This document shows, piece after piece, positions 1 to 64,000 of a stretch of DNA of 64,000 nucleotides. Source of the stretch: an uncultured Desulfovibrio sp. (GTDB taxonomy: Bacteria > Desulfobacterota > Desulfovibrionia > Desulfovibrionales > Desulfovibrionaceae); contig CAJXYU010000005.1 in assembly GCA_913063155.1 (NCBI GenBank), positions 248,001 through 312,000 of the forward strand. Direction: 5' to 3'. The notes below the pieces were generated by a model that saw nothing but the letters and a program-made list of their open reading frames with translations, ran no database searches and was not told the DNA's origin. Position numbers and translations under genes: made by a program. The first letter of the stretch is position 1. Every line of letters starts with the position of its first letter.

Positions 1-1039
1 CATGGATATCGAGGGTAATCCGCAGGTGGCCGACCTGGCCAAGATGCCGCACCTGCTGGTGGCGGGCGCCACCGGGGCCGGGAAAAGTGTCTGCCTGAAT
101 TCCTTTTTGTTGAGCATGCTCTACAAGGCCTCGCCCGAAGAGGTGAAGTTGCTTCTGGTGGACCCCAAGCGCATCGAGCTTGCTCCGTATGCCTCCCTGC
201 CGCACCTCGTGCATCCGGTGGTTACGGAAATGGCTCTGGCCAAGAGCGCTCTGGAGTGGGCGGTCTTCGAGATGGATTGCCGTTACCAGAGTATGGCCAA
301 GCTCGGCGTACGCAACATCGAGGGCTACAACAAGAAGTTGGCCAGCTTGGGCGACGACCGTCCGGAAGGGTTGGAGGCGCTTAAACCCATGCCGTACCTC
401 GTCATTATTATTGACGAGCTTGCGGACTTGATGATGACCGCAGCCAAGGAAGTGGAAATGCACATTGTGCGCCTGGCCCAGCTGGCCCGTGCCGCAGGCA
501 TCCACATGATCCTGGCCACGCAGCGGCCCAGTGTGGACGTTGTCACCGGTCTGATCAAGGCCAACTTTCCGACCCGCATTTCCTTTTTCGTGACTTCGAA
601 ATTCGACTCGCGCACCATTCTGGATGCAGTTGGCTCGGAACGCCTGCTCGGCCGTGGGGATATGCTCTTCAAGCCCAGCGGCGGCAAGCTCAAACGCATG
701 CATGGAGCATACGTTGATGAGGCCGAGATCGCCGGAGTCGTGGAATTCTGGAACAATCGTGTGCAGCAGGAGTTCGATCTGGACTTCAACGACTGGAAAC
801 AGGATGAAGGTGGTGGGAACGGTGGCGGTGCGTTCGGCGGCGGTTCGTCGGACGACCCGGTATACAACGAAGCGGTACAGTTTGTGCTTGAACAGGGCAA
901 GGCGTCCATTTCCCTCATTCAACGCAGGTTCCGTATCGGGTTCAACCGTGCTGCACGCTACATTGAGCAGATGGAGCAGGAAGGGCTGCTTGGACCACAG
1001 GAAGGCAGCAAGCCGAGACGAGTCATTAAGCCGGAATAA
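1..1039 (+). CDS. ftsK: DNA translocase FtsK, C-terminal part (5' end outside window)
   Basis: Septal DNA pump that moves chromosome ends at division and activates XerCD at dif. Only the motor and gamma parts are in the window. About 22 codons in, a Walker A loop GATGAGKS is visible, then LVDPKRIEL, a Walker B strand ending IIIDELADLM, and ILATQRPSVDV, all typical of the FtsK/SpoIIIE RecA-like motor. A Gly/Ser-rich linker (about residues 270-285) leads into a winged-helix gamma domain (about 286-345, RRFRIGFNRAARYIEQM) that reads KOPS sites. The window starts inside the gene, so the membrane and linker domains are not seen. The xerD gene at 17343 is a functional partner elsewhere in this window. 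lolA follows directly. Confidence 0.97.
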   Translation, partial: MDIEGNPQVADLAKMPHLLVAGATGAGKSVCLNSFLLSMLYKASPEEVKLLLVDPKRIELAPYASLPHLVHPVVTEMALAKSALEWAVFEMDCRYQSMAKLGVRNIEGYNKKLASLGDDRPEGLEALKPMPYLVIIIDELADLMMTAAKEVEMHIVRLAQLARAAGIHMILATQRPSVDVVTGLIKANFPTRISFFVTSKFDSRTILDAVGSERLLGRGDMLFKPSGGKLKRMHGAYVDEAEIAGVVEFWNNRVQQEFDLDFNDWKQDEGGGNGGGAFGGGSSDDPVYNEAVQFVLEQGKASISLIQRRFRIGFNRAARYIEQMEQEGLLGPQEGSKPRRVIKPE

Positions 1040-1051
1040 TTGGAGATATCT

Positions 1052-1738
1052 GTGAGAAAAATACTGAGTGTACTGTGTCTGGCCCTTGTCGTAACTACCT
1101 CCAGCGCCTTTGCGGGCGCGCCGATACCAATGGCGGACCTGCCGGACGCCATACAGAAGAAGTATGACGACATGGGGACATTCACTGCATCCTTTGTGCA
1201 AGAATTGACCAACGTTTCCAGCGGTGAGGTCGAGATACGCAATGGGAGCATCTGGTTCAAACAGCCGTCGCTGGTGCGTTGGGAAACCAAGATGCCGGAA
1301 AAGGAAATTTTGGTGCTTGGTCCAGAAGAGGCCTGGGATTATTTCGAAGATGAGGGACTGGCCTTCAAGTATCGCGTTTCCGGCCTGCTGGATTCCAAGA
1401 CCATCCTGCGCTTCATTTCCGGTCAGGCCAATATAAAAGAAGATTTCTACATCAAGACACAATGGGAAGGCGCAGACCAGGTCCGCAGGAAGTGGGGCAA
1501 GGGATACGTCATTCTTCAGCTTACCCCCAAGGAGCCCGAGCCGGGTATGGTGCAAGCCTACATCGGTGTGGAGCCCGACACCGGGTTGCTGCGGCAGGTC
1601 ATGATCGTTGATTTCTACGGCAACGGAAATGAGATCAGGTTGTCCGACGTGAAAACTTCGGTGGATATCGACCCGAAGCTTTTCACCTTCACTCCACCTA
1701 AAGGTACGCAAATCGAAGACAACACACAGGCCTACTAG
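1052..1738 (+). CDS. lolA: Outer-membrane lipoprotein carrier protein LolA
   Basis: Periplasmic chaperone that carries lipoproteins from LolCDE to the outer membrane. I chose GTG at 1052 over TTG at 1040, because GGAG at 1042-1045 sits 6 bases before the GTG and the product then starts with a compact signal peptide (VRKILSVLCLALVV...SSAFA). The 228-residue product has the family pattern: F-Q-Q/E-like FTASFVQEL near the start of the mature part, GSIWFKQPSLVRWE, and an all-beta remainder. It follows ftsK by 12 bases, and the ftsK-lolA order is common in proteobacteria. A strong terminator follows the stop codon. Confidence 0.93.
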   Translation: MRKILSVLCLALVVTTSSAFAGAPIPMADLPDAIQKKYDDMGTFTASFVQELTNVSSGEVEIRNGSIWFKQPSLVRWETKMPEKEILVLGPEEAWDYFEDEGLAFKYRVSGLLDSKTILRFISGQANIKEDFYIKTQWEGADQVRRKWGKGYVILQLTPKEPEPGMVQAYIGVEPDTGLLRQVMIVDFYGNGNEIRLSDVKTSVDIDPKLFTFTPPKGTQIEDNTQAY

Positions 1739-1759
1739 CCTGTTGATGGTATAAGTCAC

Positions 1760-1795
1760 AAAAAAGCCAGTCCCGTCCGGGGCTGGCTTTTTTGT
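1760..1795 (+). terminator. Bidirectional rho-independent terminator between lolA and the pseudouridine synthase gene
   Basis: AAAAAGCCAG at 1761-1770 pairs with CTGGCTTTTT at 1783-1792, with a GC-rich inner part. It has T runs on one side and A runs on the other, so it can end both convergent transcripts. Confidence 0.9.
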
Positions 1796-1810
1796 GTTCA
1801 ATCGATTGGT

Positions 1811-2560
1811 TTATTGAAGCCTTACGGCCTTTTTGAGTGTAGCGAGCTCCTCTTCATTCAGTTCGCGCCACTGGCCTTTGGATAGGTTGCCCAGCTTGAC
1901 CGGTCCCTGCTTGATGCGTTTCAGGGTCAGAATGCTCAGGCCGAGATCCCTGCACATTCGCCTGATTTGGCGGTTCACACCCTGCATGAGGGTCAGCTCC
2001 AGCACTTGCTTGTCGTTGCGGGGCGGCAGCGTCTTTACCTTGACCGGGGCCAGTTTTTCCCCTTCGGAAAGGATCATGCCCCGTTCCATGGTTTCGACAT
2101 CCCGCTTGGAGATTTTTCCTTTGATGGTCACCAGATAGACTTTGGGAAGGTGCCATTTGGGGTGGGTCAGGCGGTAGCAAAGCTCGCCGTCTGTGGTCAG
2201 CAGCAGCAATCCTTCGGAAAAAAAGTCCAGCCTGCCCACCGGAAAGGGACGCTGCTGACGGATGTGCCGGGGCAGCAGGTCCAGGACGGTCTGCCGTCCC
2301 TGAGGGTCCTTGGCCGTGGTGACCGTCTGGATGGGTTTGTGCAGCAAAATGGTGAGGTCGGAAGATGACTCCTGACTCGCAATGGGCTTGCCGTCCACCT
2401 TGACCGTGTCGTGACCCGGCGCCACCTTGATGCCGGGCGAGTCGGCAACGGTTCCGTTGACCTTGACCCGACCGGCAAAAACAAGTTCATCGGCGCCGCG
2501 CCGCGACGCGACGCCGTTTTGCGCCAAAAATTTATTCAGACGTACAGGCGTATTGCCCAT
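1811..2560 (-). CDS. rluB: RsuA/RluB-family rRNA pseudouridine synthase
   Basis: Isomerises a uridine in rRNA to pseudouridine. The 249-residue protein has an N-terminal S4 RNA-binding domain (about 6-60, RLNKFLAQNGVASRR) and a catalytic domain with VGRLDFFSEGLLLLTTDGE. The conserved Asp of GRLD is at residue 112. The family usually has GRLDYxTxGLLLLTNDGE, so FFS is a mild variant. GVNRQIRRMC further on is typical of the RluB/RluE/RsuA branch. Length suits RluB (large-subunit U2605) better than RsuA, but the target base cannot be read from sequence. It is convergent with lolA. Confidence 0.88.
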   Translation of the reverse strand: MGNTPVRLNKFLAQNGVASRRGADELVFAGRVKVNGTVADSPGIKVAPGHDTVKVDGKPIASQESSSDLTILLHKPIQTVTTAKDPQGRQTVLDLLPRHIRQQRPFPVGRLDFFSEGLLLLTTDGELCYRLTHPKWHLPKVYLVTIKGKISKRDVETMERGMILSEGEKLAPVKVKTLPPRNDKQVLELTLMQGVNRQIRRMCRDLGLSILTLKRIKQGPVKLGNLSKGQWRELNEEELATLKKAVRLQ

Positions 2561-2572
2561 TATGTATTTCTC

Positions 2573-3199
2573 TTATGCGGTTTGTATGACCTTCGATGCG
2601 AGCTGCAGGCTGGTGACGACGTCCAGCATGTTGGTGGTTTCGCCTACCTTTTTCCTGTCCGTGAGTTTGAAGTGCTCCAGGCATGTGCCGCAGACGAGAA
2701 TGGAAACACCCGTGCTCTCGAGCTCTTGCAGTTTCTCCAGACAATCGCTGCCTTCAACTGCCAGCTTGACTCCGCCGTTGACCAATATGATCCGCCACAG
2801 GTCATTGCCCATTTCCGGCAAAGTTGCAAGGAAGTTGAGCATGAGTTTGCCTCCGAGCATGTCGTCACCTGTCCCCACGGTGTTTCCGGTGATGAATACA
2901 CAAGCTTTTTGTTGGGCGGCATCGGTGGCGACCTGACCGATTTGCTCATCGCTCATGATTTCGCATTGTTCGCAGCTTTCATCGTCCCTGGCGCCGGTGA
3001 CTATGAATTCCTTGCCTCTTTTTTCATGGGAGACGGTGTACCCCTTGGTGTTCAGGAAACGAGACACGTTTTCCCTGGCCGGGTCGTTATCCACAATGAC
3101 CTTGATGATGGCCGGAGTGTTGGATTCGATGCACTGCTTGCTTTTCAGCACGGGCTGAGGGCAGGGCAGCCCTTGGCATTTCAGTGTTATTTCAGACAT
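2573..3199 (-). CDS. yedF: Sulfurtransferase-like selenium metabolism protein YedF
   Basis: Two-part protein of 208 residues. The N-terminal TusA-like domain (about 1-70) has GLPCPQPV with the conserved Cys at residue 13. The C-terminal half is DsrE/DsrF-like, with LVCGTCLEHF near the end. This architecture is that of the YedF family found in selenium-using bacteria, which is thought to handle sulfur or selenium persulfides; the exact reaction is not established. A good ribosome site (AAGGAAG) precedes the ATG. It is 12 bases upstream of the pseudouridine synthase gene on the same strand and may share its transcript. Its presence hints at selenoprotein use, which is inference. Confidence 0.85.
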   Translation of the reverse strand: MSEITLKCQGLPCPQPVLKSKQCIESNTPAIIKVIVDNDPARENVSRFLNTKGYTVSHEKRGKEFIVTGARDDESCEQCEIMSDEQIGQVATDAAQQKACVFITGNTVGTGDDMLGGKLMLNFLATLPEMGNDLWRIILVNGGVKLAVEGSDCLEKLQELESTGVSILVCGTCLEHFKLTDRKKVGETTNMLDVVTSLQLASKVIQTA

Positions 3200-3335
3200 G
3201 ACGTCACTTCCTTGATTGTGTTTGTAGGTGCTCTGATATATGCCATGAGGGTTGTCACTACAATGAAATAGAGTTTTTCTATCTTTCTTGTTTTAATTAA
3301 TAGATGGATTTAGCAACCTCAAGTTTACGTAGTTC

Positions 3336-3983
3336 ATGAAAATACCCATTGATCCTCTGAGCCTGACTCCGGCCATCTCCGTTCTCTATAAGATGTGGAT
3401 ACGGAGTCTGCGTTTCAAAGACCAGGCCGGCTGGGAAAAGATACGCAGCCTCCACGAGCAGGGTCGCCCATTGGTACTGTGTCTGTGGCATGAAGAGATA
3501 TTCGCGGTAACGGGGTTCGGTTACACCAAGACCAGAGATCTGGTTACCTTCGTCAGCCAGAGCAAGGATGGGGAGCTGATCACCCGTGTGCTGCTCTCCT
3601 TGGGCCATGTGCCTGCACGCGGTTCCAGTTCCAAGGGAGGCGTTCGTGCCTTGCTCAAGGCCAAGCGTATCATGGAGCAGCAGCACCGCATGGCTGTGTT
3701 CACCATTGACGGTCCGCGCGGTCCCCGCCGTGTTCCCAAGGACGGCCCCATATTTTTGGCCCAACGTGCCGGAGCCAAGATTGTCCCCTTACGCGCCTTT
3801 CCCAGGCGTGCAATCGTTTTCGAGAAATCCTGGGACCATTTTCAGGTGCCGTATCCGTTCACTTCCTGCCCTGTACGTGTAGGAGATCCATATGACGTGA
3901 CCACGGAGAAGCTGACGGAAGAGGTGATGGGCCGGGAACGGGAAAAGTTGCGGCAGGCCATGGAAAGCCTGAAGCCTGACTAA
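3336..3983 (+). CDS. DUF374-family lysophospholipid acyltransferase-like protein
   Basis: A 215-residue protein of the DUF374 group within the PlsC/LPLAT acyltransferase superfamily. It is probably membrane-associated and likely transfers an acyl chain to a lipid or lipid A precursor; the substrate is unknown. Visible family features are the LVLCLWHEEIF segment, with His and acidic residues in the place of the HX4D motif, followed by VSQSKDGELI, RGSSSKGGVRAL and FTIDGPRGPRR. It stands alone, divergent from yedF and convergent with gcvT. The ATG has only a weak ribosome site. Confidence 0.8.
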   Translation: MKIPIDPLSLTPAISVLYKMWIRSLRFKDQAGWEKIRSLHEQGRPLVLCLWHEEIFAVTGFGYTKTRDLVTFVSQSKDGELITRVLLSLGHVPARGSSSKGGVRALLKAKRIMEQQHRMAVFTIDGPRGPRRVPKDGPIFLAQRAGAKIVPLRAFPRRAIVFEKSWDHFQVPYPFTSCPVRVGDPYDVTTEKLTEEVMGREREKLRQAMESLKPD

Positions 3984-3986
3984 AAA

Positions 3987-4015
3987 GAAAAGGGTGCCTG
4001 AAGGCACCCTTTTTA
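3987..4015 (+). terminator. Terminator shared by the DUF374 gene and gcvT
   Basis: AAAAGGGTGCC pairs with GGCACCCTTTT around a TGAA loop. It has a T tract on the plus strand and an A tract on the other side, so it probably acts in both directions. Confidence 0.88.
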
Positions 4016-4036
4016 TGTTCGTGTTTAAACGAGTCG

Positions 4037-5119
4037 CTAATCGACTTTCATCCTGGCCGTGCCCTTGGTGTGGAAAGGCAGAGAACCTTTCCGGGCTTCC
4101 AGTTCGGTTCTCGCGGTCTTGATGGTGAAGGCTTCGTTGTCTTCGGCCTCGGCTGTGACGTAGGCCAGGGCCAGGCAGCAGCCCAGGGTCGGGGCAAAGG
4201 AGCCGCTGGTGATCATGCCGACCTTTTTGCCGTCCAGAAGCACTTCATCATGGTGTCGTGCGGTTCGGCGGCCTTCAATGACCAGGGGGACGAGCTTCTC
4301 CCGTACTTTCCCGAGGCCGGACTTGCCGATGTATTCACTTTCCTTTTTCAGGAAGAATCCGGCATTGGCCTCGACTGGGGTGTGCGCGATATCCAGGTCC
4401 TGGCCATAAAGGGGGTAGCCCGCTTCCAGGCGCAGGGTGTCTCGGGCGCCGAGTCCGACCGGCATGGTGCGCTCATCGGCCATAAGCTTTTCCCAGGTTT
4501 CCAGCGCCTTGTCGGCCGGAAGGTAGAGCTCATACCCAAGCTCGCCGGTGTAGCCGGTGCGGCTGACGATGAGCTTGAAACCGTTCCATTCGATTTCTTC
4601 AAAATTGAAGTATTTCAAATGATTCCATTTTATACCCATGACGTCATTGAGCACGGCCAGGCTGGTGGGGCCCTGCACGTCGATCTTGGCGGTATCGTCG
4701 CTGACGTCCCTGAAGTTCAGGTCGGCCGGGATATTTTTCTTGATCCAGTTGAAATCGTTCTCACGGCACGCACCGTTGACCACGAGCATGTAGCTGTCTT
4801 TCTCCAGGCAGTAGATGATCAGGTCGTCGAGGATGCCGCCGTCGTCGGCCAGCATAAAGCCGTAACGGCATTTGCCCGGTGCGAGAGTTCCGAGGTCGTG
4901 GGTGACCACTTTGTTCAGAGCGTTCATGGCGCCGGGGCCGGAGAGTAGAAATTCACCCATGTGGCTGATGTCGAAGATGCCGGTTTCCATTCGGGTGTGT
5001 TTATGTTCGACCATGATGCCTTTGTACTGGACAGGCATGTCGAATCCGGCGAACGGAGCCATTTTTGCGCCGTTGTCGCGGTGCCATTGGGTCAGCGGGG
5101 TGGCGAGCAATTGTTCCAC
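4037..5119 (-). CDS. gcvT: Aminomethyltransferase, glycine cleavage system T protein
   Basis: Transfers the aminomethyl carbon from lipoyl-H protein to tetrahydrofolate in the glycine cleavage system. The start is a GTG at 5119 with AGGAGG 4 bases upstream, giving 360 residues, the usual GcvT length. Family landmarks are PFAGFDMPVQY, FDISHMGEF, LADDGGILDDL (folate/Asp region), SRTGYTGELGYEL and GLGARDTLRLEAG. gcvH, gcvP and lpd are not nearby, so the gene is separated from its partners here. The 581-residue unknown gene ends 28 bases upstream on the same strand, suggesting co-transcription. Confidence 0.93.
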   Translation of the reverse strand: MEQLLATPLTQWHRDNGAKMAPFAGFDMPVQYKGIMVEHKHTRMETGIFDISHMGEFLLSGPGAMNALNKVVTHDLGTLAPGKCRYGFMLADDGGILDDLIIYCLEKDSYMLVVNGACRENDFNWIKKNIPADLNFRDVSDDTAKIDVQGPTSLAVLNDVMGIKWNHLKYFNFEEIEWNGFKLIVSRTGYTGELGYELYLPADKALETWEKLMADERTMPVGLGARDTLRLEAGYPLYGQDLDIAHTPVEANAGFFLKKESEYIGKSGLGKVREKLVPLVIEGRRTARHHDEVLLDGKKVGMITSGSFAPTLGCCLALAYVTAEAEDNEAFTIKTARTELEARKGSLPFHTKGTARMKVD

Positions 5120-5147
5120 GCTTCCTCCTTGATATGGGGCGGGAGAT

Positions 5148-6893
5148 TTAGAAATTCTGGAAACTGTGTTCGGAAACAGAGGTAGTTCTCGATTTGCGGA
5201 TGGACCTGAACTCATCGAGCAGCGACACGAGGCGGCTGTAGTATTTCTTGACCTTGAGGCCATATCCGGTGAGTTCCTCATCCTTTTTGCCGATGTAGTT
5301 CCGCAGCACATAGGGGTCGGAAACCACATCTTCGCCTATAACAAGAACTTTAGCCACGAGCTGATCGAAATAATTGACGATTTCATACTTGAGTTCGCCA
5401 AGGATCTCCGTCATCAGCTCAAGCATTCTCAGGTAGGCTATTTTTTCTCCCTTGTACACCCTGGAGCGCAGGTCCTCCAGGGTTCTGACCTTGCGGGCCT
5501 GTTGGATCTGACTGTATTTTGCCCAGACTTCCTGGTGTAAATCCTTGTATTCATTAAATACATCCCAGTTTTCCGGGGTCAGAAGGTAGCCGTCCAGTAC
5601 TTTGACCACCTGGGAGTAGAACTCATCGGAGTAGTCCACGATGCGGTGCGTGTGCTTGGAGAGCCAGGAGTAGAGAAATTTGAGGCGATTCTCATGGGTA
5701 TCCGTGTTGCGGATGATTTCCCTGCGTTTGTAGGTGATGCTGCCGCGCAGTTCGCCTCGTACAATATCGTTGAGGCGCAGAAGCATGTTCTGGGCATTCT
5801 GAATGATGTTCAGATGATCCAGCACCCGGCCGGTGACCGGGTGAATGATCTCCTGACGCAGTACGGAGAGGGCGCGATCTTCGCGAACGTTTTTTTGGCT
5901 GTACTGGTGTTGCTGGTAAACCACCCGGAGGATACAGACGTTTTTCTTGGTATCTATCAGGAAACCTTGCTCTTTGAGCATTGTGATGGTTTCCTTCTGG
6001 TTGGGATTAACGGCCACAAGGGCTATTTTTTCCACCTGCGGGTAGTGGCGGCGGCGTTTGGTGTGATCACCGGAAAGCAGGGTCGTGATGGTCCGGTCAC
6101 TCTGTCCGAGCACGCGAACCATGAATTTTTCACCCATGCGGTGCAGTCTGCGGGCGAACAGTGAGGCTGAGGTGCGACGTTCGGAGACAATGGGGAATCC
6201 ATGCAGTTCCATGAGAAACTGGTACACGAACAAACGATTGCACTCGTACATGAGGTTGTCGCCCGGCTTGAATTTGCCGATCTTCAAGCCGAACTGTTTG
6301 AGTTCACTGTCCAGGTTGGAGGGCAGTGAGGCGTAAACACCGGCCATGCTGAAATTTTCGGAACTGTCATGGGACAGGATGTGCGCCCGCTCCAGTTGGA
6401 GCAGGAAGGGGAGCAGTTTGTCGTAGGCAGCCAGTCCGCAAATGTCCTGCTCACCGAAGTTTTTCAGGAAGTCTGCGTGGCTGCGTTTGGGGAGCCTGCT
6501 CTGGAAGGTCCTCAGATTTGCGGCGAAAACACTGGATTCCAGCTGGCAGGTGTCATTGATGCCTTCGGTATACTGCCAATCCATGAGCGTATGCAGGGCA
6601 TCGTACTGGAATATTTCCCTAAAGGAGTTCAGAGGGCGCTCAAAGGCGACCATGCTGAATCCCGGGAGCTTCTTGTATTCGTAGAGGTCGATTTCAAAGG
6701 AAGGCAGTAGTTCACGGGCTTCCACCAAGGGGTAGTCTTCCACTTCGAAATACGGCCGCAGCAGGCAATGTTTGATGTGCTGCCAGTCGAGGTACTGCTT
6801 CAGTTCCTTGATGGTGGACAGTTCAAGGGGACGCTGTGCGTGGTGCGTATGGTCGAAATAACCCGGCGCTTCACTGAATGCTGTTTCCCACAT
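5148..6893 (-). CDS. Uncharacterised 581-residue protein upstream of gcvT
   Basis: I do not recognise this protein. It has no signal peptide, no obvious transmembrane segment and no nucleotide-binding motif, and is rich in charged and aromatic residues. The C-terminal half (about 330-560) reads as mostly long helices. A basic stretch THTKRRRHYP-like segment lies near residue 280. The ATG at 6893 has AGGAAG 7 bases upstream, and codon use looks like its neighbours, so the frame is convincing. It precedes gcvT by 28 bases on the same strand. On the minus strand a TATAAT lies at 6980-6975, about 82 bases upstream, but no good -35 pairs with it. Function unknown; probably cytosolic. Confidence 0.8.
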   Translation of the reverse strand: MWETAFSEAPGYFDHTHHAQRPLELSTIKELKQYLDWQHIKHCLLRPYFEVEDYPLVEARELLPSFEIDLYEYKKLPGFSMVAFERPLNSFREIFQYDALHTLMDWQYTEGINDTCQLESSVFAANLRTFQSRLPKRSHADFLKNFGEQDICGLAAYDKLLPFLLQLERAHILSHDSSENFSMAGVYASLPSNLDSELKQFGLKIGKFKPGDNLMYECNRLFVYQFLMELHGFPIVSERRTSASLFARRLHRMGEKFMVRVLGQSDRTITTLLSGDHTKRRRHYPQVEKIALVAVNPNQKETITMLKEQGFLIDTKKNVCILRVVYQQHQYSQKNVREDRALSVLRQEIIHPVTGRVLDHLNIIQNAQNMLLRLNDIVRGELRGSITYKRREIIRNTDTHENRLKFLYSWLSKHTHRIVDYSDEFYSQVVKVLDGYLLTPENWDVFNEYKDLHQEVWAKYSQIQQARKVRTLEDLRSRVYKGEKIAYLRMLELMTEILGELKYEIVNYFDQLVAKVLVIGEDVVSDPYVLRNYIGKKDEELTGYGLKVKKYYSRLVSLLDEFRSIRKSRTTSVSEHSFQNF

Positions 6894-7097
6894 GCCGACT
6901 TCCTGATGATCAGGTGATGAATGTTGGTATCCCCAATAGATTGCAACCCACTGTTATGTTGAACATATAGCGTGATTATACACGATTGACAATTGTTTTC
7001 CCTGCTTGAAGGCGGGAAATGATGCCAAGTCAGAAGAGAGTGTACATTGTTGTGAATTGCAATTTTAAATAAAGTTTTTTTTAATTAATTCAAATTA

Positions 7098-7126
7098 TTG
7101 ACTCAATCCAGGTGTGTGGCTATTAT
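7098..7126 (+). promoter_or_regulatory. Sigma-70-type promoter for the DUF6485 gene
   Basis: TTGACT at 7098-7103 and TATTAT at 7121-7126 are separated by exactly 17 bases in an AT-rich stretch, about 50 bases ahead of the start codon at 7175. It lies in the 281-base divergent gap (6894-7174), in which I see no other feature apart from a weak hairpin around 6999-7020. Confidence 0.65.
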
Positions 7127-7174
7127 TTTTCGAGAAAATCACGGCATGTCACATCAGCTTTGAGGTGAGAAATA

Positions 7175-7378
7175 ATGAGGAAAAAGGATCATTGCCCTCG
7201 GGTCAAAATCAATGAGCAGCACTGCACTTGCACATACAATTGCGACAAGCACTCCCTGTGCTGTGAATGTCTTCACTATCACCGTCAGAGGGGGGAGTTG
7301 CCGGGGTGCTATTTTACTCCCGAAGAAGAACAGATGTATAATCGAAGCGTGGAGTTCTTCATATCCAGAAGATCATGA
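7175..7378 (+). CDS. DUF6485-family small cysteine-rich protein
   Basis: A 67-residue protein with seven Cys in the first half, CTCTYNCDKHSLCCECLHYH, then RGELPGCYF and a short acidic helix with Tyr-Asn-Arg-Ser. This matches the small DUF6485 family of anaerobic bacteria by its pattern NCxCTYxxCxxxxxCCxCLxxHRxxGELPxCxF. The Cys/His spacing suggests a metal (zinc or Fe-S) site; function is unknown. It has its own promoter and a terminator, so it is probably transcribed alone. Confidence 0.75.
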   Translation: MRKKDHCPRVKINEQHCTCTYNCDKHSLCCECLHYHRQRGELPGCYFTPEEEQMYNRSVEFFISRRS

Positions 7379-7413
7379 AGCGCTCAGATTGAAATGTTTT
7401 AATTGTGAAAAAA

Positions 7414-7445
7414 TAAAGGGGACGGTTCTTTCGTCCCTTTCTTTT
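7414..7445 (+). terminator. Terminator after the DUF6485 gene
   Basis: AAAGGGGACG (7416-7425) pairs with CGTCCCTTT (7432-7440) around a short loop, followed by CTTTTT. The downstream gene's ribosome site (AGGAG at 7447) begins immediately after it. Confidence 0.75.
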
Positions 7446-7457
7446 TAGGAGTATCCC

Positions 7458-8237
7458 ATGAGTATGAATATACTGCTTGGAAAAACCATTGAGGCTGTCG
7501 CCTCGGCTGGTGAGCTCATCGTTGAGGCAAACAAAAAACCAAGGAATATCAAGTATAAAGGCAAGATAGACCTTGTCACTGATACGGATTTGGCCGTTGA
7601 GCTGGCTTTGAAGGAGCGCTTGGCGAAGGTTCTTCCCGGCTCCACCTTTCTGGCCGAGGAAACCGCCAGCGACGCGGAGCTTGGCGACAATACTTGGATT
7701 ATCGACCCGGTGGACGGTACGACCAATTTTGCCCACGGACTGCCCATGGTGGCCACTTCCGTGGGACTTTGGCAGGACGGTCGCATGAAGCTCGGGGTCG
7801 TCAACCTTCCGCTCATGGGCGAAATGTTTGCCGCGGCCAAGGGAGAGGGGGCGACCATGAACGGCAAGCCCATTTCCGTTTCAGCCATCGGAGAGCTGGA
7901 GAAGGCCCTGCTTGCCACAGGCTTTCCCTATGCCATTGGTGATCACCTGGAAATGCTGATGAAACAGCTGCGGAGAGTTTTGAAAGCAAGCCAGGGGGTG
8001 CGCAGGCCGGGGGCCGCGGCGCTGGACCTGGCCTATGTGGCTTGCGGCAGGTACGACGGTTTCTACGAAAGCGCTCTGAACCCTTGGGACACGGCAGCCG
8101 GCTGGCTGCTGGTGGAAGAGGCCGGCGGCAAGGTTTCCCAATATGACGACAACACGGATTATGCCTTTGGCGCGCCGTCCATCATGGCCACTAACGGCCT
8201 GATTCATTCGGCGCTGGGAAAATTGGTTAATGTCTAA
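7458..8237 (+). CDS. suhB: Inositol-1-monophosphatase family protein
   Basis: Mg-dependent, Li-sensitive phosphatase of the IMPase/SuhB family, 259 residues. The metal-binding signature is complete: LAEET (Glu-Glu), IIDPVDGTTNF, and near the C-terminus NPWDTAAGWLLVEEAGG. It hydrolyses inositol monophosphate or related sugar phosphates; SuhB proteins may also have an RNA-polymerase/antitermination role, which sequence alone cannot show. ATG 7458 has AGGAG 6 bases upstream. Its stop codon overlaps the stop codon of the convergent Nudix gene by 4 bases. Confidence 0.92.
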   Translation: MSMNILLGKTIEAVASAGELIVEANKKPRNIKYKGKIDLVTDTDLAVELALKERLAKVLPGSTFLAEETASDAELGDNTWIIDPVDGTTNFAHGLPMVATSVGLWQDGRMKLGVVNLPLMGEMFAAAKGEGATMNGKPISVSAIGELEKALLATGFPYAIGDHLEMLMKQLRRVLKASQGVRRPGAAALDLAYVACGRYDGFYESALNPWDTAAGWLLVEEAGGKVSQYDDNTDYAFGAPSIMATNGLIHSALGKLVNV

Positions 8238-8776
8238 ATAGGGACTGTAAGCCCGGTTTCCCAGAGAGTGACAAGTCCGGGAGTCAGGAGTTCTCGGAAC
8301 TCTTTGATCATGCAGGTCAACTCTTCGTTGCTGTAGAAGTAGCCGCCGCCCACTTTGTTTGGATTGGGAGTCGGCGGTTGGGAAATTTTGTAAGCGGCGA
8401 AGACTGTAACGAATTCATACCCGGTATCCGGGGTGGCCGGAAGCTCGCGAATGAGCTGCAGCCGGTCCACCTTGAGGCGCAGGGTTTCCCATAGTTCGCG
8501 GATGGCAGCGTCCTGAGCGGACTCGTTGACCAGGATATGGCCGCGTGCGGAGACATCCCATCGGCCGGGATAGATGCTTTTTTTGGCGCTGCGTTGCTGC
8601 AAAAAGAGTTTGTTTTCCTGATTGTATACGAGTATCTGGACAGAACGGTGTCGGAGAAGCTGCCTATGAGCCTCCTCCACGGGCATGGCGGCAATCGGGC
8701 GGTTGGATTTGTCCATGACCTCAAGGAGAGGCGTGTTTTTTGGGTCTTTGCCGATTATTTTTTTGCTGTTCGTCAT
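8234..8776 (-). CDS. Nudix-family protein with altered Nudix box
   Basis: A 180-residue protein resembling the Nudix/IPP-isomerase-like group: LLEVMDKSNRPI, LLRHRSVQILVYN, KLFLQQRSAKKSIYPGRWDVSARGH. The Nudix box runs GHILVNE...AIRELWETLRL. The canonical ending REUxEExGU is changed, with Thr in place of the second Glu of the EE pair and Arg in place of Gly. That Glu normally binds the catalytic metal, so hydrolase activity may be weak or lost. I chose the ATG at 8776; the next internal ATG (about 8716) has GAGG too close to it. The ribosome site is poor. Convergent with suhB, divergent from rimI. Confidence 0.8.
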   Translation of the reverse strand: MTNSKKIIGKDPKNTPLLEVMDKSNRPIAAMPVEEAHRQLLRHRSVQILVYNQENKLFLQQRSAKKSIYPGRWDVSARGHILVNESAQDAAIRELWETLRLKVDRLQLIRELPATPDTGYEFVTVFAAYKISQPPTPNPNKVGGGYFYSNEELTCMIKEFRELLTPGLVTLWETGLTVPI

Positions 8777-8813
8777 GTGTTGGTGTCCAAATTCTTTGCT
8801 TTGAAACTTCAAT

Positions 8814-8823
8814 GTGTATACAC
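8814..8823. promoter_or_regulatory. 10-bp palindrome between divergent Nudix and rimI genes
   Basis: GTGTATACAC is a perfect palindrome in the 87-base divergent gap. It could overlap the promoters on both strands (TATACA reads both ways) or be an operator. No regulator can be named. Confidence 0.3.
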
Positions 8824-8863
8824 TTGATGGCGCAGCTTTTCCAGCGTCAAACAAGCCATAACG

Positions 8864-9328
8864 ATGATAAAAAACAGGAAATCGGGTCGCATGGAATTGC
8901 TGGGCATGGACAGCATTCATGAAGTCATGGAGCTTGAGAAAGCCTGTTTCGAATACCACTGGACTGAAGAGCAGTTTCGGCTGGGTTTGGAGCGTGGGGC
9001 GTTTTTCATATTCGGCGCCCACGAGGGGGAACGGTTGGTCGGGTATCTCGCTTTCTCCATGATAGTGGATGAAATGGAGATTCTGAACTTGGCCGTGCAT
9101 CCTGATTTCCGCAGGAAAGGCATAGCCAGGGAACTGCTGGCTGCTGTCATGCGAATGTGCGGGGAGAGGGGCATGAAGAGCGGTTTTCTCGACGTCAAGG
9201 AAAGCAACGCTCCAGCCATTGCCCTCTATGAGAAGTTCGGCTTCCGGCGGAACGGAGTTCGCAAGCGTTATTATCCTGACACGAAGGAAGACGCTTTGTT
9301 ATATAGGTACGACTTTACGGGAGAGTAA
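8864..9328 (+). CDS. rimI: Ribosomal-protein-alanine N-acetyltransferase RimI-like
   Basis: GNAT acetyltransferase of 154 residues (or 145 from ATG 8891, which has AGGA 11 bases upstream). The acetyl-CoA loop is clear: ILNLAVHPDFRRKGIARELL with the RRKGIA pyrophosphate-binding turn, followed by FLDVKESNAPAIALYEKFGF and RRNGVRKRYYPD, which are typical of RimI. RimI acetylates the N-terminus of ribosomal protein S18. Substrate assignment rests on family likeness. A GC-rich hairpin lies between it and pgk. Confidence 0.85.
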   Translation: MIKNRKSGRMELLGMDSIHEVMELEKACFEYHWTEEQFRLGLERGAFFIFGAHEGERLVGYLAFSMIVDEMEILNLAVHPDFRRKGIARELLAAVMRMCGERGMKSGFLDVKESNAPAIALYEKFGFRRNGVRKRYYPDTKEDALLYRYDFTGE

Positions 9329-9336
9329 CAACAAGC

Positions 9337-9357
9337 CCGAAGGGCCCCAGCCTTCGG
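9337..9357 (+). other. Hairpin between rimI and pgk
   Basis: CCGAAGG (9337-9343) pairs with CCTTCGG (9351-9357). There is no U tract, so it is not a convincing terminator. It may be an RNA-processing or stability element ahead of pgk. Confidence 0.35.
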
Positions 9358-9378
9358 TTCGATGTATGTGAGGTGAAC

Positions 9379-10578
9379 ATGATTTTCATTGATCAGCTTG
9401 ATATTTCCGGAAAGAAATTGTTGTTCCGGGTCGATTTCAATGTACCCTTGGATGGGACTGTCATCACCGATGACAACCGCATCCGCGCCAACGTTCCCAC
9501 CTTCAGGTACGCCTTGGAAAAAGGTGCGGCAGTCATTGTCTGCGCGCATCTGGGCAAACCCAAGGGACAGGTCAAGCCCGAGCTGTCCCTGAAGCCTGCC
9601 GCCGATCGGCTGGCCGAACTCTTGGGCGTACCCGTGGAGCTGGCCCCGGATTGTGTCGGTCCGGAAGTTGAATCCATGGCCGCCAAGCTTCAGGCCGGCC
9701 AGGTCATGATGTTGGAAAACCTTCGTTTCCATAAGGAAGAGCAGGGCAAGACCGAAGCAGATCGTGGTGATTTCGGGAAACAGCTCGCCGCATTGGCCGA
9801 CATCTACGTCAACGATGCTTTTGGCGTGGCGCACCGTGCCAACGCTTCGGTTGTGGACGTCCCCAGATTCGCAAAGCAGAGCTGCGCCGGTTTTCTGCTG
9901 AAAAAGGAATGGGAATTCCTGGGTGAGGCCCTGGAAAAACCAAACCGTCCGTACGTCGCCGTGTCCGGCGGCGCCAAGGTGTCCAGCAAGCTGGGTATCC
10001 TCAACAACCTGCTCGGCAAGGTGGACGATATTATCATCGGCGGCGCCATGGCCAATACATTTATAGCAGCCCAGGGCCACAATGTCGGGAAATCCCTTTA
10101 TGAGGCCGATCTCATTGAGGACGCCAAGGCCATCATGGCCAAGGCCGAGGAGAAGGGCTCCAAACTGCACCTGCCTGTGGACTTCCTCTACGCCAAAAGC
10201 ATCGAAGACACTGCCGCTGCGGGCGAATGCGCAGCCGAAGCCATCCCCGGCGACGCCGTGGTTCTGGATATCGGCCCCAAGTCCATCGAGCAATTCAACC
10301 AGGTCATCGGTGCGGCCAAGACCGTCATGTGGAACGGCCCTATGGGGTTCTTTGAAAAACCCGCTTTTGCCGAAGGCTCCCTGGCTCTTTGTCGGCGGAT
10401 GGCCGGAATTGACGGCGCCCTGACCATTGTCGGCGGTGGAGATACCGACGCCGTTGTGCACCAGGCGCACCTGGCGGACAAGTTCAGTTTCATATCCACT
10501 GGCGGCGGATCGTTTTTGGAATTTTTGGAAGGCAAGGAATTGCCCGCGTTCAAAGCATTAAAGGAGAGCTTTAAATAA
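9379..10578 (+). CDS. pgk: Phosphoglycerate kinase
   Basis: Glycolytic/gluconeogenic enzyme interconverting 1,3-bisphosphoglycerate plus ADP with 3-phosphoglycerate plus ATP. The ATG at 9379 has GAGGTG just upstream; an in-frame GTG lies at 9373. The 399-residue product carries RVDFNVPLD, HLGKPKG, MLENLRFHKEE, NDAFGVAHRANAS, SGGAKVSSK, GGAMANTF, WNGPMGFFE and GGGDTDAVV, so both substrate lobes are intact. It overlaps tpiA by one base (TAATG). Confidence 0.97.
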   Translation: MIFIDQLDISGKKLLFRVDFNVPLDGTVITDDNRIRANVPTFRYALEKGAAVIVCAHLGKPKGQVKPELSLKPAADRLAELLGVPVELAPDCVGPEVESMAAKLQAGQVMMLENLRFHKEEQGKTEADRGDFGKQLAALADIYVNDAFGVAHRANASVVDVPRFAKQSCAGFLLKKEWEFLGEALEKPNRPYVAVSGGAKVSSKLGILNNLLGKVDDIIIGGAMANTFIAAQGHNVGKSLYEADLIEDAKAIMAKAEEKGSKLHLPVDFLYAKSIEDTAAAGECAAEAIPGDAVVLDIGPKSIEQFNQVIGAAKTVMWNGPMGFFEKPAFAEGSLALCRRMAGIDGALTIVGGGDTDAVVHQAHLADKFSFISTGGGSFLEFLEGKELPAFKALKESFK

Positions 10579-11330
10579 TGAAGAAATTAATGGCAGCCAA
10601 CTGGAAGATGTTCAAGACATGGGATGAGGCCGTGATCACGGCCCGTAAACTTGCAGAGCTGGTGGGGACTGTTCCAGATGATCGCGAAGTTCTGATTTTC
10701 CCGTCGTTTACATCTCTCAAGGGAGTTTCCAAGGAACTGGCCTCCAAGTCCAGTTTTTCCACCGGCGGGCAGGATTTCTACACCGAAGAGCAGGGCGCTT
10801 TCACCGGTGAGATTTCCCCTAAGATGCTCAAATCCTGCGGAGCCGTCTTCGGCCTGACCGGTCACTCCGAGCGTCGTCATGTTTTGGGAGAAACCGATGA
10901 ATTCATCGGCAAGAAAACCGCCTATGGTATTGAGGCCGGTCTCAAGGTCGTGCTCTGCGTGGGTGAACTCATCGAAGAACGCAAGGCCGGCAAGGTGGAA
11001 GAAGTGGTGGATCGTCAGATCCGTGAAGGGCTCAAAGACGTTCCTCGCGATATCGACCCCGAGCGTATCTCAGTTGCTTATGAGCCTGTTTGGGCCATCG
11101 GTACCGGTGAAGTCGCCGGACCCGAGGAGATTGTGGAGGCTCATGGTTTCTGCCGAAAAATCCTTCAGGACATCTTTGGCGAAAAAGCAAATGAAATCAG
11201 GATACTGTACGGTGGAAGCGTCAAGCCTGACAACTGCTCCCAGATTATTTCCCTTGACAATGTCGACGGAGTGTTGGTAGGAGGCGCGAGCTTAGAGGGC
11301 GAAAGTTTCAGCAAGATCGTCCTGGCTTAA
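10578..11330 (+). CDS. tpiA: Triosephosphate isomerase
   Basis: Interconverts dihydroxyacetone phosphate and glyceraldehyde 3-phosphate. The 250-residue protein has MAANWKM with the catalytic Lys, GLTGHSERR with the catalytic His, SVAYEPVWAIGTG with the catalytic Glu, and phosphate-binding loops LYGGSVKPDN and GVLVGGASL. Its start codon shares one base with the pgk stop, with AAGGAGAG about 10 bases before it, implying coupled translation. The order pgk-tpiA-secG is widespread in bacteria. Confidence 0.97.
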   Translation: MKKLMAANWKMFKTWDEAVITARKLAELVGTVPDDREVLIFPSFTSLKGVSKELASKSSFSTGGQDFYTEEQGAFTGEISPKMLKSCGAVFGLTGHSERRHVLGETDEFIGKKTAYGIEAGLKVVLCVGELIEERKAGKVEEVVDRQIREGLKDVPRDIDPERISVAYEPVWAIGTGEVAGPEEIVEAHGFCRKILQDIFGEKANEIRILYGGSVKPDNCSQIISLDNVDGVLVGGASLEGESFSKIVLA

Positions 11331-11369
11331 TTGAACGTTCTAACTAGAAGAAAGTAATAGGAAAAATTC

Positions 11370-11714
11370 GTGGAAATTCTCGTAATCACGATTCATGTAC
11401 TGGCTTGTATCTTCCTCATCACCGTCATTCTGCTCCAGTCCGGACATGAAGGAATGGGTGTCATCTTTGGCGGCGGCAGCAGCTCCATGTTCGGCAGCAC
11501 TGGCGCCGGCGGCCTGCTGGTGAAGATCACTGCCGGTCTCGCCGCAGTTTTTCTCATTACTTCCTTGACTTATAATGTCCTTACGGGCAATAAGACTGCC
11601 GGCGGCGACTCGGTCATGATGTCCAAGCCCGCCGCGACCGCACCTGCACCGGAAGCAGCCAAGCAGCCGGGGGTCACTTTCAAGGACACCGAGCAGGGCA
11701 AAAAGTCCGAGTAA
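11370..11714 (+). CDS. secG: Protein translocase subunit SecG
   Basis: Small inner-membrane subunit of SecYEG, 114 residues, GTG start. There are two hydrophobic helices (about 3-21 and 50-70) with the conserved connecting segment LLQSGHEGMGVIFGGGSSSMFGSTGAGG. A hydrophilic Ala/Pro-rich tail follows, which is longer than the minimal family core. A tRNA-Leu gene begins 15 bases after the stop with no terminator between, so the tRNA is probably processed from the same transcript. secG followed by tRNA-Leu(GAG) is also seen in enterobacteria (secG-leuU). Confidence 0.93.
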   Translation: MEILVITIHVLACIFLITVILLQSGHEGMGVIFGGGSSSMFGSTGAGGLLVKITAGLAAVFLITSLTYNVLTGNKTAGGDSVMMSKPAATAPAPEAAKQPGVTFKDTEQGKKSE

Positions 11715-11729
11715 GGATCATTGACAGAC

Positions 11730-11817
11730 GCCGAGGTGGTGGAATTTGGTAGACACGCTGTCTTGAGGGGGCAGTGGGAGAAATCCCGTGGGGGTTCGAG
11801 TCCCCCCTTCGGCACCA
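11730..11817 (+). tRNA. tRNA-Leu (anticodon GAG), copy 1, with one extra D-loop base
   Basis: A class II tRNA of 88 bases. Acceptor strand GCCGAGG pairs with CTTCGGC, followed by discriminator A and an encoded CCA. The anticodon stem CTGTC/GGCAG closes the loop TTGAGGG, giving anticodon GAG (reads CUU/CUC). A long variable arm (GGGA...TCCC) and a T arm with TTCGAGT are present. The D loop has three T residues before GG where copy 2 has two; this fits an extra base at position 17a, so the tRNA may still work. Confidence 0.95.
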
Positions 11818-11824
11818 TGAAAGC

Positions 11825-11858
11825 AAAAGGGTTACGGCAAAAGCCGTAACCCTTTTTT
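11825..11858 (+). terminator. Terminator after tRNA-Leu copy 1
   Basis: AAAAGGGTTACGGC pairs with GCCGTAACCCTTTT around AAAA, followed by T. Almost the same sequence follows copy 2 of the tRNA. Confidence 0.9.
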
Positions 11859-11883
11859 ATGTTGGAAAATCTTGGAGATCGTC

Positions 11884-12315
11884 ATGATACGCAGAATGAA
11901 CTTTGAAGATGTGGACTCCATCGTGGACATCTGGTTCGAGGCTTCCGTAAAAGCGCACCGTTTCATGAGCCGCGAATTCTGGGAAGAGAAGAGGGCGGCC
12001 ATGCATGACATCTACATTCCCAACTCCGAGACCTGGGTGGTCGAGGAGCGGGGACGTGTGGTCGGATTCTATTCCTTTGTCGATGAAACCCTGGCCGCCA
12101 TCTTTGTGCAGCCCGAATGTCAGGGGCAGGGCTTGGGAGAGCGGTTGCTCAAGCACGCCAAATCCCGACGGAACCGTATCGAACTTTCCGTCTATGTGGA
12201 AAATGAGCCTTCGTACCGGTTTTATTGCAAGCATGGGTTCGTGCTCGTGAGGGAGCAACTGGACGAAAATACAGGTCATTCCGAGTACCTGATGGAATGG
12301 CGCGCGCAGGGCTGA
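11884..12315 (+). CDS. GNAT-family acetyltransferase (YjaB-like) between two tRNA-Leu genes
   Basis: A 143-residue N-acetyltransferase. The start ATG 11884 is backed by GGAG at 11874-11877. Family features are DIWFEASVKAHRF near the N-terminus, the acetyl-CoA loop AIFVQPECQGQGLGERLL, and the C-terminal SYRFYCKHGFVLV. The layout resembles E. coli YjaB, whose natural substrate is unknown. The gene is enclosed by two near-identical tRNA-Leu plus terminator units, so it may have arrived by, or been trapped in, a duplication at the tRNA locus. Codon use looks like the surroundings. Confidence 0.8.
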   Translation: MIRRMNFEDVDSIVDIWFEASVKAHRFMSREFWEEKRAAMHDIYIPNSETWVVEERGRVVGFYSFVDETLAAIFVQPECQGQGLGERLLKHAKSRRNRIELSVYVENEPSYRFYCKHGFVLVREQLDENTGHSEYLMEWRAQG

Positions 12316-12344
12316 AAGAAAGTGGGAAAAAATGAAATTAACTG

Positions 12345-12371
12345 TTGACATTTGAGCGAGATAAGTAGAAA
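12345..12371 (+). promoter_or_regulatory. Possible promoter of tRNA-Leu copy 2
   Basis: A perfect -35 TTGACA at 12345-12350 is followed after 15 bases by TAGAAA (12366-12371), a four-of-six -10. Short spacing makes it weak, but tRNA copy 2 follows a terminator and needs its own start. Confidence 0.4.
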
Positions 12372-12395
12372 AAGCTCTCTCGCTTCAAGCGCCAC

Positions 12396-12482
12396 GCCGA
12401 GGTGGTGGAATTGGTAGACACGCTGTCTTGAGGGGGCAGTGGGAGAAATCCCGTGGGGGTTCGAGTCCCCCCTTCGGCACCA
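12396..12482 (+). tRNA. tRNA-Leu (anticodon GAG), copy 2
   Basis: 87 bases, identical to copy 1 except for lacking the extra T in the D loop (GAATTGGTAGA). Acceptor GCCGAGG/CTTCGGC, anticodon loop TTGAGGG with GAG, class II variable arm and encoded CCA are all present. This D loop is the usual form for tRNA-Leu. Confidence 0.96.
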
Positions 12483-12490
12483 TGGAGAAT

Positions 12491-12523
12491 AAAAGGGTTG
12501 CGGCAAAAGCCGTAACCCTTTTT
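12491..12523 (+). terminator. Terminator after tRNA-Leu copy 2
   Basis: AAAAGGGTTGCGGC pairs with GCCGTAACCCTTTT around AAAA. It differs from the first copy by one A-to-G change that keeps pairing as G-U. Confidence 0.9.
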
Positions 12524-12545
12524 CAATTACAAATGGTATACAAAG

Positions 12546-12577
12546 AAAAAGGCCCGTCCAAAAGGACGGGCCTTTTA
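12546..12577. terminator. Bidirectional terminator ahead of the exported helical-repeat gene's 3' end
   Basis: AAAAGGCCCGTCC pairs with GGACGGGCCTTTT around AAAA. Symmetric A and T runs let it end the minus-strand gene at 12600 and back up the tRNA terminator. Confidence 0.88.
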
Positions 12578-12599
12578 TTTGCTTGATTGCCTGACGACT

Positions 12600-14732
12600 C
12601 TAGTACGGATAGGCGATGGCGCTGTTGTCCGAAGAGGAAGAGCCTTTCTTTTTGCCGGTCTTGGAGTTGATGGCCGACAGGCGCGCTTTGGCGGCCTCGC
12701 GTTGCTCCTTGGTGCTGGCGTTCTTGATGACCGTGTTCAGAAGCTTCTTGGCGGTCTCGTAGATGCCGCGCTTTTCGTAGATCATGGAGGCCCGATACAT
12801 GGCCGTGAGAGCCCAGATGTTCTGTTCCGGATACTGCCAGGCGAGATGCAGGTAGTAGTCCAGGGCCTGGTCCGTGTTGCGCATGGCCTGTTCGCCTTCG
12901 CCGAGCCAGAAAAGGACTTCGGCCTGCATGGCCGGGGTCAGGCTTTCATGGGCTCTCCATAGCTGCAAAAGCTGGTCGCGGGCCTTGAGAAGCTCGCCGC
13001 GCTGCTGCATGAGCAAGGCCATTCGCAGGCGGGTGAAGGCAGGAATGGGCTCGCCTACGGCCACCAATTTCTTGTAGGTGTCCAATGCCTTTTCCTGCTT
13101 GCCGAAAGCCAGATCCATGCGGGTTTTGGCTTCAAGCCAGCGGGACTTGTCGGCACTGCTCAGAGTCTTGGGATTCAACCGTGAGAGGTAGAACTGGGAC
13201 ATGGGCATGTCCTTGCCCGCAATGGCCTGGTCAGCAAGGTAGAAAAGGCAGTTGATGCCGAAGGACGTGTCTCGGAACAGGAAGGCGGCCCGTTTGGCCA
13301 ATTCCTCCTGGGGCTTTTCATTGAGCTCCTGTTGCCAGTAGGCCAATACCACAAGGCGGTCCATGGGCCATTTCTTTTGGGCTGCGGAACGCAGGCTGCG
13401 CTTGCTTAATTCCGCCCAGAAGGGGGCCTCGATGGCAGGGCGCAGATCCCTGCCTGCGGCTCCGGAGAGCTCGGACAGGACAGGGTAGAGCTTGAAGGCC
13501 CGAACAGGGGAAGAGGGCATGACTTCGTTCAGTTCGCCATTGAAGGCAATGAGTCCGGCCACCTGCAGGGACACGGGCAGGGCGCGTTTGTCTACCTGTT
13601 TCCATATTTCAGCGGCGGAAGCCATGTCATTATTCATAAGCGTGAAGGCGAGCTTGAAGCTTTGAAGCAGGGTGATGGTCTGCTCGGAAATGAGCAGTGA
13701 GCCGAGCTCCTTGTCGATGACGGCCTGTGCTTCCTCCACGGGCATGGACAGGGCTTTGTTGCGGAACTGTTTCCATGCCTCGGCCCCGGAATTGCCCAAG
13801 ACCCATTCCTGGCGGTCCGCGCCGAATGGGGCCAGGGTGTGACCGGACCAGAATGCTTTTGCTTTCAGGTAGTTGCCCTTTTCGTAGATTGCCAGATCAC
13901 CGGGGCGATCACCGGTCTTGATGAAGTTCACAAGGGAGGACCAGAATTGACGGACAGGCGCTTGTCGGATTGTTCCGGCCTCGGTCTCTGCCTTGTCGAA
14001 ATTTTCCAGCGATGCATCTGCCAGGGCGCGGGCCATGGCGTTGCGGTCTTCAGCGTTGATGAACGTAATGGGCTTGCCGGCCTCGTCCAGTTCGGGTTTG
14101 TTTTTTGTCGTAGGGAGCAGGGTGGCATTGCCTGTGGATTCGTAAAGATAGACATTGCCTGCCGTTTTCCAGAACGAGTCGGACCATACGCTTTGGGCGG
14201 TGCTCAGCATTTCGCCGATGACCTCGAGTTGTGAGCGGCGGGACAAGGTGTAATTGGCGGCATAGGTCCAGTACATGTGCCTCCAGACGTCTTTCCAGGC
14301 TTGGTCCAGATTTGGCTCGTTTCTGAACATGGAGCGCATTTTGCCCTTGTCGGCCATGTAGTTTGAGGCCTGGGTAAACCAGAGCACGGCCTTGGAAAGG
14401 TCGCCTATGGCCCGATGGGCCTGGCCGCCGTACCACAGGCGCATGGCTTCGGAGGCGTTGTCGTCGAAAGCCGGTGTCATTTCGACGATTTCAAGCGTTT
14501 TGCGGGGCTTTCCGAGTTGTAGATAAACTTTGGCGCGCTTGAGAATGGAGTCAGGCGTGTTTTCCTGTTCCTTCCTGGTGATTTCCTTTTCCAGGCGGTC
14601 ATAAGCCTCGTAGTTCTCAAGCCAGCTTTCAAAGGATTTTTTCGGAGCTTTGGTCTGGGCAAGGCTCATGGATGTACTCAAAATGAGTCCCAGGAAAGCG
14701 AGCAAGGCCACGGCGTGTTTTCTTTTCATCAT
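12600..14732 (-). CDS. Exported protein with TPR-like helical repeats, function unknown
   Basis: About 710 residues. ATG codons at 14732 and 14729 precede a clear signal peptide (KRKHAVALLAFLGLILSTSMSLAQ), so it is periplasmic. The rest is strongly helical with TPR-like pairs: KRAKVYLQLGKPRKTLEIVE, GQAHRAIGDLSKAVLWF, EVLFWLGEGEQAMRNTDQAL, MYRASMIYEKRGIYETAKKLL. The superhelical layout recalls the N-terminal part of soluble lytic transglycosylases, but no transglycosylase catalytic domain follows. The C-terminus is a Lys/Ser-rich tail ending AYPY. It stands alone between terminators. A scaffolding or envelope-assembly role is a guess. Confidence 0.75.
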   Translation of the reverse strand: MMKRKHAVALLAFLGLILSTSMSLAQTKAPKKSFESWLENYEAYDRLEKEITRKEQENTPDSILKRAKVYLQLGKPRKTLEIVEMTPAFDDNASEAMRLWYGGQAHRAIGDLSKAVLWFTQASNYMADKGKMRSMFRNEPNLDQAWKDVWRHMYWTYAANYTLSRRSQLEVIGEMLSTAQSVWSDSFWKTAGNVYLYESTGNATLLPTTKNKPELDEAGKPITFINAEDRNAMARALADASLENFDKAETEAGTIRQAPVRQFWSSLVNFIKTGDRPGDLAIYEKGNYLKAKAFWSGHTLAPFGADRQEWVLGNSGAEAWKQFRNKALSMPVEEAQAVIDKELGSLLISEQTITLLQSFKLAFTLMNNDMASAAEIWKQVDKRALPVSLQVAGLIAFNGELNEVMPSSPVRAFKLYPVLSELSGAAGRDLRPAIEAPFWAELSKRSLRSAAQKKWPMDRLVVLAYWQQELNEKPQEELAKRAAFLFRDTSFGINCLFYLADQAIAGKDMPMSQFYLSRLNPKTLSSADKSRWLEAKTRMDLAFGKQEKALDTYKKLVAVGEPIPAFTRLRMALLMQQRGELLKARDQLLQLWRAHESLTPAMQAEVLFWLGEGEQAMRNTDQALDYYLHLAWQYPEQNIWALTAMYRASMIYEKRGIYETAKKLLNTVIKNASTKEQREAAKARLSAINSKTGKKKGSSSSDNSAIAYPY

Positions 14733-15139
14733 TCTTTTCAGATTCCACGTTCGGGTTAAATCGGGTGGGCCGGTTTCAGTTGGCCCGGAAAGCAAATGAT
14801 TAGATACCCGGAAGGGGATATTTTTTCAAACTGATTTCCACTGCGTATTTTTGAAAGTTTACATAATTTACATTATGAGACATTGGCACAAGATTGCGAG
14901 AGGGCTTGTTATATGTAGAGATATCAACTTGAATGTTTGGTTTACCCTTTGCTTTTCACAGTATCTTAAGGCAACGGATAAAAAAAACGGATTGGGACTT
15001 TTCAGTGGATCTGTCGACGTTATTGCAGGAATTTCGATTCTGAGCCGTTTTACCCTGCTTGTTTGATTCATGGCTCATCAGGAAAAGAAAAAGCCCGCTT
15101 ATGCGGGCTTTTGGGGGGCAGATCGGATATCGGGGTTTT
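14733..15139. other. 407-base non-coding stretch
   Basis: AT-rich. It holds the upstream region of the minus-strand helical-repeat gene and the terminator of the dapL-folK-YHS transcript at 15085-15113. Short open frames on both strands (for example 14851-15066 on the plus strand) lack ribosome sites and recognisable similarity, so I do not call them. A TGGCAC...TTGC pair at about 14883 resembles a sigma-54 site but its spacing is one base short. Confidence 0.6.
15085..15113 (-). terminator. Terminator of the dapL-folK-YHS operon
   Basis: AAAAGCCCGC and GCGGGCTTTT pair around TTAT. Read on the minus strand the hairpin is followed by TTTTTCTTTTCC. Confidence 0.85.
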
Positions 15140-15415
15140 CTACTCTTCAGGAGTGACGTCCTCGGCTTCCAGTTGCTTCAGGAACTTGTCGCGACAATCA
15201 TAGGAACAGAATACATGAATCTTTTCTCCATTTTTAACACGGATGTCCCCGCCTTTGTTGACGTAGGTGCCGCAAACCGGATCCTTGACCAGTTCCCCGG
15301 AAGCCACCTTTTTCTCCGTGGTCTTGTCCTGCTCCATTTCCCTTTTGCGCTTGTCTCCCATGAACAGCTTGTACACGATGAACAAGGCAAGGCCGATGAC
15401 GATGAATTTGAGCAT
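15140..15415 (-). CDS. Membrane-anchored YHS/TRASH-like metal-binding protein
   Basis: A 91-residue protein. One N-terminal hydrophobic helix (MLKFIVIGLALFIVYKLF) is followed by a charged linker and a small domain with DPVCGTYV and VFCSYDCRDKFL. This DPxCG...CSxxC pattern is that of YHS/TRASH-type metal-binding modules (PP0621-like proteins). Its role is unknown; metal sensing or handling at the membrane is plausible. It lies 21 bases downstream of folK in the same operon. Confidence 0.7.
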   Translation of the reverse strand: MLKFIVIGLALFIVYKLFMGDKRKREMEQDKTTEKKVASGELVKDPVCGTYVNKGGDIRVKNGEKIHVFCSYDCRDKFLKQLEAEDVTPEE

Positions 15416-15436
15416 GTCGCGTGTTCCCGTTTCTGG

Positions 15437-15964
15437 TTATTTCTCTTCGGGCTGTTGCTGCCAGATTTTTCTGCCTTCGACCGTGTAGTCGATGGATGTC
15501 AGTGCTTCGTCCAACGATTTGCCGTCGATGGTGAGGTCTGGAGCTATTTCCTTTAAAGGGATGAGCACAAATGCCCTCTGGAGCATTGCCGGGTGCGGAA
15601 TGTCCAGATAGCCGGTCTTCTGCTCAAGCCCTTCCCATAGCAGCATGTCGATGTCTATGGGGCGCGGTCCTTTCGGCTCGGTGCGCAGTCTGCCCATCTG
15701 GGCCTCGATAGCCTGAAAGGCAGACAACAGCCCTTCCGGAGACCATATCTCAGGATCCACTTCCAATTCCACCACCTGGTTCAGGAACCAGGGTTGGTCG
15801 GCCTTGTCCTGTGGTTCGGTCTCGTAATACTCGGACATGCGTTTGAGCGCGATGTCCTCGCCGTACGTTTCGAGTCTTGCCAGGGCCTCGTTCAGGTTTT
15901 CTTCGGGATTTCCCTGGTTTGAACCGAGACAGGCATAGACCTTTACAGTTTGGATATCCGTGAT
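15437..15964 (-). CDS. folK: HPPK, folate biosynthesis, with no standard start codon upstream of its conserved N-terminus
   Basis: 2-amino-4-hydroxy-6-hydroxymethyldihydropteridine pyrophosphokinase, which passes pyrophosphate from ATP to the pterin. Signatures present are VYACLGSNQGNPEENL, YYETEP, PWFLNQVVELE, and GPRPIDIDMLLW. The first ATG in frame is at 15838, but it would remove the conserved LGSN strand. Reading upstream in frame there is no ATG, GTG or TTG before the overlap with dapL. The best candidate is an ATC at 15964, with AGGAGG 4 bases before it, giving 175 residues. Alternatives are a programmed frameshift from dapL (fusion) or a sequence error. The start is therefore uncertain; the product identity is not. 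Confidence 0.8.
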   Translation of the reverse strand: MTDIQTVKVYACLGSNQGNPEENLNEALARLETYGEDIALKRMSEYYETEPQDKADQPWFLNQVVELEVDPEIWSPEGLLSAFQAIEAQMGRLRTEPKGPRPIDIDMLLWEGLEQKTGYLDIPHPAMLQRAFVLIPLKEIAPDLTIDGKSLDEALTSIDYTVEGRKIWQQQPEEK

Positions 15965-17109
15965 ACCGCCTCCTTGAGCAGATCGTTGTTCACGGTCAGC
16001 GAGATGCGGAAATAGCCCTCGCCCGGAGTGCCGAAGCCGTTGCCCGGGGTGAGTACGACGCCTGTCTGTTTCAGGACGTTGGTCACGAATTCGGACGAAG
16101 TGTGGCCTTCGGGGACCTTGGACCAGATGTAGAAAGAAGCTTCGGGAACGCGGTGATGGATGCCCGCTTTGGAAAGGGCCTCGCAGACGACGTCCCTACG
16201 TTCCTTGTAAATCGCACGGAATTTTTCGGCGTAAGGTTCGCCGTGCTTGAGGGCGGCAATGCCCGCTTCCTGCACGGCCTGGAAAATGCCGGAGTCTACG
16301 TTCTCCTTGATTTTGCCCAGTCCGCTGATGAGGAATGGATTGCCGACGGCCATGCCGATACGCCAGCCGGTCATGTTGTATGTCTTGGACAGGGAGTGGA
16401 ACTCGATGGCCACGTCCTTGGCGCCTTTCACTTCCATGATGGAAAGGGGCTTTTTCTCCGGATCATAGTAGATTTCGGTGTATGCGGCGTCGGAAACAAC
16501 GATTACATTGAATTCCTTGGCCTTTTCGACCAAGCGTTCGTAGAATTCCTTGGTGGCCACCGCTGCGGTCGGATTGTTCGGGTAGCAGACGAAGATCATT
16601 TTGGCCTTCTTCCACGTGTCGTCGCTGACCGCGTCCAGGTCCACCAGGAAGTCGTTTTCTTCCAGCAGCGGCAGGTATTCCACCTTTCCGCCTGCAAATT
16701 CGGTGGCAATGCCGTAGACCGGATAATTGGGGGTGGCCACCAGCACGGTGTCACCGGGGTTCACAAAAGCCAGCGGGAAGTGTGCAATGCCTTCCTTGGA
16801 GCCGATGAGGCTGACGACTTCGCTCTGGGCGTCCAGGTCCACATTGAAGCGTTCCTTGTACCAGTCGGCCACGGCCTGGCGGAAGTCCGTCATGCCTACA
16901 TAGGACGGATACTGGTGGTTCACGGGTTTCCTGGCGCCTTCGTGCAACGCTTCGATGATGAAATCCGGGGTCGGAAGGTCGGGATCGCCGATTCCGAGGC
17001 TTATGATGTCCATGCCTTTGGCAGCCACTTCAGCCTTGGCTTTGTCGATTGCGGCAAAGAGGTACGGCGGCAGGGTTGCCAAACGGTCAGCAAGTTTAAA
17101 CTCGGGCAT
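15943..17109 (-). CDS. dapL: LL-diaminopimelate aminotransferase (class I/II PLP enzyme)
   Basis: Converts tetrahydrodipicolinate and glutamate to LL-diaminopimelate in one step, feeding lysine and peptidoglycan. The 388-residue fold-type I aminotransferase shows SLGIGDPDLPTPDF, YPSYVGMTDFR, GSKEGIAHFP, CYPNNPTAAV, SDAAYTEIYY, and HSLSKTYNMTGWRIG with the PLP-binding Lys at residue 242. These features match DapL of Desulfovibrio-type bacteria better than general aspartate aminotransferases, but a broad AspC-like role cannot be excluded. It has a good promoter at 17176-17204. folK overlaps its 3' end. lysA at 26224 completes the pathway. Confidence 0.85.
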   Translation of the reverse strand: MPEFKLADRLATLPPYLFAAIDKAKAEVAAKGMDIISLGIGDPDLPTPDFIIEALHEGARKPVNHQYPSYVGMTDFRQAVADWYKERFNVDLDAQSEVVSLIGSKEGIAHFPLAFVNPGDTVLVATPNYPVYGIATEFAGGKVEYLPLLEENDFLVDLDAVSDDTWKKAKMIFVCYPNNPTAAVATKEFYERLVEKAKEFNVIVVSDAAYTEIYYDPEKKPLSIMEVKGAKDVAIEFHSLSKTYNMTGWRIGMAVGNPFLISGLGKIKENVDSGIFQAVQEAGIAALKHGEPYAEKFRAIYKERRDVVCEALSKAGIHHRVPEASFYIWSKVPEGHTSSEFVTNVLKQTGVVLTPGNGFGTPGEGYFRISLTVNNDLLKEAVSRISKL

Positions 17110-17175
17110 TCAAGCACTCCTTCTTCATGTGCATATATATTCTACTCACGGTGGTGTAAGCGTGGTGAATGTCGT

Positions 17176-17204
17176 TTCATAAATTGTGGCGTATCCGCTG
17201 TCAA
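17176..17204 (-). promoter_or_regulatory. Sigma-70-type promoter of dapL-folK
   Basis: On the minus strand, TTGACA (17204-17199) is followed after 17 bases by TATGAA (17181-17176), about 67 bases upstream of the dapL ATG. Confidence 0.65.
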
Positions 17205-17342
17205 TGAAACCCGGCGGTTCCAGGCCCTGTGTCCAGGCTTGTGGGAGCCCTTTCTTGTGTGTATCGTTCAAATTGTTTTGAATTTTAGCCTTGGTCATTA
17301 AAGTATGGCTTTAGGAATTGCAATGATACCGGTGATTATTCA

Positions 17343-18266
17343 GTGATCATGAAGAATACGACACAAGAGGCAAACCGCCCCAGCCATCCCTGGGTGGACA
17401 GATTTCTCGAATATTTGCTTATCGAAAAGGGGCTGAGCGAAAATAGTCTGGCCGGGTATACGGCCGACCTGACTACCCTGCTCTCCTTCCTGGAGGACAG
17501 GGCATTCGATTTAAAGGACGTTTCTTCCCGGGAACTGACTCTGTACCTCATGTTCCTACGCACCAAAGGATTGCAGAGCCGTTCCCTGGCCCGTCAGCTT
17601 TCGGCCATCCGGGGTCTGTTCGGCTTCGCAGTGGATGAAGGCTGGATCAAGGACGATCCCTCCGCCCTGCTGGAGAATCCCAAGCTTTCCCGCAAGCTGC
17701 CGGAATTTCTGACGCGGAAGGAGGTTGCAAGCATTCTCGCCCTGCCCGACCCGGAAACCAGGCTCGGCATCCGTGACCGGGCCATGTTGGAACTTCTCTA
17801 TGCCGCCGGCCTGCGTGTGTCCGAACTCGTTGATCTGCGTGTGCTGGACTATGACGCCCAGGTGGGACTCCTCAAGGTGTTCGGCAAGGGGGCCAAGGAA
17901 AGGTTGGTGCCTGTGCATTATACTGCACAGGAAATATTGAACATGTATCTTCAGGCGACACGGCCGGAATTTCGTCCGGCAGAGGATTTCATGTTTTTGA
18001 ACCGGTCCGGAAAGGGGCTGACCCGCCAAGGCGTTTGGAAGTTGATCAGGAAATATGCGCAACAGGCAGGGATCAAGAGAAGCATTTCGCCGCATACCTT
18101 TCGCCACTCCTTTGCCACCCACCTTCTGGAAGGCGGAGCGGACCTGCGCACCGTCCAGATTCTGCTGGGCCATGCGGACATCAGCGCCACCGAGATATAT
18201 ACCCATGTACAGTCCGAACGTCTCATGGCATTACACAAGGAATTTCATCCCCGTTCCGGGCTGTAA
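17343..18266 (+). CDS. xerD: Tyrosine recombinase XerD (XerC/D type)
   Basis: Site-specific recombinase that resolves chromosome dimers at dif. The GTG start at 17343 has GGTGA 7 bases upstream; an in-frame ATG lies at 17349. The 307-residue protein has the N-terminal SAM-like core-binding domain (about 15-105) and the catalytic residues Arg158 (GLRVSEL), Lys182 (GKGAKER), His251/Arg254 (PHTFRHSFATHLL), His277 (LLGHADI) and Tyr286 (ATEIYTHV). All six are present, so it should be active. The partner motor FtsK ends at 1039. XerD versus XerC cannot be settled firmly from one sequence. Confidence 0.9.
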   Translation: MIMKNTTQEANRPSHPWVDRFLEYLLIEKGLSENSLAGYTADLTTLLSFLEDRAFDLKDVSSRELTLYLMFLRTKGLQSRSLARQLSAIRGLFGFAVDEGWIKDDPSALLENPKLSRKLPEFLTRKEVASILALPDPETRLGIRDRAMLELLYAAGLRVSELVDLRVLDYDAQVGLLKVFGKGAKERLVPVHYTAQEILNMYLQATRPEFRPAEDFMFLNRSGKGLTRQGVWKLIRKYAQQAGIKRSISPHTFRHSFATHLLEGGADLRTVQILLGHADISATEIYTHVQSERLMALHKEFHPRSGL

Positions 18267-18283
18267 AGAGATGGCGTGATAAA

Positions 18284-20965
18284 ATGACCCAGCAAAAGCA
18301 ACTCATAGAGGCGTCGACCGTAATTACGGCCCATGCCAACGCCGATTTCGACGCTTTGGCGGCCATGGTCGCGGCCAGCAAGCTCTACCCGGATTCCGTG
18401 CTTATTTTTCCGGGCAGTCAGGAAAAAACGCTCAGGAATTTCTACATCCAGAGCATGACCTATCTGTTCAATTTTCGTAATTTCAAGGACATAGATCCGG
18501 ATTCGGTCAAGCTTCTCGTGGTGGTGGATACCCGCCAGCGTTCCCGCCTGCCCCATGTGCGCCCTCTTTTGGACAAAAAGGACCTGGTAATTCATGCGTA
18601 TGATCACCACCCGGACTCGGATGAGGATCTCGCCGCCTATAAAAGTGTCGTGCTTCCATGGGGATCCACCACGGCCATCCTTGTAAGGGATATGGTTGAG
18701 AAAGGGATCGAGATCAGCGGTGAAGAGGCTACCGTCCTGGGGCTCGGCATCTATGAGGATACCGGATCGTTCAGTTTTTCCTCCACCACTCCGCATGACT
18801 TCTCGGCCGCGGCCTGGCTGTGTGAGAAAGGAATGGACCTTGAAGCGATAGCAGACCTTCTGAGCCGTGAATTATCTGCCGAACATATCGGCTACCTCGG
18901 GCAATTGCTGGAGAACGCCAAGACACATGATTTCCACGGCGTCGAGGTGGTCATCACCGAGATCAGTACGGATGCTTTTATTCCCGACTTTGCTTTTTTG
19001 ATCCATAAGATGATGGATGTCGAAGATATACGGGTTGTTTTCGCCATCGGCCGTATGGGAGACCGCATTCATGTAGTGGCCCGTTCGAAGAGTCCGGAAG
19101 TGAACGTCGGCAAGATATGTTCGTCCATTGGAGGGGGCGGGCATGCCTATGCGGCGTCGGCCACCATCAAGGATAAAACCCTGGCGGAAGTCCGAGACGA
19201 TCTGTTCGCCCTGTTTTATTCCGAGATCAACCCCACGGTGGTTGTCAAAGGGCTCATGTCCATGCCTCCGAAATATATTGAGGATTCCGATTCCATGCAT
19301 GAGGCGGACAAACTTATGAGCCGTTTCGGCCTCAAGGGGGTTCCCGTGGTCAGGGAAGACTCCGTCGAATGCGTGGGGTTGCTGGAGCACAAAATCGCGG
19401 ACAAGGCCGTGGGACACGGTTTGGCGGAAATGCCGGTCCGCGAGTACATGATTACCAATTTTCAGACCGTGAATCCGGACGCCGCCCTCTATCAGGTGAT
19501 GGAGGTCATTCTCGGAAAACGGCAAAGATTGCTGCCTGTTGTGGATACGGGCAAGCTGGTGGGCGTGATCACCCGGACCGACCTCGTCAATCTGTTGGTC
19601 GAAGAGCCGGCACGTATTCCCGATTCCCTCAAGCCTGGACAGCGGCGGGAGCGCAACATCAGCTCTCATGTGCGCAATCGTTTGCCCGAAGATGTCGTGA
19701 ATATGCTCAAGAAAGCCGGTGAACTGGCCGCGAACATGGGGTGGGAGCTCTACGCCGTGGGCGGGTTCGTGCGGGATATCCTTCTGGGCAAGGCCAATCT
19801 GGATATTGATCTGGTTGTGGAGGGGGACGGCATTGCCTTTGCCCGGTCCTTCGTCAAGGAGATGGGAGGGCGCGTCAAGGCCCATAAAAAGTTCAAGACA
19901 GCCGTCTGCGTGTTGGACGACGGTCAACGCATCGACGTGGCCACTGCCCGGCTTGAGTATTATCAGTATCCTGCCGCTCTGCCCACGGTCGAACTCTCCT
20001 CCATCAAGATGGATCTCTATCGCCGTGACTTCACCATCAATGCGCTAGCCCTGCGCCTCAATCCCAGCAAATTCGGTCTGTTGGTGGATTTTTTCAGTGC
20101 GGAACGGGATATCAAGAACAGGCAGATCCGCGTATTGCATTCCCTGAGCTTCGTGGAGGACCCCACTCGTATCCTGCGCGCCATTCGCTTTGAACGCCGT
20201 TTCGGTTTCACCATAGGCGGCCAGACCATGCGTTTGGTCAAGAACGCCTTGCAGCTCAATCTCTTCAACAGACTGTCCGGCAGCAGGATCAGCCATGAAT
20301 TGCAATTGATCATGGAAGAGGAAAATCCTTTGGATGTGCTCCACCGAATGGAGGATCTCAATCTTCTGGAGGCCATTCATCCTCTGCTCAAGCTCAATGC
20401 CGAGCGTAGCCGGGTTCTTCTGGAGCTGGAAAAGGTCTACAACTGGTACAAGCTGCTTTATCTCGAGGATCGGGCCGATCCCTGGAAGGTTTACTTCCTG
20501 GGTATGACCATGGGCACCACCCGCGACGAGGCTCTTCAGGTTGCGTCCCGGCTGTTCTTTTCCAAGCGCGAAGAGCGCGAATTCCTGGCATTGCGCGACC
20601 AGATCGGCGACGCCCTTATGCGGCTCATGGGGTGGAAGGAGAAGACGTCTCCTCTGAGTAAGCTCTACTCCATTCTTCATCCCATTCCGCTGGAGGGAGT
20701 GCTGTTTCTCATGGCGCGCAGCAAAAAGGAGGAAATTCGTCGCAATATTTCCCAATATCTTGCCAGGCTGCGGTATGAGACCATTGAAGTCACAGGAAAT
20801 GATCTTTTGGAAATGGGAGTGCCGGAGGGGCCGATTTACAGCAAGATTCTTGACAAGCTCATGGCCGCCAAGGTCGATGGAAAGATTGAAACGCGCAAAG
20901 AGCAGCTTTCCATGGCTTTACGCTTGAAAAAACAATACAAATCCGAGTGGATGGGCGAGGAGTAA
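18284..20965 (+). CDS. DHH-CBS-polynucleotide adenylyltransferase fusion (A-adding tRNA nucleotidyltransferase type)
   Basis: An 893-residue fusion. Residues about 1-310 form a DHH phosphoesterase (AHANADFDALAA, VVDTR, YDHHPDSDED) with a DHHA1 end (GGGGHAYAAS). About 320-440 hold two CBS domains. From about 480 there is a class II poly(A) polymerase/CCA-adding head (YAVGGFVRDILLG, LDIDLVVEGDG, YRRDFTINALAL, EDPTRILRAIRFERRFGF). Enzymes of this build in related bacteria add the terminal A to tRNA while a separate enzyme adds CC. The DHH and CBS parts suggest extra nucleotide hydrolysis or sensing, but their role is not established. It follows xerD by 17 bases. Confidence 0.88.
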   Translation: MTQQKQLIEASTVITAHANADFDALAAMVAASKLYPDSVLIFPGSQEKTLRNFYIQSMTYLFNFRNFKDIDPDSVKLLVVVDTRQRSRLPHVRPLLDKKDLVIHAYDHHPDSDEDLAAYKSVVLPWGSTTAILVRDMVEKGIEISGEEATVLGLGIYEDTGSFSFSSTTPHDFSAAAWLCEKGMDLEAIADLLSRELSAEHIGYLGQLLENAKTHDFHGVEVVITEISTDAFIPDFAFLIHKMMDVEDIRVVFAIGRMGDRIHVVARSKSPEVNVGKICSSIGGGGHAYAASATIKDKTLAEVRDDLFALFYSEINPTVVVKGLMSMPPKYIEDSDSMHEADKLMSRFGLKGVPVVREDSVECVGLLEHKIADKAVGHGLAEMPVREYMITNFQTVNPDAALYQVMEVILGKRQRLLPVVDTGKLVGVITRTDLVNLLVEEPARIPDSLKPGQRRERNISSHVRNRLPEDVVNMLKKAGELAANMGWELYAVGGFVRDILLGKANLDIDLVVEGDGIAFARSFVKEMGGRVKAHKKFKTAVCVLDDGQRIDVATARLEYYQYPAALPTVELSSIKMDLYRRDFTINALALRLNPSKFGLLVDFFSAERDIKNRQIRVLHSLSFVEDPTRILRAIRFERRFGFTIGGQTMRLVKNALQLNLFNRLSGSRISHELQLIMEEENPLDVLHRMEDLNLLEAIHPLLKLNAERSRVLLELEKVYNWYKLLYLEDRADPWKVYFLGMTMGTTRDEALQVASRLFFSKREEREFLALRDQIGDALMRLMGWKEKTSPLSKLYSILHPIPLEGVLFLMARSKKEEIRRNISQYLARLRYETIEVTGNDLLEMGVPEGPIYSKILDKLMAAKVDGKIETRKEQLSMALRLKKQYKSEWMGEE

Positions 20966-21049
20966 GTCGCCATTGCCCGCTTGCCCTTCCCGGCTCGGGC
21001 GTGTAATGAAAATGATCTGTTTTGTTCAAGATTTTTGGAGTGAAAAATA

Positions 21050-21538
21050 ATGGATGTTTTATGGGCGCCGTGGCGTCTTGATTATATTCTCGGTCCCAAG
21101 CCGGACGAGTGTGTTTTTTGTATTCCCGAAGAGACGGATGAGGATGAGGAGCGCCTCGTGTTGGCGCGTGGGAAACATTGTTTTGTCATCATGAACAAGT
21201 TCCCGTATAATAACGGCCATCTCATGGTGACGCCGTACAGACATGTTAGTTGCCTGACCGACCTGAATCTCGAGGAAGCCAATGACTGCATGCTCTGGAT
21301 GCAGCGCTGTGTGGGAATCATTCAGCGGCACTTCAAGCCACAGGGCATCAACACGGGCCTGAATATCGGCGAAGCCGCGGGGGCGGGGATAGCGGCCCAC
21401 CTGCATTTTCAGATTGTTCCCCGCTGGAACGGCGATGCGTCGTTCATGGCGGTGTTTGGCGAAGCTACCGTAATCCCACAGCATCTTCTTTCAACTTACA
21501 GGAGTCTGAAGCCCCTGTTCGATGAAATCAACACATAA
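21050..21538 (+). CDS. HIT-family nucleotidyltransferase-like protein with an HxHxQ active site
   Basis: 162 residues. The N-terminus has MDVLWAPWRLDYI and CVFC (probable zinc ligands), followed by NKFPYNNGHLMVTPYRH and AAGAGIAAHLHFQIVPRWNGD. The active triad reads His117-x-His119-x-Gln121. Most bacterial members of this subgroup have HLHxH; Gln at the last position is the form in GalT and Ap4A phosphorylases, which transfer nucleotides rather than hydrolyse them. The middle His nucleophile is intact. The likely substrate is a dinucleoside polyphosphate such as Ap4A. lapA overlaps or abuts its 3' end. Confidence 0.85.
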   Translation: MDVLWAPWRLDYILGPKPDECVFCIPEETDEDEERLVLARGKHCFVIMNKFPYNNGHLMVTPYRHVSCLTDLNLEEANDCMLWMQRCVGIIQRHFKPQGINTGLNIGEAAGAGIAAHLHFQIVPRWNGDASFMAVFGEATVIPQHLLSTYRSLKPLFDEINT

Positions 21539-21551
21539 GGAGTCGAACCTG

Positions 21552-21917
21552 ATGCGTTACTTGAAAGTTGTTTTTCTGGCCTTGTTTTTCGTGATTTCCA
21601 TTCTTTTCTTCAGCCAGAACAATGAAGTCCTTTCCCAGGCCTTGGTACTCAGGTTGAGCGTCCCCTATGTGACGGACCTGCATTCCGTACCGCTTCCGTT
21701 GTACCTGCTGGTTCTCGGCGGCTTCCTGTTCGGTGCGGTTCTGACCCTGCTTTATCTGGCGGCCGACAAGATTCGTGCCGTCAAGCAGCTTCGTGAATGT
21801 CGCACCCGTATGGCCGGCCTTGAGCAGGAGTTGAATTCGTTGCGCAATATGCCCATTACCGAAGAACCCTATGCCCCCACCACGGAACCGGTTGGTGAGG
21901 AAGGCGAAAAGTCTTAA
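21552..21917 (+). CDS. lapA: LapA-family (DUF1049) inner-membrane protein
   Basis: A 121-residue protein. ATG 21552 has AAGGAG 9 bases upstream. There are two transmembrane helices (about 3-20 and 46-70), followed by a coiled-coil (about 75-100) and an acidic Pro/Glu tail, the usual LapA/YciS layout. In E. coli, LapA acts with LapB (next gene) in controlling LpxC and LPS synthesis. The lapA-lapB order is the same here. Confidence 0.85.
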   Translation: MRYLKVVFLALFFVISILFFSQNNEVLSQALVLRLSVPYVTDLHSVPLPLYLLVLGGFLFGAVLTLLYLAADKIRAVKQLRECRTRMAGLEQELNSLRNMPITEEPYAPTTEPVGEEGEKS

Positions 21918-21926
21918 GGAGCCATT

Positions 21927-23075
21927 TTGGGCTGGAAGCTTTTTCGACGCAAGAAACTGAGGTCCCCTGAACTCGGTGCTCAGGCCGCCAACTCCGTTGG
22001 CGCGGAAAGCCTGCCTATGCAGGACACCCGTGCGGCCATCGAAGAACTCAGCAAGGTTGTCAAAAACGACCCCGAAGCGGTTGAAATTTACCTTGCTCTC
22101 GGTAGCCTGTATCGTTCTCAAGGGGAAATCGAGCGCGCGATCCAGATCAGAAACAGCCTTATCGTCAGGCCGGGCCTTGATTCCGAATTCAAGGCTCGCG
22201 CCTGGTTCGAACTGGGACGGGATTTCAGGCGTGGCGGTTTTCTGGACCGCGCGGAACACGCCTTTGGACAGGCCCGTGAATTGATTGGGGATACCGAGGA
22301 GATTCACTTGGAAATGGCTCGTCTTGCCTCGGAGCGGAGTTCATTTCAGGAGGCGGCCGACGCCTATGCTCGGCTGGATCTCCCTCTGCCCCGCGCCCAC
22401 TATCTGGTGCGCCATGCCCAGGAATGCTACACCGCCGGTGATGAATCCCACGGTCACAAGGCGCTGAAAAAGGCTGTGAAAGCCTTTTCCGGGTCCGTGG
22501 AGGCATGGCTGGAGATGGTCATTCAGGCGTATCGCCGTGGCTCTACGGCAAAAGTGGTGTCCTCTCTCAGGGAAGGCCTTGAGGAAGTGGAACCCGGTAT
22601 CCGTTTTGCCCTGCTCGAGGGGTTGTATCAGGATGTCGTAAAGGCCGAGCGAATGCGTGAGCAGAGGGTTGGCGATGACCACGACTGGGCCGGTTCCTGC
22701 CCCACCAAGGAATTGGTGGAGGCTGTCATTCCTTTACTGGAGGAGCTGGAGCCGGATGTTCTGCTTTATTACTACGGCGCGCGTTTATTGCTCAAGAATC
22801 GAGATGTGGACCAGGCCATGAGTTGGTTTGAAAAGACCCTGGTACTCTATCCTGATTTCTGGCTCGCCCGTCTGGAGCTGTTTGATCTGTCCCAGTCCGA
22901 ACAAACCATCACGAAATTTTTCAGGCAGCAGCTCAAGTTCTTTATGGACCGTGCTCGTGAAGTGCGTAGGTTTTATTGCGGTAACTGCGGCCTGAAGCGC
23001 GATACCCTGTTTTTCATCTGTCCCCGGTGCCGAAGCTGGCATTCCATCAAATTCAGGAAAGATTTTTCCCAGTAG
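21927..23075 (+). CDS. lapB: LapB-like TPR protein with C-terminal zinc ribbon
   Basis: 382 residues. The TTG start at 21927 has AAGGAG (overlapping the lapA stop) 5 bases before it. A basic N-terminus (GWKLFRRKKL) replaces the membrane helix of E. coli LapB. TPR repeats occupy about 35-340 (EIYLALGSLYRSQGEIERAI, AWFELGRDFRRGGFLDRAE). The end carries a rubredoxin-like zinc ribbon, CGNCG and CPRCRSWHSI. LapB regulates LpxC proteolysis and lipopolysaccharide assembly in E. coli; here the lack of an N-terminal anchor suggests recruitment by LapA, which is inference. Confidence 0.85.
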   Translation: MGWKLFRRKKLRSPELGAQAANSVGAESLPMQDTRAAIEELSKVVKNDPEAVEIYLALGSLYRSQGEIERAIQIRNSLIVRPGLDSEFKARAWFELGRDFRRGGFLDRAEHAFGQARELIGDTEEIHLEMARLASERSSFQEAADAYARLDLPLPRAHYLVRHAQECYTAGDESHGHKALKKAVKAFSGSVEAWLEMVIQAYRRGSTAKVVSSLREGLEEVEPGIRFALLEGLYQDVVKAERMREQRVGDDHDWAGSCPTKELVEAVIPLLEELEPDVLLYYYGARLLLKNRDVDQAMSWFEKTLVLYPDFWLARLELFDLSQSEQTITKFFRQQLKFFMDRAREVRRFYCGNCGLKRDTLFFICPRCRSWHSIKFRKDFSQ

Positions 23076-23086
23076 ACGATATACAA

Positions 23087-25729
23087 GTGACCACGAACAC
23101 CAAGCCGAAGATCAAGCTGACTCCCATGCTGGAGCAGTATCTGCGTTTTAAGGAAGAGAATCCCGGCGCCCTGCTCTTTTTCCGTATGGGCGACTTTTAC
23201 GAACTTTTTTTTGAGGATGCCGAAACTGTGGCGCGTTCTGTCCAGATCGCGCTCACCAGCCGTAATTCCAAGGATGACAATCCCATCCCAATGTGCGGGG
23301 TGCCTCATCATTCCGTGGAACCTTATTTGGCCAAGTTGCTGGAACAAGGGTTCAAAATCGCTATTTGCGACCAGGTGGAGGATCCCAAGCAGGCCAAGGG
23401 CCTGGTACAGCGCGCGGTGACTCGTGTGCTTACCCCTGGCACCGTGGTTGAGGATTCCAATCTTAAGGCCAAAACACATAATTTTCTTGCGGCCTTGTAC
23501 TGGGATTCCGCTAAAAATTCCGGCGGACTGGCCTGGGTTGATTTCTCCACGGGCGAATGGTCCGGTCTTGCCTCCAAACGTGAGCCAGAGCTGTGGCAAT
23601 GGGCAGTGAAGGTGGCTCCCAGGGAGCTGTTGCTCCCCCAAGGCGGTACGGTTCCTCCCCAGTACGGCGATCTTTCCGCACAGGTGACGGCAGTTCCTCA
23701 GGGAACTCATTTTGACCTGAACCGCGCCAAGGACCGTATTCTTGAGGCTCAGAACATCGTTTCCCTGGAAACCCTCGACCTTGGGGACAAGCCGGAGTTG
23801 GTGCGCGCCTGTGGCGCCCTGTTGCTTTATCTTGAGCATACCCAGAAAGGGAATTTCAATCATCTTGGCGAGTTCAAGCCTCTCACCCTCGGCAAGCACC
23901 TGTTGTTGGATGAAGTGACCGAGCGCAATCTGGAGATTTTTCGACGTCTCGACGGTCGAACCGGCCTTGGTACTTTATGGAAAGTGCTGGATCGGACCAT
24001 GACCCCCATGGGGGGGAGATTGCTGGAGACGAGACTGCGTCAGCCGTGGCGCGATCTTTCCCCGATCACTAAGACCATGGATATGGTCGAATTATTTTTC
24101 GAGCGCGACTCCCTGCGGGGTGACATTCGTCGCGAGTTGGACAGCGTGTACGACATGGAACGGTTGTCCACCCGCGTCTTTCTGGGCAGGGCCACCCCCA
24201 AGGATTTCATTGCCCTGCGCCAGAGCCTGGTCGCCCTCCCCCACCTTCGAGCCACGCTTGAGGCCGAAGAGTTGGCCAATGCAGGCGAACTGCAGAAAAT
24301 CTTGAAGAAATGGGATGATATGGATGATCTGTCCGTACTTCTGCACAGTGCGCTGGTGGACAGTCCTCCCCCGGTGATTACGGACGGCGGCCTGTTCAAA
24401 CAGGGATACAATGCCGAACTGGACGAGTACATAGAACTCACCGAACATGGCGAGGCCCGTCTCAAGGAGTTGCAGCAGAAAGAAATAGAAGACAGCGGCA
24501 TTCCCAAGATCAAGATGGGTTTCAACAAAGTCTTTGGTTATTATCTTGAGATATCAAAGGCCTATAAGGGCGAAGTGCCCGATCATTTCATCCGCAGGCA
24601 AACCCTGGTCAATAGCGAACGGTACATCACCCCTGAGCTGAAGGAACTTGAAGAGAAATTGCTCAGTGCCTCGGAAAAGCGCAAGACGTTGGAATACAAT
24701 CTTTTTCAACAATTGCGCGAAACCTTGGCCGAATCTCGAGGCCGCTTTCTGTTCATGGCCGGTGTCATCGCCGGGCTCGACTATTGGCAGTCTCTGGCCG
24801 AGACGGCCCGCGTCAACGACTGGCGCCGTCCGACATTGCATGAAGGCATGGAGCTTGAGATCGAGGCTGGCCGTCATCCCGTGGTGGAAGATTCCGTGGG
24901 GGCTGCCAATTATATTCCCAATGATCTCAAGATCGGCCAGGACCGGCGCATCCTGCTTATCACCGGCCCCAATATGGCGGGTAAGTCCACGGTGCTCAGG
25001 CAGGTGGCCATTATGACCATCATGGCTCAGGTCGGTTCATTCGTCCCGGCGCGAAGCGCCAGGCTTGGCTTGGTGGACCGTGTCTTTTCGCGCGTGGGGG
25101 CATCGGACAACCTCGCGCAGGGGCAGAGTACCTTCATGGTCGAGATGATGGAGACTGCACGCATTCTGCGTCAGGCTTCCATGCGCAGCCTGGTCATTCT
25201 CGACGAGATCGGCCGCGGCACCAGCACCTTTGATGGCCTTGCTCTGGCTTGGGCCGTCGTGGAGGAGCTTTCCAAGCGTGCCCGCGGTGGTATCCGCACC
25301 TTGTTCGCCACTCATTACCATGAACTGACTTCCTTGGAAGGCAGGATCGAGGGGCTGCGCAATTTGAACATTGCGGTCAAGGAGTGGAAAGGCGACATCG
25401 TCTTTTTGCGCAAGCTGGTTCCCGGTGCTGCGGACCGCAGCTACGGCATCGAAGTGGCCAAGCTTGCCGGCGTACCCAAGCCCGTGGTCGACAGGGCGCG
25501 GGAAATTCTTGCGCAACTCGAGGAAAAATCGCAGGATAACAAATCCATTACCGTGGACCGCGTTTCCCAAACTCTGCTCCCGGGCATGTGCTACACGCCG
25601 GAACAGCAGGAGATTCAAGAGGAAGCGCACCCGCTCATTACTGAACTGGAAGGATTGGACGTGGACGGCATGACCCCTATTGAAGCGCTTACCCTGCTGC
25701 ATCGTTGGAAGTCGTCCGTCAAGGGATAG
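23087..25729 (+). CDS. mutS: DNA mismatch repair protein MutS
   Basis: Recognises base mismatches and small loops and triggers repair with MutL. The likely start is GTG 23087, 11 bases after the lapB stop, giving 880 residues; the ribosome site is weak. The mismatch-binding loop FRMGDFYELFFEDAE is near the N-terminus. The ATPase has Walker A TGPNMAGKSTVLRQ, the ABC-like signature around NLAQGQSTFMVEM, Walker B LVILDEIGRGTSTFDG and the H-loop FATHYHEL. Residues past 800 form the C-terminal clamp. Full length, no defects. Confidence 0.96.
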   Translation: MTTNTKPKIKLTPMLEQYLRFKEENPGALLFFRMGDFYELFFEDAETVARSVQIALTSRNSKDDNPIPMCGVPHHSVEPYLAKLLEQGFKIAICDQVEDPKQAKGLVQRAVTRVLTPGTVVEDSNLKAKTHNFLAALYWDSAKNSGGLAWVDFSTGEWSGLASKREPELWQWAVKVAPRELLLPQGGTVPPQYGDLSAQVTAVPQGTHFDLNRAKDRILEAQNIVSLETLDLGDKPELVRACGALLLYLEHTQKGNFNHLGEFKPLTLGKHLLLDEVTERNLEIFRRLDGRTGLGTLWKVLDRTMTPMGGRLLETRLRQPWRDLSPITKTMDMVELFFERDSLRGDIRRELDSVYDMERLSTRVFLGRATPKDFIALRQSLVALPHLRATLEAEELANAGELQKILKKWDDMDDLSVLLHSALVDSPPPVITDGGLFKQGYNAELDEYIELTEHGEARLKELQQKEIEDSGIPKIKMGFNKVFGYYLEISKAYKGEVPDHFIRRQTLVNSERYITPELKELEEKLLSASEKRKTLEYNLFQQLRETLAESRGRFLFMAGVIAGLDYWQSLAETARVNDWRRPTLHEGMELEIEAGRHPVVEDSVGAANYIPNDLKIGQDRRILLITGPNMAGKSTVLRQVAIMTIMAQVGSFVPARSARLGLVDRVFSRVGASDNLAQGQSTFMVEMMETARILRQASMRSLVILDEIGRGTSTFDGLALAWAVVEELSKRARGGIRTLFATHYHELTSLEGRIEGLRNLNIAVKEWKGDIVFLRKLVPGAADRSYGIEVAKLAGVPKPVVDRAREILAQLEEKSQDNKSITVDRVSQTLLPGMCYTPEQQEIQEEAHPLITELEGLDVDGMTPIEALTLLHRWKSSVKG

Positions 25730-25744
25730 ACAGGAACGGGCTCA

Positions 25745-26197
25745 ATGAATGATTTCATCAAACTAGTGGCCATCATTACACTGGCCGTTGCCGTATTCAT
25801 GGCCGGTTGCGCCATTGGCCATAAGGAATGGCCCAGCCCTGATGTCGAACAGGATGAGTTCGGTCTGAAACTGGTCAAGGGACAAAGGCAGAACGGTGAC
25901 TGTCTGTATCTTGAATTTTACGTGTCCGGAGCCAGGGACCGTCTTTCCTTCGTACTCCTTCAGTTGGAACCCGTTGGCGACGGCCCCGGACAGGGGTGTG
26001 CCGAATGCCCGTTCATGCCTCGTCAGGGAGCCCGTCTTTCCCGAGGGGAGGCCGGCTTCACCTTGACCAACAATATTCTTCAGTTGTCGTATTGCGGGCT
26101 TGATCCAGATACCGAGTACCGGTTCCGTGTGGTGGGAGTGAACGAACTCTCCAACCTGGCGCTGGTGCAAACAGATATTTACGTAGCAACACCTTAA
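25745..26197 (+). CDS. Small predicted lipoprotein
   Basis: 150 residues. A signal peptide with lipobox (AVFMAGC, lipidated Cys22) is followed by a roughly 125-residue beta-rich domain with several Cys (GQGCAECPF, LSYCGLD). The end has a fibronectin-like DPDTEYRFRVVGVNE. I do not recognise a family. It sits 15 bases after mutS and 26 before lysA, the place where many bacteria have a small lipoprotein (LptM-like) upstream of lysA, but this one is much longer than LptM. Probably an envelope protein. Confidence 0.7.
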   Translation: MNDFIKLVAIITLAVAVFMAGCAIGHKEWPSPDVEQDEFGLKLVKGQRQNGDCLYLEFYVSGARDRLSFVLLQLEPVGDGPGQGCAECPFMPRQGARLSRGEAGFTLTNNILQLSYCGLDPDTEYRFRVVGVNELSNLALVQTDIYVATP

Positions 26198-26223
26198 TGT
26201 ATCATCCCAAGGAGAGTTGAGGC

Positions 26224-27462
26224 ATGCATCATTTTCAGTACCGTGACGGAAAGCTCCATGCCGAGGAACTGGGCGTGCGGCAGCTTGCCGAACAGTACGG
26301 CACGCCGCTTTACATCTACTCTGCCGCGACCCTGCGACGTCACTTCAAAGCCTTTGATTCCGCCTTCAAAGGCCTTGATCATATGACGTGCTACTCGGTC
26401 AAAGCCAATTCCAACGTGTCCCTTCTGCGTCTGCTGGCCCAGCAGGGAGCGGGCATGGACATCGTTTCAGGCGGTGAGCTTTACCGCGCTCTCAAAGCCG
26501 GAGTCACCCCAGAAAAGATCGTCTATTCCGGTGTCGGTAAAAAGGCTGATGAGATCCGCGAAGCCCTGGAAGCCGGCATTCTCATGTTCAATGTGGAATC
26601 CATGGCCGAGTTGAAACGCATCAACACCATCGCCAAGGAAATGGGCAAGGTGGCCCGGATCAGCTTTCGCATCAATCCGGATGTCGATCCCCAGACCCAT
26701 CCCTATATTTCCACCGGCATGAAGAAGAACAAGTTCGGCTTGGACATAGAGCACTCCCTCAAGGCCTATGAAATGGCCCGGGACATGAATGCCGTGGAGC
26801 CCGTGGGCATGGATTGCCACATAGGCTCCCAGCTCACCTCCATCGAGCCGTTCCTCGAAGCTCTGGACAAACTCATTGCTTTCTACAACAGGCTCGCCGA
26901 CATGGGAGTGGCGATCAAGTATCTGGATCTGGGCGGTGGCCTGGGTATTCAGTACAATGAAGAAGAACCGCCGCACCCCGAGGCCTTCGGCAAGGCTCTC
27001 ACCGAAAAGCTCAAGGACCTGCCTCTGACGGTCATCCTGGAGCCGGGACGCGTCATCGCCGGGAATGCGGGTATCATGGTCACCGAGGTGGTCTATACCA
27101 AGCAAACTCCGAGTAAGAACTTCCTGATTGTGGACGCCGCCATGAATGATCTGGTGCGCCCCGCCCTTTATGATTCCTACCACCGCATTGCCGAGGTGGA
27201 GGAACACGGACGCGACTCCGTTGAAGTGGATATTGTCGGCCCCATCTGCGAATCCAGCGATTTTCTGGCGCGCGACCGGGAACTCCCGGCCCTGGAACAG
27301 GGTGAGCTCTTGGCTGTCTTTTCCGCCGGTGCTTATGGTTTTACCATGTCTTCCAATTACAACAGCCGTCGGCGCGCCTGCGAGCTGTTGGTGGACGGGG
27401 ACAAGGCCACGGTGGCCCGCAAACGCGAGACATACGAAGATCTCGTGGAAGGCGAAATCTAG
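26224..27462 (+). CDS. lysA: Diaminopimelate decarboxylase
   Basis: Last step of lysine synthesis: meso-diaminopimelate to lysine and CO2. The 412-residue fold-type III PLP enzyme has CYSVKANSN with the PLP Lys at residue 60, GAGMDIVSGGEL, HIGSQLT, YLDLGGGLGIQY, ILEPGRVIAGNAG, and GPICESSDFLA with the catalytic Cys. AAGGAG lies 10 bases before the ATG. A strong terminator follows. It works downstream of dapL (15943-17109). Confidence 0.96.
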   Translation: MHHFQYRDGKLHAEELGVRQLAEQYGTPLYIYSAATLRRHFKAFDSAFKGLDHMTCYSVKANSNVSLLRLLAQQGAGMDIVSGGELYRALKAGVTPEKIVYSGVGKKADEIREALEAGILMFNVESMAELKRINTIAKEMGKVARISFRINPDVDPQTHPYISTGMKKNKFGLDIEHSLKAYEMARDMNAVEPVGMDCHIGSQLTSIEPFLEALDKLIAFYNRLADMGVAIKYLDLGGGLGIQYNEEEPPHPEAFGKALTEKLKDLPLTVILEPGRVIAGNAGIMVTEVVYTKQTPSKNFLIVDAAMNDLVRPALYDSYHRIAEVEEHGRDSVEVDIVGPICESSDFLARDRELPALEQGELLAVFSAGAYGFTMSSNYNSRRRACELLVDGDKATVARKRETYEDLVEGEI

Positions 27463-27470
27463 AACAACCG

Positions 27471-27502
27471 GGGCTGGGATTTCGCATCCCGGCCCTTTTT
27501 TT
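27471..27502 (+). terminator. Strong terminator after lysA, directly abutting the rsmE start codon
   Basis: GGGCTGGGAT (27471-27480) pairs with ATCCCGGCCC (27486-27495) around TTCGC, then a run of T. The rsmE ATG begins at 27504. Confidence 0.9.
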
Positions 27503-27503
27503 C

Positions 27504-28244
27504 ATGGCCAGAAAGAATTCATTTTATCTTCCCCCGGCTCAGTGGCCCTCCCGCTCTGGCGACAAGGTGTTGCTGGACGGTGCTGAAGCCAAGCATATGG
27601 TCAAGGTGCTGCGCACCCGGCTCGGTGAAACTGTGCGGCTCTTTGACGGTGCCGGACACGAGGGCGATTTCATTCTGTTGGAAGCGACCAAATCCAAGGC
27701 CGTGCTCGAGACAGTCGAGGTTGTCTCATATGATCAGAGACAAAGCGGTTTGTGGTTGGCCCTTGGCTGGAACAAGTCCTCTCGGCGCGGTTTCCTGCTG
27801 GAAAAGGCCGTGGAACTGCAGGCGGCGGGCATAATCTTCTGGCAGGCAGAGTTCAGCCAGGGCAAATTGCCCGCTGAAACCAAGGAGAGCTGGGAGGATA
27901 AGTGTGTTCAGGCGGCCAAGCAGTGCGGCAATCCCTGGCTGCCGGAGCTGGGTGTCGTTCCTGGCGGCGTGAATGGTGTGGTGGACTATGGAAAAGGGTT
28001 TGACCGCATCATACTTGCTTGGGAAAATCAGACCGGCGCGCTGCTCTCTCCCCAGGATTTCGAAACGGGGAAAAACCTGGTCGTGATTGGGCCGGAGGGC
28101 GGCTTTGCCTGGCATGAGGCGCAATATTTCATGGAACATGGTTTTGAGGCCATGTCATTGGGCAACAGTATCCTGCGCTGGGAAACAGCGGCCATGTATT
28201 GCCTGAGTCTTTCATTCTACGCGCGGGAAGCAGTATCTTTATGA
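27504..28244 (+). CDS. rsmE: 16S rRNA m3U1498 methyltransferase RsmE
   Basis: SAM-dependent SPOUT-class enzyme methylating N3 of U1498 in 16S rRNA. The 246-residue product has a PUA-like N-terminus (NSFYLPP, HMVKVLRTRLGE) and the trefoil-knot end VVIGPEGGFAWHE and SLGNSILRWETAA. The ATG follows the T tract of the lysA terminator by one base and has no Shine-Dalgarno sequence, so its mRNA source is unclear. Its stop overlaps the rarA start (ATGA). Confidence 0.9.
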   Translation: MARKNSFYLPPAQWPSRSGDKVLLDGAEAKHMVKVLRTRLGETVRLFDGAGHEGDFILLEATKSKAVLETVEVVSYDQRQSGLWLALGWNKSSRRGFLLEKAVELQAAGIIFWQAEFSQGKLPAETKESWEDKCVQAAKQCGNPWLPELGVVPGGVNGVVDYGKGFDRIILAWENQTGALLSPQDFETGKNLVVIGPEGGFAWHEAQYFMEHGFEAMSLGNSILRWETAAMYCLSLSFYAREAVSL

Positions 28245-29467
28245 AGTTGGAAATTACAGAAAATCAACCTCTTGCGGACCGCATTCGTCCGAAGTCCTTA
28301 GACGACTTCATCGGGCAGGGACACATCCGCAGCCGTATCGACGCCATGCAGAAGTCGGTTCGGTTACCCAGCCTGTTGCTGTTCGGCCCTCCAGGGTGCG
28401 GCAAGTCCACGCTTGCCCTGCTGCTCGCCAAGGACAGCGGAAAGGAATACATCCGGCTGAGTGCGCCCGAGGCAGGTTTGACCGCCCTGCGCAAGAAGCT
28501 TCCCGGCAACAAGATCCTCGTGCTGGACGAGTTGCATCGTTTTTCCAAGGCGCAACAGGATTTTTTCCTGCCTATTCTCGAATCCGGCGAGATCACTATG
28601 ATCGCCAGCACCACCGAGAATCCGTCCTACAGTGTCACGCGTCAGCTGCTTTCACGTTTGCATGTCCTGCGTTTACGGCCGTTAAGCCGTGATGAACTGG
28701 TGAAGGTCGCCGCGCGCGGGGCTGAGGAGCTCGGTCTGGAAATCGCTGACGAAAGCAAGCTGTTCCTGGCGGCCATGGCCGGAGGCGATGCCCGCACCCT
28801 GTTGAATTTGTTGGAGTATACGGCTGAGTTGCCCAAGGACAAGTTGGACGTGGAAAGCCTGCGCGAAACCCTGCCGGATATTGTCATCCGTGGCGATCGC
28901 GACGGCGACTCCCATTACGAGTTGGCGTCCGCCTTGATCAAGTCCATACGCGGCAGTGATCCGGACGCAGCGCTCTATTACATGGCCAGTTTGGTGGAAA
29001 GCGGCGAAGACCCCAGATTCATCACCCGGCGGCTGATCATTTCCGCATCGGAGGATATCGGTTTGGGTGATCCCAACGCCCTGCCCATGGCCATGGCCTG
29101 CCATCAGGCCATTGAGACCGTAGGCATGCCCGAGGGCGGCATCATCATGGCCGAGACCGTTGTTTACCTTGCCTTGGCGCCCAAAAGCAACGCCACCTAT
29201 CAGGCCTACCGGACCACGCAGAGAGAAATTCGGGAAAACGGTGCACAGCCCGTGCCCCTGCACCTGCGTAACGCTTCCACAGCGCTGCAGCGAGAATGGG
29301 GATACGGTCGCGGGTATCTCTATCCGCACAATTTCCCCAAGGCCTGGGCCGATCAGGACTATTTGCCCTCGCAGCTCAAGGGTCGCATTTTTTACCATTC
29401 CAAGGATCAGGGAGCCGAGCCCAAACTTAATGCCTGGCTTCGTCAGTTTAAAAAAAGAAACAGGTAA
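28241..29467 (+). CDS. rarA: Replication-associated recombination protein A (RarA/MgsA AAA+ ATPase)
   Basis: Clamp-loader-like ATPase acting at stalled replication forks. The start ATG 28241 overlaps the rsmE stop as ATGA. The 408-residue product shows PLADRIRPKSLDDFIGQGH, Walker A GPPGCGKST, Walker B ILVLDELHRF, sensor 1 MIASTTENPS, and the family-specific C-terminal domain with SALIKSIRGSDPDAALYY and ASEDIGLGDPNAL. Full length and typical. Confidence 0.93.
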   Translation: MKLEITENQPLADRIRPKSLDDFIGQGHIRSRIDAMQKSVRLPSLLLFGPPGCGKSTLALLLAKDSGKEYIRLSAPEAGLTALRKKLPGNKILVLDELHRFSKAQQDFFLPILESGEITMIASTTENPSYSVTRQLLSRLHVLRLRPLSRDELVKVAARGAEELGLEIADESKLFLAAMAGGDARTLLNLLEYTAELPKDKLDVESLRETLPDIVIRGDRDGDSHYELASALIKSIRGSDPDAALYYMASLVESGEDPRFITRRLIISASEDIGLGDPNALPMAMACHQAIETVGMPEGGIIMAETVVYLALAPKSNATYQAYRTTQREIRENGAQPVPLHLRNASTALQREWGYGRGYLYPHNFPKAWADQDYLPSQLKGRIFYHSKDQGAEPKLNAWLRQFKKRNR

Positions 29468-29525
29468 GAGCGGGACACTGCCCCACGCCTCGCCAGAGGG
29501 GTAATGCCCTTATTTGTCAGAGGCG

Positions 29526-30800
29526 TCAGTTCTTTTTGCCGTACAGCTTGCGCCATTCATCCAGGAACAGGATGGAGGTGTCCAGGTCTGAGAGCTTGCC
29601 GTGCTGCTGTCGGACCGCCCATACAAGGTCCTCGAAGCTCACGTCTTCCGGCAACTTGAGCTGTTCCAGAAGCTTCTGGATGTCCTGTTTCAGTTCGGGC
29701 GGGAAGTCTTCGGAATAAAGTGCTTTGCGCTGCCTTTTCTTAGGCCAGCCTTCCAGGCGTTCGGCAGTGAAGTCGAGCAGGGATTGCATGCGCACTGCAT
29801 AGGTGTGGTCTCTGAGCACCCGTGCCCTGCCCTTTTCCGCGTATGTCTTGCATTCTTTGGGATGAGCCAGAAAGTGGTCGATTTTTGCCAGCAGGTCGTC
29901 CATGGATTCGAAAGTGGCCAATTCGTCATCCTCGAATGCCTCGGCCATGAGTTGTCGTCTGTCCACGAGCTGGAATGCGCCGCAGCCGCACAACTCGAAA
30001 GTGCGTGGGTTGATGAAGTCTCCGTAGGTTACCAGCCTGTCGGTCTGGATGCTTGAGTGCAGGTTCAGGTTGATGCGTGTGGCATTGAATATTTTGACGC
30101 ACTCTTCCGAGGAAACACGCCTACCGTCAAACTGCAGGTAGGGCTTGAGCACGTGATCACCGTCCCATTCATTGCCCCAGATCTTGAAATCCTTGCCCAC
30201 CAGCTTGTGGAAGGCAACTCGGCGGTTGGGATAGCCCGCCCCCATGAAGGATATCTCCGAGCCGTACTTTTTGCGATCTATGGAGTTGAGCTTCAGTGGT
30301 TTATGGAAGTCGGGCTGCGCCGCCAGTGGCAGGTAGATGACATTGTCGACACCGATTTTGGTGAGTTCCTCGAAAAATTGCCCTTTCTGGATGATCGCAA
30401 AAATGTCGTAGAATGGTGCGTAGGCCTTCCAGTAGGTGAACAGGCTGTAGTCCTCAACAAACCACATGGCCGTGGGAACCTTGTCGCGCTTGAGGCGTTT
30501 GAGGGCCTGTTGGCTCAGCGGGGCCTGGGCCATGGCCAGCACCAGGTCCGGTTCGAAAGTCTCCACTTTTGCCAGCACGGCCTGGCTGACCACCTGCAGA
30601 TAGGTGTTCTGGAGATAGTCCAGCCGGTCGGTGGTCACTTTGAGGTTTTGGAGCGCGGAGTAGGATGCGTAGAAATCAGGTGCTTCAAAAACTTCAACGT
30701 TATGCCCCAGTTCCTTGAGTGCTTCGGCGCAAAAGCGACCGATGGGCAGAGAACCTCCATAAAGAGGCAGAACAACAAGTATTTTCAGGTGGCTACTCAT
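29526..30800 (-). CDS. CgeB-like glycosyltransferase (GT-B fold)
   Basis: 424 residues. The N-terminal half begins KILVVLPLYGGSLPIGRF, a nucleotide-fold start. The C-terminal half has ISFMGAGYPNRR, FNATRINLNLHSS and PRTFELCGCGAFQLVD, the pattern of CgeB/glycos_transf_1-type enzymes that decorate surface structures. A C-terminal extension (about 350-424) is charged and helical. Donor and acceptor are unknown. A second glycosyltransferase gene lies 65 bases upstream on the same strand, so the two probably act in one surface-glycan or flagellin-modification route. Confidence 0.72.
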   Translation of the reverse strand: MSSHLKILVVLPLYGGSLPIGRFCAEALKELGHNVEVFEAPDFYASYSALQNLKVTTDRLDYLQNTYLQVVSQAVLAKVETFEPDLVLAMAQAPLSQQALKRLKRDKVPTAMWFVEDYSLFTYWKAYAPFYDIFAIIQKGQFFEELTKIGVDNVIYLPLAAQPDFHKPLKLNSIDRKKYGSEISFMGAGYPNRRVAFHKLVGKDFKIWGNEWDGDHVLKPYLQFDGRRVSSEECVKIFNATRINLNLHSSIQTDRLVTYGDFINPRTFELCGCGAFQLVDRRQLMAEAFEDDELATFESMDDLLAKIDHFLAHPKECKTYAEKGRARVLRDHTYAVRMQSLLDFTAERLEGWPKKRQRKALYSEDFPPELKQDIQKLLEQLKLPEDVSFEDLVWAVRQQHGKLSDLDTSILFLDEWRKLYGKKN

Positions 30801-30865
30801 TTGTTTTTGTTACTCCGGTGGATTTCCGTTTTTCTAGACTTGTCTCTAACCAGCTGAAATTAATT

Positions 30866-32125
30866 TTAATCAACGACCGGGGACAGTTTTCTTTTCTTTT
30901 CGTTTGCCGCAAGCCAGTCCTTGTCCCGGTAAAGTTGCTGGGCAAAGTCGTGGTCAAGGGCGCTGCCTACGCCGTTTCTACCCACATGCTGGGCAAGAAA
31001 ATTTCTGAAAAGATGCCGGGTTTCCGCCTCTGGGTCTTTTCCGGCAAAGGGTACGTAGGTCATGCCGAAGTCATCCGTTGCAGTGGCGTAGCCTGTGATC
31101 CCGGCAGGCGCGTGCTCCGGTTTGCCGGTGAGCATGAACCGGATGAACTCAGGACGGTTGAAGCCGTTCAGGCATTCCAGATCGTAATCGCAGGGCTGGG
31201 TTTCCAGACATGGCAGACAATGGGTGATGGCCTGATAGACAGCGTGTCCCAGCCCGTAAGGGCCGGTTTCAAAACACCAGGCCGAGGATAGGAAGAAGGC
31301 GTTGACGGGCGTGCCCAGATGCGCAGCCAGATGCATGGTTCCGGTATCTGGCGTCAGCACTTTGTCCAAGGCGCCCACGATATCCAGCAGGTCGTCCCAA
31401 TTGGTTTTTCCCGCCAGGTTTTCGGTATTGTCCGCAACTTCGCTGGGCAGGTTCTTCAGCAGTTCCTCTCCTGCTTTGCGTTCGGCCCCGCTGCCGAGGA
31501 GAACCAGTCTAGAGTTTTTGTTCCCTTTTGAAATTGCAGAGGAAATGGTGGCCAGTAATGCAGGCGGCAGGGAGCGTCGCGTTTCTCGTCCGGCCAACAC
31601 CACGCCGATGCCTCCTCCTTTGGGGGACGCCGTGGGGTTGACCGCCTGCGGCTCGATGGCGTCCGCACAGTAAAGCCCCCAGAAATCGACCAGATTCACG
31701 GCGATACGGCGATGCCTGGACCAGCGCATGGCCATTTGAGCCCAGGTGGAGATGATCTCCTGACCGTTGTGCCAGCGGTAGCCGAGCACCGTATCCGGCT
31801 CGAACAGGGCCGCCAATCGGAAATTGAGCGGAGAAAAGTTCAGGTTGTAGACTTCGTCGAAACTCACACTTTGCAGGGCGGCAAAGGTTTTGCGGTTGTC
31901 CACCAGCATGGCCTGGATGGTTTGTATGCCGCTTAACCCGGTGCCGTGAGCCGCAATGGGGTGAACGATGGTCTCCGGATAGACCAGCTCGGCCAACCGG
32001 CTGAGAGAGGTGTCGATGCACAGGTGCACCTGTCCGTCCTGCCGGGCAAGCAGGGTCTTCACGAGCCGTTTGGTCTGGATGAGGTCGCCGAACCGGGCGA
32101 TTTGTATGACAAGGTACTGTTTCAT
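30866..32125 (-). CDS. Glycosyltransferase family 9 (heptosyltransferase-like)
   Basis: 419 residues. IQIARFGDLIQTKRL at the N-terminus and VLTPDTGTMHLAAHLGTP in the second half are the family 9 landmarks (ADP-heptose:LPS heptosyltransferases and relatives). A Cys-rich stretch CLPCLETQPCDYDLEC follows about residue 300 and is unusual for WaaC/WaaF. The role may be LPS core assembly or another glycan. It is upstream of the CgeB-like gene and divergent from sirC. Confidence 0.78.
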   Translation of the reverse strand: MKQYLVIQIARFGDLIQTKRLVKTLLARQDGQVHLCIDTSLSRLAELVYPETIVHPIAAHGTGLSGIQTIQAMLVDNRKTFAALQSVSFDEVYNLNFSPLNFRLAALFEPDTVLGYRWHNGQEIISTWAQMAMRWSRHRRIAVNLVDFWGLYCADAIEPQAVNPTASPKGGGIGVVLAGRETRRSLPPALLATISSAISKGNKNSRLVLLGSGAERKAGEELLKNLPSEVADNTENLAGKTNWDDLLDIVGALDKVLTPDTGTMHLAAHLGTPVNAFFLSSAWCFETGPYGLGHAVYQAITHCLPCLETQPCDYDLECLNGFNRPEFIRFMLTGKPEHAPAGITGYATATDDFGMTYVPFAGKDPEAETRHLFRNFLAQHVGRNGVGSALDHDFAQQLYRDKDWLAANEKKRKLSPVVD

Positions 32126-32235
32126 GGAGCCTTTCCGATTTCAATTTTATTTATCCCATAACCTGTGAGCATGGCAAGAAAACGAGGGGAAAATGGGGTT
32201 TTACAGTATACCATGCCTTGGTGTATTGAGAATCG

Positions 32236-32913
32236 ATGCGTTATTATCCCGTATTCATCAATCTCGAAAAGAAGCAGTGCCTTGTGGTGGGTGCCGGTGA
32301 GGTGGGCCGCCGCAAGATACAGTCCCTGCTGGATTCTGGTGCCGGCGGCGTGACCGTCATCGACACAGCCGAGCCCGGCGAGGATATGGTCCCGCTGCTC
32401 GAATACGACACCCTGCATTTTGAATGCAGGCGTTTTCGCGACAGCGACCTGGATGGAAAGTTTTTGGTCATAGCCTCCACCAGCAGCGAAGAAGTCAACT
32501 GGCGTATCAGCAACCTGTGCGCCGAACGCGGCATTCTCTGCAACATTGTGGATCAACCCGAAAAATGCAGTTTCATCGTGCCGGCCACCGTCAAGCGCGG
32601 CGATCTCACCGTGGCCATCTCCACAGCGGGCAGGAGCCCTGCACTGGCCAAGCAGATTCGCAAGAATCTACAGGAAAGCTTCGGCGATGAATACGCGGTT
32701 CTGCTGTCCATCATGGGCAAGCTACGCCCCATGATGCTCGGTCTCGGCCTGGAGACAAAGGACAATACTGCCGTGTTCCGCCGTATCGTGGGCTCGAACC
32801 TGCTGGAAGTCCTGGCCGCAGGCAACCTTGACTCCGCAGCCGGAATTTTTAGAGAAATATTACCTTCCCCGCTGCACGACAACATACCGGAGTTGCTGAA
32901 TGGGATTGTTTGA
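32236..32913 (+). CDS. sirC: Precorrin-2 dehydrogenase / siroheme synthase N-terminal domain protein
   Basis: NAD-dependent oxidation of precorrin-2 to sirohydrochlorin, a step toward siroheme, B12 and the alternative heme route. The 225-residue protein opens MRYYPVFINLEKKQCLVVGAGEVGRRKI with the Rossmann GAGEVG, then NIVDQPEKCSFIVPA and VAISTAGRSPALAKQIR, all typical of CysG-N/Met8p/SirC. No methyltransferase domain is attached. Whether it also chelates iron cannot be seen. Its end overlaps ccsA by 14 bases. Confidence 0.9.
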   Translation: MRYYPVFINLEKKQCLVVGAGEVGRRKIQSLLDSGAGGVTVIDTAEPGEDMVPLLEYDTLHFECRRFRDSDLDGKFLVIASTSSEEVNWRISNLCAERGILCNIVDQPEKCSFIVPATVKRGDLTVAISTAGRSPALAKQIRKNLQESFGDEYAVLLSIMGKLRPMMLGLGLETKDNTAVFRRIVGSNLLEVLAAGNLDSAAGIFREILPSPLHDNIPELLNGIV

Positions 32914-33715
32914 GATTCTGCAGATCCTCATTATCGGGCTGTATCTGCTGGGCACGGTTCTTTTTCTGACCGGAACGTCCATGGACAACGCCAGGCTCAG
33001 GAAGCTTGCCAGCGGCCTCGCCGTAACAGGGTTCTTGCTGCATTCTGTTGATATCATTTGGATATTCATTCAGGAGCGTGGCATGGCTCTTGCCGAGGGC
33101 AATGTCTACCTGAGCATTCTCGCCTGGAGTGTGCTGCTCATCTATTTCTTTTTCTGGTGGCGTTTCCGGCTGGCTTTCATGGGCCTGACCGCCCTGCCAT
33201 TGGCTCTGCTGCTGTTCATCTCCTCCATGGCGCTAGGCAATGTACGTGTGATCATGCCGCGGGAACTCACCGTGCTCTTTTTCGGTCTGCATATCGGCAG
33301 CCTGGTGCTGACGATGGGGGTCCTGACCATGTCTTTCGGCGCGGCCATCGCATTTTTACATTACAATAAAAAGATCAAATCCAAGGCAGGCCTCAAAAGC
33401 CTTGGCAAGGACACTCCGTCCCTGTCAATCTTCGACAGGGTCAACCATTTGGGTGTGGCTGTTGGTTTCCCACTGTATACTTTGGGTATTTTTTCATCCT
33501 TTGTCTGGTACTGGATCACTCCGGAAAAGACTTTCAGCTGGGATGTCATGAAAATTTCGTCCCTGGCGGTCTGGGGCTTGTTCGCATTCCTGTTTCACCA
33601 GAGGATATTGCTTGGCTGGAAAGGGAGAAAGCCCGCAACCATGATGATCATCGTGTTTGCCGCCATGGTCACTTCCCTGCTCCACCACACCATAACCTTT
33701 AGGCAAATGCCATGA
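32900..33715 (+). CDS. ccsA: CcsA/HemX-like cytochrome c assembly membrane protein
   Basis: 271 residues with about eight hydrophobic helices. Conserved features are WSVLLIYFFFWWRFR (a tryptophan-rich stretch), HIGSLVLTMGVLTMSFGAA and FLFHQRILLGWKGRK, with His residues that may bind heme. It overlaps sirC by 14 bases and hemA by 4 (ATGA). Proteins of this kind either export/attach heme with CcsB (ResBC) or, as HemX, affect HemA levels. The hemA neighbour makes both readings possible. Confidence 0.82.
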   Translation: MGLFEILQILIIGLYLLGTVLFLTGTSMDNARLRKLASGLAVTGFLLHSVDIIWIFIQERGMALAEGNVYLSILAWSVLLIYFFFWWRFRLAFMGLTALPLALLLFISSMALGNVRVIMPRELTVLFFGLHIGSLVLTMGVLTMSFGAAIAFLHYNKKIKSKAGLKSLGKDTPSLSIFDRVNHLGVAVGFPLYTLGIFSSFVWYWITPEKTFSWDVMKISSLAVWGLFAFLFHQRILLGWKGRKPATMMIIVFAAMVTSLLHHTITFRQMP

Positions 33716-35091
33716 ACCAGAAGATATTCCTGATCGGACTCAATCATAAAACCGCCGGTGTCGATATCCGTGAGAAATATGCGCTCACGGATGTGGAGAA
33801 TTTCGAGGAAGGCCTTATGGCCGACTGTCCCGTACGGGAATGTATGGCGCTCTCCACCTGCAATCGGGTGGAGATAGTTGTCGTTTCCCAAGGCGCGCCC
33901 GAACATGAAGTGTTGGATTCGGTCCTTTCTTATTGGGCCGGGGCCTGTAAGGGTGCTCCCGAAGTGCTGGCGGAACATGTTTATCAGCACAAGGGGCTTG
34001 ATGCCGTGCAGCATCTGTTTACTGTGGCCTGTAGCCTGGATTCCTTAGTTATGGGCGAGCCGCAGATTCTGGGGCAACTCAAGGACGCTTACAGGAGCGC
34101 GGTAAACAAAGGTACGGCCAGGACAATCGTCAGCCGGCTGCTGCACAAGTCCTTTTCCGTGGCTAAACGCGTGCGCACCGAAACGGCCATCTCCTCCAGC
34201 GCCGTTTCCATCAGTTTTGCGGCCGTGGAATTGGCCAAGAAGATTTTCGGCGACCTGAAGGGAACCCGGGCCATGCTCGTGGGGGCCGGGGAAATGGCCG
34301 AACTGGCTGCCACCCACCTCATGAACAACGGCGTACAGGATCTGCTGATCGCCAACCGCACTTTTGCCCGGGCCAAGACTCTGGCCGAGACCATGAAGGG
34401 CGAACCGATCCAGTTTGAACACATGTACGATCGGTTGAGTGAGGCGGATATCGTCATCAGTTCCACAGGCTCTCCTACCACGGTGATCAGGTCCAGGGAT
34501 GTGAAGGGCGTGCTCAAAGCGCGTAAGAACAGGCCCATGTTTTTCATCGACATCGCCGTGCCGCGCGACATAGATCCGGACGTCAACGGGTTGGACAACG
34601 TTTATCTTTATGACATCGACGACCTCAAGGAGGTTGTGGAAGAAAACATCGCCCAGCGCCAGGACGAGGCGGTCAAAGCTCATGCGGTTGTGGCGGCCGA
34701 GACCGAGACTTTCGGCACCTGGCTTCAGTCGCTGACCCTGAAACCCACTATTGTGGATCTGGTCAACAAGAGCGAGGACCTTGCCCGTAAGGAATTGGAA
34801 AAAACCCTCAGGCGGCTGGGCAATGTGGACCCCGAGACCCGCAGGGCCCTGGAGACCCTGGTGCTCTCCGTGGGGCGTAAGGTGTTGCACGAGCCTATCT
34901 GTTTTCTGAAGCGTCGCGGGCAGGAAAAAGACGCGTCCGAGCGGTTCATAGATATCACACGCCGTATGTTTAACCTGGACGACGAAGTCGTGCCGCCGGA
35001 AGCCCACATGAGTCGCAAGACCGGCAAGCCGGAAGCCTGTACTCCTGAAGATGTCGAAAATTTCATCGAAGCCTCAAAAAAGGAACAGTAA
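33712..35091 (+). CDS. hemA: Glutamyl-tRNA reductase
   Basis: First committed step of tetrapyrrole synthesis: NADPH reduction of Glu-tRNA to glutamate semialdehyde. The 459-residue protein has LIGLNHKTAGVDIREK, MALSTCNRVE with the catalytic Cys50, GEPQILGQLKDAY, the NADPH fold MLVGAGEMAELAATHL, and the C-terminal dimerisation helices. Overlaps on both sides (ATGA with ccsA, TAATG with the next gene) indicate coupled translation. Confidence 0.95.
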   Translation: MNQKIFLIGLNHKTAGVDIREKYALTDVENFEEGLMADCPVRECMALSTCNRVEIVVVSQGAPEHEVLDSVLSYWAGACKGAPEVLAEHVYQHKGLDAVQHLFTVACSLDSLVMGEPQILGQLKDAYRSAVNKGTARTIVSRLLHKSFSVAKRVRTETAISSSAVSISFAAVELAKKIFGDLKGTRAMLVGAGEMAELAATHLMNNGVQDLLIANRTFARAKTLAETMKGEPIQFEHMYDRLSEADIVISSTGSPTTVIRSRDVKGVLKARKNRPMFFIDIAVPRDIDPDVNGLDNVYLYDIDDLKEVVEENIAQRQDEAVKAHAVVAAETETFGTWLQSLTLKPTIVDLVNKSEDLARKELEKTLRRLGNVDPETRRALETLVLSVGRKVLHEPICFLKRRGQEKDASERFIDITRRMFNLDDEVVPPEAHMSRKTGKPEACTPEDVENFIEASKKEQ

Positions 35092-35438
35092 TGCGCAATT
35101 ACCTCATAGAAGACCTCGTCGATGAGCATTTCAACAAGATCAAGGAGCATCTCGCCGGTCAAGGATATGCAGGCCCCATAGAGGACATCTTCTATCTCCC
35201 CTTGCCCGAGGCGCTGCTGACCGAGGAGCAGAAAGAACACCGGGAAGAGTGTGGACCGCATATCCTTTGCCTGGAGGCCATTGAAGACTTGGCGGGTAAC
35301 AAGTTGAAAATGGAACTGCTCGTTCGGGGCCAGAGTAAGATTCGCTGTTCCTGCATTACCTATTGTACTCCTGAACAGCGCAACCATATGCTCGATTTCC
35401 TTGATGAAATGATCAAGGGGCTCGATATTCCGGTCTGA
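35091..35438 (+). CDS. Conserved-looking hypothetical protein between hemA and tilS
   Basis: 115 residues, soluble, acidic. The end contains SKIRCSCITYCTPEQRNHML with a CxC...C cluster, and a further Cys pair lies at CGPHILC. The start shares a base with the hemA stop (TAATG), and the gene ends one base before tilS, so it is translated as part of this operon. I do not recognise the family. A role linked to tetrapyrrole or metal handling is suggested only by position. Confidence 0.65.
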   Translation: MRNYLIEDLVDEHFNKIKEHLAGQGYAGPIEDIFYLPLPEALLTEEQKEHREECGPHILCLEAIEDLAGNKLKMELLVRGQSKIRCSCITYCTPEQRNHMLDFLDEMIKGLDIPV

Positions 35439-35439
35439 T

Positions 35440-36462
35440 ATGCCCAGCGCCGCGCCCCTTTCGCCGCCCGCCACTCTCCAGGCTCTGCCCCCAAAGTGGG
35501 CGCATTTCTGTTTGGGCATCGAACGCTTCGTTGTCGGGGAATTGGGTGTCGATTTGACGGAGAAAAAGGTTCTGGCGGCTTTTTCCGGCGGAATCGACTC
35601 CACAGCTCTGCTTCTGGCATTCAAGTATCTCTGCCTCAAGAACAACGGCCAGGTCCTGGCTGTTCATCTCGACCACCAACTTAGAAAGGAATCCTTCAGG
35701 GACGCAGAACACGCCCGTGCATTGTGCAAGGCTTTGGGTGTGGAGTGCGTTGTGCAGGCCGTGGATGTGGCTTCTCTGGCCCGTGAACGCGGTATCGGGG
35801 TGGAGGAAGCCGGGCGGGAGGCGCGTTACGCCCTTTTTGAGCGTGTTATGGAAGAGCGACAGGCCGATTTGTTGGTTGTTGGTCACCATCTGGGTGATCT
35901 TTGTGAAGATGTTCTCATGCGCCTGACCCGTGGTGTCGGCTGGCCGGCTCTCTCCGGCATGAAGGGCGTTGATCCCGTGCGCAGGCTTGTCAGGCCCTTC
36001 CTGCTGACTCCCAAGGCGAAACTCAGGGCGTTCCTGAAAGCGGTCAATGTCGGATGGCGTGAAGATTTGTCCAATGAAGACATGCAGTTCAAGCGTAACC
36101 GTGTTCGCCATACTATTTTGCCCCTCTTTTTGGAGGAGAACCCCAATTTTCCGGAAGCCGTGGTCCGAATGTGGAGGCTCGGCGGCATTGATGCGGATTT
36201 CTGGACACGTTGCGTTACGACCGAGACCGCAGATAAGGGCACTATCCCCGCTTATGTGTTGAAGAGTTCCCACAAAGCCCTGCGCCTTCGTCTCTATAAG
36301 CAGTCTCTGGACAGCCTCGGATCAGGGCAGGCTTTGGCCGATACATTGCTCAAACTCGATACGGCGTGGGAAGAGCGCCGCTTTGGGGCAGTGTTTCAGT
36401 TTCCCGGTGAAAAGATTGCAAAAGTTACTGCCAACGGGGTTCTTTTCGGGTTCAAAGATTGA
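35440..36462 (+). CDS. tilS: tRNA(Ile)-lysidine synthase
   Basis: ATP-dependent attachment of lysine to C34 of the CAU-anticodon tRNA-Ile. 340 residues with the PP-loop SGGIDSTALL at about 49-58, HLDHQLRKES, and the GIGVEEAGREARYALF segment (GRxxRYxxF). The downstream motif reads GHHLGDLCEDVLMRLTRG where most TilS have HHxxDQxETxLxRLxRG. RNRVRHTILP is typical. The C-terminal domain is short. A TtcA-like thiolase role is less likely because the needed Cys motifs are absent. Confidence 0.85.
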   Translation: MPSAAPLSPPATLQALPPKWAHFCLGIERFVVGELGVDLTEKKVLAAFSGGIDSTALLLAFKYLCLKNNGQVLAVHLDHQLRKESFRDAEHARALCKALGVECVVQAVDVASLARERGIGVEEAGREARYALFERVMEERQADLLVVGHHLGDLCEDVLMRLTRGVGWPALSGMKGVDPVRRLVRPFLLTPKAKLRAFLKAVNVGWREDLSNEDMQFKRNRVRHTILPLFLEENPNFPEAVVRMWRLGGIDADFWTRCVTTETADKGTIPAYVLKSSHKALRLRLYKQSLDSLGSGQALADTLLKLDTAWEERRFGAVFQFPGEKIAKVTANGVLFGFKD

Positions 36463-36523
36463 CTTCACAGGCGTGCCGGGATAAGAGCATGTGATCTTTT
36501 GCACAATCTTAGGAGGAGCAGGT

Positions 36524-37189
36524 ATGAATATCCTGATTTTTGGACCTAACGGAAGCGGCAAAGGCACACAGGGCAACATCGCCAAGGATAAATACAACCT
36601 GGATCATATCGAATCCGGGGCTATTTTCCGCAAGCACATCGGCGGCGGCACCGAACTCGGGCTGAAAGCCAAGGAATACATCAACAAGGGTGAACTCGTC
36701 CCCGACGACATCACCATCCCCATGGTGCTCGACGTGCTTTCCGGCTCCACCTCCGGTTGGTTGCTTGATGGTTTCCCCCGCTCTCTCGTTCAGGGGGAAA
36801 AATTGTGGGAAGCCCTGCAAAAGGATGGCGTAAAGCTCGACTACGTCATCGAGATCAAGCTGCCGCGCGAAATTGCCAAAGCCCGCATCATGGGCCGTCG
36901 TCTGTGCGAAAACAACCCGAACCATCCGAACAACGTGGGGATTCCCGTGATTGCTCCGAATGGTGACAAGTGTCGTGTTTGCGGCGGCGCTCTTTCCGCC
37001 CGTGATGACGACCAGGATGAAGAAGCCATCAACAAACGTCATGATATCTACTATGACGAAACCACCGGCACCATGGCTGCCTGCAACTTCTACAAGAATA
37101 TGAAGGACGGCGGCTTCAAATACATTGAGCTGAATGGTGAAGATTCCATCGACGCCATCAAGGAATATCTGGTTTCCCAGCTCGACTAG
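36524..37189 (+). CDS. adk: Adenylate kinase with a Desulfovibrio-type metal site
   Basis: Interconverts ATP + AMP with 2 ADP. The ATG 36524 has AGGAGG 7 bases upstream. The 221-residue protein has the P-loop GPNGSGKGT (7-15), ESGAIFRKHI, LLDGFPRS and the LID. The LID holds Cys128, His134, Cys150 and Cys153 (RRLCENNPNH, DKCRVCGG). Their spacing (C-x5-H-x15-C-x2-C) equals that of the zinc/cobalt/iron site described in Desulfovibrio gigas adenylate kinase, rather than the four-Cys zinc finger of Gram-positive enzymes. It lies 61 bases after tilS. Confidence 0.95.
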   Translation: MNILIFGPNGSGKGTQGNIAKDKYNLDHIESGAIFRKHIGGGTELGLKAKEYINKGELVPDDITIPMVLDVLSGSTSGWLLDGFPRSLVQGEKLWEALQKDGVKLDYVIEIKLPREIAKARIMGRRLCENNPNHPNNVGIPVIAPNGDKCRVCGGALSARDDDQDEEAINKRHDIYYDETTGTMAACNFYKNMKDGGFKYIELNGEDSIDAIKEYLVSQLD

Positions 37190-37230
37190 CCGTAGCAGAT
37201 ACGGAAGATTGCTTTTTAGTGCAAAGTCAG

Positions 37231-37262
37231 GCCCCCCGGCGTCGTGCCGGGGGGCTTTGTTG
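37231..37262 (+). terminator. GC-rich terminator between adk and the PEBP-like gene
   Basis: GCCCCCCGGC (37231-37240) pairs with GCCGGGGGGC (37246-37255) around GTCGT, then TTTGTTGT. The U tract is modest. Confidence 0.7.
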
Positions 37263-37278
37263 TGGGAGAGGCAGGAAT

Positions 37279-37845
37279 TTAGCGCCCGAAGGTGGTCGTC
37301 AGGACAGCCTTGTCCAGAGTGTGCGCGTTGAGGAAAAAACCAACCATGGCTGCGGAGCTTTCCGGAGCGAGATCCAGCAGTTCCACATCCAGGGCGTGAA
37401 CCGTGAAGATGTAGCGGTGGTCGCCGTGCCCTTCGGGCGGGCACGCCCCGCCATATCCTGCCGAGCCGAAATCGGTGCGGCCCTGCACTGCCCCGTCCGG
37501 GAGCAGTTTTTTGTTGTTCCCTGCTCCAGCCTTGAGTGTATGGACGTTGGCCGGGATGTTGTAGACCACCCAGTGCCACCAGCCGCTGCCCGTAGGCGCG
37601 TCCGGGTCATAGACGGTGATTGCGAAGCTTTCGGCATCCCTTGGCGCGTTTTTCCAGGCCAACGCCGGGGAAATGTTTTCTCCTGTGCATCCGAATCCAT
37701 TGAGAACTTGCTTCATGGACAATATTCCCCCTTCCCTCATGTCCGGGCTGGTGAGCGTGAAACCGTCCGCAAACGCCTGCCCGGCCCCCAAGACAAGGAG
37801 CAGCGCACAGGCCGCCAGTAATCGAGTGAATTTTGTTTTCCGCAT
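37279..37845 (-). CDS. Exported YbhB/YbcL-type phosphatidylethanolamine-binding-like protein
   Basis: 188 residues. A signal peptide (RLLAACALLLVLGAGQAFA) precedes a PEBP/RKIP-like domain with GFTLTSPDM, CTGENISPALAWKNAP, DPDAPTGSGWWHWVVYNIP and GGACPPEGHGDHRYIFTVHAL, the ligand-pocket segments of bacterial YbhB. The ligand is unknown. It lies 50 bases downstream of an AraC regulator on the same strand and may be controlled by it or with it. Confidence 0.85.
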   Translation of the reverse strand: MRKTKFTRLLAACALLLVLGAGQAFADGFTLTSPDMREGGILSMKQVLNGFGCTGENISPALAWKNAPRDAESFAITVYDPDAPTGSGWWHWVVYNIPANVHTLKAGAGNNKKLLPDGAVQGRTDFGSAGYGGACPPEGHGDHRYIFTVHALDVELLDLAPESSAAMVGFFLNAHTLDKAVLTTTFGR

Positions 37846-37895
37846 AAGATTACCTCCTGTTTTGAAGGCAATCTACCCGTTTCAGGAGTGCACGG

Positions 37896-38792
37896 TCATA
37901 CGGATTCGGCCAAAGATGATCCGGATTCGGCCTTGTACCTGAGCACTTCGCTGGGACTGACTCCGAAGCGTTCCTTGAAGAGGCCTGCAAAGCGGGAAGC
38001 CGAACTGTATCCGCACCGGGAGGCCGTCTCGCTTACGGACAGATTGCCCGTCTGCAACAGACTCAGGCCGGTGCTGATGCGCACCTCGCGCAGAATTCCA
38101 CTCAGGGAGGCTCCCTCCTCGCCCAGATTCCGGCGAAGGGTCCGTTCACTGATGTTCATTCTTTTGGCCACGTCATGGGCCGTCCATTTGCGTTCCGGCT
38201 TCATGCCCACGAGCCTGCCGCACCGGGCCGTCCAGGTGGACATTGCCTGCCAGAGCATGGGCAGGCAGTTGGTTTCTTCGGATATAAGGATCAGAAATTC
38301 TTCCAGGCAGAGGGAAAGCAGTCGCTTGTTGCCCGGGTGGGCCGCAGCCATCTCCAGGAGATGCGTCAGGGAGGACGCCGCGCTTGGCGTGCATGATGCG
38401 CACATGTCCTTCAAGGGGATTCTGGAGAACTGTTTCTCTTTGTCCAGTTGTCCTGAAAGAACGTCGGCAAGCATCTCCACATTGAAGCTCAGGCACAGAG
38501 CCATGTAGCGTCCTGTGCCTGGATCAGGAATATTCTCGATGGTTGTCTCCTGCATGGACGGATACAGAAAGATATCTCCCTCTGACAAAGTGCAGGTTTC
38601 CGCTCCCATGGTGACAACTTTCTGCCCGCTCAGGATGACTATGGCTGCGGATTGCTGAAGGGAAACCGAGTGGAGCCGGTGGGCCCTGGTGGCCGAGATC
38701 ATGCCCACGAACGGGATGGATGTCATGCCTTGCCGTTGCGTGTCGTTCTGCAGGACTGCATTGAGGAGCCGGATGATTTTTCCAATGTTCAT
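37896..38792 (-). CDS. AraC-family transcriptional regulator
   Basis: 298 residues from ATG 38792, which has AGGG just upstream; a TTG at 38807 would add five residues. The N-terminal part (about 1-190) is a cupin-like sensor of the AraC_N/type found in the GadX-like group (VILSGQKVVTMGAE, EGDIFLYPS). The C-terminal 100 residues hold two helix-turn-helix motifs: WTAHDVAKRMNISERTLRR and SVSETASRCGYSSASRFAGLFKERFGVSP. The gene downstream, 50 bases away, encodes the PEBP-like protein. The effector is unknown. Confidence 0.88.
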   Translation of the reverse strand: MNIGKIIRLLNAVLQNDTQRQGMTSIPFVGMISATRAHRLHSVSLQQSAAIVILSGQKVVTMGAETCTLSEGDIFLYPSMQETTIENIPDPGTGRYMALCLSFNVEMLADVLSGQLDKEKQFSRIPLKDMCASCTPSAASSLTHLLEMAAAHPGNKRLLSLCLEEFLILISEETNCLPMLWQAMSTWTARCGRLVGMKPERKWTAHDVAKRMNISERTLRRNLGEEGASLSGILREVRISTGLSLLQTGNLSVSETASRCGYSSASRFAGLFKERFGVSPSEVLRYKAESGSSLAESV

Positions 38793-38843
38793 GGACCCTG
38801 ATACCAACTGGCCCAGATCGGCTCAACTCATTTCAAAGGCGCG

Positions 38844-38874
38844 AAAAAAGGGGAAGGACCATTGCCCCTCCCCT
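38844..38874 (-). terminator. Terminator after secF
   Basis: On the minus strand GGGGAGGG pairs with CCTTCCCC (one G-U) and is followed by TTTTTT. It separates secDF from the AraC gene on the same strand. Confidence 0.75.
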
Positions 38875-38899
38875 CTTTTTCTGTTTGTTGCGAAGCTTT

Positions 38900-39970
38900 C
38901 TAGGCAGTGGCTTCCGTTCCCTCTTCTTCGGGCATGCGCGGGCCGAATCCGAGCAGGATCGGGCTGGCTACGAAGATGGAGGAATACGTACCCACGCCGA
39001 TGCCGACAAGCAGCGCCAGGGCAAAGTCGTGGATGACGCCGCCGCCGAGCACGAAGAGGCTCAGGACGACCAGCAAAGTGGTGCCGGACGTCAGGATGGT
39101 GCGGGACAGGGTCTGATTGATGCTCTTGTTGATGAGTGCCCCGAAGCCGTCCTTGCCGTTGCCCTTGATGTTTTCGCGGATGCGGTCGAAGACGATGATG
39201 GTGTCGTTGAGCGAGTAACCGATGATGGTCAGGAGCGCGGCGATGATGGTCAGGTCGAACTCCTTGCCCAGAATCGAGAAGATGCCAACGGTGATGAGCA
39301 CGTCATGGACCAGGGCCACGACGGCTCCCAGGGCGTAAGTAAGGCGCAGATACCAGCACAACCCTATGGAGATGACCAGCATGCCCACAATGGTCCAGGC
39401 GATGTCCAGGCCGGTGAAGCCCAGGACCCACTGTCCGCCCACAAGGCACGCGGCCATGATGGCTGCGGCCATCCAGCGCTGTTCGAAGCGTCCGGAGATG
39501 TAGATGGCGATGAACAGCACTGCGTAGAACATGGCTTCCAGGGCCTTGGAGCGCAGGTCGGCGCCCACCTTGGGACCGACCATTTCCAGGCGCTGGACCA
39601 CGAACTTCGTGCCGTTCAGGTTGGCGGTCAGGGCCGAGGTGATCTGGTCGCGGACTTCCGCGGAAGTTACTTCCGAGGTGGAGGTCCTGATCAGATATTC
39701 GTTGTCTCCCTCCTGGCCGAAGGTCTGCACGACCATGCCGGGCAGTTCCACGTCCTTGAGAGCTGATTTGATATCCTTGACGTCGGTGCTTTTGTCCAGC
39801 TTGACCTGGACGATCATGCCGCCGGCGAAGTCGATGCCGTATTTGGGGCCGCCCTTGAGGATCAGCGACCCCAGCCCGGCCAGGATGACCAGGATGGATA
39901 TGATGAATGCGATTTTCCTGACACCGATAAAATCGATATTGGTATCAGGTCTGATTATTTGCAGTCCCAT
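38900..39970 (-). CDS. secF: Protein-export membrane protein SecF
   Basis: Six-helix RND-type subunit using proton-motive force to pull preproteins out of SecYEG. 356 residues with FIGVRKIAF, GLGSLILKGGPKYGIDFAGG near the N-terminus, a periplasmic P1 domain, and IGYSLNDTIIVFDRIREN plus SRTILTSGTTLLVVLSLF in the membrane part, all SecF signatures. The C-terminus is Glu-rich. It lies 11 bases after secD. Confidence 0.96.
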   Translation of the reverse strand: MGLQIIRPDTNIDFIGVRKIAFIISILVILAGLGSLILKGGPKYGIDFAGGMIVQVKLDKSTDVKDIKSALKDVELPGMVVQTFGQEGDNEYLIRTSTSEVTSAEVRDQITSALTANLNGTKFVVQRLEMVGPKVGADLRSKALEAMFYAVLFIAIYISGRFEQRWMAAAIMAACLVGGQWVLGFTGLDIAWTIVGMLVISIGLCWYLRLTYALGAVVALVHDVLITVGIFSILGKEFDLTIIAALLTIIGYSLNDTIIVFDRIRENIKGNGKDGFGALINKSINQTLSRTILTSGTTLLVVLSLFVLGGGVIHDFALALLVGIGVGTYSSIFVASPILLGFGPRMPEEEGTEATA

Positions 39971-39981
39971 TATCAGTCCCC

Positions 39982-41580
39982 TTAGATGCTCAGCTTGGCG
40001 CCTTCGGCGCGGTTTGTCATATAGGCGTCAAACAGGATTCGCGACACGAAGATGGCCGTGAACATGGAGGTGATGATGCCCAGCGTCAGAGTCACGGCAA
40101 AGCCGCGGATGGGGCCGGTCCCGAAGTTGTAGAGGATCATGGCCGCGATGACGGTGGTGATGTTGGCGTCGAAGATCGTCAGGGTCGCCCTGCTGTATCC
40201 CTCCTCGATGGCGGCCCGGGCCGTCAGGCCCCTGCGCAGTTCTTCGCGGATGCGTTCGAAGATGATCACGTTTGCGTCCACCGCCATACCTATGGTCAGG
40301 ATGATGCCCGCAATGCCCGGCAGGGTCAGAGTGGCCCCGAAGACCGCGAGGCCGGCCATGATGAGCATGATGTTCAACAGGAGGACCACGTCGGCGATAA
40401 TGCCCGCAAAACCGTAGTACAGAACCATGAAGCCGAGCACTGCGGCCATGCCGATGTAGGCGGACTGGATGCCCTTGTCTATGGATTCCTGACCAAGGGA
40501 CGGGCCGACAGTGCGCTGTTCAAGGATATTGATGGGCGCAGGCAGCGAACCGGCGCGAAGCACGATGGCCAGGTCGCGGGCTTCATCGGTGGTGAAGCTT
40601 CCGGTGATGCTGGCGCGTCCGCCACTGATCTTGTCCTGAATGACCGGTGCGGAATAGACTTTGCCATCCAGCACGATGGCCATGCGCTTGTGGATGTTTT
40701 CGCTGGTCAGGCGCTCGAAGATGCGTCCGCCTTTGTTGTTGAAGGTGATGGCCACGTAGGCATCGTTGAAGTTGCCGTAGCGGACGCTGGCGTCGGTAAT
40801 GTACTCACCGGTCAGCACGGTTTCCTTCTTGAGAACAATGGGAAATTCCGCATAGGAACCGTCGGGACGTCTCTTCAGCTGTGTGGAGACTTCGCTTCCC
40901 GGAGGAACGACTCCCTGCTTGGCCTTTTCCGGGTCCGCGGATTCGTCCACCATCTTGAACTCCAGGTGGGCGGTGCGGCCGATGAGTTTGATGGCGCGCT
41001 CCGGGTCCTGGATCCCGGGCAACTGAATCTGGATGCGGTTGCCTTCCTGACGGCGGATGTCCGGCTCGGCGACGCCGAATTGGTCAATGCGGTTGCGGAT
41101 GGTTTTGATGGCCTGATCCATGGTCATTTTGGTCAGGTATTTCTTGTGGTCGGCGGTGATGCTGAAAACGTAGCGGATACGGCCGCCTTCCATGGATTCG
41201 GTTCCGTCGACCTTCACCGAATCGAAGCGCTTTTTGAGCAGTTGCTCAAATGCGTCTCTCTGTTCCTGCTTGAGCAGGACGACCTGGATCCTGTCGCCGG
41301 GCAACACGGTCGGGCGAAGCAGATAAATATCCTCGTCCTTGGCGACGGACTTGATGTCTTCGCCGATGCGGTCAAGGTTGTTCTTGAGTGCGGTGTCCAC
41401 GTCGACTCCGAGTGTCAGGTGGATGCCGCCCTTGAGGTCAAGGCCGAGGTTAATGCTGTCGCCGGGCAAATATTTGGCGAGCGAGGAACCCTGAACTCCG
41501 GGAATGGACGGCAGCATGTATGCCAGACCCAATACCAGGATAGTCAGGGCGATGACGATTCTCCAGCGCAGACTCTGCAT
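39982..41580 (-). CDS. secD: Protein translocase subunit SecD
   Basis: Partner of SecF. 532 residues with an N-terminal helix, LGLDLKGGIHLTLGVD, a large periplasmic domain with IRNRIDQFGVAEPDIRRQ, and the five remaining helices including GMAVDANVIIFERIREELRRG. Full length. A strong hairpin lies in the 136-base gap between it and yajC. Confidence 0.96.
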   Translation of the reverse strand: MQSLRWRIVIALTILVLGLAYMLPSIPGVQGSSLAKYLPGDSINLGLDLKGGIHLTLGVDVDTALKNNLDRIGEDIKSVAKDEDIYLLRPTVLPGDRIQVVLLKQEQRDAFEQLLKKRFDSVKVDGTESMEGGRIRYVFSITADHKKYLTKMTMDQAIKTIRNRIDQFGVAEPDIRRQEGNRIQIQLPGIQDPERAIKLIGRTAHLEFKMVDESADPEKAKQGVVPPGSEVSTQLKRRPDGSYAEFPIVLKKETVLTGEYITDASVRYGNFNDAYVAITFNNKGGRIFERLTSENIHKRMAIVLDGKVYSAPVIQDKISGGRASITGSFTTDEARDLAIVLRAGSLPAPINILEQRTVGPSLGQESIDKGIQSAYIGMAAVLGFMVLYYGFAGIIADVVLLLNIMLIMAGLAVFGATLTLPGIAGIILTIGMAVDANVIIFERIREELRRGLTARAAIEEGYSRATLTIFDANITTVIAAMILYNFGTGPIRGFAVTLTLGIITSMFTAIFVSRILFDAYMTNRAEGAKLSI

Positions 41581-41643
41581 GAATGAATTCTCCCCTGTGG
41601 GTGGAAATGATGGACAACTTTGCTAAACGGTAGAAAACACAAG

Positions 41644-41678
41644 CGCGGACCAGGGCCGCCAAGCGGGCCCGGTCCGCG
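41644..41678 (-). other. Strong intercistronic hairpin between yajC and secD
   Basis: CGCGGACC pairs with GGTCCGCG and, inside it, GGGCC pairs with GGCCC, with one bulged A. On the minus strand it is followed by CTTGTGTTTTC, a poor U tract. It may be an attenuator or an mRNA stabiliser that sets the YajC to SecDF ratio. Confidence 0.5.
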
Positions 41679-41716
41679 GAAAAACCGCTTTCAAAGGCTG
41701 TCTGCCTTCTTTTCAG

Positions 41717-42067
41717 CTACTTTTTCTTCTTCGGTTCGGCAACGGGGCCATCCACATCGGTGATGAACCCTTTGCGCAGGTCGATCTTGACGTCCTTGGC
41801 GATTTCCAGGGTGACGACATCGTCTTTGATTTCGACGATGGTTCCCTTGATGCCGCCATTGGTCCAGACCTTGTCGCCGTTCTTCAGATTTTCCAGCATG
41901 TTTTTATGCTGTTTCGCCTTTTTCTGCTGCGGACGGATGAGCAGAAAGTAGAAGATGGCGAACATGAGAACGAGCATGGGCAGCGGGCCGGCCAACAGGC
42001 CACCGGCACCACCCTCGGCCCCACCTGCGGGCGGAGCCATGGCAAAGGCAACTGTATCAAACAGCAT
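41717..42067 (-). CDS. yajC: Preprotein translocase subunit YajC
   Basis: 116 residues: an Ala/Gly-rich N-terminus, one membrane helix (MLVLMFAIFYFLLI), the conserved IRPQQKKAKQHKNMLENLKNGDKVWTNGG-type segment, and a small cytosolic beta domain ending in Lys. It associates with SecDF and the AcrB pump in E. coli. It starts 42 bases after the last glutamate synthase gene, with no terminator between, so it may be read partly from that operon's promoter. Confidence 0.93.
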   Translation of the reverse strand: MLFDTVAFAMAPPAGGAEGGAGGLLAGPLPMLVLMFAIFYFLLIRPQQKKAKQHKNMLENLKNGDKVWTNGGIKGTIVEIKDDVVTLEIAKDVKIDLRKGFITDVDGPVAEPKKKK

Positions 42068-42109
42068 AACGATCCTCCTGGGATGTTTTATTTTCTCGTT
42101 AGAACCGGA

Positions 42110-42874
42110 CTAGGTGGGCACGTACAGGTTTCCGTACGGCCTGTGAGAAAACGGACGAATTTTCGCAAAGCCTTCGCTTAAAATTTCGTCGGCATCCAAG
42201 TCAAGTTCTTTGGCGTAATCTTTGACGATCCTGGCGATCTCCTTCATGTCGTCACTGTCCACGGGCTGCGAATGCAGGCCTGGGCCGAGCTGGTATTCGG
42301 GAACCTCGCCACGAACATAGATTACACCGCCATGCATGCCTGTTCCAAGGCTTCGACCCGAAACAGGCGCATCAGGCTTACCAGAAAACATCCCCAAGAG
42401 CAAAATAATTCCACCGGCCATATATTCGCCGAGAAAGTCCCCCGCCTTGCCGCCGACCACTATGGCCGGCTGATGGTCCATATAGGCTTTCATATGGATT
42501 CCGACGCGATAACCCACATCTCCCTTGATATAAATACGGCCTCCGCGCATGGCGTAGCCTGCCACGTCGCCGGCCATGCCCTCCACCACGATTTTTCCGT
42601 CGTCCATGGTGTTGCCGATGCCGTCCTGGCCGTTGCCCTGGACGCGGATGGATGGACCGCGCATGAAGGCCGCCATATCCTGGCCAGGGACACCTTCGAC
42701 GAGGAACTTGAGCTCCCCTTCCAGGGCTGTGCCGATGTAGCGCTGGCCGTTGACATTCTTCAGGGTGAAATCGGTATATCCTTCGCGTACCTTTTCGCGA
42801 ATGAGTTCGTTGAACTGCTTGTAGTAGACGCCCTTCGCGTCAAGGGTGATCTTTTTCGTTTTGGTCTTGGTCAT
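42110..42874 (-). CDS. Glutamate synthase GXGXG (alpha-subunit C-terminal) domain protein
   Basis: 254 residues forming the right-handed beta-helix of the large glutamate synthase subunit as a free protein (archaeal-type GltB3). Repeated Gly motifs include RVQGNGQDGIGNTMDDG, MAGDVAGYAMRGG, IYIKGDVGYRVG and IVVGGKAGDFLGEYMAGG. In fused enzymes this domain helps shape the ammonia tunnel. It follows the amidotransferase gene by 3 bases and is last in the five-gene cluster. Confidence 0.88.
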   Translation of the reverse strand: MTKTKTKKITLDAKGVYYKQFNELIREKVREGYTDFTLKNVNGQRYIGTALEGELKFLVEGVPGQDMAAFMRGPSIRVQGNGQDGIGNTMDDGKIVVEGMAGDVAGYAMRGGRIYIKGDVGYRVGIHMKAYMDHQPAIVVGGKAGDFLGEYMAGGIILLLGMFSGKPDAPVSGRSLGTGMHGGVIYVRGEVPEYQLGPGLHSQPVDSDDMKEIARIVKDYAKELDLDADEILSEGFAKIRPFSHRPYGNLYVPT

Positions 42875-42877
42875 GAC

Positions 42878-43975
42878 TTATCCCTCCAGGTCCACGATGA
42901 CGGGTTCACCCGCTTTGGGCATCCAGACATGATCCAGTTCGGGACACACCTCACGGATGGAGGATTCCTCACTGGACATGAAGACCATGTCGTCCTTTTC
43001 GGCAACCAGCAGCGGCCGCAGCTTGATTCGATCGTTGAGACCCATGAGCCGGTTGTTGTCGGCAACCAGAATGGCGAAAGGGCCGTTGAGCATGCCCGGG
43101 CCGTAGGTCGCGCGGAGCGCGGTGTAGAGCTCCTTGTCGTCCTTGTCCATGCGCTCTATTTCGTCCCAGAATGGCGGGGCAAAAACCTTGGCCGCCATTT
43201 CCCAGGAGAGGCCGTGCTTGCGGATGAGCAGGTCCAGTTCGTAAGCCACCACTTCCGTATCGGTCATCAGCGAGCACAGGTAGTCGTGCTCGCACAGGTA
43301 GCGGCGGTTGATGCCGTAGGAGGATATTTCACCATTGTGCACGATGGACCAGTTCAGAATAGTGAACGGATGAGCACCCGCCCACCAGCCCGGCGTGTTG
43401 GTCGGAAAGCGGTTGTGGCCGGTCCAGATGTAAGCGCTGTATTCGTCGAGGCGGAAGAAATCGGCGATGTCCTCGGGATAGCCGACGCCCTTGAATGCCC
43501 CCATGTTCTTGCCGCTGGAGAAGACGTACGCGCCGGCCACCGAGGTGTTGATCTTCATGATCACGGAGACCATGTAGTCTTCCTCGGGCAGATCCGAGAG
43601 TTCGTGCGCCGGATCGAAATTAGGGCTCACGAAATAGCGGTTCACCAGCGGCGGGTTGGTGATGTTCAAGGTTTTGCGGGTGGGGATGGGTTCGAACTCG
43701 TGGACGGTGCAGTAGTGCTTGAGCACTTCTTCAGCCGCATTCACGCCGCTTTTGTCGTCACACATGATGTGGAAGGCGTACTTGTCGGCCATATCCGGGT
43801 AGATGCCGTAGGCCGCGAAGCCGCCGCCCAAGCCGTTGCCTCGGTCGTGCATGCAGGCCATGGCGTTGATGGGCAGATCCCCTTTGATCAGGTTGCGTTG
43901 CTTGCTGATGACGCCGAAAACACCACAGCCTGATATATCCTTCTCGAAATCGTAATATCTTTCGGGAGCTTTCAT
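42878..43975 (-). CDS. Glutamate synthase amidotransferase domain protein (class II GATase)
   Basis: 365 residues; ATG 43975 overlaps the preceding stop (TAATG) with GGAGG upstream. The N-terminal nucleophile Cys is at residue 17 (DISGCGVFGVI), so a 16-residue propeptide must be removed for activity, as in large-subunit glutamate synthase. ACMHDRGNGLGGGFAAYG, TGHNRFPTNTPGWW and NWSIVHNGEISSYG are glutaminase signatures. It releases ammonia from glutamine and passes it to the FMN domain. Free-standing GltB1 of archaeal type. Confidence 0.9.
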   Translation of the reverse strand: MKAPERYYDFEKDISGCGVFGVISKQRNLIKGDLPINAMACMHDRGNGLGGGFAAYGIYPDMADKYAFHIMCDDKSGVNAAEEVLKHYCTVHEFEPIPTRKTLNITNPPLVNRYFVSPNFDPAHELSDLPEEDYMVSVIMKINTSVAGAYVFSSGKNMGAFKGVGYPEDIADFFRLDEYSAYIWTGHNRFPTNTPGWWAGAHPFTILNWSIVHNGEISSYGINRRYLCEHDYLCSLMTDTEVVAYELDLLIRKHGLSWEMAAKVFAPPFWDEIERMDKDDKELYTALRATYGPGMLNGPFAILVADNNRLMGLNDRIKLRPLLVAEKDDMVFMSSEESSIREVCPELDHVWMPKAGEPVIVDLEG

Positions 43976-45258
43976 TATTCCTCCGTATGCTCGGGATTCC
44001 ACGTCTCATTGAAGAACTCGTCGGGCCAGTGCAGTGCGTCGGGTTCGCCTGCCATGAGTTTGGCCCTGGTTTCCGCTTCGATGGGAAGCTTGAACTTCAC
44101 GAACGAGGTGAACATGCCGGCTTGATCGATATCGCCCACCAGCACATAGCCGACGAGATTGCCGTTCTGGAACACCAGCTTGCGGTAGCTTTTCTTCTTT
44201 TCATCCAGCTTCATGGCCACCTCGAAGTTCTTGTCATCTTCGGGCGGGTTGACCGTGCCCACGGAAATGGTGGGCAGGCCGTAAAAGCTGATGGAGTTCA
44301 TGGCCAGGCCTCCCGAATAACCGGTGTCTCTTCCCGCCATGTTTTTGCCCGCGCAGAACCCCTGATTGTAGGCGTTGGGCCAGATGGGAACCACGCGGTT
44401 TTCTCCGGCCAGCATGTCCAGGGCCTGAGCGACGTCGCCTGCGGCGTATACACCCTCTGCGTTGGTCCGCATGTGGTCGTCGACCATGATGCCCCGGTCC
44501 ACCTTGACGTTTGCGTCCTTGGCCAAATTGTAGTTTGGCACCACGCCGATGGCGATGACCACGATTTCAGTCTGAAGGAAGCCGCCGTCCGTGAGGTGGC
44601 AGCCTACAACGTAGCCTTCCGCGTCGCGCTGGATTTCCTTGACCGACACGCCGGTGCGGACCTTGAGCCCCACTTCGTCCAGGCGGCCCGCAGCCAGGCT
44701 GGCGGCGTTTTCGTCGAAGGCCAGGCTGAGCACGCGGTCCGAAAGTTCGACGATGGTCACGTCCACTCCCCTGTCGAACAGGGCTTCGGCCGCCTTGAGG
44801 CCGATGAGGCCGCCGCCGATGACCACGGCGCGCTTGATGTCCTTGGCCGTGCCTATGAGTTCCTGGGCGTGGGCCAGATTGGTGAAATTGTAGACGCCGG
44901 CCCCCTCTGCTCCCGGGATGGGCGGGGTGAACGGCGCACCGCCGGTGGCCAGCAGGAGGTTTTCATATTCGATTTCTTCACCCTTTTCAGTGGTGATGAT
45001 TTTCTTTTGGGTGTCCAGGCCGGCCACGGTGGTCCCCAACTTCAGTTCCACGTTGTTCAGTTCATAGAACTTGGTGGGCCGCAAGGCCATGCGGTCGGCC
45101 TTGATCTTGCCCGCCAACAGGTAGGAGATGAGCGGTCGGCCGTAAGCAGGCGCATTTTCGGCGCCGATGACCATGATGGGATTTTCCTTGTCGACCTGGC
45201 GGATTCCTTCGATGGCTCCGATGGATGCGATGCCGTTTCCGATAATAACGTATTTCAT
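43975..45258 (-). CDS. NAD(P)/FAD-dependent oxidoreductase of the split glutamate synthase cluster
   Basis: 427 residues; ATG 45258 with GGAG 8-9 bases upstream. There are two dinucleotide folds: VIIGNGIASIGAIEG near the N-terminus (FAD) and AVVIGGGLIGLKAAEAL near residue 155 (NAD). EGVYAAGDVAQALDML is the second FAD contact. The protein belongs to the pyridine nucleotide-disulfide oxidoreductase superfamily, close to Nox/NirB-N types, with no redox CxxxxC. It probably passes electrons to the adjacent Fe-S protein and the FMN synthase; the electron donor is not provable from sequence. Confidence 0.85.
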   Translation of the reverse strand: MKYVIIGNGIASIGAIEGIRQVDKENPIMVIGAENAPAYGRPLISYLLAGKIKADRMALRPTKFYELNNVELKLGTTVAGLDTQKKIITTEKGEEIEYENLLLATGGAPFTPPIPGAEGAGVYNFTNLAHAQELIGTAKDIKRAVVIGGGLIGLKAAEALFDRGVDVTIVELSDRVLSLAFDENAASLAAGRLDEVGLKVRTGVSVKEIQRDAEGYVVGCHLTDGGFLQTEIVVIAIGVVPNYNLAKDANVKVDRGIMVDDHMRTNAEGVYAAGDVAQALDMLAGENRVVPIWPNAYNQGFCAGKNMAGRDTGYSGGLAMNSISFYGLPTISVGTVNPPEDDKNFEVAMKLDEKKKSYRKLVFQNGNLVGYVLVGDIDQAGMFTSFVKFKLPIEAETRAKLMAGEPDALHWPDEFFNETWNPEHTEE

Positions 45259-45283
45259 GATGTGAACTCCGGTTGTCGGACGG

Positions 45284-45730
45284 TTAGCGTTCCTCGAACT
45301 TGAGGGCCAGGTTCGGGCAGGCTGCGACGCATGCCGGGCCTTCCTCACGGTCCTGACACAGGTCGCACTTGATGATCTTGTTTTCCACGGGGTGCCGCTT
45401 GATGGCTCCGTAGGGACAGGCCATGAGGCAGGACCAGCAGCCCACGCATTTTTCCCGGTCATACACGGTGCGGCCGGTCTTGGGGTCCTTGTGCAGTCCG
45501 CCGGAGATGCAGGCGGCCACGCAGGCGGGTTCGTCGCAGTGGCGACAGCTCACGGCCACGCAGGTGTGGCCTTTTTCAAAGACCTTTTTACAGGAAGTGA
45601 TGCCCTTTTCCCTGCGTTCCTGAGTGTAGGCGATGACCACGTCCTTGCTCTCGGAGTGTGCGGTGATGCAAGCCACCTCGCAGAGATGGCACCCAATACA
45701 GAATTCCTTATCGGGGTAGACTCTTTTCAT
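45284..45730 (-). CDS. Four-cluster 4Fe-4S ferredoxin-like protein
   Basis: 148 residues with four Cys motifs: CIGCHLCEVACITAH, CRHCDEPACVAAC, CVGCWSCLMACP and CDLCQ...CVAACP. This is the HycB/CooF/DmsB-like layout carrying up to four [4Fe-4S] clusters. It lies between the FMN and FAD genes of the glutamate synthase cluster, so it is the likely electron wire between them. It is 12 bases after the FMN gene. Confidence 0.88.
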   Translation of the reverse strand: MKRVYPDKEFCIGCHLCEVACITAHSESKDVVIAYTQERREKGITSCKKVFEKGHTCVAVSCRHCDEPACVAACISGGLHKDPKTGRTVYDREKCVGCWSCLMACPYGAIKRHPVENKIIKCDLCQDREEGPACVAACPNLALKFEER

Positions 45731-45742
45731 GACTACTTTCCC

Positions 45743-47269
45743 CTATCTACCGGCGTGCTTGACGCCGAGAATGTCCATTTCAGTGTCCGAAAGTCCCACG
45801 GCGCGCAGTTTGTCGCGGTTGCCGCGCAGGCTTTCGATGGAGTTCAGACCCATGCCGCCGAGCATCTCTTCGATCTCGTGGCCCCACGCACGAACCAGGT
45901 TGGTCATCTTTTTGGCCGCGATATCCGGGTTCTGGCGTTTGGCCAGCTTGGGATCGTTGGTGGCGATGCCCCACGGACATTTGCCCGTGTAGCAGCGTCC
46001 GCAAAGGGTGCAGCCCACGGCAATGAGTGCGCCTGTAGCGATGTATACGGCGTCTGCGCCGAGTGCGATGGCCTTGATGGCGTCCGCCGAACAGCGGATA
46101 CCGCCCGCAGCCACTATGGAGGCCTGGTTGCGAATGCCTTCGTCGCGAAGGCGCTGATCCACGGAGGCCAGGGCCAGTTCAAGCGGAATGCCCACGTTGT
46201 CACGGGTCATGGCCGGCGCCGCGCCCGTGCCTCCGCGCATACCGTCGATGGTCACGATATCCGCGCCGGCCCGGACAATCCCCGAAGCGATGGCGGCCAC
46301 GTTGTGCACCGCTGCGATCTTGACCGAAACCGGAGCCTTGTATTCCGAGGCTTCTTTGAGGGCGAAGATGAGCTGCAACAGGTCTTCGATGGAATAGATG
46401 TCATGATGTGGGGCGGGCGAGATTGCGTCGGACCCAATGGGAACCATGCGGGTTTCGGAGACCATGTCGTTGATCTTTTCGCCGGGAAGATGGCCGCCGA
46501 TACCGGGCTTGGCCCCCTGGCCGACCTTGATCTCGATGCCTGCGCCCGCCTGCAGGTAGTCCTTATGCACGCCGAAGCGGCCGGAAGCCACCTGGACGAT
46601 GGTATTCTGCCCATATTTATAAAGGGACTTGTGCAGGCCGCCCTCACCGGTGTTGTAGTAGATGCCCAACTCGGATGCCGCGCGGGCCATGGCCCGGTGC
46701 AGGTTGAAGTTGATGGAGCCGAAGGACATGGCCGAAAACATGATCGGATAATTCAGCTCCAGCTGCGGAGTGAGCTTGGTCTTGAGCTTGGGTTTTCCGT
46801 CCTTGCCGGTTTCGATTTCCAGCTTGCTGGGCTTGGCGCCGAGAAAGGTCTTCAGCTCCATAGGCTCGCGAAGCGGGTCAATGGACGGGTTGGTCACCTG
46901 GCTGGCGTCCAGCAGCATACGGTCCCAGTAGACCGGAATGTCTACCGGGGAACCCATGCCGGCCAGCAGCACGCCTCCGGTATCGGCCTGTTTGTAGATG
47001 TTCTCCATGAATACCGGGCGCCAGCTTGCGCCGCCTCGGTATTCGGAAGGCTTTTTCCGGATGTGTAGTGCGGCCGTGGGGCACAGTGCTTCACAGCGGT
47101 GGCAGCCTACACACTTGGAGTTGTCATGCATGACCTTGCCGCGCACCTCGTCCCAGTAATGGGAGCCGTAGGAGCATTGGCGGACACAGACTTCGCAGTT
47201 GATGCACAAGTCTTTGTCGCGGTCGATGTGAAACTCATGGTAATTCTTGTTGATGGGCTGGAACAGCAA
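45743..47269 (-). CDS. Glutamate synthase FMN/Fe-S domain protein (archaeal-type GltB2)
   Basis: 508 residues from a TTG at 47269 with GAGAGGG upstream. The N-terminus carries two 4Fe-4S motifs (CINCEVCVRQC and CVGCHRCEALCP). The rest is the FMN TIM barrel of glutamate synthase: PIMFSAMSFGSIN, YYNTGEGGLHKS, KVGQGAKPGIGGHLPG, TIDGMRGGTGAAP, AAGGIRCSADAIKAIALGAD and a third cluster GCTLCGRCYTGKCP. It makes glutamate from 2-oxoglutarate and ammonia. First gene of the cluster. Confidence 0.9.
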   Translation of the reverse strand: MLFQPINKNYHEFHIDRDKDLCINCEVCVRQCSYGSHYWDEVRGKVMHDNSKCVGCHRCEALCPTAALHIRKKPSEYRGGASWRPVFMENIYKQADTGGVLLAGMGSPVDIPVYWDRMLLDASQVTNPSIDPLREPMELKTFLGAKPSKLEIETGKDGKPKLKTKLTPQLELNYPIMFSAMSFGSINFNLHRAMARAASELGIYYNTGEGGLHKSLYKYGQNTIVQVASGRFGVHKDYLQAGAGIEIKVGQGAKPGIGGHLPGEKINDMVSETRMVPIGSDAISPAPHHDIYSIEDLLQLIFALKEASEYKAPVSVKIAAVHNVAAIASGIVRAGADIVTIDGMRGGTGAAPAMTRDNVGIPLELALASVDQRLRDEGIRNQASIVAAGGIRCSADAIKAIALGADAVYIATGALIAVGCTLCGRCYTGKCPWGIATNDPKLAKRQNPDIAAKKMTNLVRAWGHEIEEMLGGMGLNSIESLRGNRDKLRAVGLSDTEMDILGVKHAGR

Positions 47270-47411
47270 GGCAGATACCCTCTCTCAAAATGTTTACCAA
47301 AAAAGTCATCGTCTGGCGGAATGACTGCGACTTCATCTTAATTTTTTACAATTTTGAACAAAGACTCTCAGTTTTTTGCGGAAAGTCAGATGAGCACATT
47401 GGTTGACTCCG

Positions 47412-47461
47412 TGTCAAGCGCGAAGTGGCTCAAAAGGCGTTTCTAAAAGCACAATTGTGCT
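47412..47461 (-). promoter_or_regulatory. Candidate control region of the glutamate synthase operon
   Basis: AGCACAATTGTGCT at 47448-47461 is a perfect 14-bp palindrome. Thirty bases further toward the operon lies a perfect minus-strand -35, TTGACA (47417-47412), but no good -10 at 16-18 bases. A half-site-like AATGTGCTC (minus strand) overlaps the expected -10 region. This fits a regulated promoter, but the regulator cannot be named. Confidence 0.4.
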
Positions 47462-47832
47462 CTGAAAGTTGTCACTGCGCACGTTTTATTTATCAAAATC
47501 CATTAAATCAGCCTGTTGTCGGACATAGGAGGCGAAAAGAGTCTATTCCATTTTTCATAATTATACCCCCTTTTTGATGCGCATTACTACCAAAAATGAG
47601 AAATTATCACCATAAAACAATGACTTTTTCGTCATATCCTGTTCGAAATTCATGGATTTTATTTGCTAAAAATGTAAACAGTAAAGCGCTTGCGGTCTCC
47701 GGTGTCTTTTTTTTCATTCCCTGTTTCATCCTTTTTGTTTTTCATGACAGGCTGTGCTTTTCACCGAACTGGAGAATGTCAATGGATAAGGATAGTTACA
47801 GCAAGTCGCTTACAAGGGACGAACCGACTGCC

Positions 47833-47974
47833 TTACAATTCCGATTGTCAAAGCACGCTGACGACCATAGTCGGAATGGATGATTTGGTGTGGGAGTGTT
47901 GGAGAATAGTGCGCGCATTGGGGGACGGATCGTATCCCATGCTTTTTTTAATGGGCCAGCTTACGGAATTGTAA
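47833..47974. repeat. 11-bp inverted repeat pair spanning 142 bases
   Basis: TTACAATTCCG at 47833-47843 and its exact complement CGGAATTGTAA at 47964-47974. The enclosed segment has no gene I can support. Possible readings are a small non-autonomous element, paired protein-binding sites or a folded transcript. Confidence 0.45.
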
Positions 47975-48173
47975 ATTCAGACATGTTTCTGTCGCCACTG
48001 CTGCCATATTCTCAATGAGGACTCTCTTTGATTCTTTTTGGGGCAACCAATCAATTCCTTATTATATAAATAAATGGCTGCTTGGGGGCTGTTGAGTTTT
48101 TTTGGAGCGCTACTTCCAGGTCGCTGAGATTTTCCCACCTCTCCTTATCCACTCTGAGTCTGGAAACTTTCCT

Positions 48174-48203
48174 TTGACAAGGGGGGCTGCTGGTGAGCAT
48201 AAA
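48174..48203 (+). promoter_or_regulatory. Sigma-70-type promoter of dut
   Basis: TTGACA at 48174-48179, an 18-base spacer, then CATAAA at 48198-48203, about 30 bases before the dut ATG. Confidence 0.55.
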
Positions 48204-48234
48204 AGTGCCTCAGTTTATTAAGGAGATATGTTAA

Positions 48235-48699
48235 ATGGAACCGACGAAAATCGATGTGAAAGTGAAATTCCTGCATCAGGTATGGGACGAGAATGAACTG
48301 GCCTACGGAACACCTCATTCCGTGGGGCTGGATCTGCGAGCCTGCTTTGACGAGGAATACATTGAAATCGAACCGGGCGGCCGGGCCGCCATCCCTTCCG
48401 GGATTGCAATCGAGATGCGCGAAGCAGGAGTCGCAGGCTTTGTCTATTCCCGTAGCGGCCTTGGGACCAAGGAAGGACTGACCGTGAGTCAGGGGGTCGG
48501 AGTTATCGACCCGGACTACCGAGGGGAAATCAAGGTTTCATTGCTCAATACTTCCGGTGAAAAGCGACGAATTCGCCGAGGCCAGCGCATTGCCCAGCTG
48601 GTGTTCAAAACGTGCTACCAGGCGAACATTCTTCCGTCCAAGGAGCTTTCCGACACGGAACGCGGCGCAGGCGGATTCGGACATACCGGAAAACATTGA
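48235..48699 (+). CDS. dut: Deoxyuridine 5'-triphosphate nucleotidohydrolase
   Basis: Hydrolyses dUTP to dUMP, keeping uracil out of DNA and feeding dTMP synthesis. The 154-residue trimeric-type protein shows the five motifs: SVGLDLRA, YSRSGLGTKEGL, GVGVIDPDYRGEI, RRGQRIAQLVF and RGAGGFGHTGKH. AGGAG precedes the ATG. The argD-type gene starts 7 bases after its stop. Confidence 0.95.
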   Translation: MEPTKIDVKVKFLHQVWDENELAYGTPHSVGLDLRACFDEEYIEIEPGGRAAIPSGIAIEMREAGVAGFVYSRSGLGTKEGLTVSQGVGVIDPDYRGEIKVSLLNTSGEKRRIRRGQRIAQLVFKTCYQANILPSKELSDTERGAGGFGHTGKH

Positions 48700-48706
48700 G
48701 GAAATC

Positions 48707-49915
48707 ATGAGCATACATTTCGAAAACATTGTTCAGAGGGAAAAGGAACTTCTGTGCAGCACTTATGGCCGGTATCCCCTGGCTATTTCCAGAGCGGAAG
48801 GTTGCCGTCTTTATGATTTGGACGGTGATGAATACGTGGATCTGCTTGCGGGAATTGCCGTATGCAGCTTGGGGCACAGTCGGGCCGATCTGGCCGACGT
48901 CATGTCGGAGCAGGCACGCAAGATGGTCCATGTGAGTAACCTTTTCTACCAGAACGAGCAGCTCGACCTTGCCGAGAAGTTGCTTGCCACGTGTGAAGCG
49001 GACCGGGTTTTCTTTTGCAACTCCGGAGCTGAAGCCAACGAAGGAGCCATCAAACTGGCCCGCCGGTACACCTCCAAGGTCAAGAAGAAAGACGCCTTCG
49101 AGATTGTCACTCTTGAGCGGTCATTTCACGGCAGGACGTTGTGCACCTTGACTGCAACTGGGCAGTCAGGACTCATCAAGGACGGCTACGATCCCCTGCC
49201 CCCGGGATTCACCACGGTGCCTTTCGACGACGTTGACGCCCTGCGTAGCGTCGTCAGCGACAAGACCTGCGCCATCATGGTCGAGATGGTTCAGGGTGAA
49301 GGGGGCGTCCGCCCCTTGTCTATGGAATATGTGGACGCGGTGATGGAATTGCGCCGTGAATTCGATTTGTTGGTCATCGTGGACGAAGTACAGACCGGGT
49401 TGTGCCGGACCGGAAAGTTCTGGGCTCACCAACACTACGGCATCAAGCCGGACATCTTCACCTCGGCCAAGGCCCTTGCCAATGGTCTGCCCATGGGCGC
49501 TGTGATGGTTGGCAAGGAGGCGGCCCAGGGATTTGAACCCGGCTCTCACGCCACCACCTTTGGCGGCGGTGCTGTGGTTTCCGCCGTGGCTGCCAAGGTC
49601 GTGGACATTATGCAGGACGAGAACATTGCCGAACGCGCCGAGGAAATGGGTAAATTCATCAAGTCCCAGGCGGCTGAGCTCGTTCGCAAGCATCCTGAAA
49701 AAGTGGCCGGTGTGCGTGGCCTGGGGCTGCTGCTGGGTATTGAGCTGACCTTCGAGGGGAAGGAGGTCTGGAAACAGCTTCTGGAAAAGCGGTTTGTCTG
49801 CAATTTGACCCAGGGGCGCATTTTGCGGCTCGTTCCTCCATTGGTCATCGAGAAGCAGGATATTCTGGATTTTCTGGCGTGCCTGGACGGCATTCTTCAG
49901 AAAGCGGAGATTTAA
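48707..49915 (+). CDS. argD: Acetylornithine (class III) aminotransferase
   Basis: Transfers an amino group from glutamate to N-acetylglutamate semialdehyde in arginine synthesis; ArgD can also serve in lysine synthesis. ATG 48707 has GAGGA 4 bases upstream; the open frame continues upstream inside dut. 402 residues with YPLAISRAEGCRLYDLDG, FFCNSGAEANEGAIKLAR, ERSFHGRTLCTLTATGQ, VIVDEVQTGLCRTG and the PLP Lys in FTSAKALANGLPMGA. Other ornithine-type aminotransferases are possible, but length and motifs suit ArgD. Confidence 0.88.
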   Translation: MSIHFENIVQREKELLCSTYGRYPLAISRAEGCRLYDLDGDEYVDLLAGIAVCSLGHSRADLADVMSEQARKMVHVSNLFYQNEQLDLAEKLLATCEADRVFFCNSGAEANEGAIKLARRYTSKVKKKDAFEIVTLERSFHGRTLCTLTATGQSGLIKDGYDPLPPGFTTVPFDDVDALRSVVSDKTCAIMVEMVQGEGGVRPLSMEYVDAVMELRREFDLLVIVDEVQTGLCRTGKFWAHQHYGIKPDIFTSAKALANGLPMGAVMVGKEAAQGFEPGSHATTFGGGAVVSAVAAKVVDIMQDENIAERAEEMGKFIKSQAAELVRKHPEKVAGVRGLGLLLGIELTFEGKEVWKQLLEKRFVCNLTQGRILRLVPPLVIEKQDILDFLACLDGILQKAEI

Positions 49916-49925
49916 ATGCGAATAC

Positions 49926-49948
49926 GGGCGCCGCAAGGCGCCCTTTTC
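49926..49948 (+). terminator. Terminator after argD
   Basis: GGGCGCC (49926-49932) pairs with GGCGCCC (49937-49943) around GCAA, followed by TTTT. Confidence 0.8.
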
Positions 49949-50009
49949 GTCCGGCTGCCTTGACCAGCAGCACTGCAGAACGTATATTTTGGTCTATAAG
50001 GAGCCGGTC

Positions 50010-50231
50010 ATGGAAGCAGTCCCTGCCATCGGCGGCATCAGTGAATACGAGTCGCCCAAGACGAAAGAGGTCAAGGTCGAGCGGGAAAAACCCGAGCAGA
50101 TCGAGGGCCAGACCATGCAGGAATTGGAAAAGCCTGTGGTCAAAGCGACCGACCAGGACCAGAGTTTTAAGAAGTCGGTGATTGGTGCTGCCTACACCGG
50201 CAAAGGCTCCTTTTTCGACACGGTCATATGA
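50010..50231 (+). CDS. 73-residue hypothetical protein
   Basis: ATG 50010 has AAGGAG 6 bases upstream, a good ribosome site. The protein is hydrophilic and highly charged (ESPKTKEVKVEREKPEQIEG), then ends with a more hydrophobic segment SVIGAAYTGKGSFFDTVI. It looks partly unstructured. No family is recognised. It lies between a terminator and prmA, with an 85-base gap to the latter. The strong ribosome site is the main support that it is real. Confidence 0.55.
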   Translation: MEAVPAIGGISEYESPKTKEVKVEREKPEQIEGQTMQELEKPVVKATDQDQSFKKSVIGAAYTGKGSFFDTVI

Positions 50232-50316
50232 AAAGACATGATCTGAGACCAGTTCATCACGGCCGGAAGAAGCTCTTCTGGCCTCTTTTACTTCCACAAA
50301 CAAGGAATTCTCGCGA

Positions 50317-51180
50317 ATGTCCACACTACTGAAAATCGAATTTCAAGTCGGCTCGGAAGAAGCAGACCTTTGCAGCACCTTTCTTTCTCCCAGGGTTCCC
50401 CACGGTTGGGAGGAGATACCCATCGGCCAGGAGTCCATGCTTTTCCGCATTTTTTTGGAAGATCATCCTCTCGGCATGGAGTTGATGCGCGAAATCGAGA
50501 AGCGTTTCCCGGAATGCGGCATCAAGTATTCCGAACAGGAGGCCGAGGAATGGGCCATGGCCTGGAAGGACTTCTTCAACCCCATTGCCTGCGGCGAAAG
50601 GTTTGAGATTCTTCCTCCGTGGATGTCCGAACAGGGGCACGACGACATGACCCATATCGTCATTGAGCCGAAAATGGCCTTTGGTACCGGCCATCATCCA
50701 ACCACTTCCCTGTGTCTGGAGACAATCGGCGAAGTTGTCAAACACGGTATTCTTGAAAAGGGAATGGAATTTTTGGATCTCGGCACAGGCTCCGGCATTC
50801 TTGGAATCGGCCTGTGCAAGCTCGGCCTCACCGGCATCGGCATCGACATTGATCCCCAAGCCATTCCCTGTGCGCAGGAGAACCTGGAGATCAACCGGGT
50901 GGACGACTCCATGAAACTGCTGGTGGGCACTATCGGCAGCCTCAAACCTGGCCAGCTCTTCGACGTGGTGGTGGCCAATATCCTTTCCGGACCGCTCATT
51001 GAAATGGCTGGAGATATTTTGGAGCGCGTCAAGCCAGGGGGGGTACTTATCCTGTCCGGTATTCTTTCCGAGCAGGCCAATGCGGTTGCTGCGGCATACG
51101 CCCGACGCGGTATCGGCGAACCAGAGATCACCGCACAGGGTGAATGGGTCGTTCTCGTCTGGGAAAAGGTGGAGCGCTAG
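50317..51180 (+). CDS. prmA: Ribosomal protein L11 methyltransferase
   Basis: SAM-dependent trimethylation of ribosomal protein L11. 287 residues: an N-terminal substrate-binding ferredoxin-like domain, then a Rossmann methyltransferase with PKMAFGTGHHPTTSLCL, LDLGTGSGILGIGL (SAM loop), GIDIDPQAI and VVANILSGPLIEM (NIL motif in place of NPPY). Length and motifs are those of PrmA. The glycosylase gene begins 3 bases after its stop. Confidence 0.92.
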   Translation: MSTLLKIEFQVGSEEADLCSTFLSPRVPHGWEEIPIGQESMLFRIFLEDHPLGMELMREIEKRFPECGIKYSEQEAEEWAMAWKDFFNPIACGERFEILPPWMSEQGHDDMTHIVIEPKMAFGTGHHPTTSLCLETIGEVVKHGILEKGMEFLDLGTGSGILGIGLCKLGLTGIGIDIDPQAIPCAQENLEINRVDDSMKLLVGTIGSLKPGQLFDVVVANILSGPLIEMAGDILERVKPGGVLILSGILSEQANAVAAAYARRGIGEPEITAQGEWVVLVWEKVER

Positions 51181-51183
51181 CTG

Positions 51184-51834
51184 GTGAGACGTTCAGAGAC
51201 GCTTATGGCCATGTATGAGGCTATGGTCGGCGCTCTTGGCCCCAGTCATTGGTGGCCCGGCGAGTCTCCGCTGGAAATCGCCGTGGGGGCCGTCCTGACC
51301 CAGAACACCAATTGGGCAAACGTTGCAAAGGCTATTGAAAACATCAAGCAGGCGGATGTGCTGGATGTGAGAAGGCTTCTTGCCCTCCCTGTTTCAGAAC
51401 TCTCTGAGCTGATCCGCCCTGCCGGTTATTTTCGTTTGAAAGCCGGGCGGTTGCGGAATCTGCTGCAATTCATCGCCAGCGAGGCGCAGGGGGACATAGA
51501 AGTCCTGCGGGAACGGGAGTTTTCCCTGCTGCGGGAGTCGCTGCTGCAGGTCAAGGGCATAGGGCCGGAGACTGCCGACGCCATCCTTTGCTATGCCCTC
51601 GATTTTCCGGTATTTGTAGTCGATGCGTATACGGTCAGGATGTTCAGCAGGCACGGACTGGTGTCTGAAGAGGCGGACTACCATGAAGTGCAGAGCTATG
51701 TCATGGACGTCCTGCCGGGAGATCTGGCGCTGTTCAATGAATACCATGCCCTCATCGTGCGTATGGGCAAGCAGTGGTGCAAAAAGAAACAGGGGCTGTG
51801 CGAGACATGTCCTCTGCAACCATTTCTTCTTTGA
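51184..51834 (+). CDS. EndoIII/HhH-GPD-family DNA glycosylase lacking the lyase lysine
   Basis: 216 residues; GTG start with GGTGGAG upstream. Features are SPLEIAVGAVLTQNTNW, the helix-hairpin-helix LLQVKGIGPETADAIL and VVDAYTVRM with the catalytic Asp. EndoIII has a catalytic Lys where this protein has Glu (GPETAD), which points to a monofunctional glycosylase such as the MagIII type acting on 3-methyladenine. The iron-sulfur loop reads CKKKQGLCETCPLQPFL, so three Cys remain and the fourth (expected five residues after the third) is Leu. Substrate is inference. Stop overlaps the envC start (TGATG). Confidence 0.8.
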   Translation: MRRSETLMAMYEAMVGALGPSHWWPGESPLEIAVGAVLTQNTNWANVAKAIENIKQADVLDVRRLLALPVSELSELIRPAGYFRLKAGRLRNLLQFIASEAQGDIEVLREREFSLLRESLLQVKGIGPETADAILCYALDFPVFVVDAYTVRMFSRHGLVSEEADYHEVQSYVMDVLPGDLALFNEYHALIVRMGKQWCKKKQGLCETCPLQPFLL

Positions 51835-52964
51835 TGGCTGATACAAGAATTCAATTTATCATTCTGCCGGTGCTTCTGTCGGTGCTTTTCATCAGCGCCC
51901 TCCCCTGTCTGGCGCAGCGGGAAGGTGAGGGGGAGGCCATTCACGAGGCCATCCAGGAGGAAAGCCAGAAGGCTGATGTCCGACAGCGGCAGGTTCAGTC
52001 CCTGAACCGCAAGGCCAGCAAATTGTCCGGCAAGCTTTCATCCATCGAAACCCGCATCAGGAATGTAGGCAAGCAGGTTCGGGTCCAGGAAAAGGTGTTG
52101 GCCGAGATTCGTACGAATGAAGCCGCCGCACGCAAGGAGCATTTTGTCCTGGAGGCCCGCAAGGAGAAGATATCCAAAGAATTGCAGGGACTTTTGAAAT
52201 CTCTGTGGCCTGTACACATGCAGAGTGTTCAGGCTCGTTTTGCGGGTGTGGACAGCTGGGCCATGGCGGACAGGCGGTTCAATTGGCTTGCCGACGTTTA
52301 CGGTGTTACCAAAGAAAAATTCGAGGAAGCGCACGCCACCGCAGATCTTCTGAAACGGAACCTGGAACGTCAACGTCTCCTGGAGAAGGAAGCGGAGCTT
52401 CAACTGAGCAAGGTCAACAAGTCCAAGGACAGGCTGTTGCGCGACAAATGGACCCTGCGGTCCAACCTCACGAAGGTGCGTACGCAAAAGGAGACGCTCG
52501 AGTCGGAGTTGCAGGAGATCCTGGCCACCATCAAGCAACTCAACTATCAACTCAACAGTCAGAAGACCAAGAAGTTCGACTACTATAAACGCGCCTTGCC
52601 CTGGCCTGTGCACGGTTCGGTCATCGCAGGGTTCAATCCCCGAGGCAACCCGCCGCGTCGTGGCCTCTCGCTCACTGTCATCGACGGGGCCGAAGTCCGT
52701 TCCGTGTTTTGGGGCAAAGTGGTGCACAACGGCACCTTGCGCGGATTCGGGCGTGTCGTCATCATTTATCATGGATATAATTACTATAGTCTGTACGCAT
52801 ATTTGGGAGAGACCAATGTGGTGACCGGACAAGAGGTCGAAAAGGACGAACCCATCGGCAAGGCCGGATATTATCCTCTTGCCGACGGTCCCGGTTTGTA
52901 TTTCGAATTGCGTTTTCATCAAAAACCCATTAATCCGAAACTTTGGTTAACCGCTTTGAATTGA
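51834..52964 (+). CDS. envC: EnvC-like murein hydrolase activator with degenerate LytM domain
   Basis: 376 residues from ATG 51834, which overlaps the preceding stop as TGATG; an in-frame ATG at 51807 is an alternative. A signal sequence (FIILPVLLSVLFISALPCLAQ) is followed by long coiled coils (about 35-255) and a C-terminal LytM/M23 fold (FWGKVVHNGTLRGFGRVVIIYH, GPGLYFELRFHQKPINP). The zinc-binding HxxxD and HxH residues of active M23 peptidases are not visible, as in EnvC, which activates amidases at the septum. It heads the envC-ctpA-yibQ set. Confidence 0.85.
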   Translation: MADTRIQFIILPVLLSVLFISALPCLAQREGEGEAIHEAIQEESQKADVRQRQVQSLNRKASKLSGKLSSIETRIRNVGKQVRVQEKVLAEIRTNEAAARKEHFVLEARKEKISKELQGLLKSLWPVHMQSVQARFAGVDSWAMADRRFNWLADVYGVTKEKFEEAHATADLLKRNLERQRLLEKEAELQLSKVNKSKDRLLRDKWTLRSNLTKVRTQKETLESELQEILATIKQLNYQLNSQKTKKFDYYKRALPWPVHGSVIAGFNPRGNPPRRGLSLTVIDGAEVRSVFWGKVVHNGTLRGFGRVVIIYHGYNYYSLYAYLGETNVVTGQEVEKDEPIGKAGYYPLADGPGLYFELRFHQKPINPKLWLTALN

Positions 52965-53005
52965 TAAGCAAGTTAACCTGAGACCGCATATTCTCGGAGG
53001 AAGCA

Positions 53006-54295
53006 ATGCGAATTTCCCTGTGGCTGATCACTTTTCTTCTGCTGTTTACATTGACGGTGGCTCCCGGCTCCAGCGTGGCCGGAAAGGACGCGGCGCATTT
53101 CGACGCCCTGAAGCGTTTCAGCCAAGTCCTGGACATGGTTGAGGGCTATTACGTCAATCCGATTACCAAGCAGGAGTTGATCGAGGACTCCATCAAGGGC
53201 ATGCTCGAACAGCTTGATCCCCACTCTGCCTACCTGACTCCCGAGGATTTCAAGGACGTCCAGGAAAGCACCAGCGGCCAGTTCAGCGGCATCGGGATCG
53301 AGATCAGTATGGAAAACGGTCGTCTGATCTGTGTTTCGCCTATTGAGGACACTCCCGCCTACAAGGCCGGGCTCAAGGCCGGAGACATCATTCTCGAGAT
53401 TGACGGAGAACCCACCCAGGACATGAGCCTCATGGATGCGGTCAAGATGATTCGTGGTCCCAAGGGTTCCACCGTACATTTGACCATTCTGCATGAAGGC
53501 GCTCAGATGCCGAAGGAAGTGCCCATCGTCCGTGGAACCATTCCCATCGTCAGCGTCAAGACCAGAATTTTCGACAACGATTACCTCTATGTTCGCCTGA
53601 CCCGCTTCAATGAAAACACCACCGAGGAACTTCGTGATGAAATCCGGAAGTTCAAGAAGAAGCATGAACTTAAGGGAATCATTCTCGACCTGCGCAACAA
53701 CCCAGGCGGCCTTCTTGGGCAGGCAGTGTCTGTTGCCGATACCTTCATTGAAGAGGGGCTGATTGTGTATATCCAGGGCAAAGACAAGGCCCAGCGCAAG
53801 GACTTCTTTGCTGGAAAGAACAAGGATGAGGTTATGGCTCCCATGGTCGTGCTCATCAATTCCGGTTCGGCCTCGGCGTCTGAAATCGTTGCGGGCGCCT
53901 TGCAGGACCATAACCGCGCCCTGCTCGTTGGCGAACGCTCCTTCGGCAAGGGCTCCGTTCAGACGGTCATTCCGCTGGCCGACGGCTCGGGCATCAAACT
54001 GACCACCGCCTTGTACTATACTCCCAGCGGTCGTTCCATTCAGGCAACCGGCATTGAACCCGACCTGGCAATCCCCTTTGTTGAACCGGCCAAGGATGAC
54101 GAGATGGATGAAATGCGCCGCAGGTTTACGGTGCGTGAAAAAGACCTTGGCGGCCACCTTGAAAACGTCAACGGGGACAAGGTCAAGGCCAACCGCGAAT
54201 CTCGCGACATCAAGAAGCTGCTTGAAAAGGACAACCAGCTTCGCATCAGCCTTGAGCTGGTCAAGAATCTGCCCCGTATAGGTAAGATAAAGTAA
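53006..54295 (+). CDS. ctpA: C-terminal processing peptidase (S41 family)
   Basis: Periplasmic serine protease with a PDZ domain. 429 residues; ATG 53006 with GGAGG 5 bases upstream. Signal peptide (ISLWLITFLLLFTLTVAPGSS), PDZ at about 95-165 (SGIGIEISMENG, AGLKAGDIILEIDG), and the catalytic Ser/Lys dyad in VVLINSGSASASEI (about 283-294) and ERSFGKGSVQT (Lys315). Conserved LDLRNNPGGLL is present. The 3' end abuts yibQ with no gap. Confidence 0.94.
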   Translation: MRISLWLITFLLLFTLTVAPGSSVAGKDAAHFDALKRFSQVLDMVEGYYVNPITKQELIEDSIKGMLEQLDPHSAYLTPEDFKDVQESTSGQFSGIGIEISMENGRLICVSPIEDTPAYKAGLKAGDIILEIDGEPTQDMSLMDAVKMIRGPKGSTVHLTILHEGAQMPKEVPIVRGTIPIVSVKTRIFDNDYLYVRLTRFNENTTEELRDEIRKFKKKHELKGIILDLRNNPGGLLGQAVSVADTFIEEGLIVYIQGKDKAQRKDFFAGKNKDEVMAPMVVLINSGSASASEIVAGALQDHNRALLVGERSFGKGSVQTVIPLADGSGIKLTTALYYTPSGRSIQATGIEPDLAIPFVEPAKDDEMDEMRRRFTVREKDLGGHLENVNGDKVKANRESRDIKKLLEKDNQLRISLELVKNLPRIGKIK

Positions 54296-55570
54296 ATGAC
54301 TCAGGACCTTGAGCCGCGTGAAAGCGGCACAACGGCACAGACGAAGGATCCGGAAAACAAGACCGGGCTGGACAGGCTGAAAGACCGCCTGTACCGGCCC
54401 GGTCCTCTTGTTGTCATCTTCGGCTTGGTAATGGTCGTTTTGGCCTTGGTGATCGCCTTCCTCATCACCTCCGAGCCCCCTGCCCCCCGGATTGTGCAAA
54501 AAGCGGAGAATAATGTCCTCCAGGCTGCACCGCCCTCCTCGGAGCCGCACCGTGTGTATGAGGAGACATTTGGTCATGTTCTGGAAGAACAGGTCAAGCA
54601 GGCGGATTTCGCATTGCTGGAAGCACTGCGCAAAACCGGCATCGATATGCAACGCCTGGAGCTTTCCGATGTCCGCATCAAGGAGGACAACGGCAGGCGT
54701 TATCATTATCAGGAATTGCGGATTCCCGGCATTCGCAATCGCGACAAATTTTTGCTGACCCTCCAGGAGTGCCTGGCCAAACGTGTCCCTGGCGCATTTC
54801 TGGCAGGAGACGGCTCCAAGGTGGTCAATATAGACATCGACAAGGTGCGTACACACAGCATCTACCTTGATCGGAGTCTTCCCGCTCCCGTCTATCCCGC
54901 CGTCAAAGGCCCCAAACTGGTCATTGTCATTGATGACGTGGGCGAGAACCTGGCGGTTCTCAAAGGATTGCTCAAACTCAATCTTCCGCTCGTCTATGCC
55001 GTGTGGCCCATGGGCAGCCATACTACCGAATCCGTTCGTCTCATCCACAAGGCCGAACATGATCTCATCATTCACTACCCCATGGAACCCAAGGCATACC
55101 CCAAGGTGGATCCCGGCCCGGGGGCGTTGTTCACATCAATGAAAGCCGGGAAGATCCGCAAGACCATGGAAAAATACATGGCCATGGTGCCGGGGGCCAT
55201 AGGGGCCAACAACCATATGGGGTCGCGCTTTACCGAGTCCGGGCCAGGCATGCGGGTCGCACTTTCCACCTTCAAAAAACACGGGTTATTTTTCCTGGAC
55301 AGCATGACCACTCCCAAAAGCGTGGCGCGGTCCGTGGCGCAAAAGATTAAGATTCCTTTTTATAAGCGGGACGTCTTTCTGGATAACGTCAAGGAAGTTC
55401 CTGCCATCATTCACCAGCTGCGCAAGGCCGAACGCATAGCCAAACGCCGGGGCAGGGCCATCGCCATCGGACACAATTACGCCGTCACCCTGTCGGCGCT
55501 TAGGCAATGGGCCGATTTGAAGGATTCTTCCGTTCTGGTGCTTCCCCTTTCCAGGCTTCAGCCGGAATAA
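54296..55570 (+). CDS. yibQ: Divergent polysaccharide deacetylase (YibQ/DUF610) membrane-anchored protein
   Basis: 424 residues. One transmembrane helix (about 38-58, LVVIFGLVMVVLALVIAFLI) follows a cytosolic leader; the rest is periplasmic. The C-terminal domain (about 205-424) has LVIVIDDVGEN, HTTESVRLIHKAEHDLIIHYPMEP, GANNHMGSRFTES and KKHGLFFLDSMTT, the divergent polysaccharide deacetylase pattern with acidic and His residues that could bind a metal. Substrate is unknown. The envC-ctpA-yibQ order is common and suggests a shared cell-wall role. Confidence 0.88.
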   Translation: MTQDLEPRESGTTAQTKDPENKTGLDRLKDRLYRPGPLVVIFGLVMVVLALVIAFLITSEPPAPRIVQKAENNVLQAAPPSSEPHRVYEETFGHVLEEQVKQADFALLEALRKTGIDMQRLELSDVRIKEDNGRRYHYQELRIPGIRNRDKFLLTLQECLAKRVPGAFLAGDGSKVVNIDIDKVRTHSIYLDRSLPAPVYPAVKGPKLVIVIDDVGENLAVLKGLLKLNLPLVYAVWPMGSHTTESVRLIHKAEHDLIIHYPMEPKAYPKVDPGPGALFTSMKAGKIRKTMEKYMAMVPGAIGANNHMGSRFTESGPGMRVALSTFKKHGLFFLDSMTTPKSVARSVAQKIKIPFYKRDVFLDNVKEVPAIIHQLRKAERIAKRRGRAIAIGHNYAVTLSALRQWADLKDSSVLVLPLSRLQPE

Positions 55571-55929
55571 TCATTTAGTAATGTCGCTTGGTTTGGGAGG
55601 AATTCGGTGGAGATGGGCTGCCCTGCCAACAGAAGTTTTTATCTGTTGTGCGATGTTTTTTTCATTCTTATTAACACCTTTTAATAGTTAAAGAAGTTGT
55701 GTTGCCGTTTGGCTTGGTGAATATAATCTAGAATTTTATTAATTTTTTTCTGGAACAAAATAATGATTGGAAGTGGGTTTCTGTTGCTTACCCAACGCAC
55801 CAGGTGTTAGAAAAAACTTAAGAACTCATCCTGGTTGCCGATAAAGTCAAAAGAGTTCGGATCGTTTTTTGCTATAGGTTCAGAAGCCTGAGAAAAAACT
55901 GACGGAAAGAATTTTTTGGGGTCATATTC
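55571..55929. other. 359-base AT-rich gap upstream of fliM
   Basis: No gene seen. It holds a sigma-28-like promoter at 55818-55844. Also present is a TATAAT near 55720 with no good -35 at normal spacing. No convincing terminator for yibQ is visible. Confidence 0.55.
55818..55844 (+). promoter_or_regulatory. Sigma-28 (FliA)-like promoter of fliM
   Basis: The -10 element GCCGATAA at 55837-55844 is an exact match to the FliA consensus. TTAA at 55818-55821 lies 15 bases upstream (consensus TAAA-N15-GCCGATAA). The gene it faces is flagellar. It is about 85 bases from the fliM ATG. Confidence 0.6.
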
Positions 55930-56907
55930 ATGAGCAAGATCCTCGAACAAGATGAAGTTGATGCCCTGTTGAGAGGGCTTTCCGGTGGAGACGTCGAGAC
56001 CGAGGCGGAGTTGCCCGAAGACGACTCCGGTGTGGTTGCGTTTGACCTGGCCAACCAGGACAGGATCATCCGCGGCCGTATGCCCGTCCTGGAAATAGTC
56101 AACGACCGTTTCGCACGCCTGTGTACCAACGCCTTGGCCAACACCATGCGGAAACGCGTGGACATCAACCCCATCTCCATCGACATGTCCAAGTTCGGGG
56201 ATTTCATGCGTTCCCTGCCTGTTCCCACGTCAATTTCCATCTTCAAGATGGATCCCTTGCGTGGTAACGCCCTGCTCGTGGTGGATTCCCGGCTTGTTTT
56301 CGCTTTGGTGGAGAACTTTTTCGGCGGCGCCGGCAGCCAGCCCAAGGTCGAAGGCCGCGACTTTACCCCCATTGAGCAGGCCATTGTGGAGCGTGTGGTC
56401 AAGATCGCCCTGTCCAACATGGAGGAATCTTGGCAGCCGGTTCATGAAGTGCACATCGAACTGGTGCGTACCGAGGTCAACCCGCAATTTGCGGCAATTG
56501 TTCCGCCCTCCGATGTGGTCATTGTGGTCACTTTCGAAGTCGAGCTGGAAAACGCCATCGGCTCGCTCATCATCTGCCTCCCCTACGCCACCATGGAGCC
56601 CATCCGTTCCAAGCTGCATGCCTCCTTCCAGTCCGAGCGCCTGGAAGTGGATCATGCATGGATCAACCGCTTCAAGGAGCGGCTTATGGAAACGCCGGTG
56701 GAGATGGTCGTCCGGCTTGGGCAGTCCAAGATTTCCGGTCGTCAGCTTTTGAATCTTCAAAAGGGAGACATCTTGCTTTTGGATACGGATGAGGACGAAT
56801 TGCTTGAGGCGGAAATCGAGGGCATCAAGAAGTTCTATGGCCTGCCAGGTAGAGTTAAGGGCAACAAGTCCTTCCGGGTGGTCAAGGAACAGGAAATTCG
56901 TTTTTAA
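55930..56907 (+). CDS. fliM: Flagellar motor switch protein FliM
   Basis: C-ring protein that binds CheY-P and switches rotor direction. 325 residues. The N-terminal CheY-P-binding peptide ILEQDEVDALLRG is intact. The middle CheC-like domain includes RLCTNALANTMRKRVDI and LLVVDSRLVFALVENFFGG, and the C-terminal SpoA domain has VEMVVRLGQSKISGRQLLNLQKGDILLL. The gene stands apart from other flagellar genes in this window, with its own sigma-28-like promoter and a terminator. Confidence 0.94.
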   Translation: MSKILEQDEVDALLRGLSGGDVETEAELPEDDSGVVAFDLANQDRIIRGRMPVLEIVNDRFARLCTNALANTMRKRVDINPISIDMSKFGDFMRSLPVPTSISIFKMDPLRGNALLVVDSRLVFALVENFFGGAGSQPKVEGRDFTPIEQAIVERVVKIALSNMEESWQPVHEVHIELVRTEVNPQFAAIVPPSDVVIVVTFEVELENAIGSLIICLPYATMEPIRSKLHASFQSERLEVDHAWINRFKERLMETPVEMVVRLGQSKISGRQLLNLQKGDILLLDTDEDELLEAEIEGIKKFYGLPGRVKGNKSFRVVKEQEIRF

Positions 56908-56928
56908 TCAACCCTGCAGCAGTTTTTC

Positions 56929-56954
56929 AGGCCGCGTCAAGCGGCCTTTTTTTA
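56929..56954 (+). terminator. Terminator after fliM
   Basis: AGGCCGC pairs with GCGGCCT around GTCAA, followed by a run of six or more T. Confidence 0.9.
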
Positions 56955-57036
56955 TTGCCTCTCTTCGATAACCACTTGACGAAAGTCCGGAAGATCAACC
57001 AGACTGACGAGCTGAAAATCAATCAGGAGGAGAGAT

Positions 57037-57987
57037 ATGAAAAAACTGTTTGCTGTCGCCGCATTGGCACTCTGCCTGTTCGCTTCCACCGCTATGGGGG
57101 CGGACAAAACCTATACCATTTCCATCAACCAGATCGTGGAGCACCCTTCCCTGGATGCAACTCGCTTTGGGTTCATGGACCGTCTGAAGGAACTGGGCAT
57201 TGATGCCAAGTACAATGTGCATATTGCCCAAGGCAACATGGCCACCAACACTCAGATAGCTTCCCAGATCGCAGGAGAAAAGCCCGACCTGGTGCTGGGA
57301 ATTTCCACCCCCTCGGCCCAGGCTGTGGCTCAGAAGATCAAGGATCACCCCATCCTCTTCGCTTGTGTCACCGACCCGGTTGCCGCCGGCATAGTGAACA
57401 GTCTGGAAAAGCCGGGTGCCAATGTCTCCGGCATGACCGACATGAGCCCCATGGACAAGCATTTCGAACTCATCCGTGAAATCGTTCCGGGCATCAAGTC
57501 CATCGGCGTCATTTATAATGCTGGAGAAGCCAACTCCGTGGTGCTTATCGACCTGCTTAAGAAATATGCTTCCGCTGCAGGCGTGAATGTTGAGGAAGCC
57601 ACTATCGCCAACTCGGCAGGCGTCTACCAGGCCGCCAAAAGCCTGGTGGGACGCTGCGAGGCCATTTACATTCCCGTAGACAACACGGTCGTGTCCGCCC
57701 TGGAATCCGCCATCAAGGTCTGCCGACAGAATCATCTGCCGCTCATCTCCGGAGATACCGATTCCGTAGCGCGCGGCACCATTGCTGCCTTGGCCGTGGA
57801 CTATCGCGAAATGGGCGTCCAGACCGCCGACATGGCTTTGCGCGTGCTCCAAGGGGCGGACACCGCCACCATGCCCGTGGAAAACCTTAAGCACTTGCGT
57901 TTACACGTCAATCTCAAGGCCGCCGGATCCATGGGCGTCACCCTGCCCGAATCCGTGGTTTCCAGGGCCGAAAAGGTTATCCGGTAG
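57037..57987 (+). CDS. ABC transporter substrate-binding protein (TrpX/DUF534 family)
   Basis: 316 residues; GGAGGAGAG upstream of the ATG. A signal peptide (KKLFAVAALALCLFASTAMG) precedes a type I periplasmic-binding fold: TISINQIVEHPSLDATRFGF, LVLGISTPSAQAVAQ, ILFACVTDPVAAGIV, GVIYNAGEANSV, AIYIPVDNTVVSAL and GDTDSVARGT. This matches the TrpX/YtrH-like family that partners with short permease and ATPase genes as found next here. The ligand (possibly an aromatic amino acid) is inferred from family. Confidence 0.87.
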   Translation: MKKLFAVAALALCLFASTAMGADKTYTISINQIVEHPSLDATRFGFMDRLKELGIDAKYNVHIAQGNMATNTQIASQIAGEKPDLVLGISTPSAQAVAQKIKDHPILFACVTDPVAAGIVNSLEKPGANVSGMTDMSPMDKHFELIREIVPGIKSIGVIYNAGEANSVVLIDLLKKYASAAGVNVEEATIANSAGVYQAAKSLVGRCEAIYIPVDNTVVSALESAIKVCRQNHLPLISGDTDSVARGTIAALAVDYREMGVQTADMALRVLQGADTATMPVENLKHLRLHVNLKAAGSMGVTLPESVVSRAEKVIR

Positions 57988-58025
57988 ACGCTTCTGATTT
58001 GCCATTCAAGGGCATTCGGTATACA

Positions 58026-58058
58026 AGGCGCGTTGCAACTCAACGCGCCTATTTTTAT
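58026..58058 (+). terminator. Hairpin with T tract between the binding-protein and permease genes
   Basis: AGGCGCGTTG (58026-58035) pairs with CAACGCGCCT (58041-58050) around CAACT, then ATTTTTAT. Inside an ABC operon it probably acts as a partial terminator or 3'-end stabiliser giving more binding protein than permease. Confidence 0.75.
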
Positions 58059-58081
58059 ATTCTGAGAGGAAAACTAACATC

Positions 58082-58984
58082 ATGACGCTTTACGCATTTT
58101 ACGGTGCTCTGGAGCAGGGGTTCGCTTTCGGGCTCATGGTTCTGGGGGTATACCTGACGTTCCGTATTCTCGACTTCCCCGATCTCACAGTTGACGGAAG
58201 CCTGCCCCTCGGGGCCGCTGTTTCAGCCGTTGCCATCACCAACGGTTATTCGCCCATTATGGCCATCGTCATGGCCACTTGTGCAGGGTTTATTGCCGGC
58301 ATGGTCACCGGTTTTTTGAACACCAAACTCAAGATCCTGCATCTGCTGGCCTCCATCTTGACGATGATTTCCTTATATTCCGTCAATTTGCGAATTATGG
58401 GCAGGCCTAACCTGACCCTGCTTGGCAAGGATACGGTGGTCGACCAATTCACGGCTTTGGTCGGTCTGCCCCAATACATGGCGACTCCCATTCTCTTCGG
58501 CATCATCTGCGTCGGGTGCGCCGCTCTGCTCATCTGGTTCCTGCATACCGAGGTCGGCATGGCTGTGTTGGCCACCGGGGACAATCCCCAGATGATTACG
58601 AGCCAAGGCATCAATACCCATACCGTCATCATTTTCGGCGTGGGCCTTTCCAACGCCCTTGTGGCTTGCTCCGGAGCCCTTGTAGCCCAGAACCAGGGAG
58701 CCGCAGACGTGAACATGGGGGTTGGGACCATCATTGCCGGGCTGGCCTCCGTCATTATCGGCGAGACTGTGTTCGGCGACCGCAGTATTGTGCGCGCCAT
58801 TGTCGCTGTCCTGCTCGGTTCGGTACTCTACCGCGTCGCCATCGCCCTGGCCCTGGGCCTCAAGCTGGGAGCCTTCTCGGTCACCCCCAGCGACCTGAAC
58901 CTGATTACAGCGGTCCTCGTGGTCATAGCCTTGACCGCACCGACCATGAAAAAGAAATTTCTCTCCAAAGGAGCCACGGCATGA
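58082..58984 (+). CDS. ABC transporter permease (TrpY-like)
   Basis: 300 residues with eight to ten hydrophobic helices. LGVYLTFRILDFPDLTVDGSL near the N-terminus and GDNPQMITSQGINTHTV are typical of the branched-chain/TrpY-like permease group (BPD_transp_2). AGLASVIIGETVFGDRS resembles the coupling region. It overlaps the ATPase start as ATGA. Confidence 0.88.
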   Translation: MTLYAFYGALEQGFAFGLMVLGVYLTFRILDFPDLTVDGSLPLGAAVSAVAITNGYSPIMAIVMATCAGFIAGMVTGFLNTKLKILHLLASILTMISLYSVNLRIMGRPNLTLLGKDTVVDQFTALVGLPQYMATPILFGIICVGCAALLIWFLHTEVGMAVLATGDNPQMITSQGINTHTVIIFGVGLSNALVACSGALVAQNQGAADVNMGVGTIIAGLASVIIGETVFGDRSIVRAIVAVLLGSVLYRVAIALALGLKLGAFSVTPSDLNLITAVLVVIALTAPTMKKKFLSKGATA

Positions 58985-59784
58985 GCGCGCAGATCGCCAT
59001 AGCGGGTATGACCAAGGCCTTCAACAAGGGCGGTGTCAACGAAGTGCTGGCCCTGAATGGCTTGACTCTCAACATTGACGAAGGGGATTTTATTACCATC
59101 ATCGGATCCAATGGGGCCGGAAAGTCCACCTTTCTCAATGCGTTGGCAGGCTGCTTTCCTCTTGATTCCGGAACCATCTCCATGGATGGTGAGGACGTCA
59201 CCGGCTGGGCCGAACACCGGAGGGCTGCCAAGATCGGCCGGGTCTTCCAGGATCCTTTGCTGGGGACCTGCGCTGGCGCCACCATCGAACAGAACCTGGC
59301 CCTGGCCAAGAAACGCGGAATGAGGCGCGGGCTCGGCCTGGGCGTCAAAAGCAAGGACCGCGTGTTTTTTTCGGAAAAACTGGCCATGCTCGGCCTTGGA
59401 CTGGAAGAACGCCTGAAAACGGCCACGGGGCTCTTGTCCGGCGGCCAGCGCCAAGCCCTGACCATGCTTATGGCCACCATGGTGCGGCCCAGACTCCTGC
59501 TTTTGGACGAACATACGGCCGCGTTGGATCCGAAAACGGCCCAGATGATACTCGAACTGACGGAAAGGCTTGTTGTCGAACAGCGGCTGACCACGCTGAT
59601 GGTCACCCATAATATGCAACAGGCCATTTCAATGGGGAACAGATTGCTCATGTTCCACCGGGGGACGGTGGTCATGGATATACGTGGTGAGGAGAAGAAA
59701 GCGCTCACGGTTGAGGAGCTGCTGCAGCGCTTTACCGAGCTCAGGGGTGAGGAGGGTCTTTCGGACCGCATGCTTCTGTGCTGA
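58981..59784 (+). CDS. ABC transporter ATP-binding protein (TrpZ-like)
   Basis: 267 residues; ATG 58981 overlaps the permease stop. Walker A GSNGAGKST, Q-loop VFQDPLLGTCAG, signature LLSGGQRQAL, Walker B RLLLLDEHTAALDP and H-loop LMVTHNMQQ are all present. Third gene of a complete binding-protein, permease and ATPase set importing a small ligand. Confidence 0.92.
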   Translation: MSAQIAIAGMTKAFNKGGVNEVLALNGLTLNIDEGDFITIIGSNGAGKSTFLNALAGCFPLDSGTISMDGEDVTGWAEHRRAAKIGRVFQDPLLGTCAGATIEQNLALAKKRGMRRGLGLGVKSKDRVFFSEKLAMLGLGLEERLKTATGLLSGGQRQALTMLMATMVRPRLLLLDEHTAALDPKTAQMILELTERLVVEQRLTTLMVTHNMQQAISMGNRLLMFHRGTVVMDIRGEEKKALTVEELLQRFTELRGEEGLSDRMLLC

Positions 59785-59848
59785 TCCTGATTCCGATCGG
59801 CAATTGATGTCCGTCGGATGTAAAACGCAAGGGAGGCTATTTTAGGTT

Positions 59849-60271
59849 ATGGGTACTGAACTCACTTTTTCCATCATCAAACCCGACGCCGTAGCTGCCG
59901 GCAACATCGGCGCCATTCTGCAGTTGATCACCGACAGTGGCCTGAAGATCAAGGCCACCAAGATGATCCACATGACTAAGGCTCAGGCTGAGGGCTTTTA
60001 TGCCGTTCACAAGGAAAGGCCGTTTTTCGGCGAGTTGGTGGAATTCATGATTTCCGGTCCCGTGCTGGTTTCCGTCCTGGAGGGCGAAAACGCCATTATG
60101 CGCTACCGCGAGATCATGGGCGCCACCAACCCTGAAGACGCCGCAGAAGGAACCATCCGTAAGAAGTTTGCCTCCAACATCCAGAACAATGCTGTCCATG
60201 GTTCTGACGGTCCAGTCACAGCCAAGGTTGAAGTGGCCTACTTCTTCAGCAACCTCGAAATGGTGGGATAA
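59849..60271 (+). CDS. ndk: Nucleoside diphosphate kinase
   Basis: Exchanges the gamma-phosphate among nucleoside triphosphates. 140 residues with [44 protein letters not shown] and the phospho-His117 in NAVHGSD. Its stop overlaps the proC ATG by one base (TAATG). Confidence 0.96.
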
Positions 60272-61074
60272 TGACTAAGAAAATCGGGTTTATCGGCGTA
60301 GGAAACATGGGGGGCGCAATCATCAAAGGGTTGTCCTCCCTGGATGGTGTCGAGGTGCACGGAGCCGACCTGGACACCGCGCGACTGGAGATGCTCAACA
60401 AGCAGTGCGGCATGGTGGTCCAGCCGGACGCCAACGCCTTGGTCGCGGCGTGCGACTACGTGGTGTTGGCCGTCAAGCCGCAGCATGCCGAGCCCATCCT
60501 GCGCGGTATGTCCGCGCACCTGGACAGCAGCAAGTGTCTGCTTTCCATCGCGGCAGGTCTTACGTCCGAGACGTTGCGAGAGTTGAGCGGGGATGCGTGT
60601 CCTGTTGTCCGTATCATGCCCAACACTCCCGCCCTGGTAGGTAAGGGTGTCTATGCCGTTTGTCTTGAGGACGAACGGTTGTCCGATGAGCAGAAGACAT
60701 TCGTACCCAAGACATTCAAATGCATCGGGCAGGTGCATATCCTGTCCGAAAAAATGTTTGACGCTTTTACCGCCGTGGTTGGTTGCGGGCCGGCTTACGT
60801 GATGTACTTCATGGAGGCGTTGGTGGAGTCCGCAGTGTATCTGGGCATTCCCAGGCCGCAGGCCACGGCCATGGTGCAGGCTCTGTTTGATGGGTCGGTA
60901 CAGATGGCCGCCGGTACGGATGAGCACATCAGCGTGCTGCGCGAAATGGTCAGCTCCCCGGCGGGAAGCACAATACGGGCATTGGCCCACATGGACCGTA
61001 CAGCCACACGTGGCAACATTCTCGACGCGATTGTCGAAGCGTATGAACGCAACATCGAACTCGGTGAAAAGTAG
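60271..61074 (+). CDS. proC: Pyrroline-5-carboxylate reductase
   Basis: NAD(P)H-dependent last step of proline synthesis. 267 residues with the Rossmann loop IGFIGVGNMGGAIIKGL, LAVKPQHAEPILRG, PVVRIMPNTPALVGKG, the CGPAYVMYFMEALVE segment and MVSSPAGSTIRALAHMD. Full length. A terminator follows. Confidence 0.94.
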   Translation: MTKKIGFIGVGNMGGAIIKGLSSLDGVEVHGADLDTARLEMLNKQCGMVVQPDANALVAACDYVVLAVKPQHAEPILRGMSAHLDSSKCLLSIAAGLTSETLRELSGDACPVVRIMPNTPALVGKGVYAVCLEDERLSDEQKTFVPKTFKCIGQVHILSEKMFDAFTAVVGCGPAYVMYFMEALVESAVYLGIPRPQATAMVQALFDGSVQMAAGTDEHISVLREMVSSPAGSTIRALAHMDRTATRGNILDAIVEAYERNIELGEK

Positions 61075-61104
61075 CCGCTGATCCGGCTACGAAAAGAGAA
61101 GACG

Positions 61105-61133
61105 AAGGGGAGCCCCACAGGGCTCCCCTTTTT
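61105..61133 (+). terminator. Terminator after proC, convergent with cbiB
   Basis: AAGGGGAGCC (61105-61114) pairs with GGCTCCCCTT (61121-61130) around CCACAG, followed by TTT. Confidence 0.88.
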
Positions 61134-62095
61134 CATGTTTTTGAAAGGACGAAGAGCAGGCCCGACGCGATCAGGACCGTGAGCCACCCTGCCCTGCGCA
61201 CCAGTTTGAAAAGGACCTCGATCTTTCGGGATGTCCATTGTTGTCCTTGCGGGCCCAAGTTTGGCTTTTCCTTGACTTCTCCGAAATAGACCGTGGTCCC
61301 CCCCATCGCGCCACCCACCAGCCAGGCACAGGTCGCCATGGGCCAGCCCGCATTGGGGCTTTCCATTTTCCTTGCATCAACAGCTGTGTTCCGGGCAGCG
61401 GCCTCGATCTCGAGGCCCATGGTACGGCCTGCCCATCGCAAGGCCCATGTGGAAAGGCGGGCCGGTATCCAGTTGGCCATGTCGTCTACAATGGCCGGAA
61501 ACCATCCTAATTTTTTGTACCGTTCGGTCTTGTATCCCCACATGGAATCGAAGGTGTTGATGGTCTTGTAGACCCACATGCACGCGGGGCCAAACAATAC
61601 CAGGTAGAAAAAAGGTGCGAAAAAGCCGTCGCTGAAGTTTTCGCTCACTGTCTCAGCCAGTGAGCGGCGTATCTCGGCTTCATTCATTTTCGAAGTATCT
61701 CGGCTGACTAACATGGAAATCTCGTGACGCGCCTGGTCGATGTTCCCCATGCGCAATGCCCGCTCCACTTTCCAGCCCTCGGTGATCAGCCCCTGCAGGG
61801 AGAGACCTGCGTAGGAAAAGTAAATGGAGAACAGAATCGCCAGCCAGGGAATGTTCAGGGTCGTGAGTTCAAGAATCAGCCAGAAAGTGAACAGGCCGGT
61901 AAAGCCGAGTGTCATGAAACCAATGGTTTTCAGGCCAACCTTGAGGTCAAGATCTATGGTGTCCCGGTAGGCATCCACGGAGGAGGCCGCACGCCCGATG
62001 AGTCGAACCGGGTGGGGAAGCCAATGAGGGTCTGCCACGGCATTGTCGAGGAGAAAGGCGAAGAGCGGGATGAGAATGAAATGGAATTCATACAT
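61133..62095 (-). CDS. cbiB: Adenosylcobinamide-phosphate synthase (CbiB/CobD)
   Basis: Membrane enzyme attaching aminopropanol (phosphate) to cobyric acid in B12 synthesis. 320 residues from ATG 62095 (MYEFHFILIPLFAFLLD). Family landmarks are LLDNAVADPHWLPHPVRLIG, ARHEISMLVSRDTSKMNE, SLAETVSENFSDGFFAPFFY, YKTINTFDSMWGYKTERY and a Gly-rich SPNAGWPMATCAWLVGGAMG. Another in-frame ATG at 62122 lies inside the rpoD terminator hairpin with GGAGGGG just upstream, so initiation could also occur there. Confidence 0.9.
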   Translation of the reverse strand: MYEFHFILIPLFAFLLDNAVADPHWLPHPVRLIGRAASSVDAYRDTIDLDLKVGLKTIGFMTLGFTGLFTFWLILELTTLNIPWLAILFSIYFSYAGLSLQGLITEGWKVERALRMGNIDQARHEISMLVSRDTSKMNEAEIRRSLAETVSENFSDGFFAPFFYLVLFGPACMWVYKTINTFDSMWGYKTERYKKLGWFPAIVDDMANWIPARLSTWALRWAGRTMGLEIEAAARNTAVDARKMESPNAGWPMATCAWLVGGAMGGTTVYFGEVKEKPNLGPQGQQWTSRKIEVLFKLVRRAGWLTVLIASGLLFVLSKT

Positions 62096-62100
62096 GGAGC

Positions 62101-62135
62101 AAAAAAAAGCGGGAGAAGCCATAGCCCCTCCCGCT
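62101..62135 (-). terminator. Terminator of the dnaG-rpoD transcript, overlapping the possible cbiB leader
   Basis: On the minus strand AGCGGGAG (62135-62128) pairs with CTCCCGCT (62115-62108), followed by eight T. The loop carries an in-frame ATG for cbiB. Confidence 0.88.
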
Positions 62136-62146
62136 CGTAATCTTGT

Positions 62147-63893
<1,747 letters not shown>

Positions 63894-63907
<14 letters not shown>

Positions 63908-64000
63908 TCTCCCTCCCTAGGCAGTCATTCAGAGCCTGCAGACATTCCTTGACCTTGTGCATATCCCCGGTCTGCTGTGCTTCTTTCAGGGACTGCTTGA
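63894..64000 (-). CDS. dnaG: C-terminal end of an upstream gene, probably DNA primase DnaG (truncated by the window edge)
   Basis: An open minus-strand frame enters from the window edge and ends in TAA at 63896-63894, overlapping the rpoD start by 14 bases. The 35 visible residues ([20 protein letters not shown] and on) are charged and helical, like the end of DnaG's helicase-binding domain. The assignment to dnaG rests mainly on the conserved dnaG-rpoD order of the macromolecular synthesis operon. Confidence 0.6.

Follow-up and report, generated by a model that had tools for sequence, protein, structure and literature searches.

We analysed a window of 64 kb (G000:C5:248001-312000) from a 4.3-Mb source genome (G000) related to Pseudodesulfovibrio. 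ARAGORN predicted two tRNA genes in this window, both tRNA-Leu(GAG) and both on the plus strand. According to domain annotation, the genes upstream of the locus are a GNAT gene (putative rimI), pgk, tpiA and secG. The locus comprises the following features:

11370-11714, plus strand: secG, the last protein gene before copy 1 (Pfam PF03840, 8.4e-18).
11730-11817, plus strand: tRNA-Leu(GAG) copy 1, 88 nt, with an extra T in the D loop (ARAGORN; RF00005, 46.0 bits).
11825-11856, plus strand: intrinsic terminator of copy 1 (fold of 11818-11862, -23.1 kcal/mol, z -6.45).
11884-12315, plus strand: GNAT acetyltransferase gene, YiaC-like (PRK10562; Pfam PF13508, 8.7e-16; NCBIfam NF007853).
12345-12395, plus strand: probable promoter and leader of copy 2 (TTGACA 51 nt 5' of the tRNA; -10 uncertain).
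12396-12482, plus strand: tRNA-Leu(GAG) copy 2, 87 nt, with a normal D loop (ARAGORN; RF00005, 48.3 bits).
12491-12522, plus strand: intrinsic terminator of copy 2, with one G-U pair versus A-U in copy 1 (hairpin sequence, folding).
12600-14795, minus strand: TPR protein gene, the right-hand neighbour of the locus (ORF and domain annotation).

This layout bears out what an earlier note had read from the letters, namely two near-identical tRNA-Leu(GAG)-terminator units flanking a GNAT gene. The tRNA genes, which start 666 nt apart, are duplicates of each other, and direct comparison revealed a single difference, the T that copy 1 carries in excess (GGAATTTGG versus GGAATTGG). The terminator hairpins are identical at 31 of 32 bases and the 5' flanks are unlike each other, also as described before. 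The spacers between CCA and hairpin (7 bases in copy 1, 8 in copy 2) are alike in the first two bases only; thus, the repeat unit consists of the tRNA, a short unlike spacer and the terminator. A search of the whole 4.3-Mb genome retrieved no third site resembling the terminators with up to 3 mismatches, and the occurrence at just two places within this limit rules out the terminator as a genome-wide repeat. Automatic annotation captured the locus in part: default cmscan listed copy 2 alone, not copy 1, and a site scan listed three terminator-like sites, the copy 2 terminator not among them. RNA folding provided no useful separation between the two tRNAs. The stretch that separates copy 2 from the TPR gene contains, at 12547-12576, a perfect palindromic hairpin of 13 bp that looks like a two-way terminator.

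Among the GAG genes compared, the extra T was found only in copy 1, which the tRNA model scores slightly lower than copy 2. The exact longer-loop pattern occurs in 6 of 348 genomes of the class, copy 1 included. The other five matches are all tRNA-Leu, with anticodons CAG (two) and TAA (three), which suggests that the additional base is probably tolerated. It presumably lengthens the stretch from A15 to G18 by one base, with the bases required for leucylation left in place, so that a mild or no effect on function is likelier than its loss. In E. coli, A15-U48, G18G19 and A20a are essential for leucylation, and tertiary contacts between D loop and T loop matter, according to PMC9976931. The extra T may also be a sequencing error, such as a homopolymer error in the assembly.

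The tRNA gene that follows secG directly on the same strand begins 15 nt after the stop codon, which leaves no room for a separate promoter in between. Copy 1 is therefore probably cotranscribed with the secG operon and then processed from the operon RNA, although a promoter may lie inside secG. This tight spacing recurs at 12-17 nt in 31 of the 32 genus loci measured (G017 is not among them), and the gap spans 7-138 nt in the loci of other genera read. The exception, G009, gave -36, and the computed 36-nt overlap of secG with the tRNA at this locus (L041) represents either a frame difference or a script artefact. As for copy 2, a TTGAC motif sits at a similar place 5' of the gene in 12 of 14 two-copy genomes, being located further upstream in G015 and absent in G012. 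In the source genome, which holds 53 tRNA matches in all, a hand count of 30 loci revealed TTGAC or TTGCC 40-68 nt upstream of 22 of 36 distinct tRNA genes. An automatic consensus promoter scan of the window reported none. Together, these motif positions suggest that copy 2 probably has its own promoter. The cell would then express one of its copies through a housekeeping operon and the other independently of it.

To place the locus in its lineage, we searched all 36 genomes of the genus (g1) and 24 outgroup genomes, from which seven loci were fetched. Of the 36 genus genomes, 33 have a tRNA-Leu(GAG) gene 3' of secG; no such secG-linked gene was found in G008, G014 and G029, which are 81-82% complete. 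All seven outgroup loci (16 kb read) have it as well, with one tRNA-Leu(GAG) each, which makes this the widely conserved copy of the two, in agreement with the previous remark on its position. In 14 of the 33 genomes, another GAG gene stands 125-10,795 nt further downstream; these 14 include G017, whose copy 1 is broken by a contig end. The remaining 19 carry one GAG gene at the secG site, and G001 combines a single copy there with a second GAG gene elsewhere. The fetched downstream sequence contained the TPR gene in 22 of the 33 genomes, at a distance of 121 to 9178 nt from the last tRNA. Some single-copy genomes exhibit an acceptor-stem mismatch in the secG-linked tRNA, at positions that we take to be T5-T68 in G021 (L053) and A5-C68 in G013, G027 and G033 (L045, L059 and L064).

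Multiple copies also occur beyond this genus. By hand count, at least two exact matches to the GAG-tRNA pattern occur in 50 of 199 order genomes sampled from a larger group; these matches are not all at one site, the figure for G017 includes broken pieces, and the pattern misses variants, leaving 57 of the 199 genomes without any match. In a related genus, g25, all 14 loci fetched hold two to five tRNA-Leu(GAG) copies at secG, and G163 and G145 likewise hold two. In genus g18, four of the six genomes with loci read have three copies at another site plus one at secG; G111 has a copy elsewhere besides the one at secG, and the only site read in G189 lacks secG. In G181, G156, G155 and G168 (L140, L142, L144 and L146), three GAG copies with near-identical terminators extend across 8-14 kb at a second site, spread among protein genes. 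The tRNA pattern, otherwise found in Pseudodesulfovibrio and kin, also had an exact match on a contig labelled candidate division KSB1 bacterium (L076), which is possibly a binning error.

The protein encoded between the copies scores above the curated NF007853/PRK10562 cut-off (132 versus 125 bits, NCBIfam), and this family score assigns it as YiaC-like. The closest solved structure by sequence is E. coli YjaB (2kcw, 4.3e-15). E. coli YiaC has protein lysine acetyltransferase activity. YiaC-like GNAT matches at 1e-15 were retrieved from 7 of the 36 genus genomes, in four of which the gene lies elsewhere, and a GNAT gene sits between the tRNA copies in only 3 of the 14 two-copy genomes (G000, G023 and G009). 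This distribution does not support the proposal that a GNAT segment caused the duplication or was captured by it. The G000 and G023 proteins are 65% identical, and the poorly resolved gene tree does not settle the grouping of the G009 gene with them. Four g25 genomes also place a GNAT gene between tRNA copies, but of another, YjaB-like subfamily that groups apart in the tree; the one of the four run on NCBIfam matched PRK10514 best, with 131.4 bits, just under the cut-off of 134. Orthology of the inter-copy GNAT genes of the two genera was accordingly rejected. A GNAT scan of named genomes confirmed no relative, and a functional link between GNAT and tRNA is not supported.

Comparing the secG locus in relatives, a check that the earlier note had named with wide conservation of the arrangement as the refuting outcome, separated two parts of the arrangement: the tRNA pair is widespread in part of the genus, but the pair plus GNAT is not. 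We then mapped copy number onto a tree built from four neighbouring proteins, with 33 rows from the genus and 7 from the outgroup. The first genus branches, (G009,G031), (G017,(G000,G023)) and G015, are all two-copy, with very different DNA between the copies, and the single-copy genomes are nested. This speaks against the recent duplication proposed before. A two-copy ancestor requires 5 changes and a one-copy ancestor 6, so a single origin of the pair would be favoured by one parsimony step only, with a tie if losses cost double. We consider that the duplication is probably older than the genus radiation. A wider tree of 77 rows, built with a quick method, leaves open both the order of the first genus branches and the position of g25 relative to g1; it has 7 changes between multi- and single-copy states and thus does not support a single family-wide origin. 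Inter-copy DNA is homologous within clades. In G032, G013 and G033, a homologue of the segment between the G015 copies sits 3.6-6.0 kb after the single tRNA, which indicates that copy loss in these genomes was not a simple recombination between copies.

The similarity of the two copies follows a different pattern from that expected of position-matched descent. Both copies are complete in 13 of the two-copy genus genomes; they are identical in 9 of these and differ by one base in 4 (G000, G024, G025 and G035). Quartets made from pairs of these 13 genomes (G017 was omitted because the contig end breaks its copy 1) grouped copies by genome in 39 cases and by position in 3, with 36 ties, out of 78. 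Similarly, the 91 quartets of g25, for which copies 1 and 2 only were used, yielded 61 groupings by genome, 8 by position and 22 ties. Paralogues are thus more alike within a genome than position-matched copies are between genomes, and the many ties reflect the low divergence of the tRNAs. In G139, an identical variable-arm insertion is present in each of the two copies. Since copies group by genome and not by position, they seem to have been homogenised, most likely by gene conversion as far as can be judged from sequence comparison; re-duplication would mimic this pattern.

The terminators provide a more ambiguous signal. Aligning the 45-nt 3' flanks of the two G000 copies gave a score of 28.0, whereas 500 letter shuffles reached 4.5 at most. 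However, copy 1 and copy 2 flanks of different genomes score 10.4 on average (sd 10.6), with values as high as 38. The reason is that one style of terminator is found repeatedly across the genus, which makes terminator likeness alone weak evidence. Within genomes, the scores range from 28.0 (G000 and G028) down to 1.5 (G019). The two terminators of G023, the nearest relative, are unlike each other (4.0 versus 28.0 in G000), and this genome may have lost a likeness that was older. Moreover, the unlike bases between CCA and hairpin in G000 imply that one simple conversion tract does not cover everything.

The 3' flanks further uncovered exchange between positions. Across five related two-copy genomes (G011, G024, G025, G034 and G035), cross-position comparisons score 35-38 versus 24-26.5 within genomes. 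In G024, G034 and G035, the copy 1 terminator is more similar to that of G025 copy 2 (38.0) than to the copy 2 terminator of the same genome (24.0), and the reverse was also seen, with the G025 copy 1 terminator closer to copy 2 of the other three. Beyond the terminators, an aligned region of ~4.9 kb, made up of three main pieces with 76-79% identity, follows copy 1 in G034 but copy 2 in G025. The 3' flanks of the two copies have swapped places between two lineages. An exchange with breakpoints in the tRNA repeat, or alternatively a three-copy intermediate, would explain the swap; the right-hand junctions lie outside the tRNA, and either route may apply. The copy 1 flank of G024 also matches copy 2 of G028 (37) and G012 (33), and part of the terminator likeness may be convergence, given that one hairpin style recurs in the genus.

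Collectively, these data are best accounted for by an old tRNA-Leu(GAG) pair, repeatedly homogenised by recombination while the DNA between the copies turned over, a reading to which we assign a probability of roughly three in four. Copy 1, which stands last in the pgk-tpiA-secG operon, would be the ancestral gene, most likely produced by processing of that transcript, and copy 2 a paralogue slightly downstream, most likely with a promoter and a terminator of its own. Repeated gene conversion between them would have kept them alike, and it is this homogenisation by recombination that would make the pair look freshly duplicated. The same short repeats would have permitted copy loss and 3' flank exchange, and the DNA between them would turn over, holding here the YiaC-like GNAT gene. 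The extra T would postdate the last conversion and is probably nearly neutral. What looks recent at the locus is this T and the sameness of sequence, the latter best accounted for by conversion between old copies.

Of the alternatives, independent and repeated duplication at the secG-linked tRNA in many lineages, each event young and with little conversion, fares best, yet we regard it as unlikely. The family loci read range from one to five copies, the order-wide count gives 50 of 199 genomes with at least two exact-pattern GAG genes, promoters and terminators differ among the g25 copies, and parsimony (6 versus 5, or equal) hardly opposes it. However, the similar location of TTGAC before copy 2 in 12 of 14 genomes, the homologous inter-copy DNA within clades and the two copies in all three first branches speak against it. 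A recent local duplication in the source lineage, one that took in or resulted from a GNAT-bearing segment, is more improbable still. The single-base differences between the tRNAs and between the terminators would suit it, as would the patchy occurrence of the YiaC-like gene and a GNAT tree without resolution on the G009 gene. Nonetheless, the pair exists in 14 of 33 genomes, the three first branches included, other genomes have it with other inter-copy contents, the three genomes with pair plus GNAT include two whose GNAT proteins have diverged to 65% identity, and G023 displays the same order at 76% DNA identity, which largely refutes this explanation.

That the two tRNAs form the direct repeat of an island driven by an integrase, with GNAT as remnant cargo, is very unlikely: tRNA genes are classic integration targets and the inter-copy cargo varies from 0.1 to 10.8 kb, but the repeat comprises whole tRNAs plus terminator instead of a 3' piece, and none of the PF00589 matches listed falls between two copies. 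The G000 inter-copy segment holds one GNAT gene and no integrase match among those listed, and both tRNAs are whole, unlike a partial tRNA att repeat. A strong PF00589 match some kilobases downstream, near the locus in most genomes, was taken for a putative housekeeping xerD and not for an island integrase. More tentatively, the Desulfovibrionaceae tRNA-Leu(GAG) genes after secG could conceivably act as recombinase-free anchors, forming arrays of two to five near-identical tRNA-terminator units whose cargo genes come, go and are exchanged by homologous recombination. If so, the tRNA gene would both mark a site of variable genes and be kept uniform by that site.

The locus can be set against known systems. 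E. coli leuU reads GAG. The secG-leuU region of that bacterium was reportedly described by Mohanty and Kushner in 2008 as one transcript with a Rho-independent terminator, the tRNA being cut from it. The likeness resides in a leucine tRNA gene accompanying secG; the locus described here differs in its upstream genes, pgk and tpiA, and in the second tRNA copy downstream. The serTGA duplication of P. fluorescens similarly added a copy of an existing tRNA gene, but, in that report (PMC7661048), it was a laboratory tandem duplication of large segments, unlike the short repeat with unlike DNA in between found here. As in gene conversion among E. coli rRNA operons, documented in PMC8022953, repeated RNA genes exchange sequence within a genome, although the repeat is far shorter here (about 90-135 bp). 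Our search of the open-access literature found no published description of the locus, a weak negative, and no paper on Pseudodesulfovibrio with tRNA-Leu.

Together, these are ordinary duplicated tRNA genes with unusually visible traces of tRNA-anchored recombination. The pair can look brand new though it is probably old, since homogenisation hides its age, which warns that sequence identity is unsafe for dating tRNA duplications. With one-copy, two-copy and flank-exchanged forms of a single site in one genus, copy loss and conversion become testable, as does the value to the cell of a further copy, under its own promoter, of a tRNA that otherwise belongs to a housekeeping operon.
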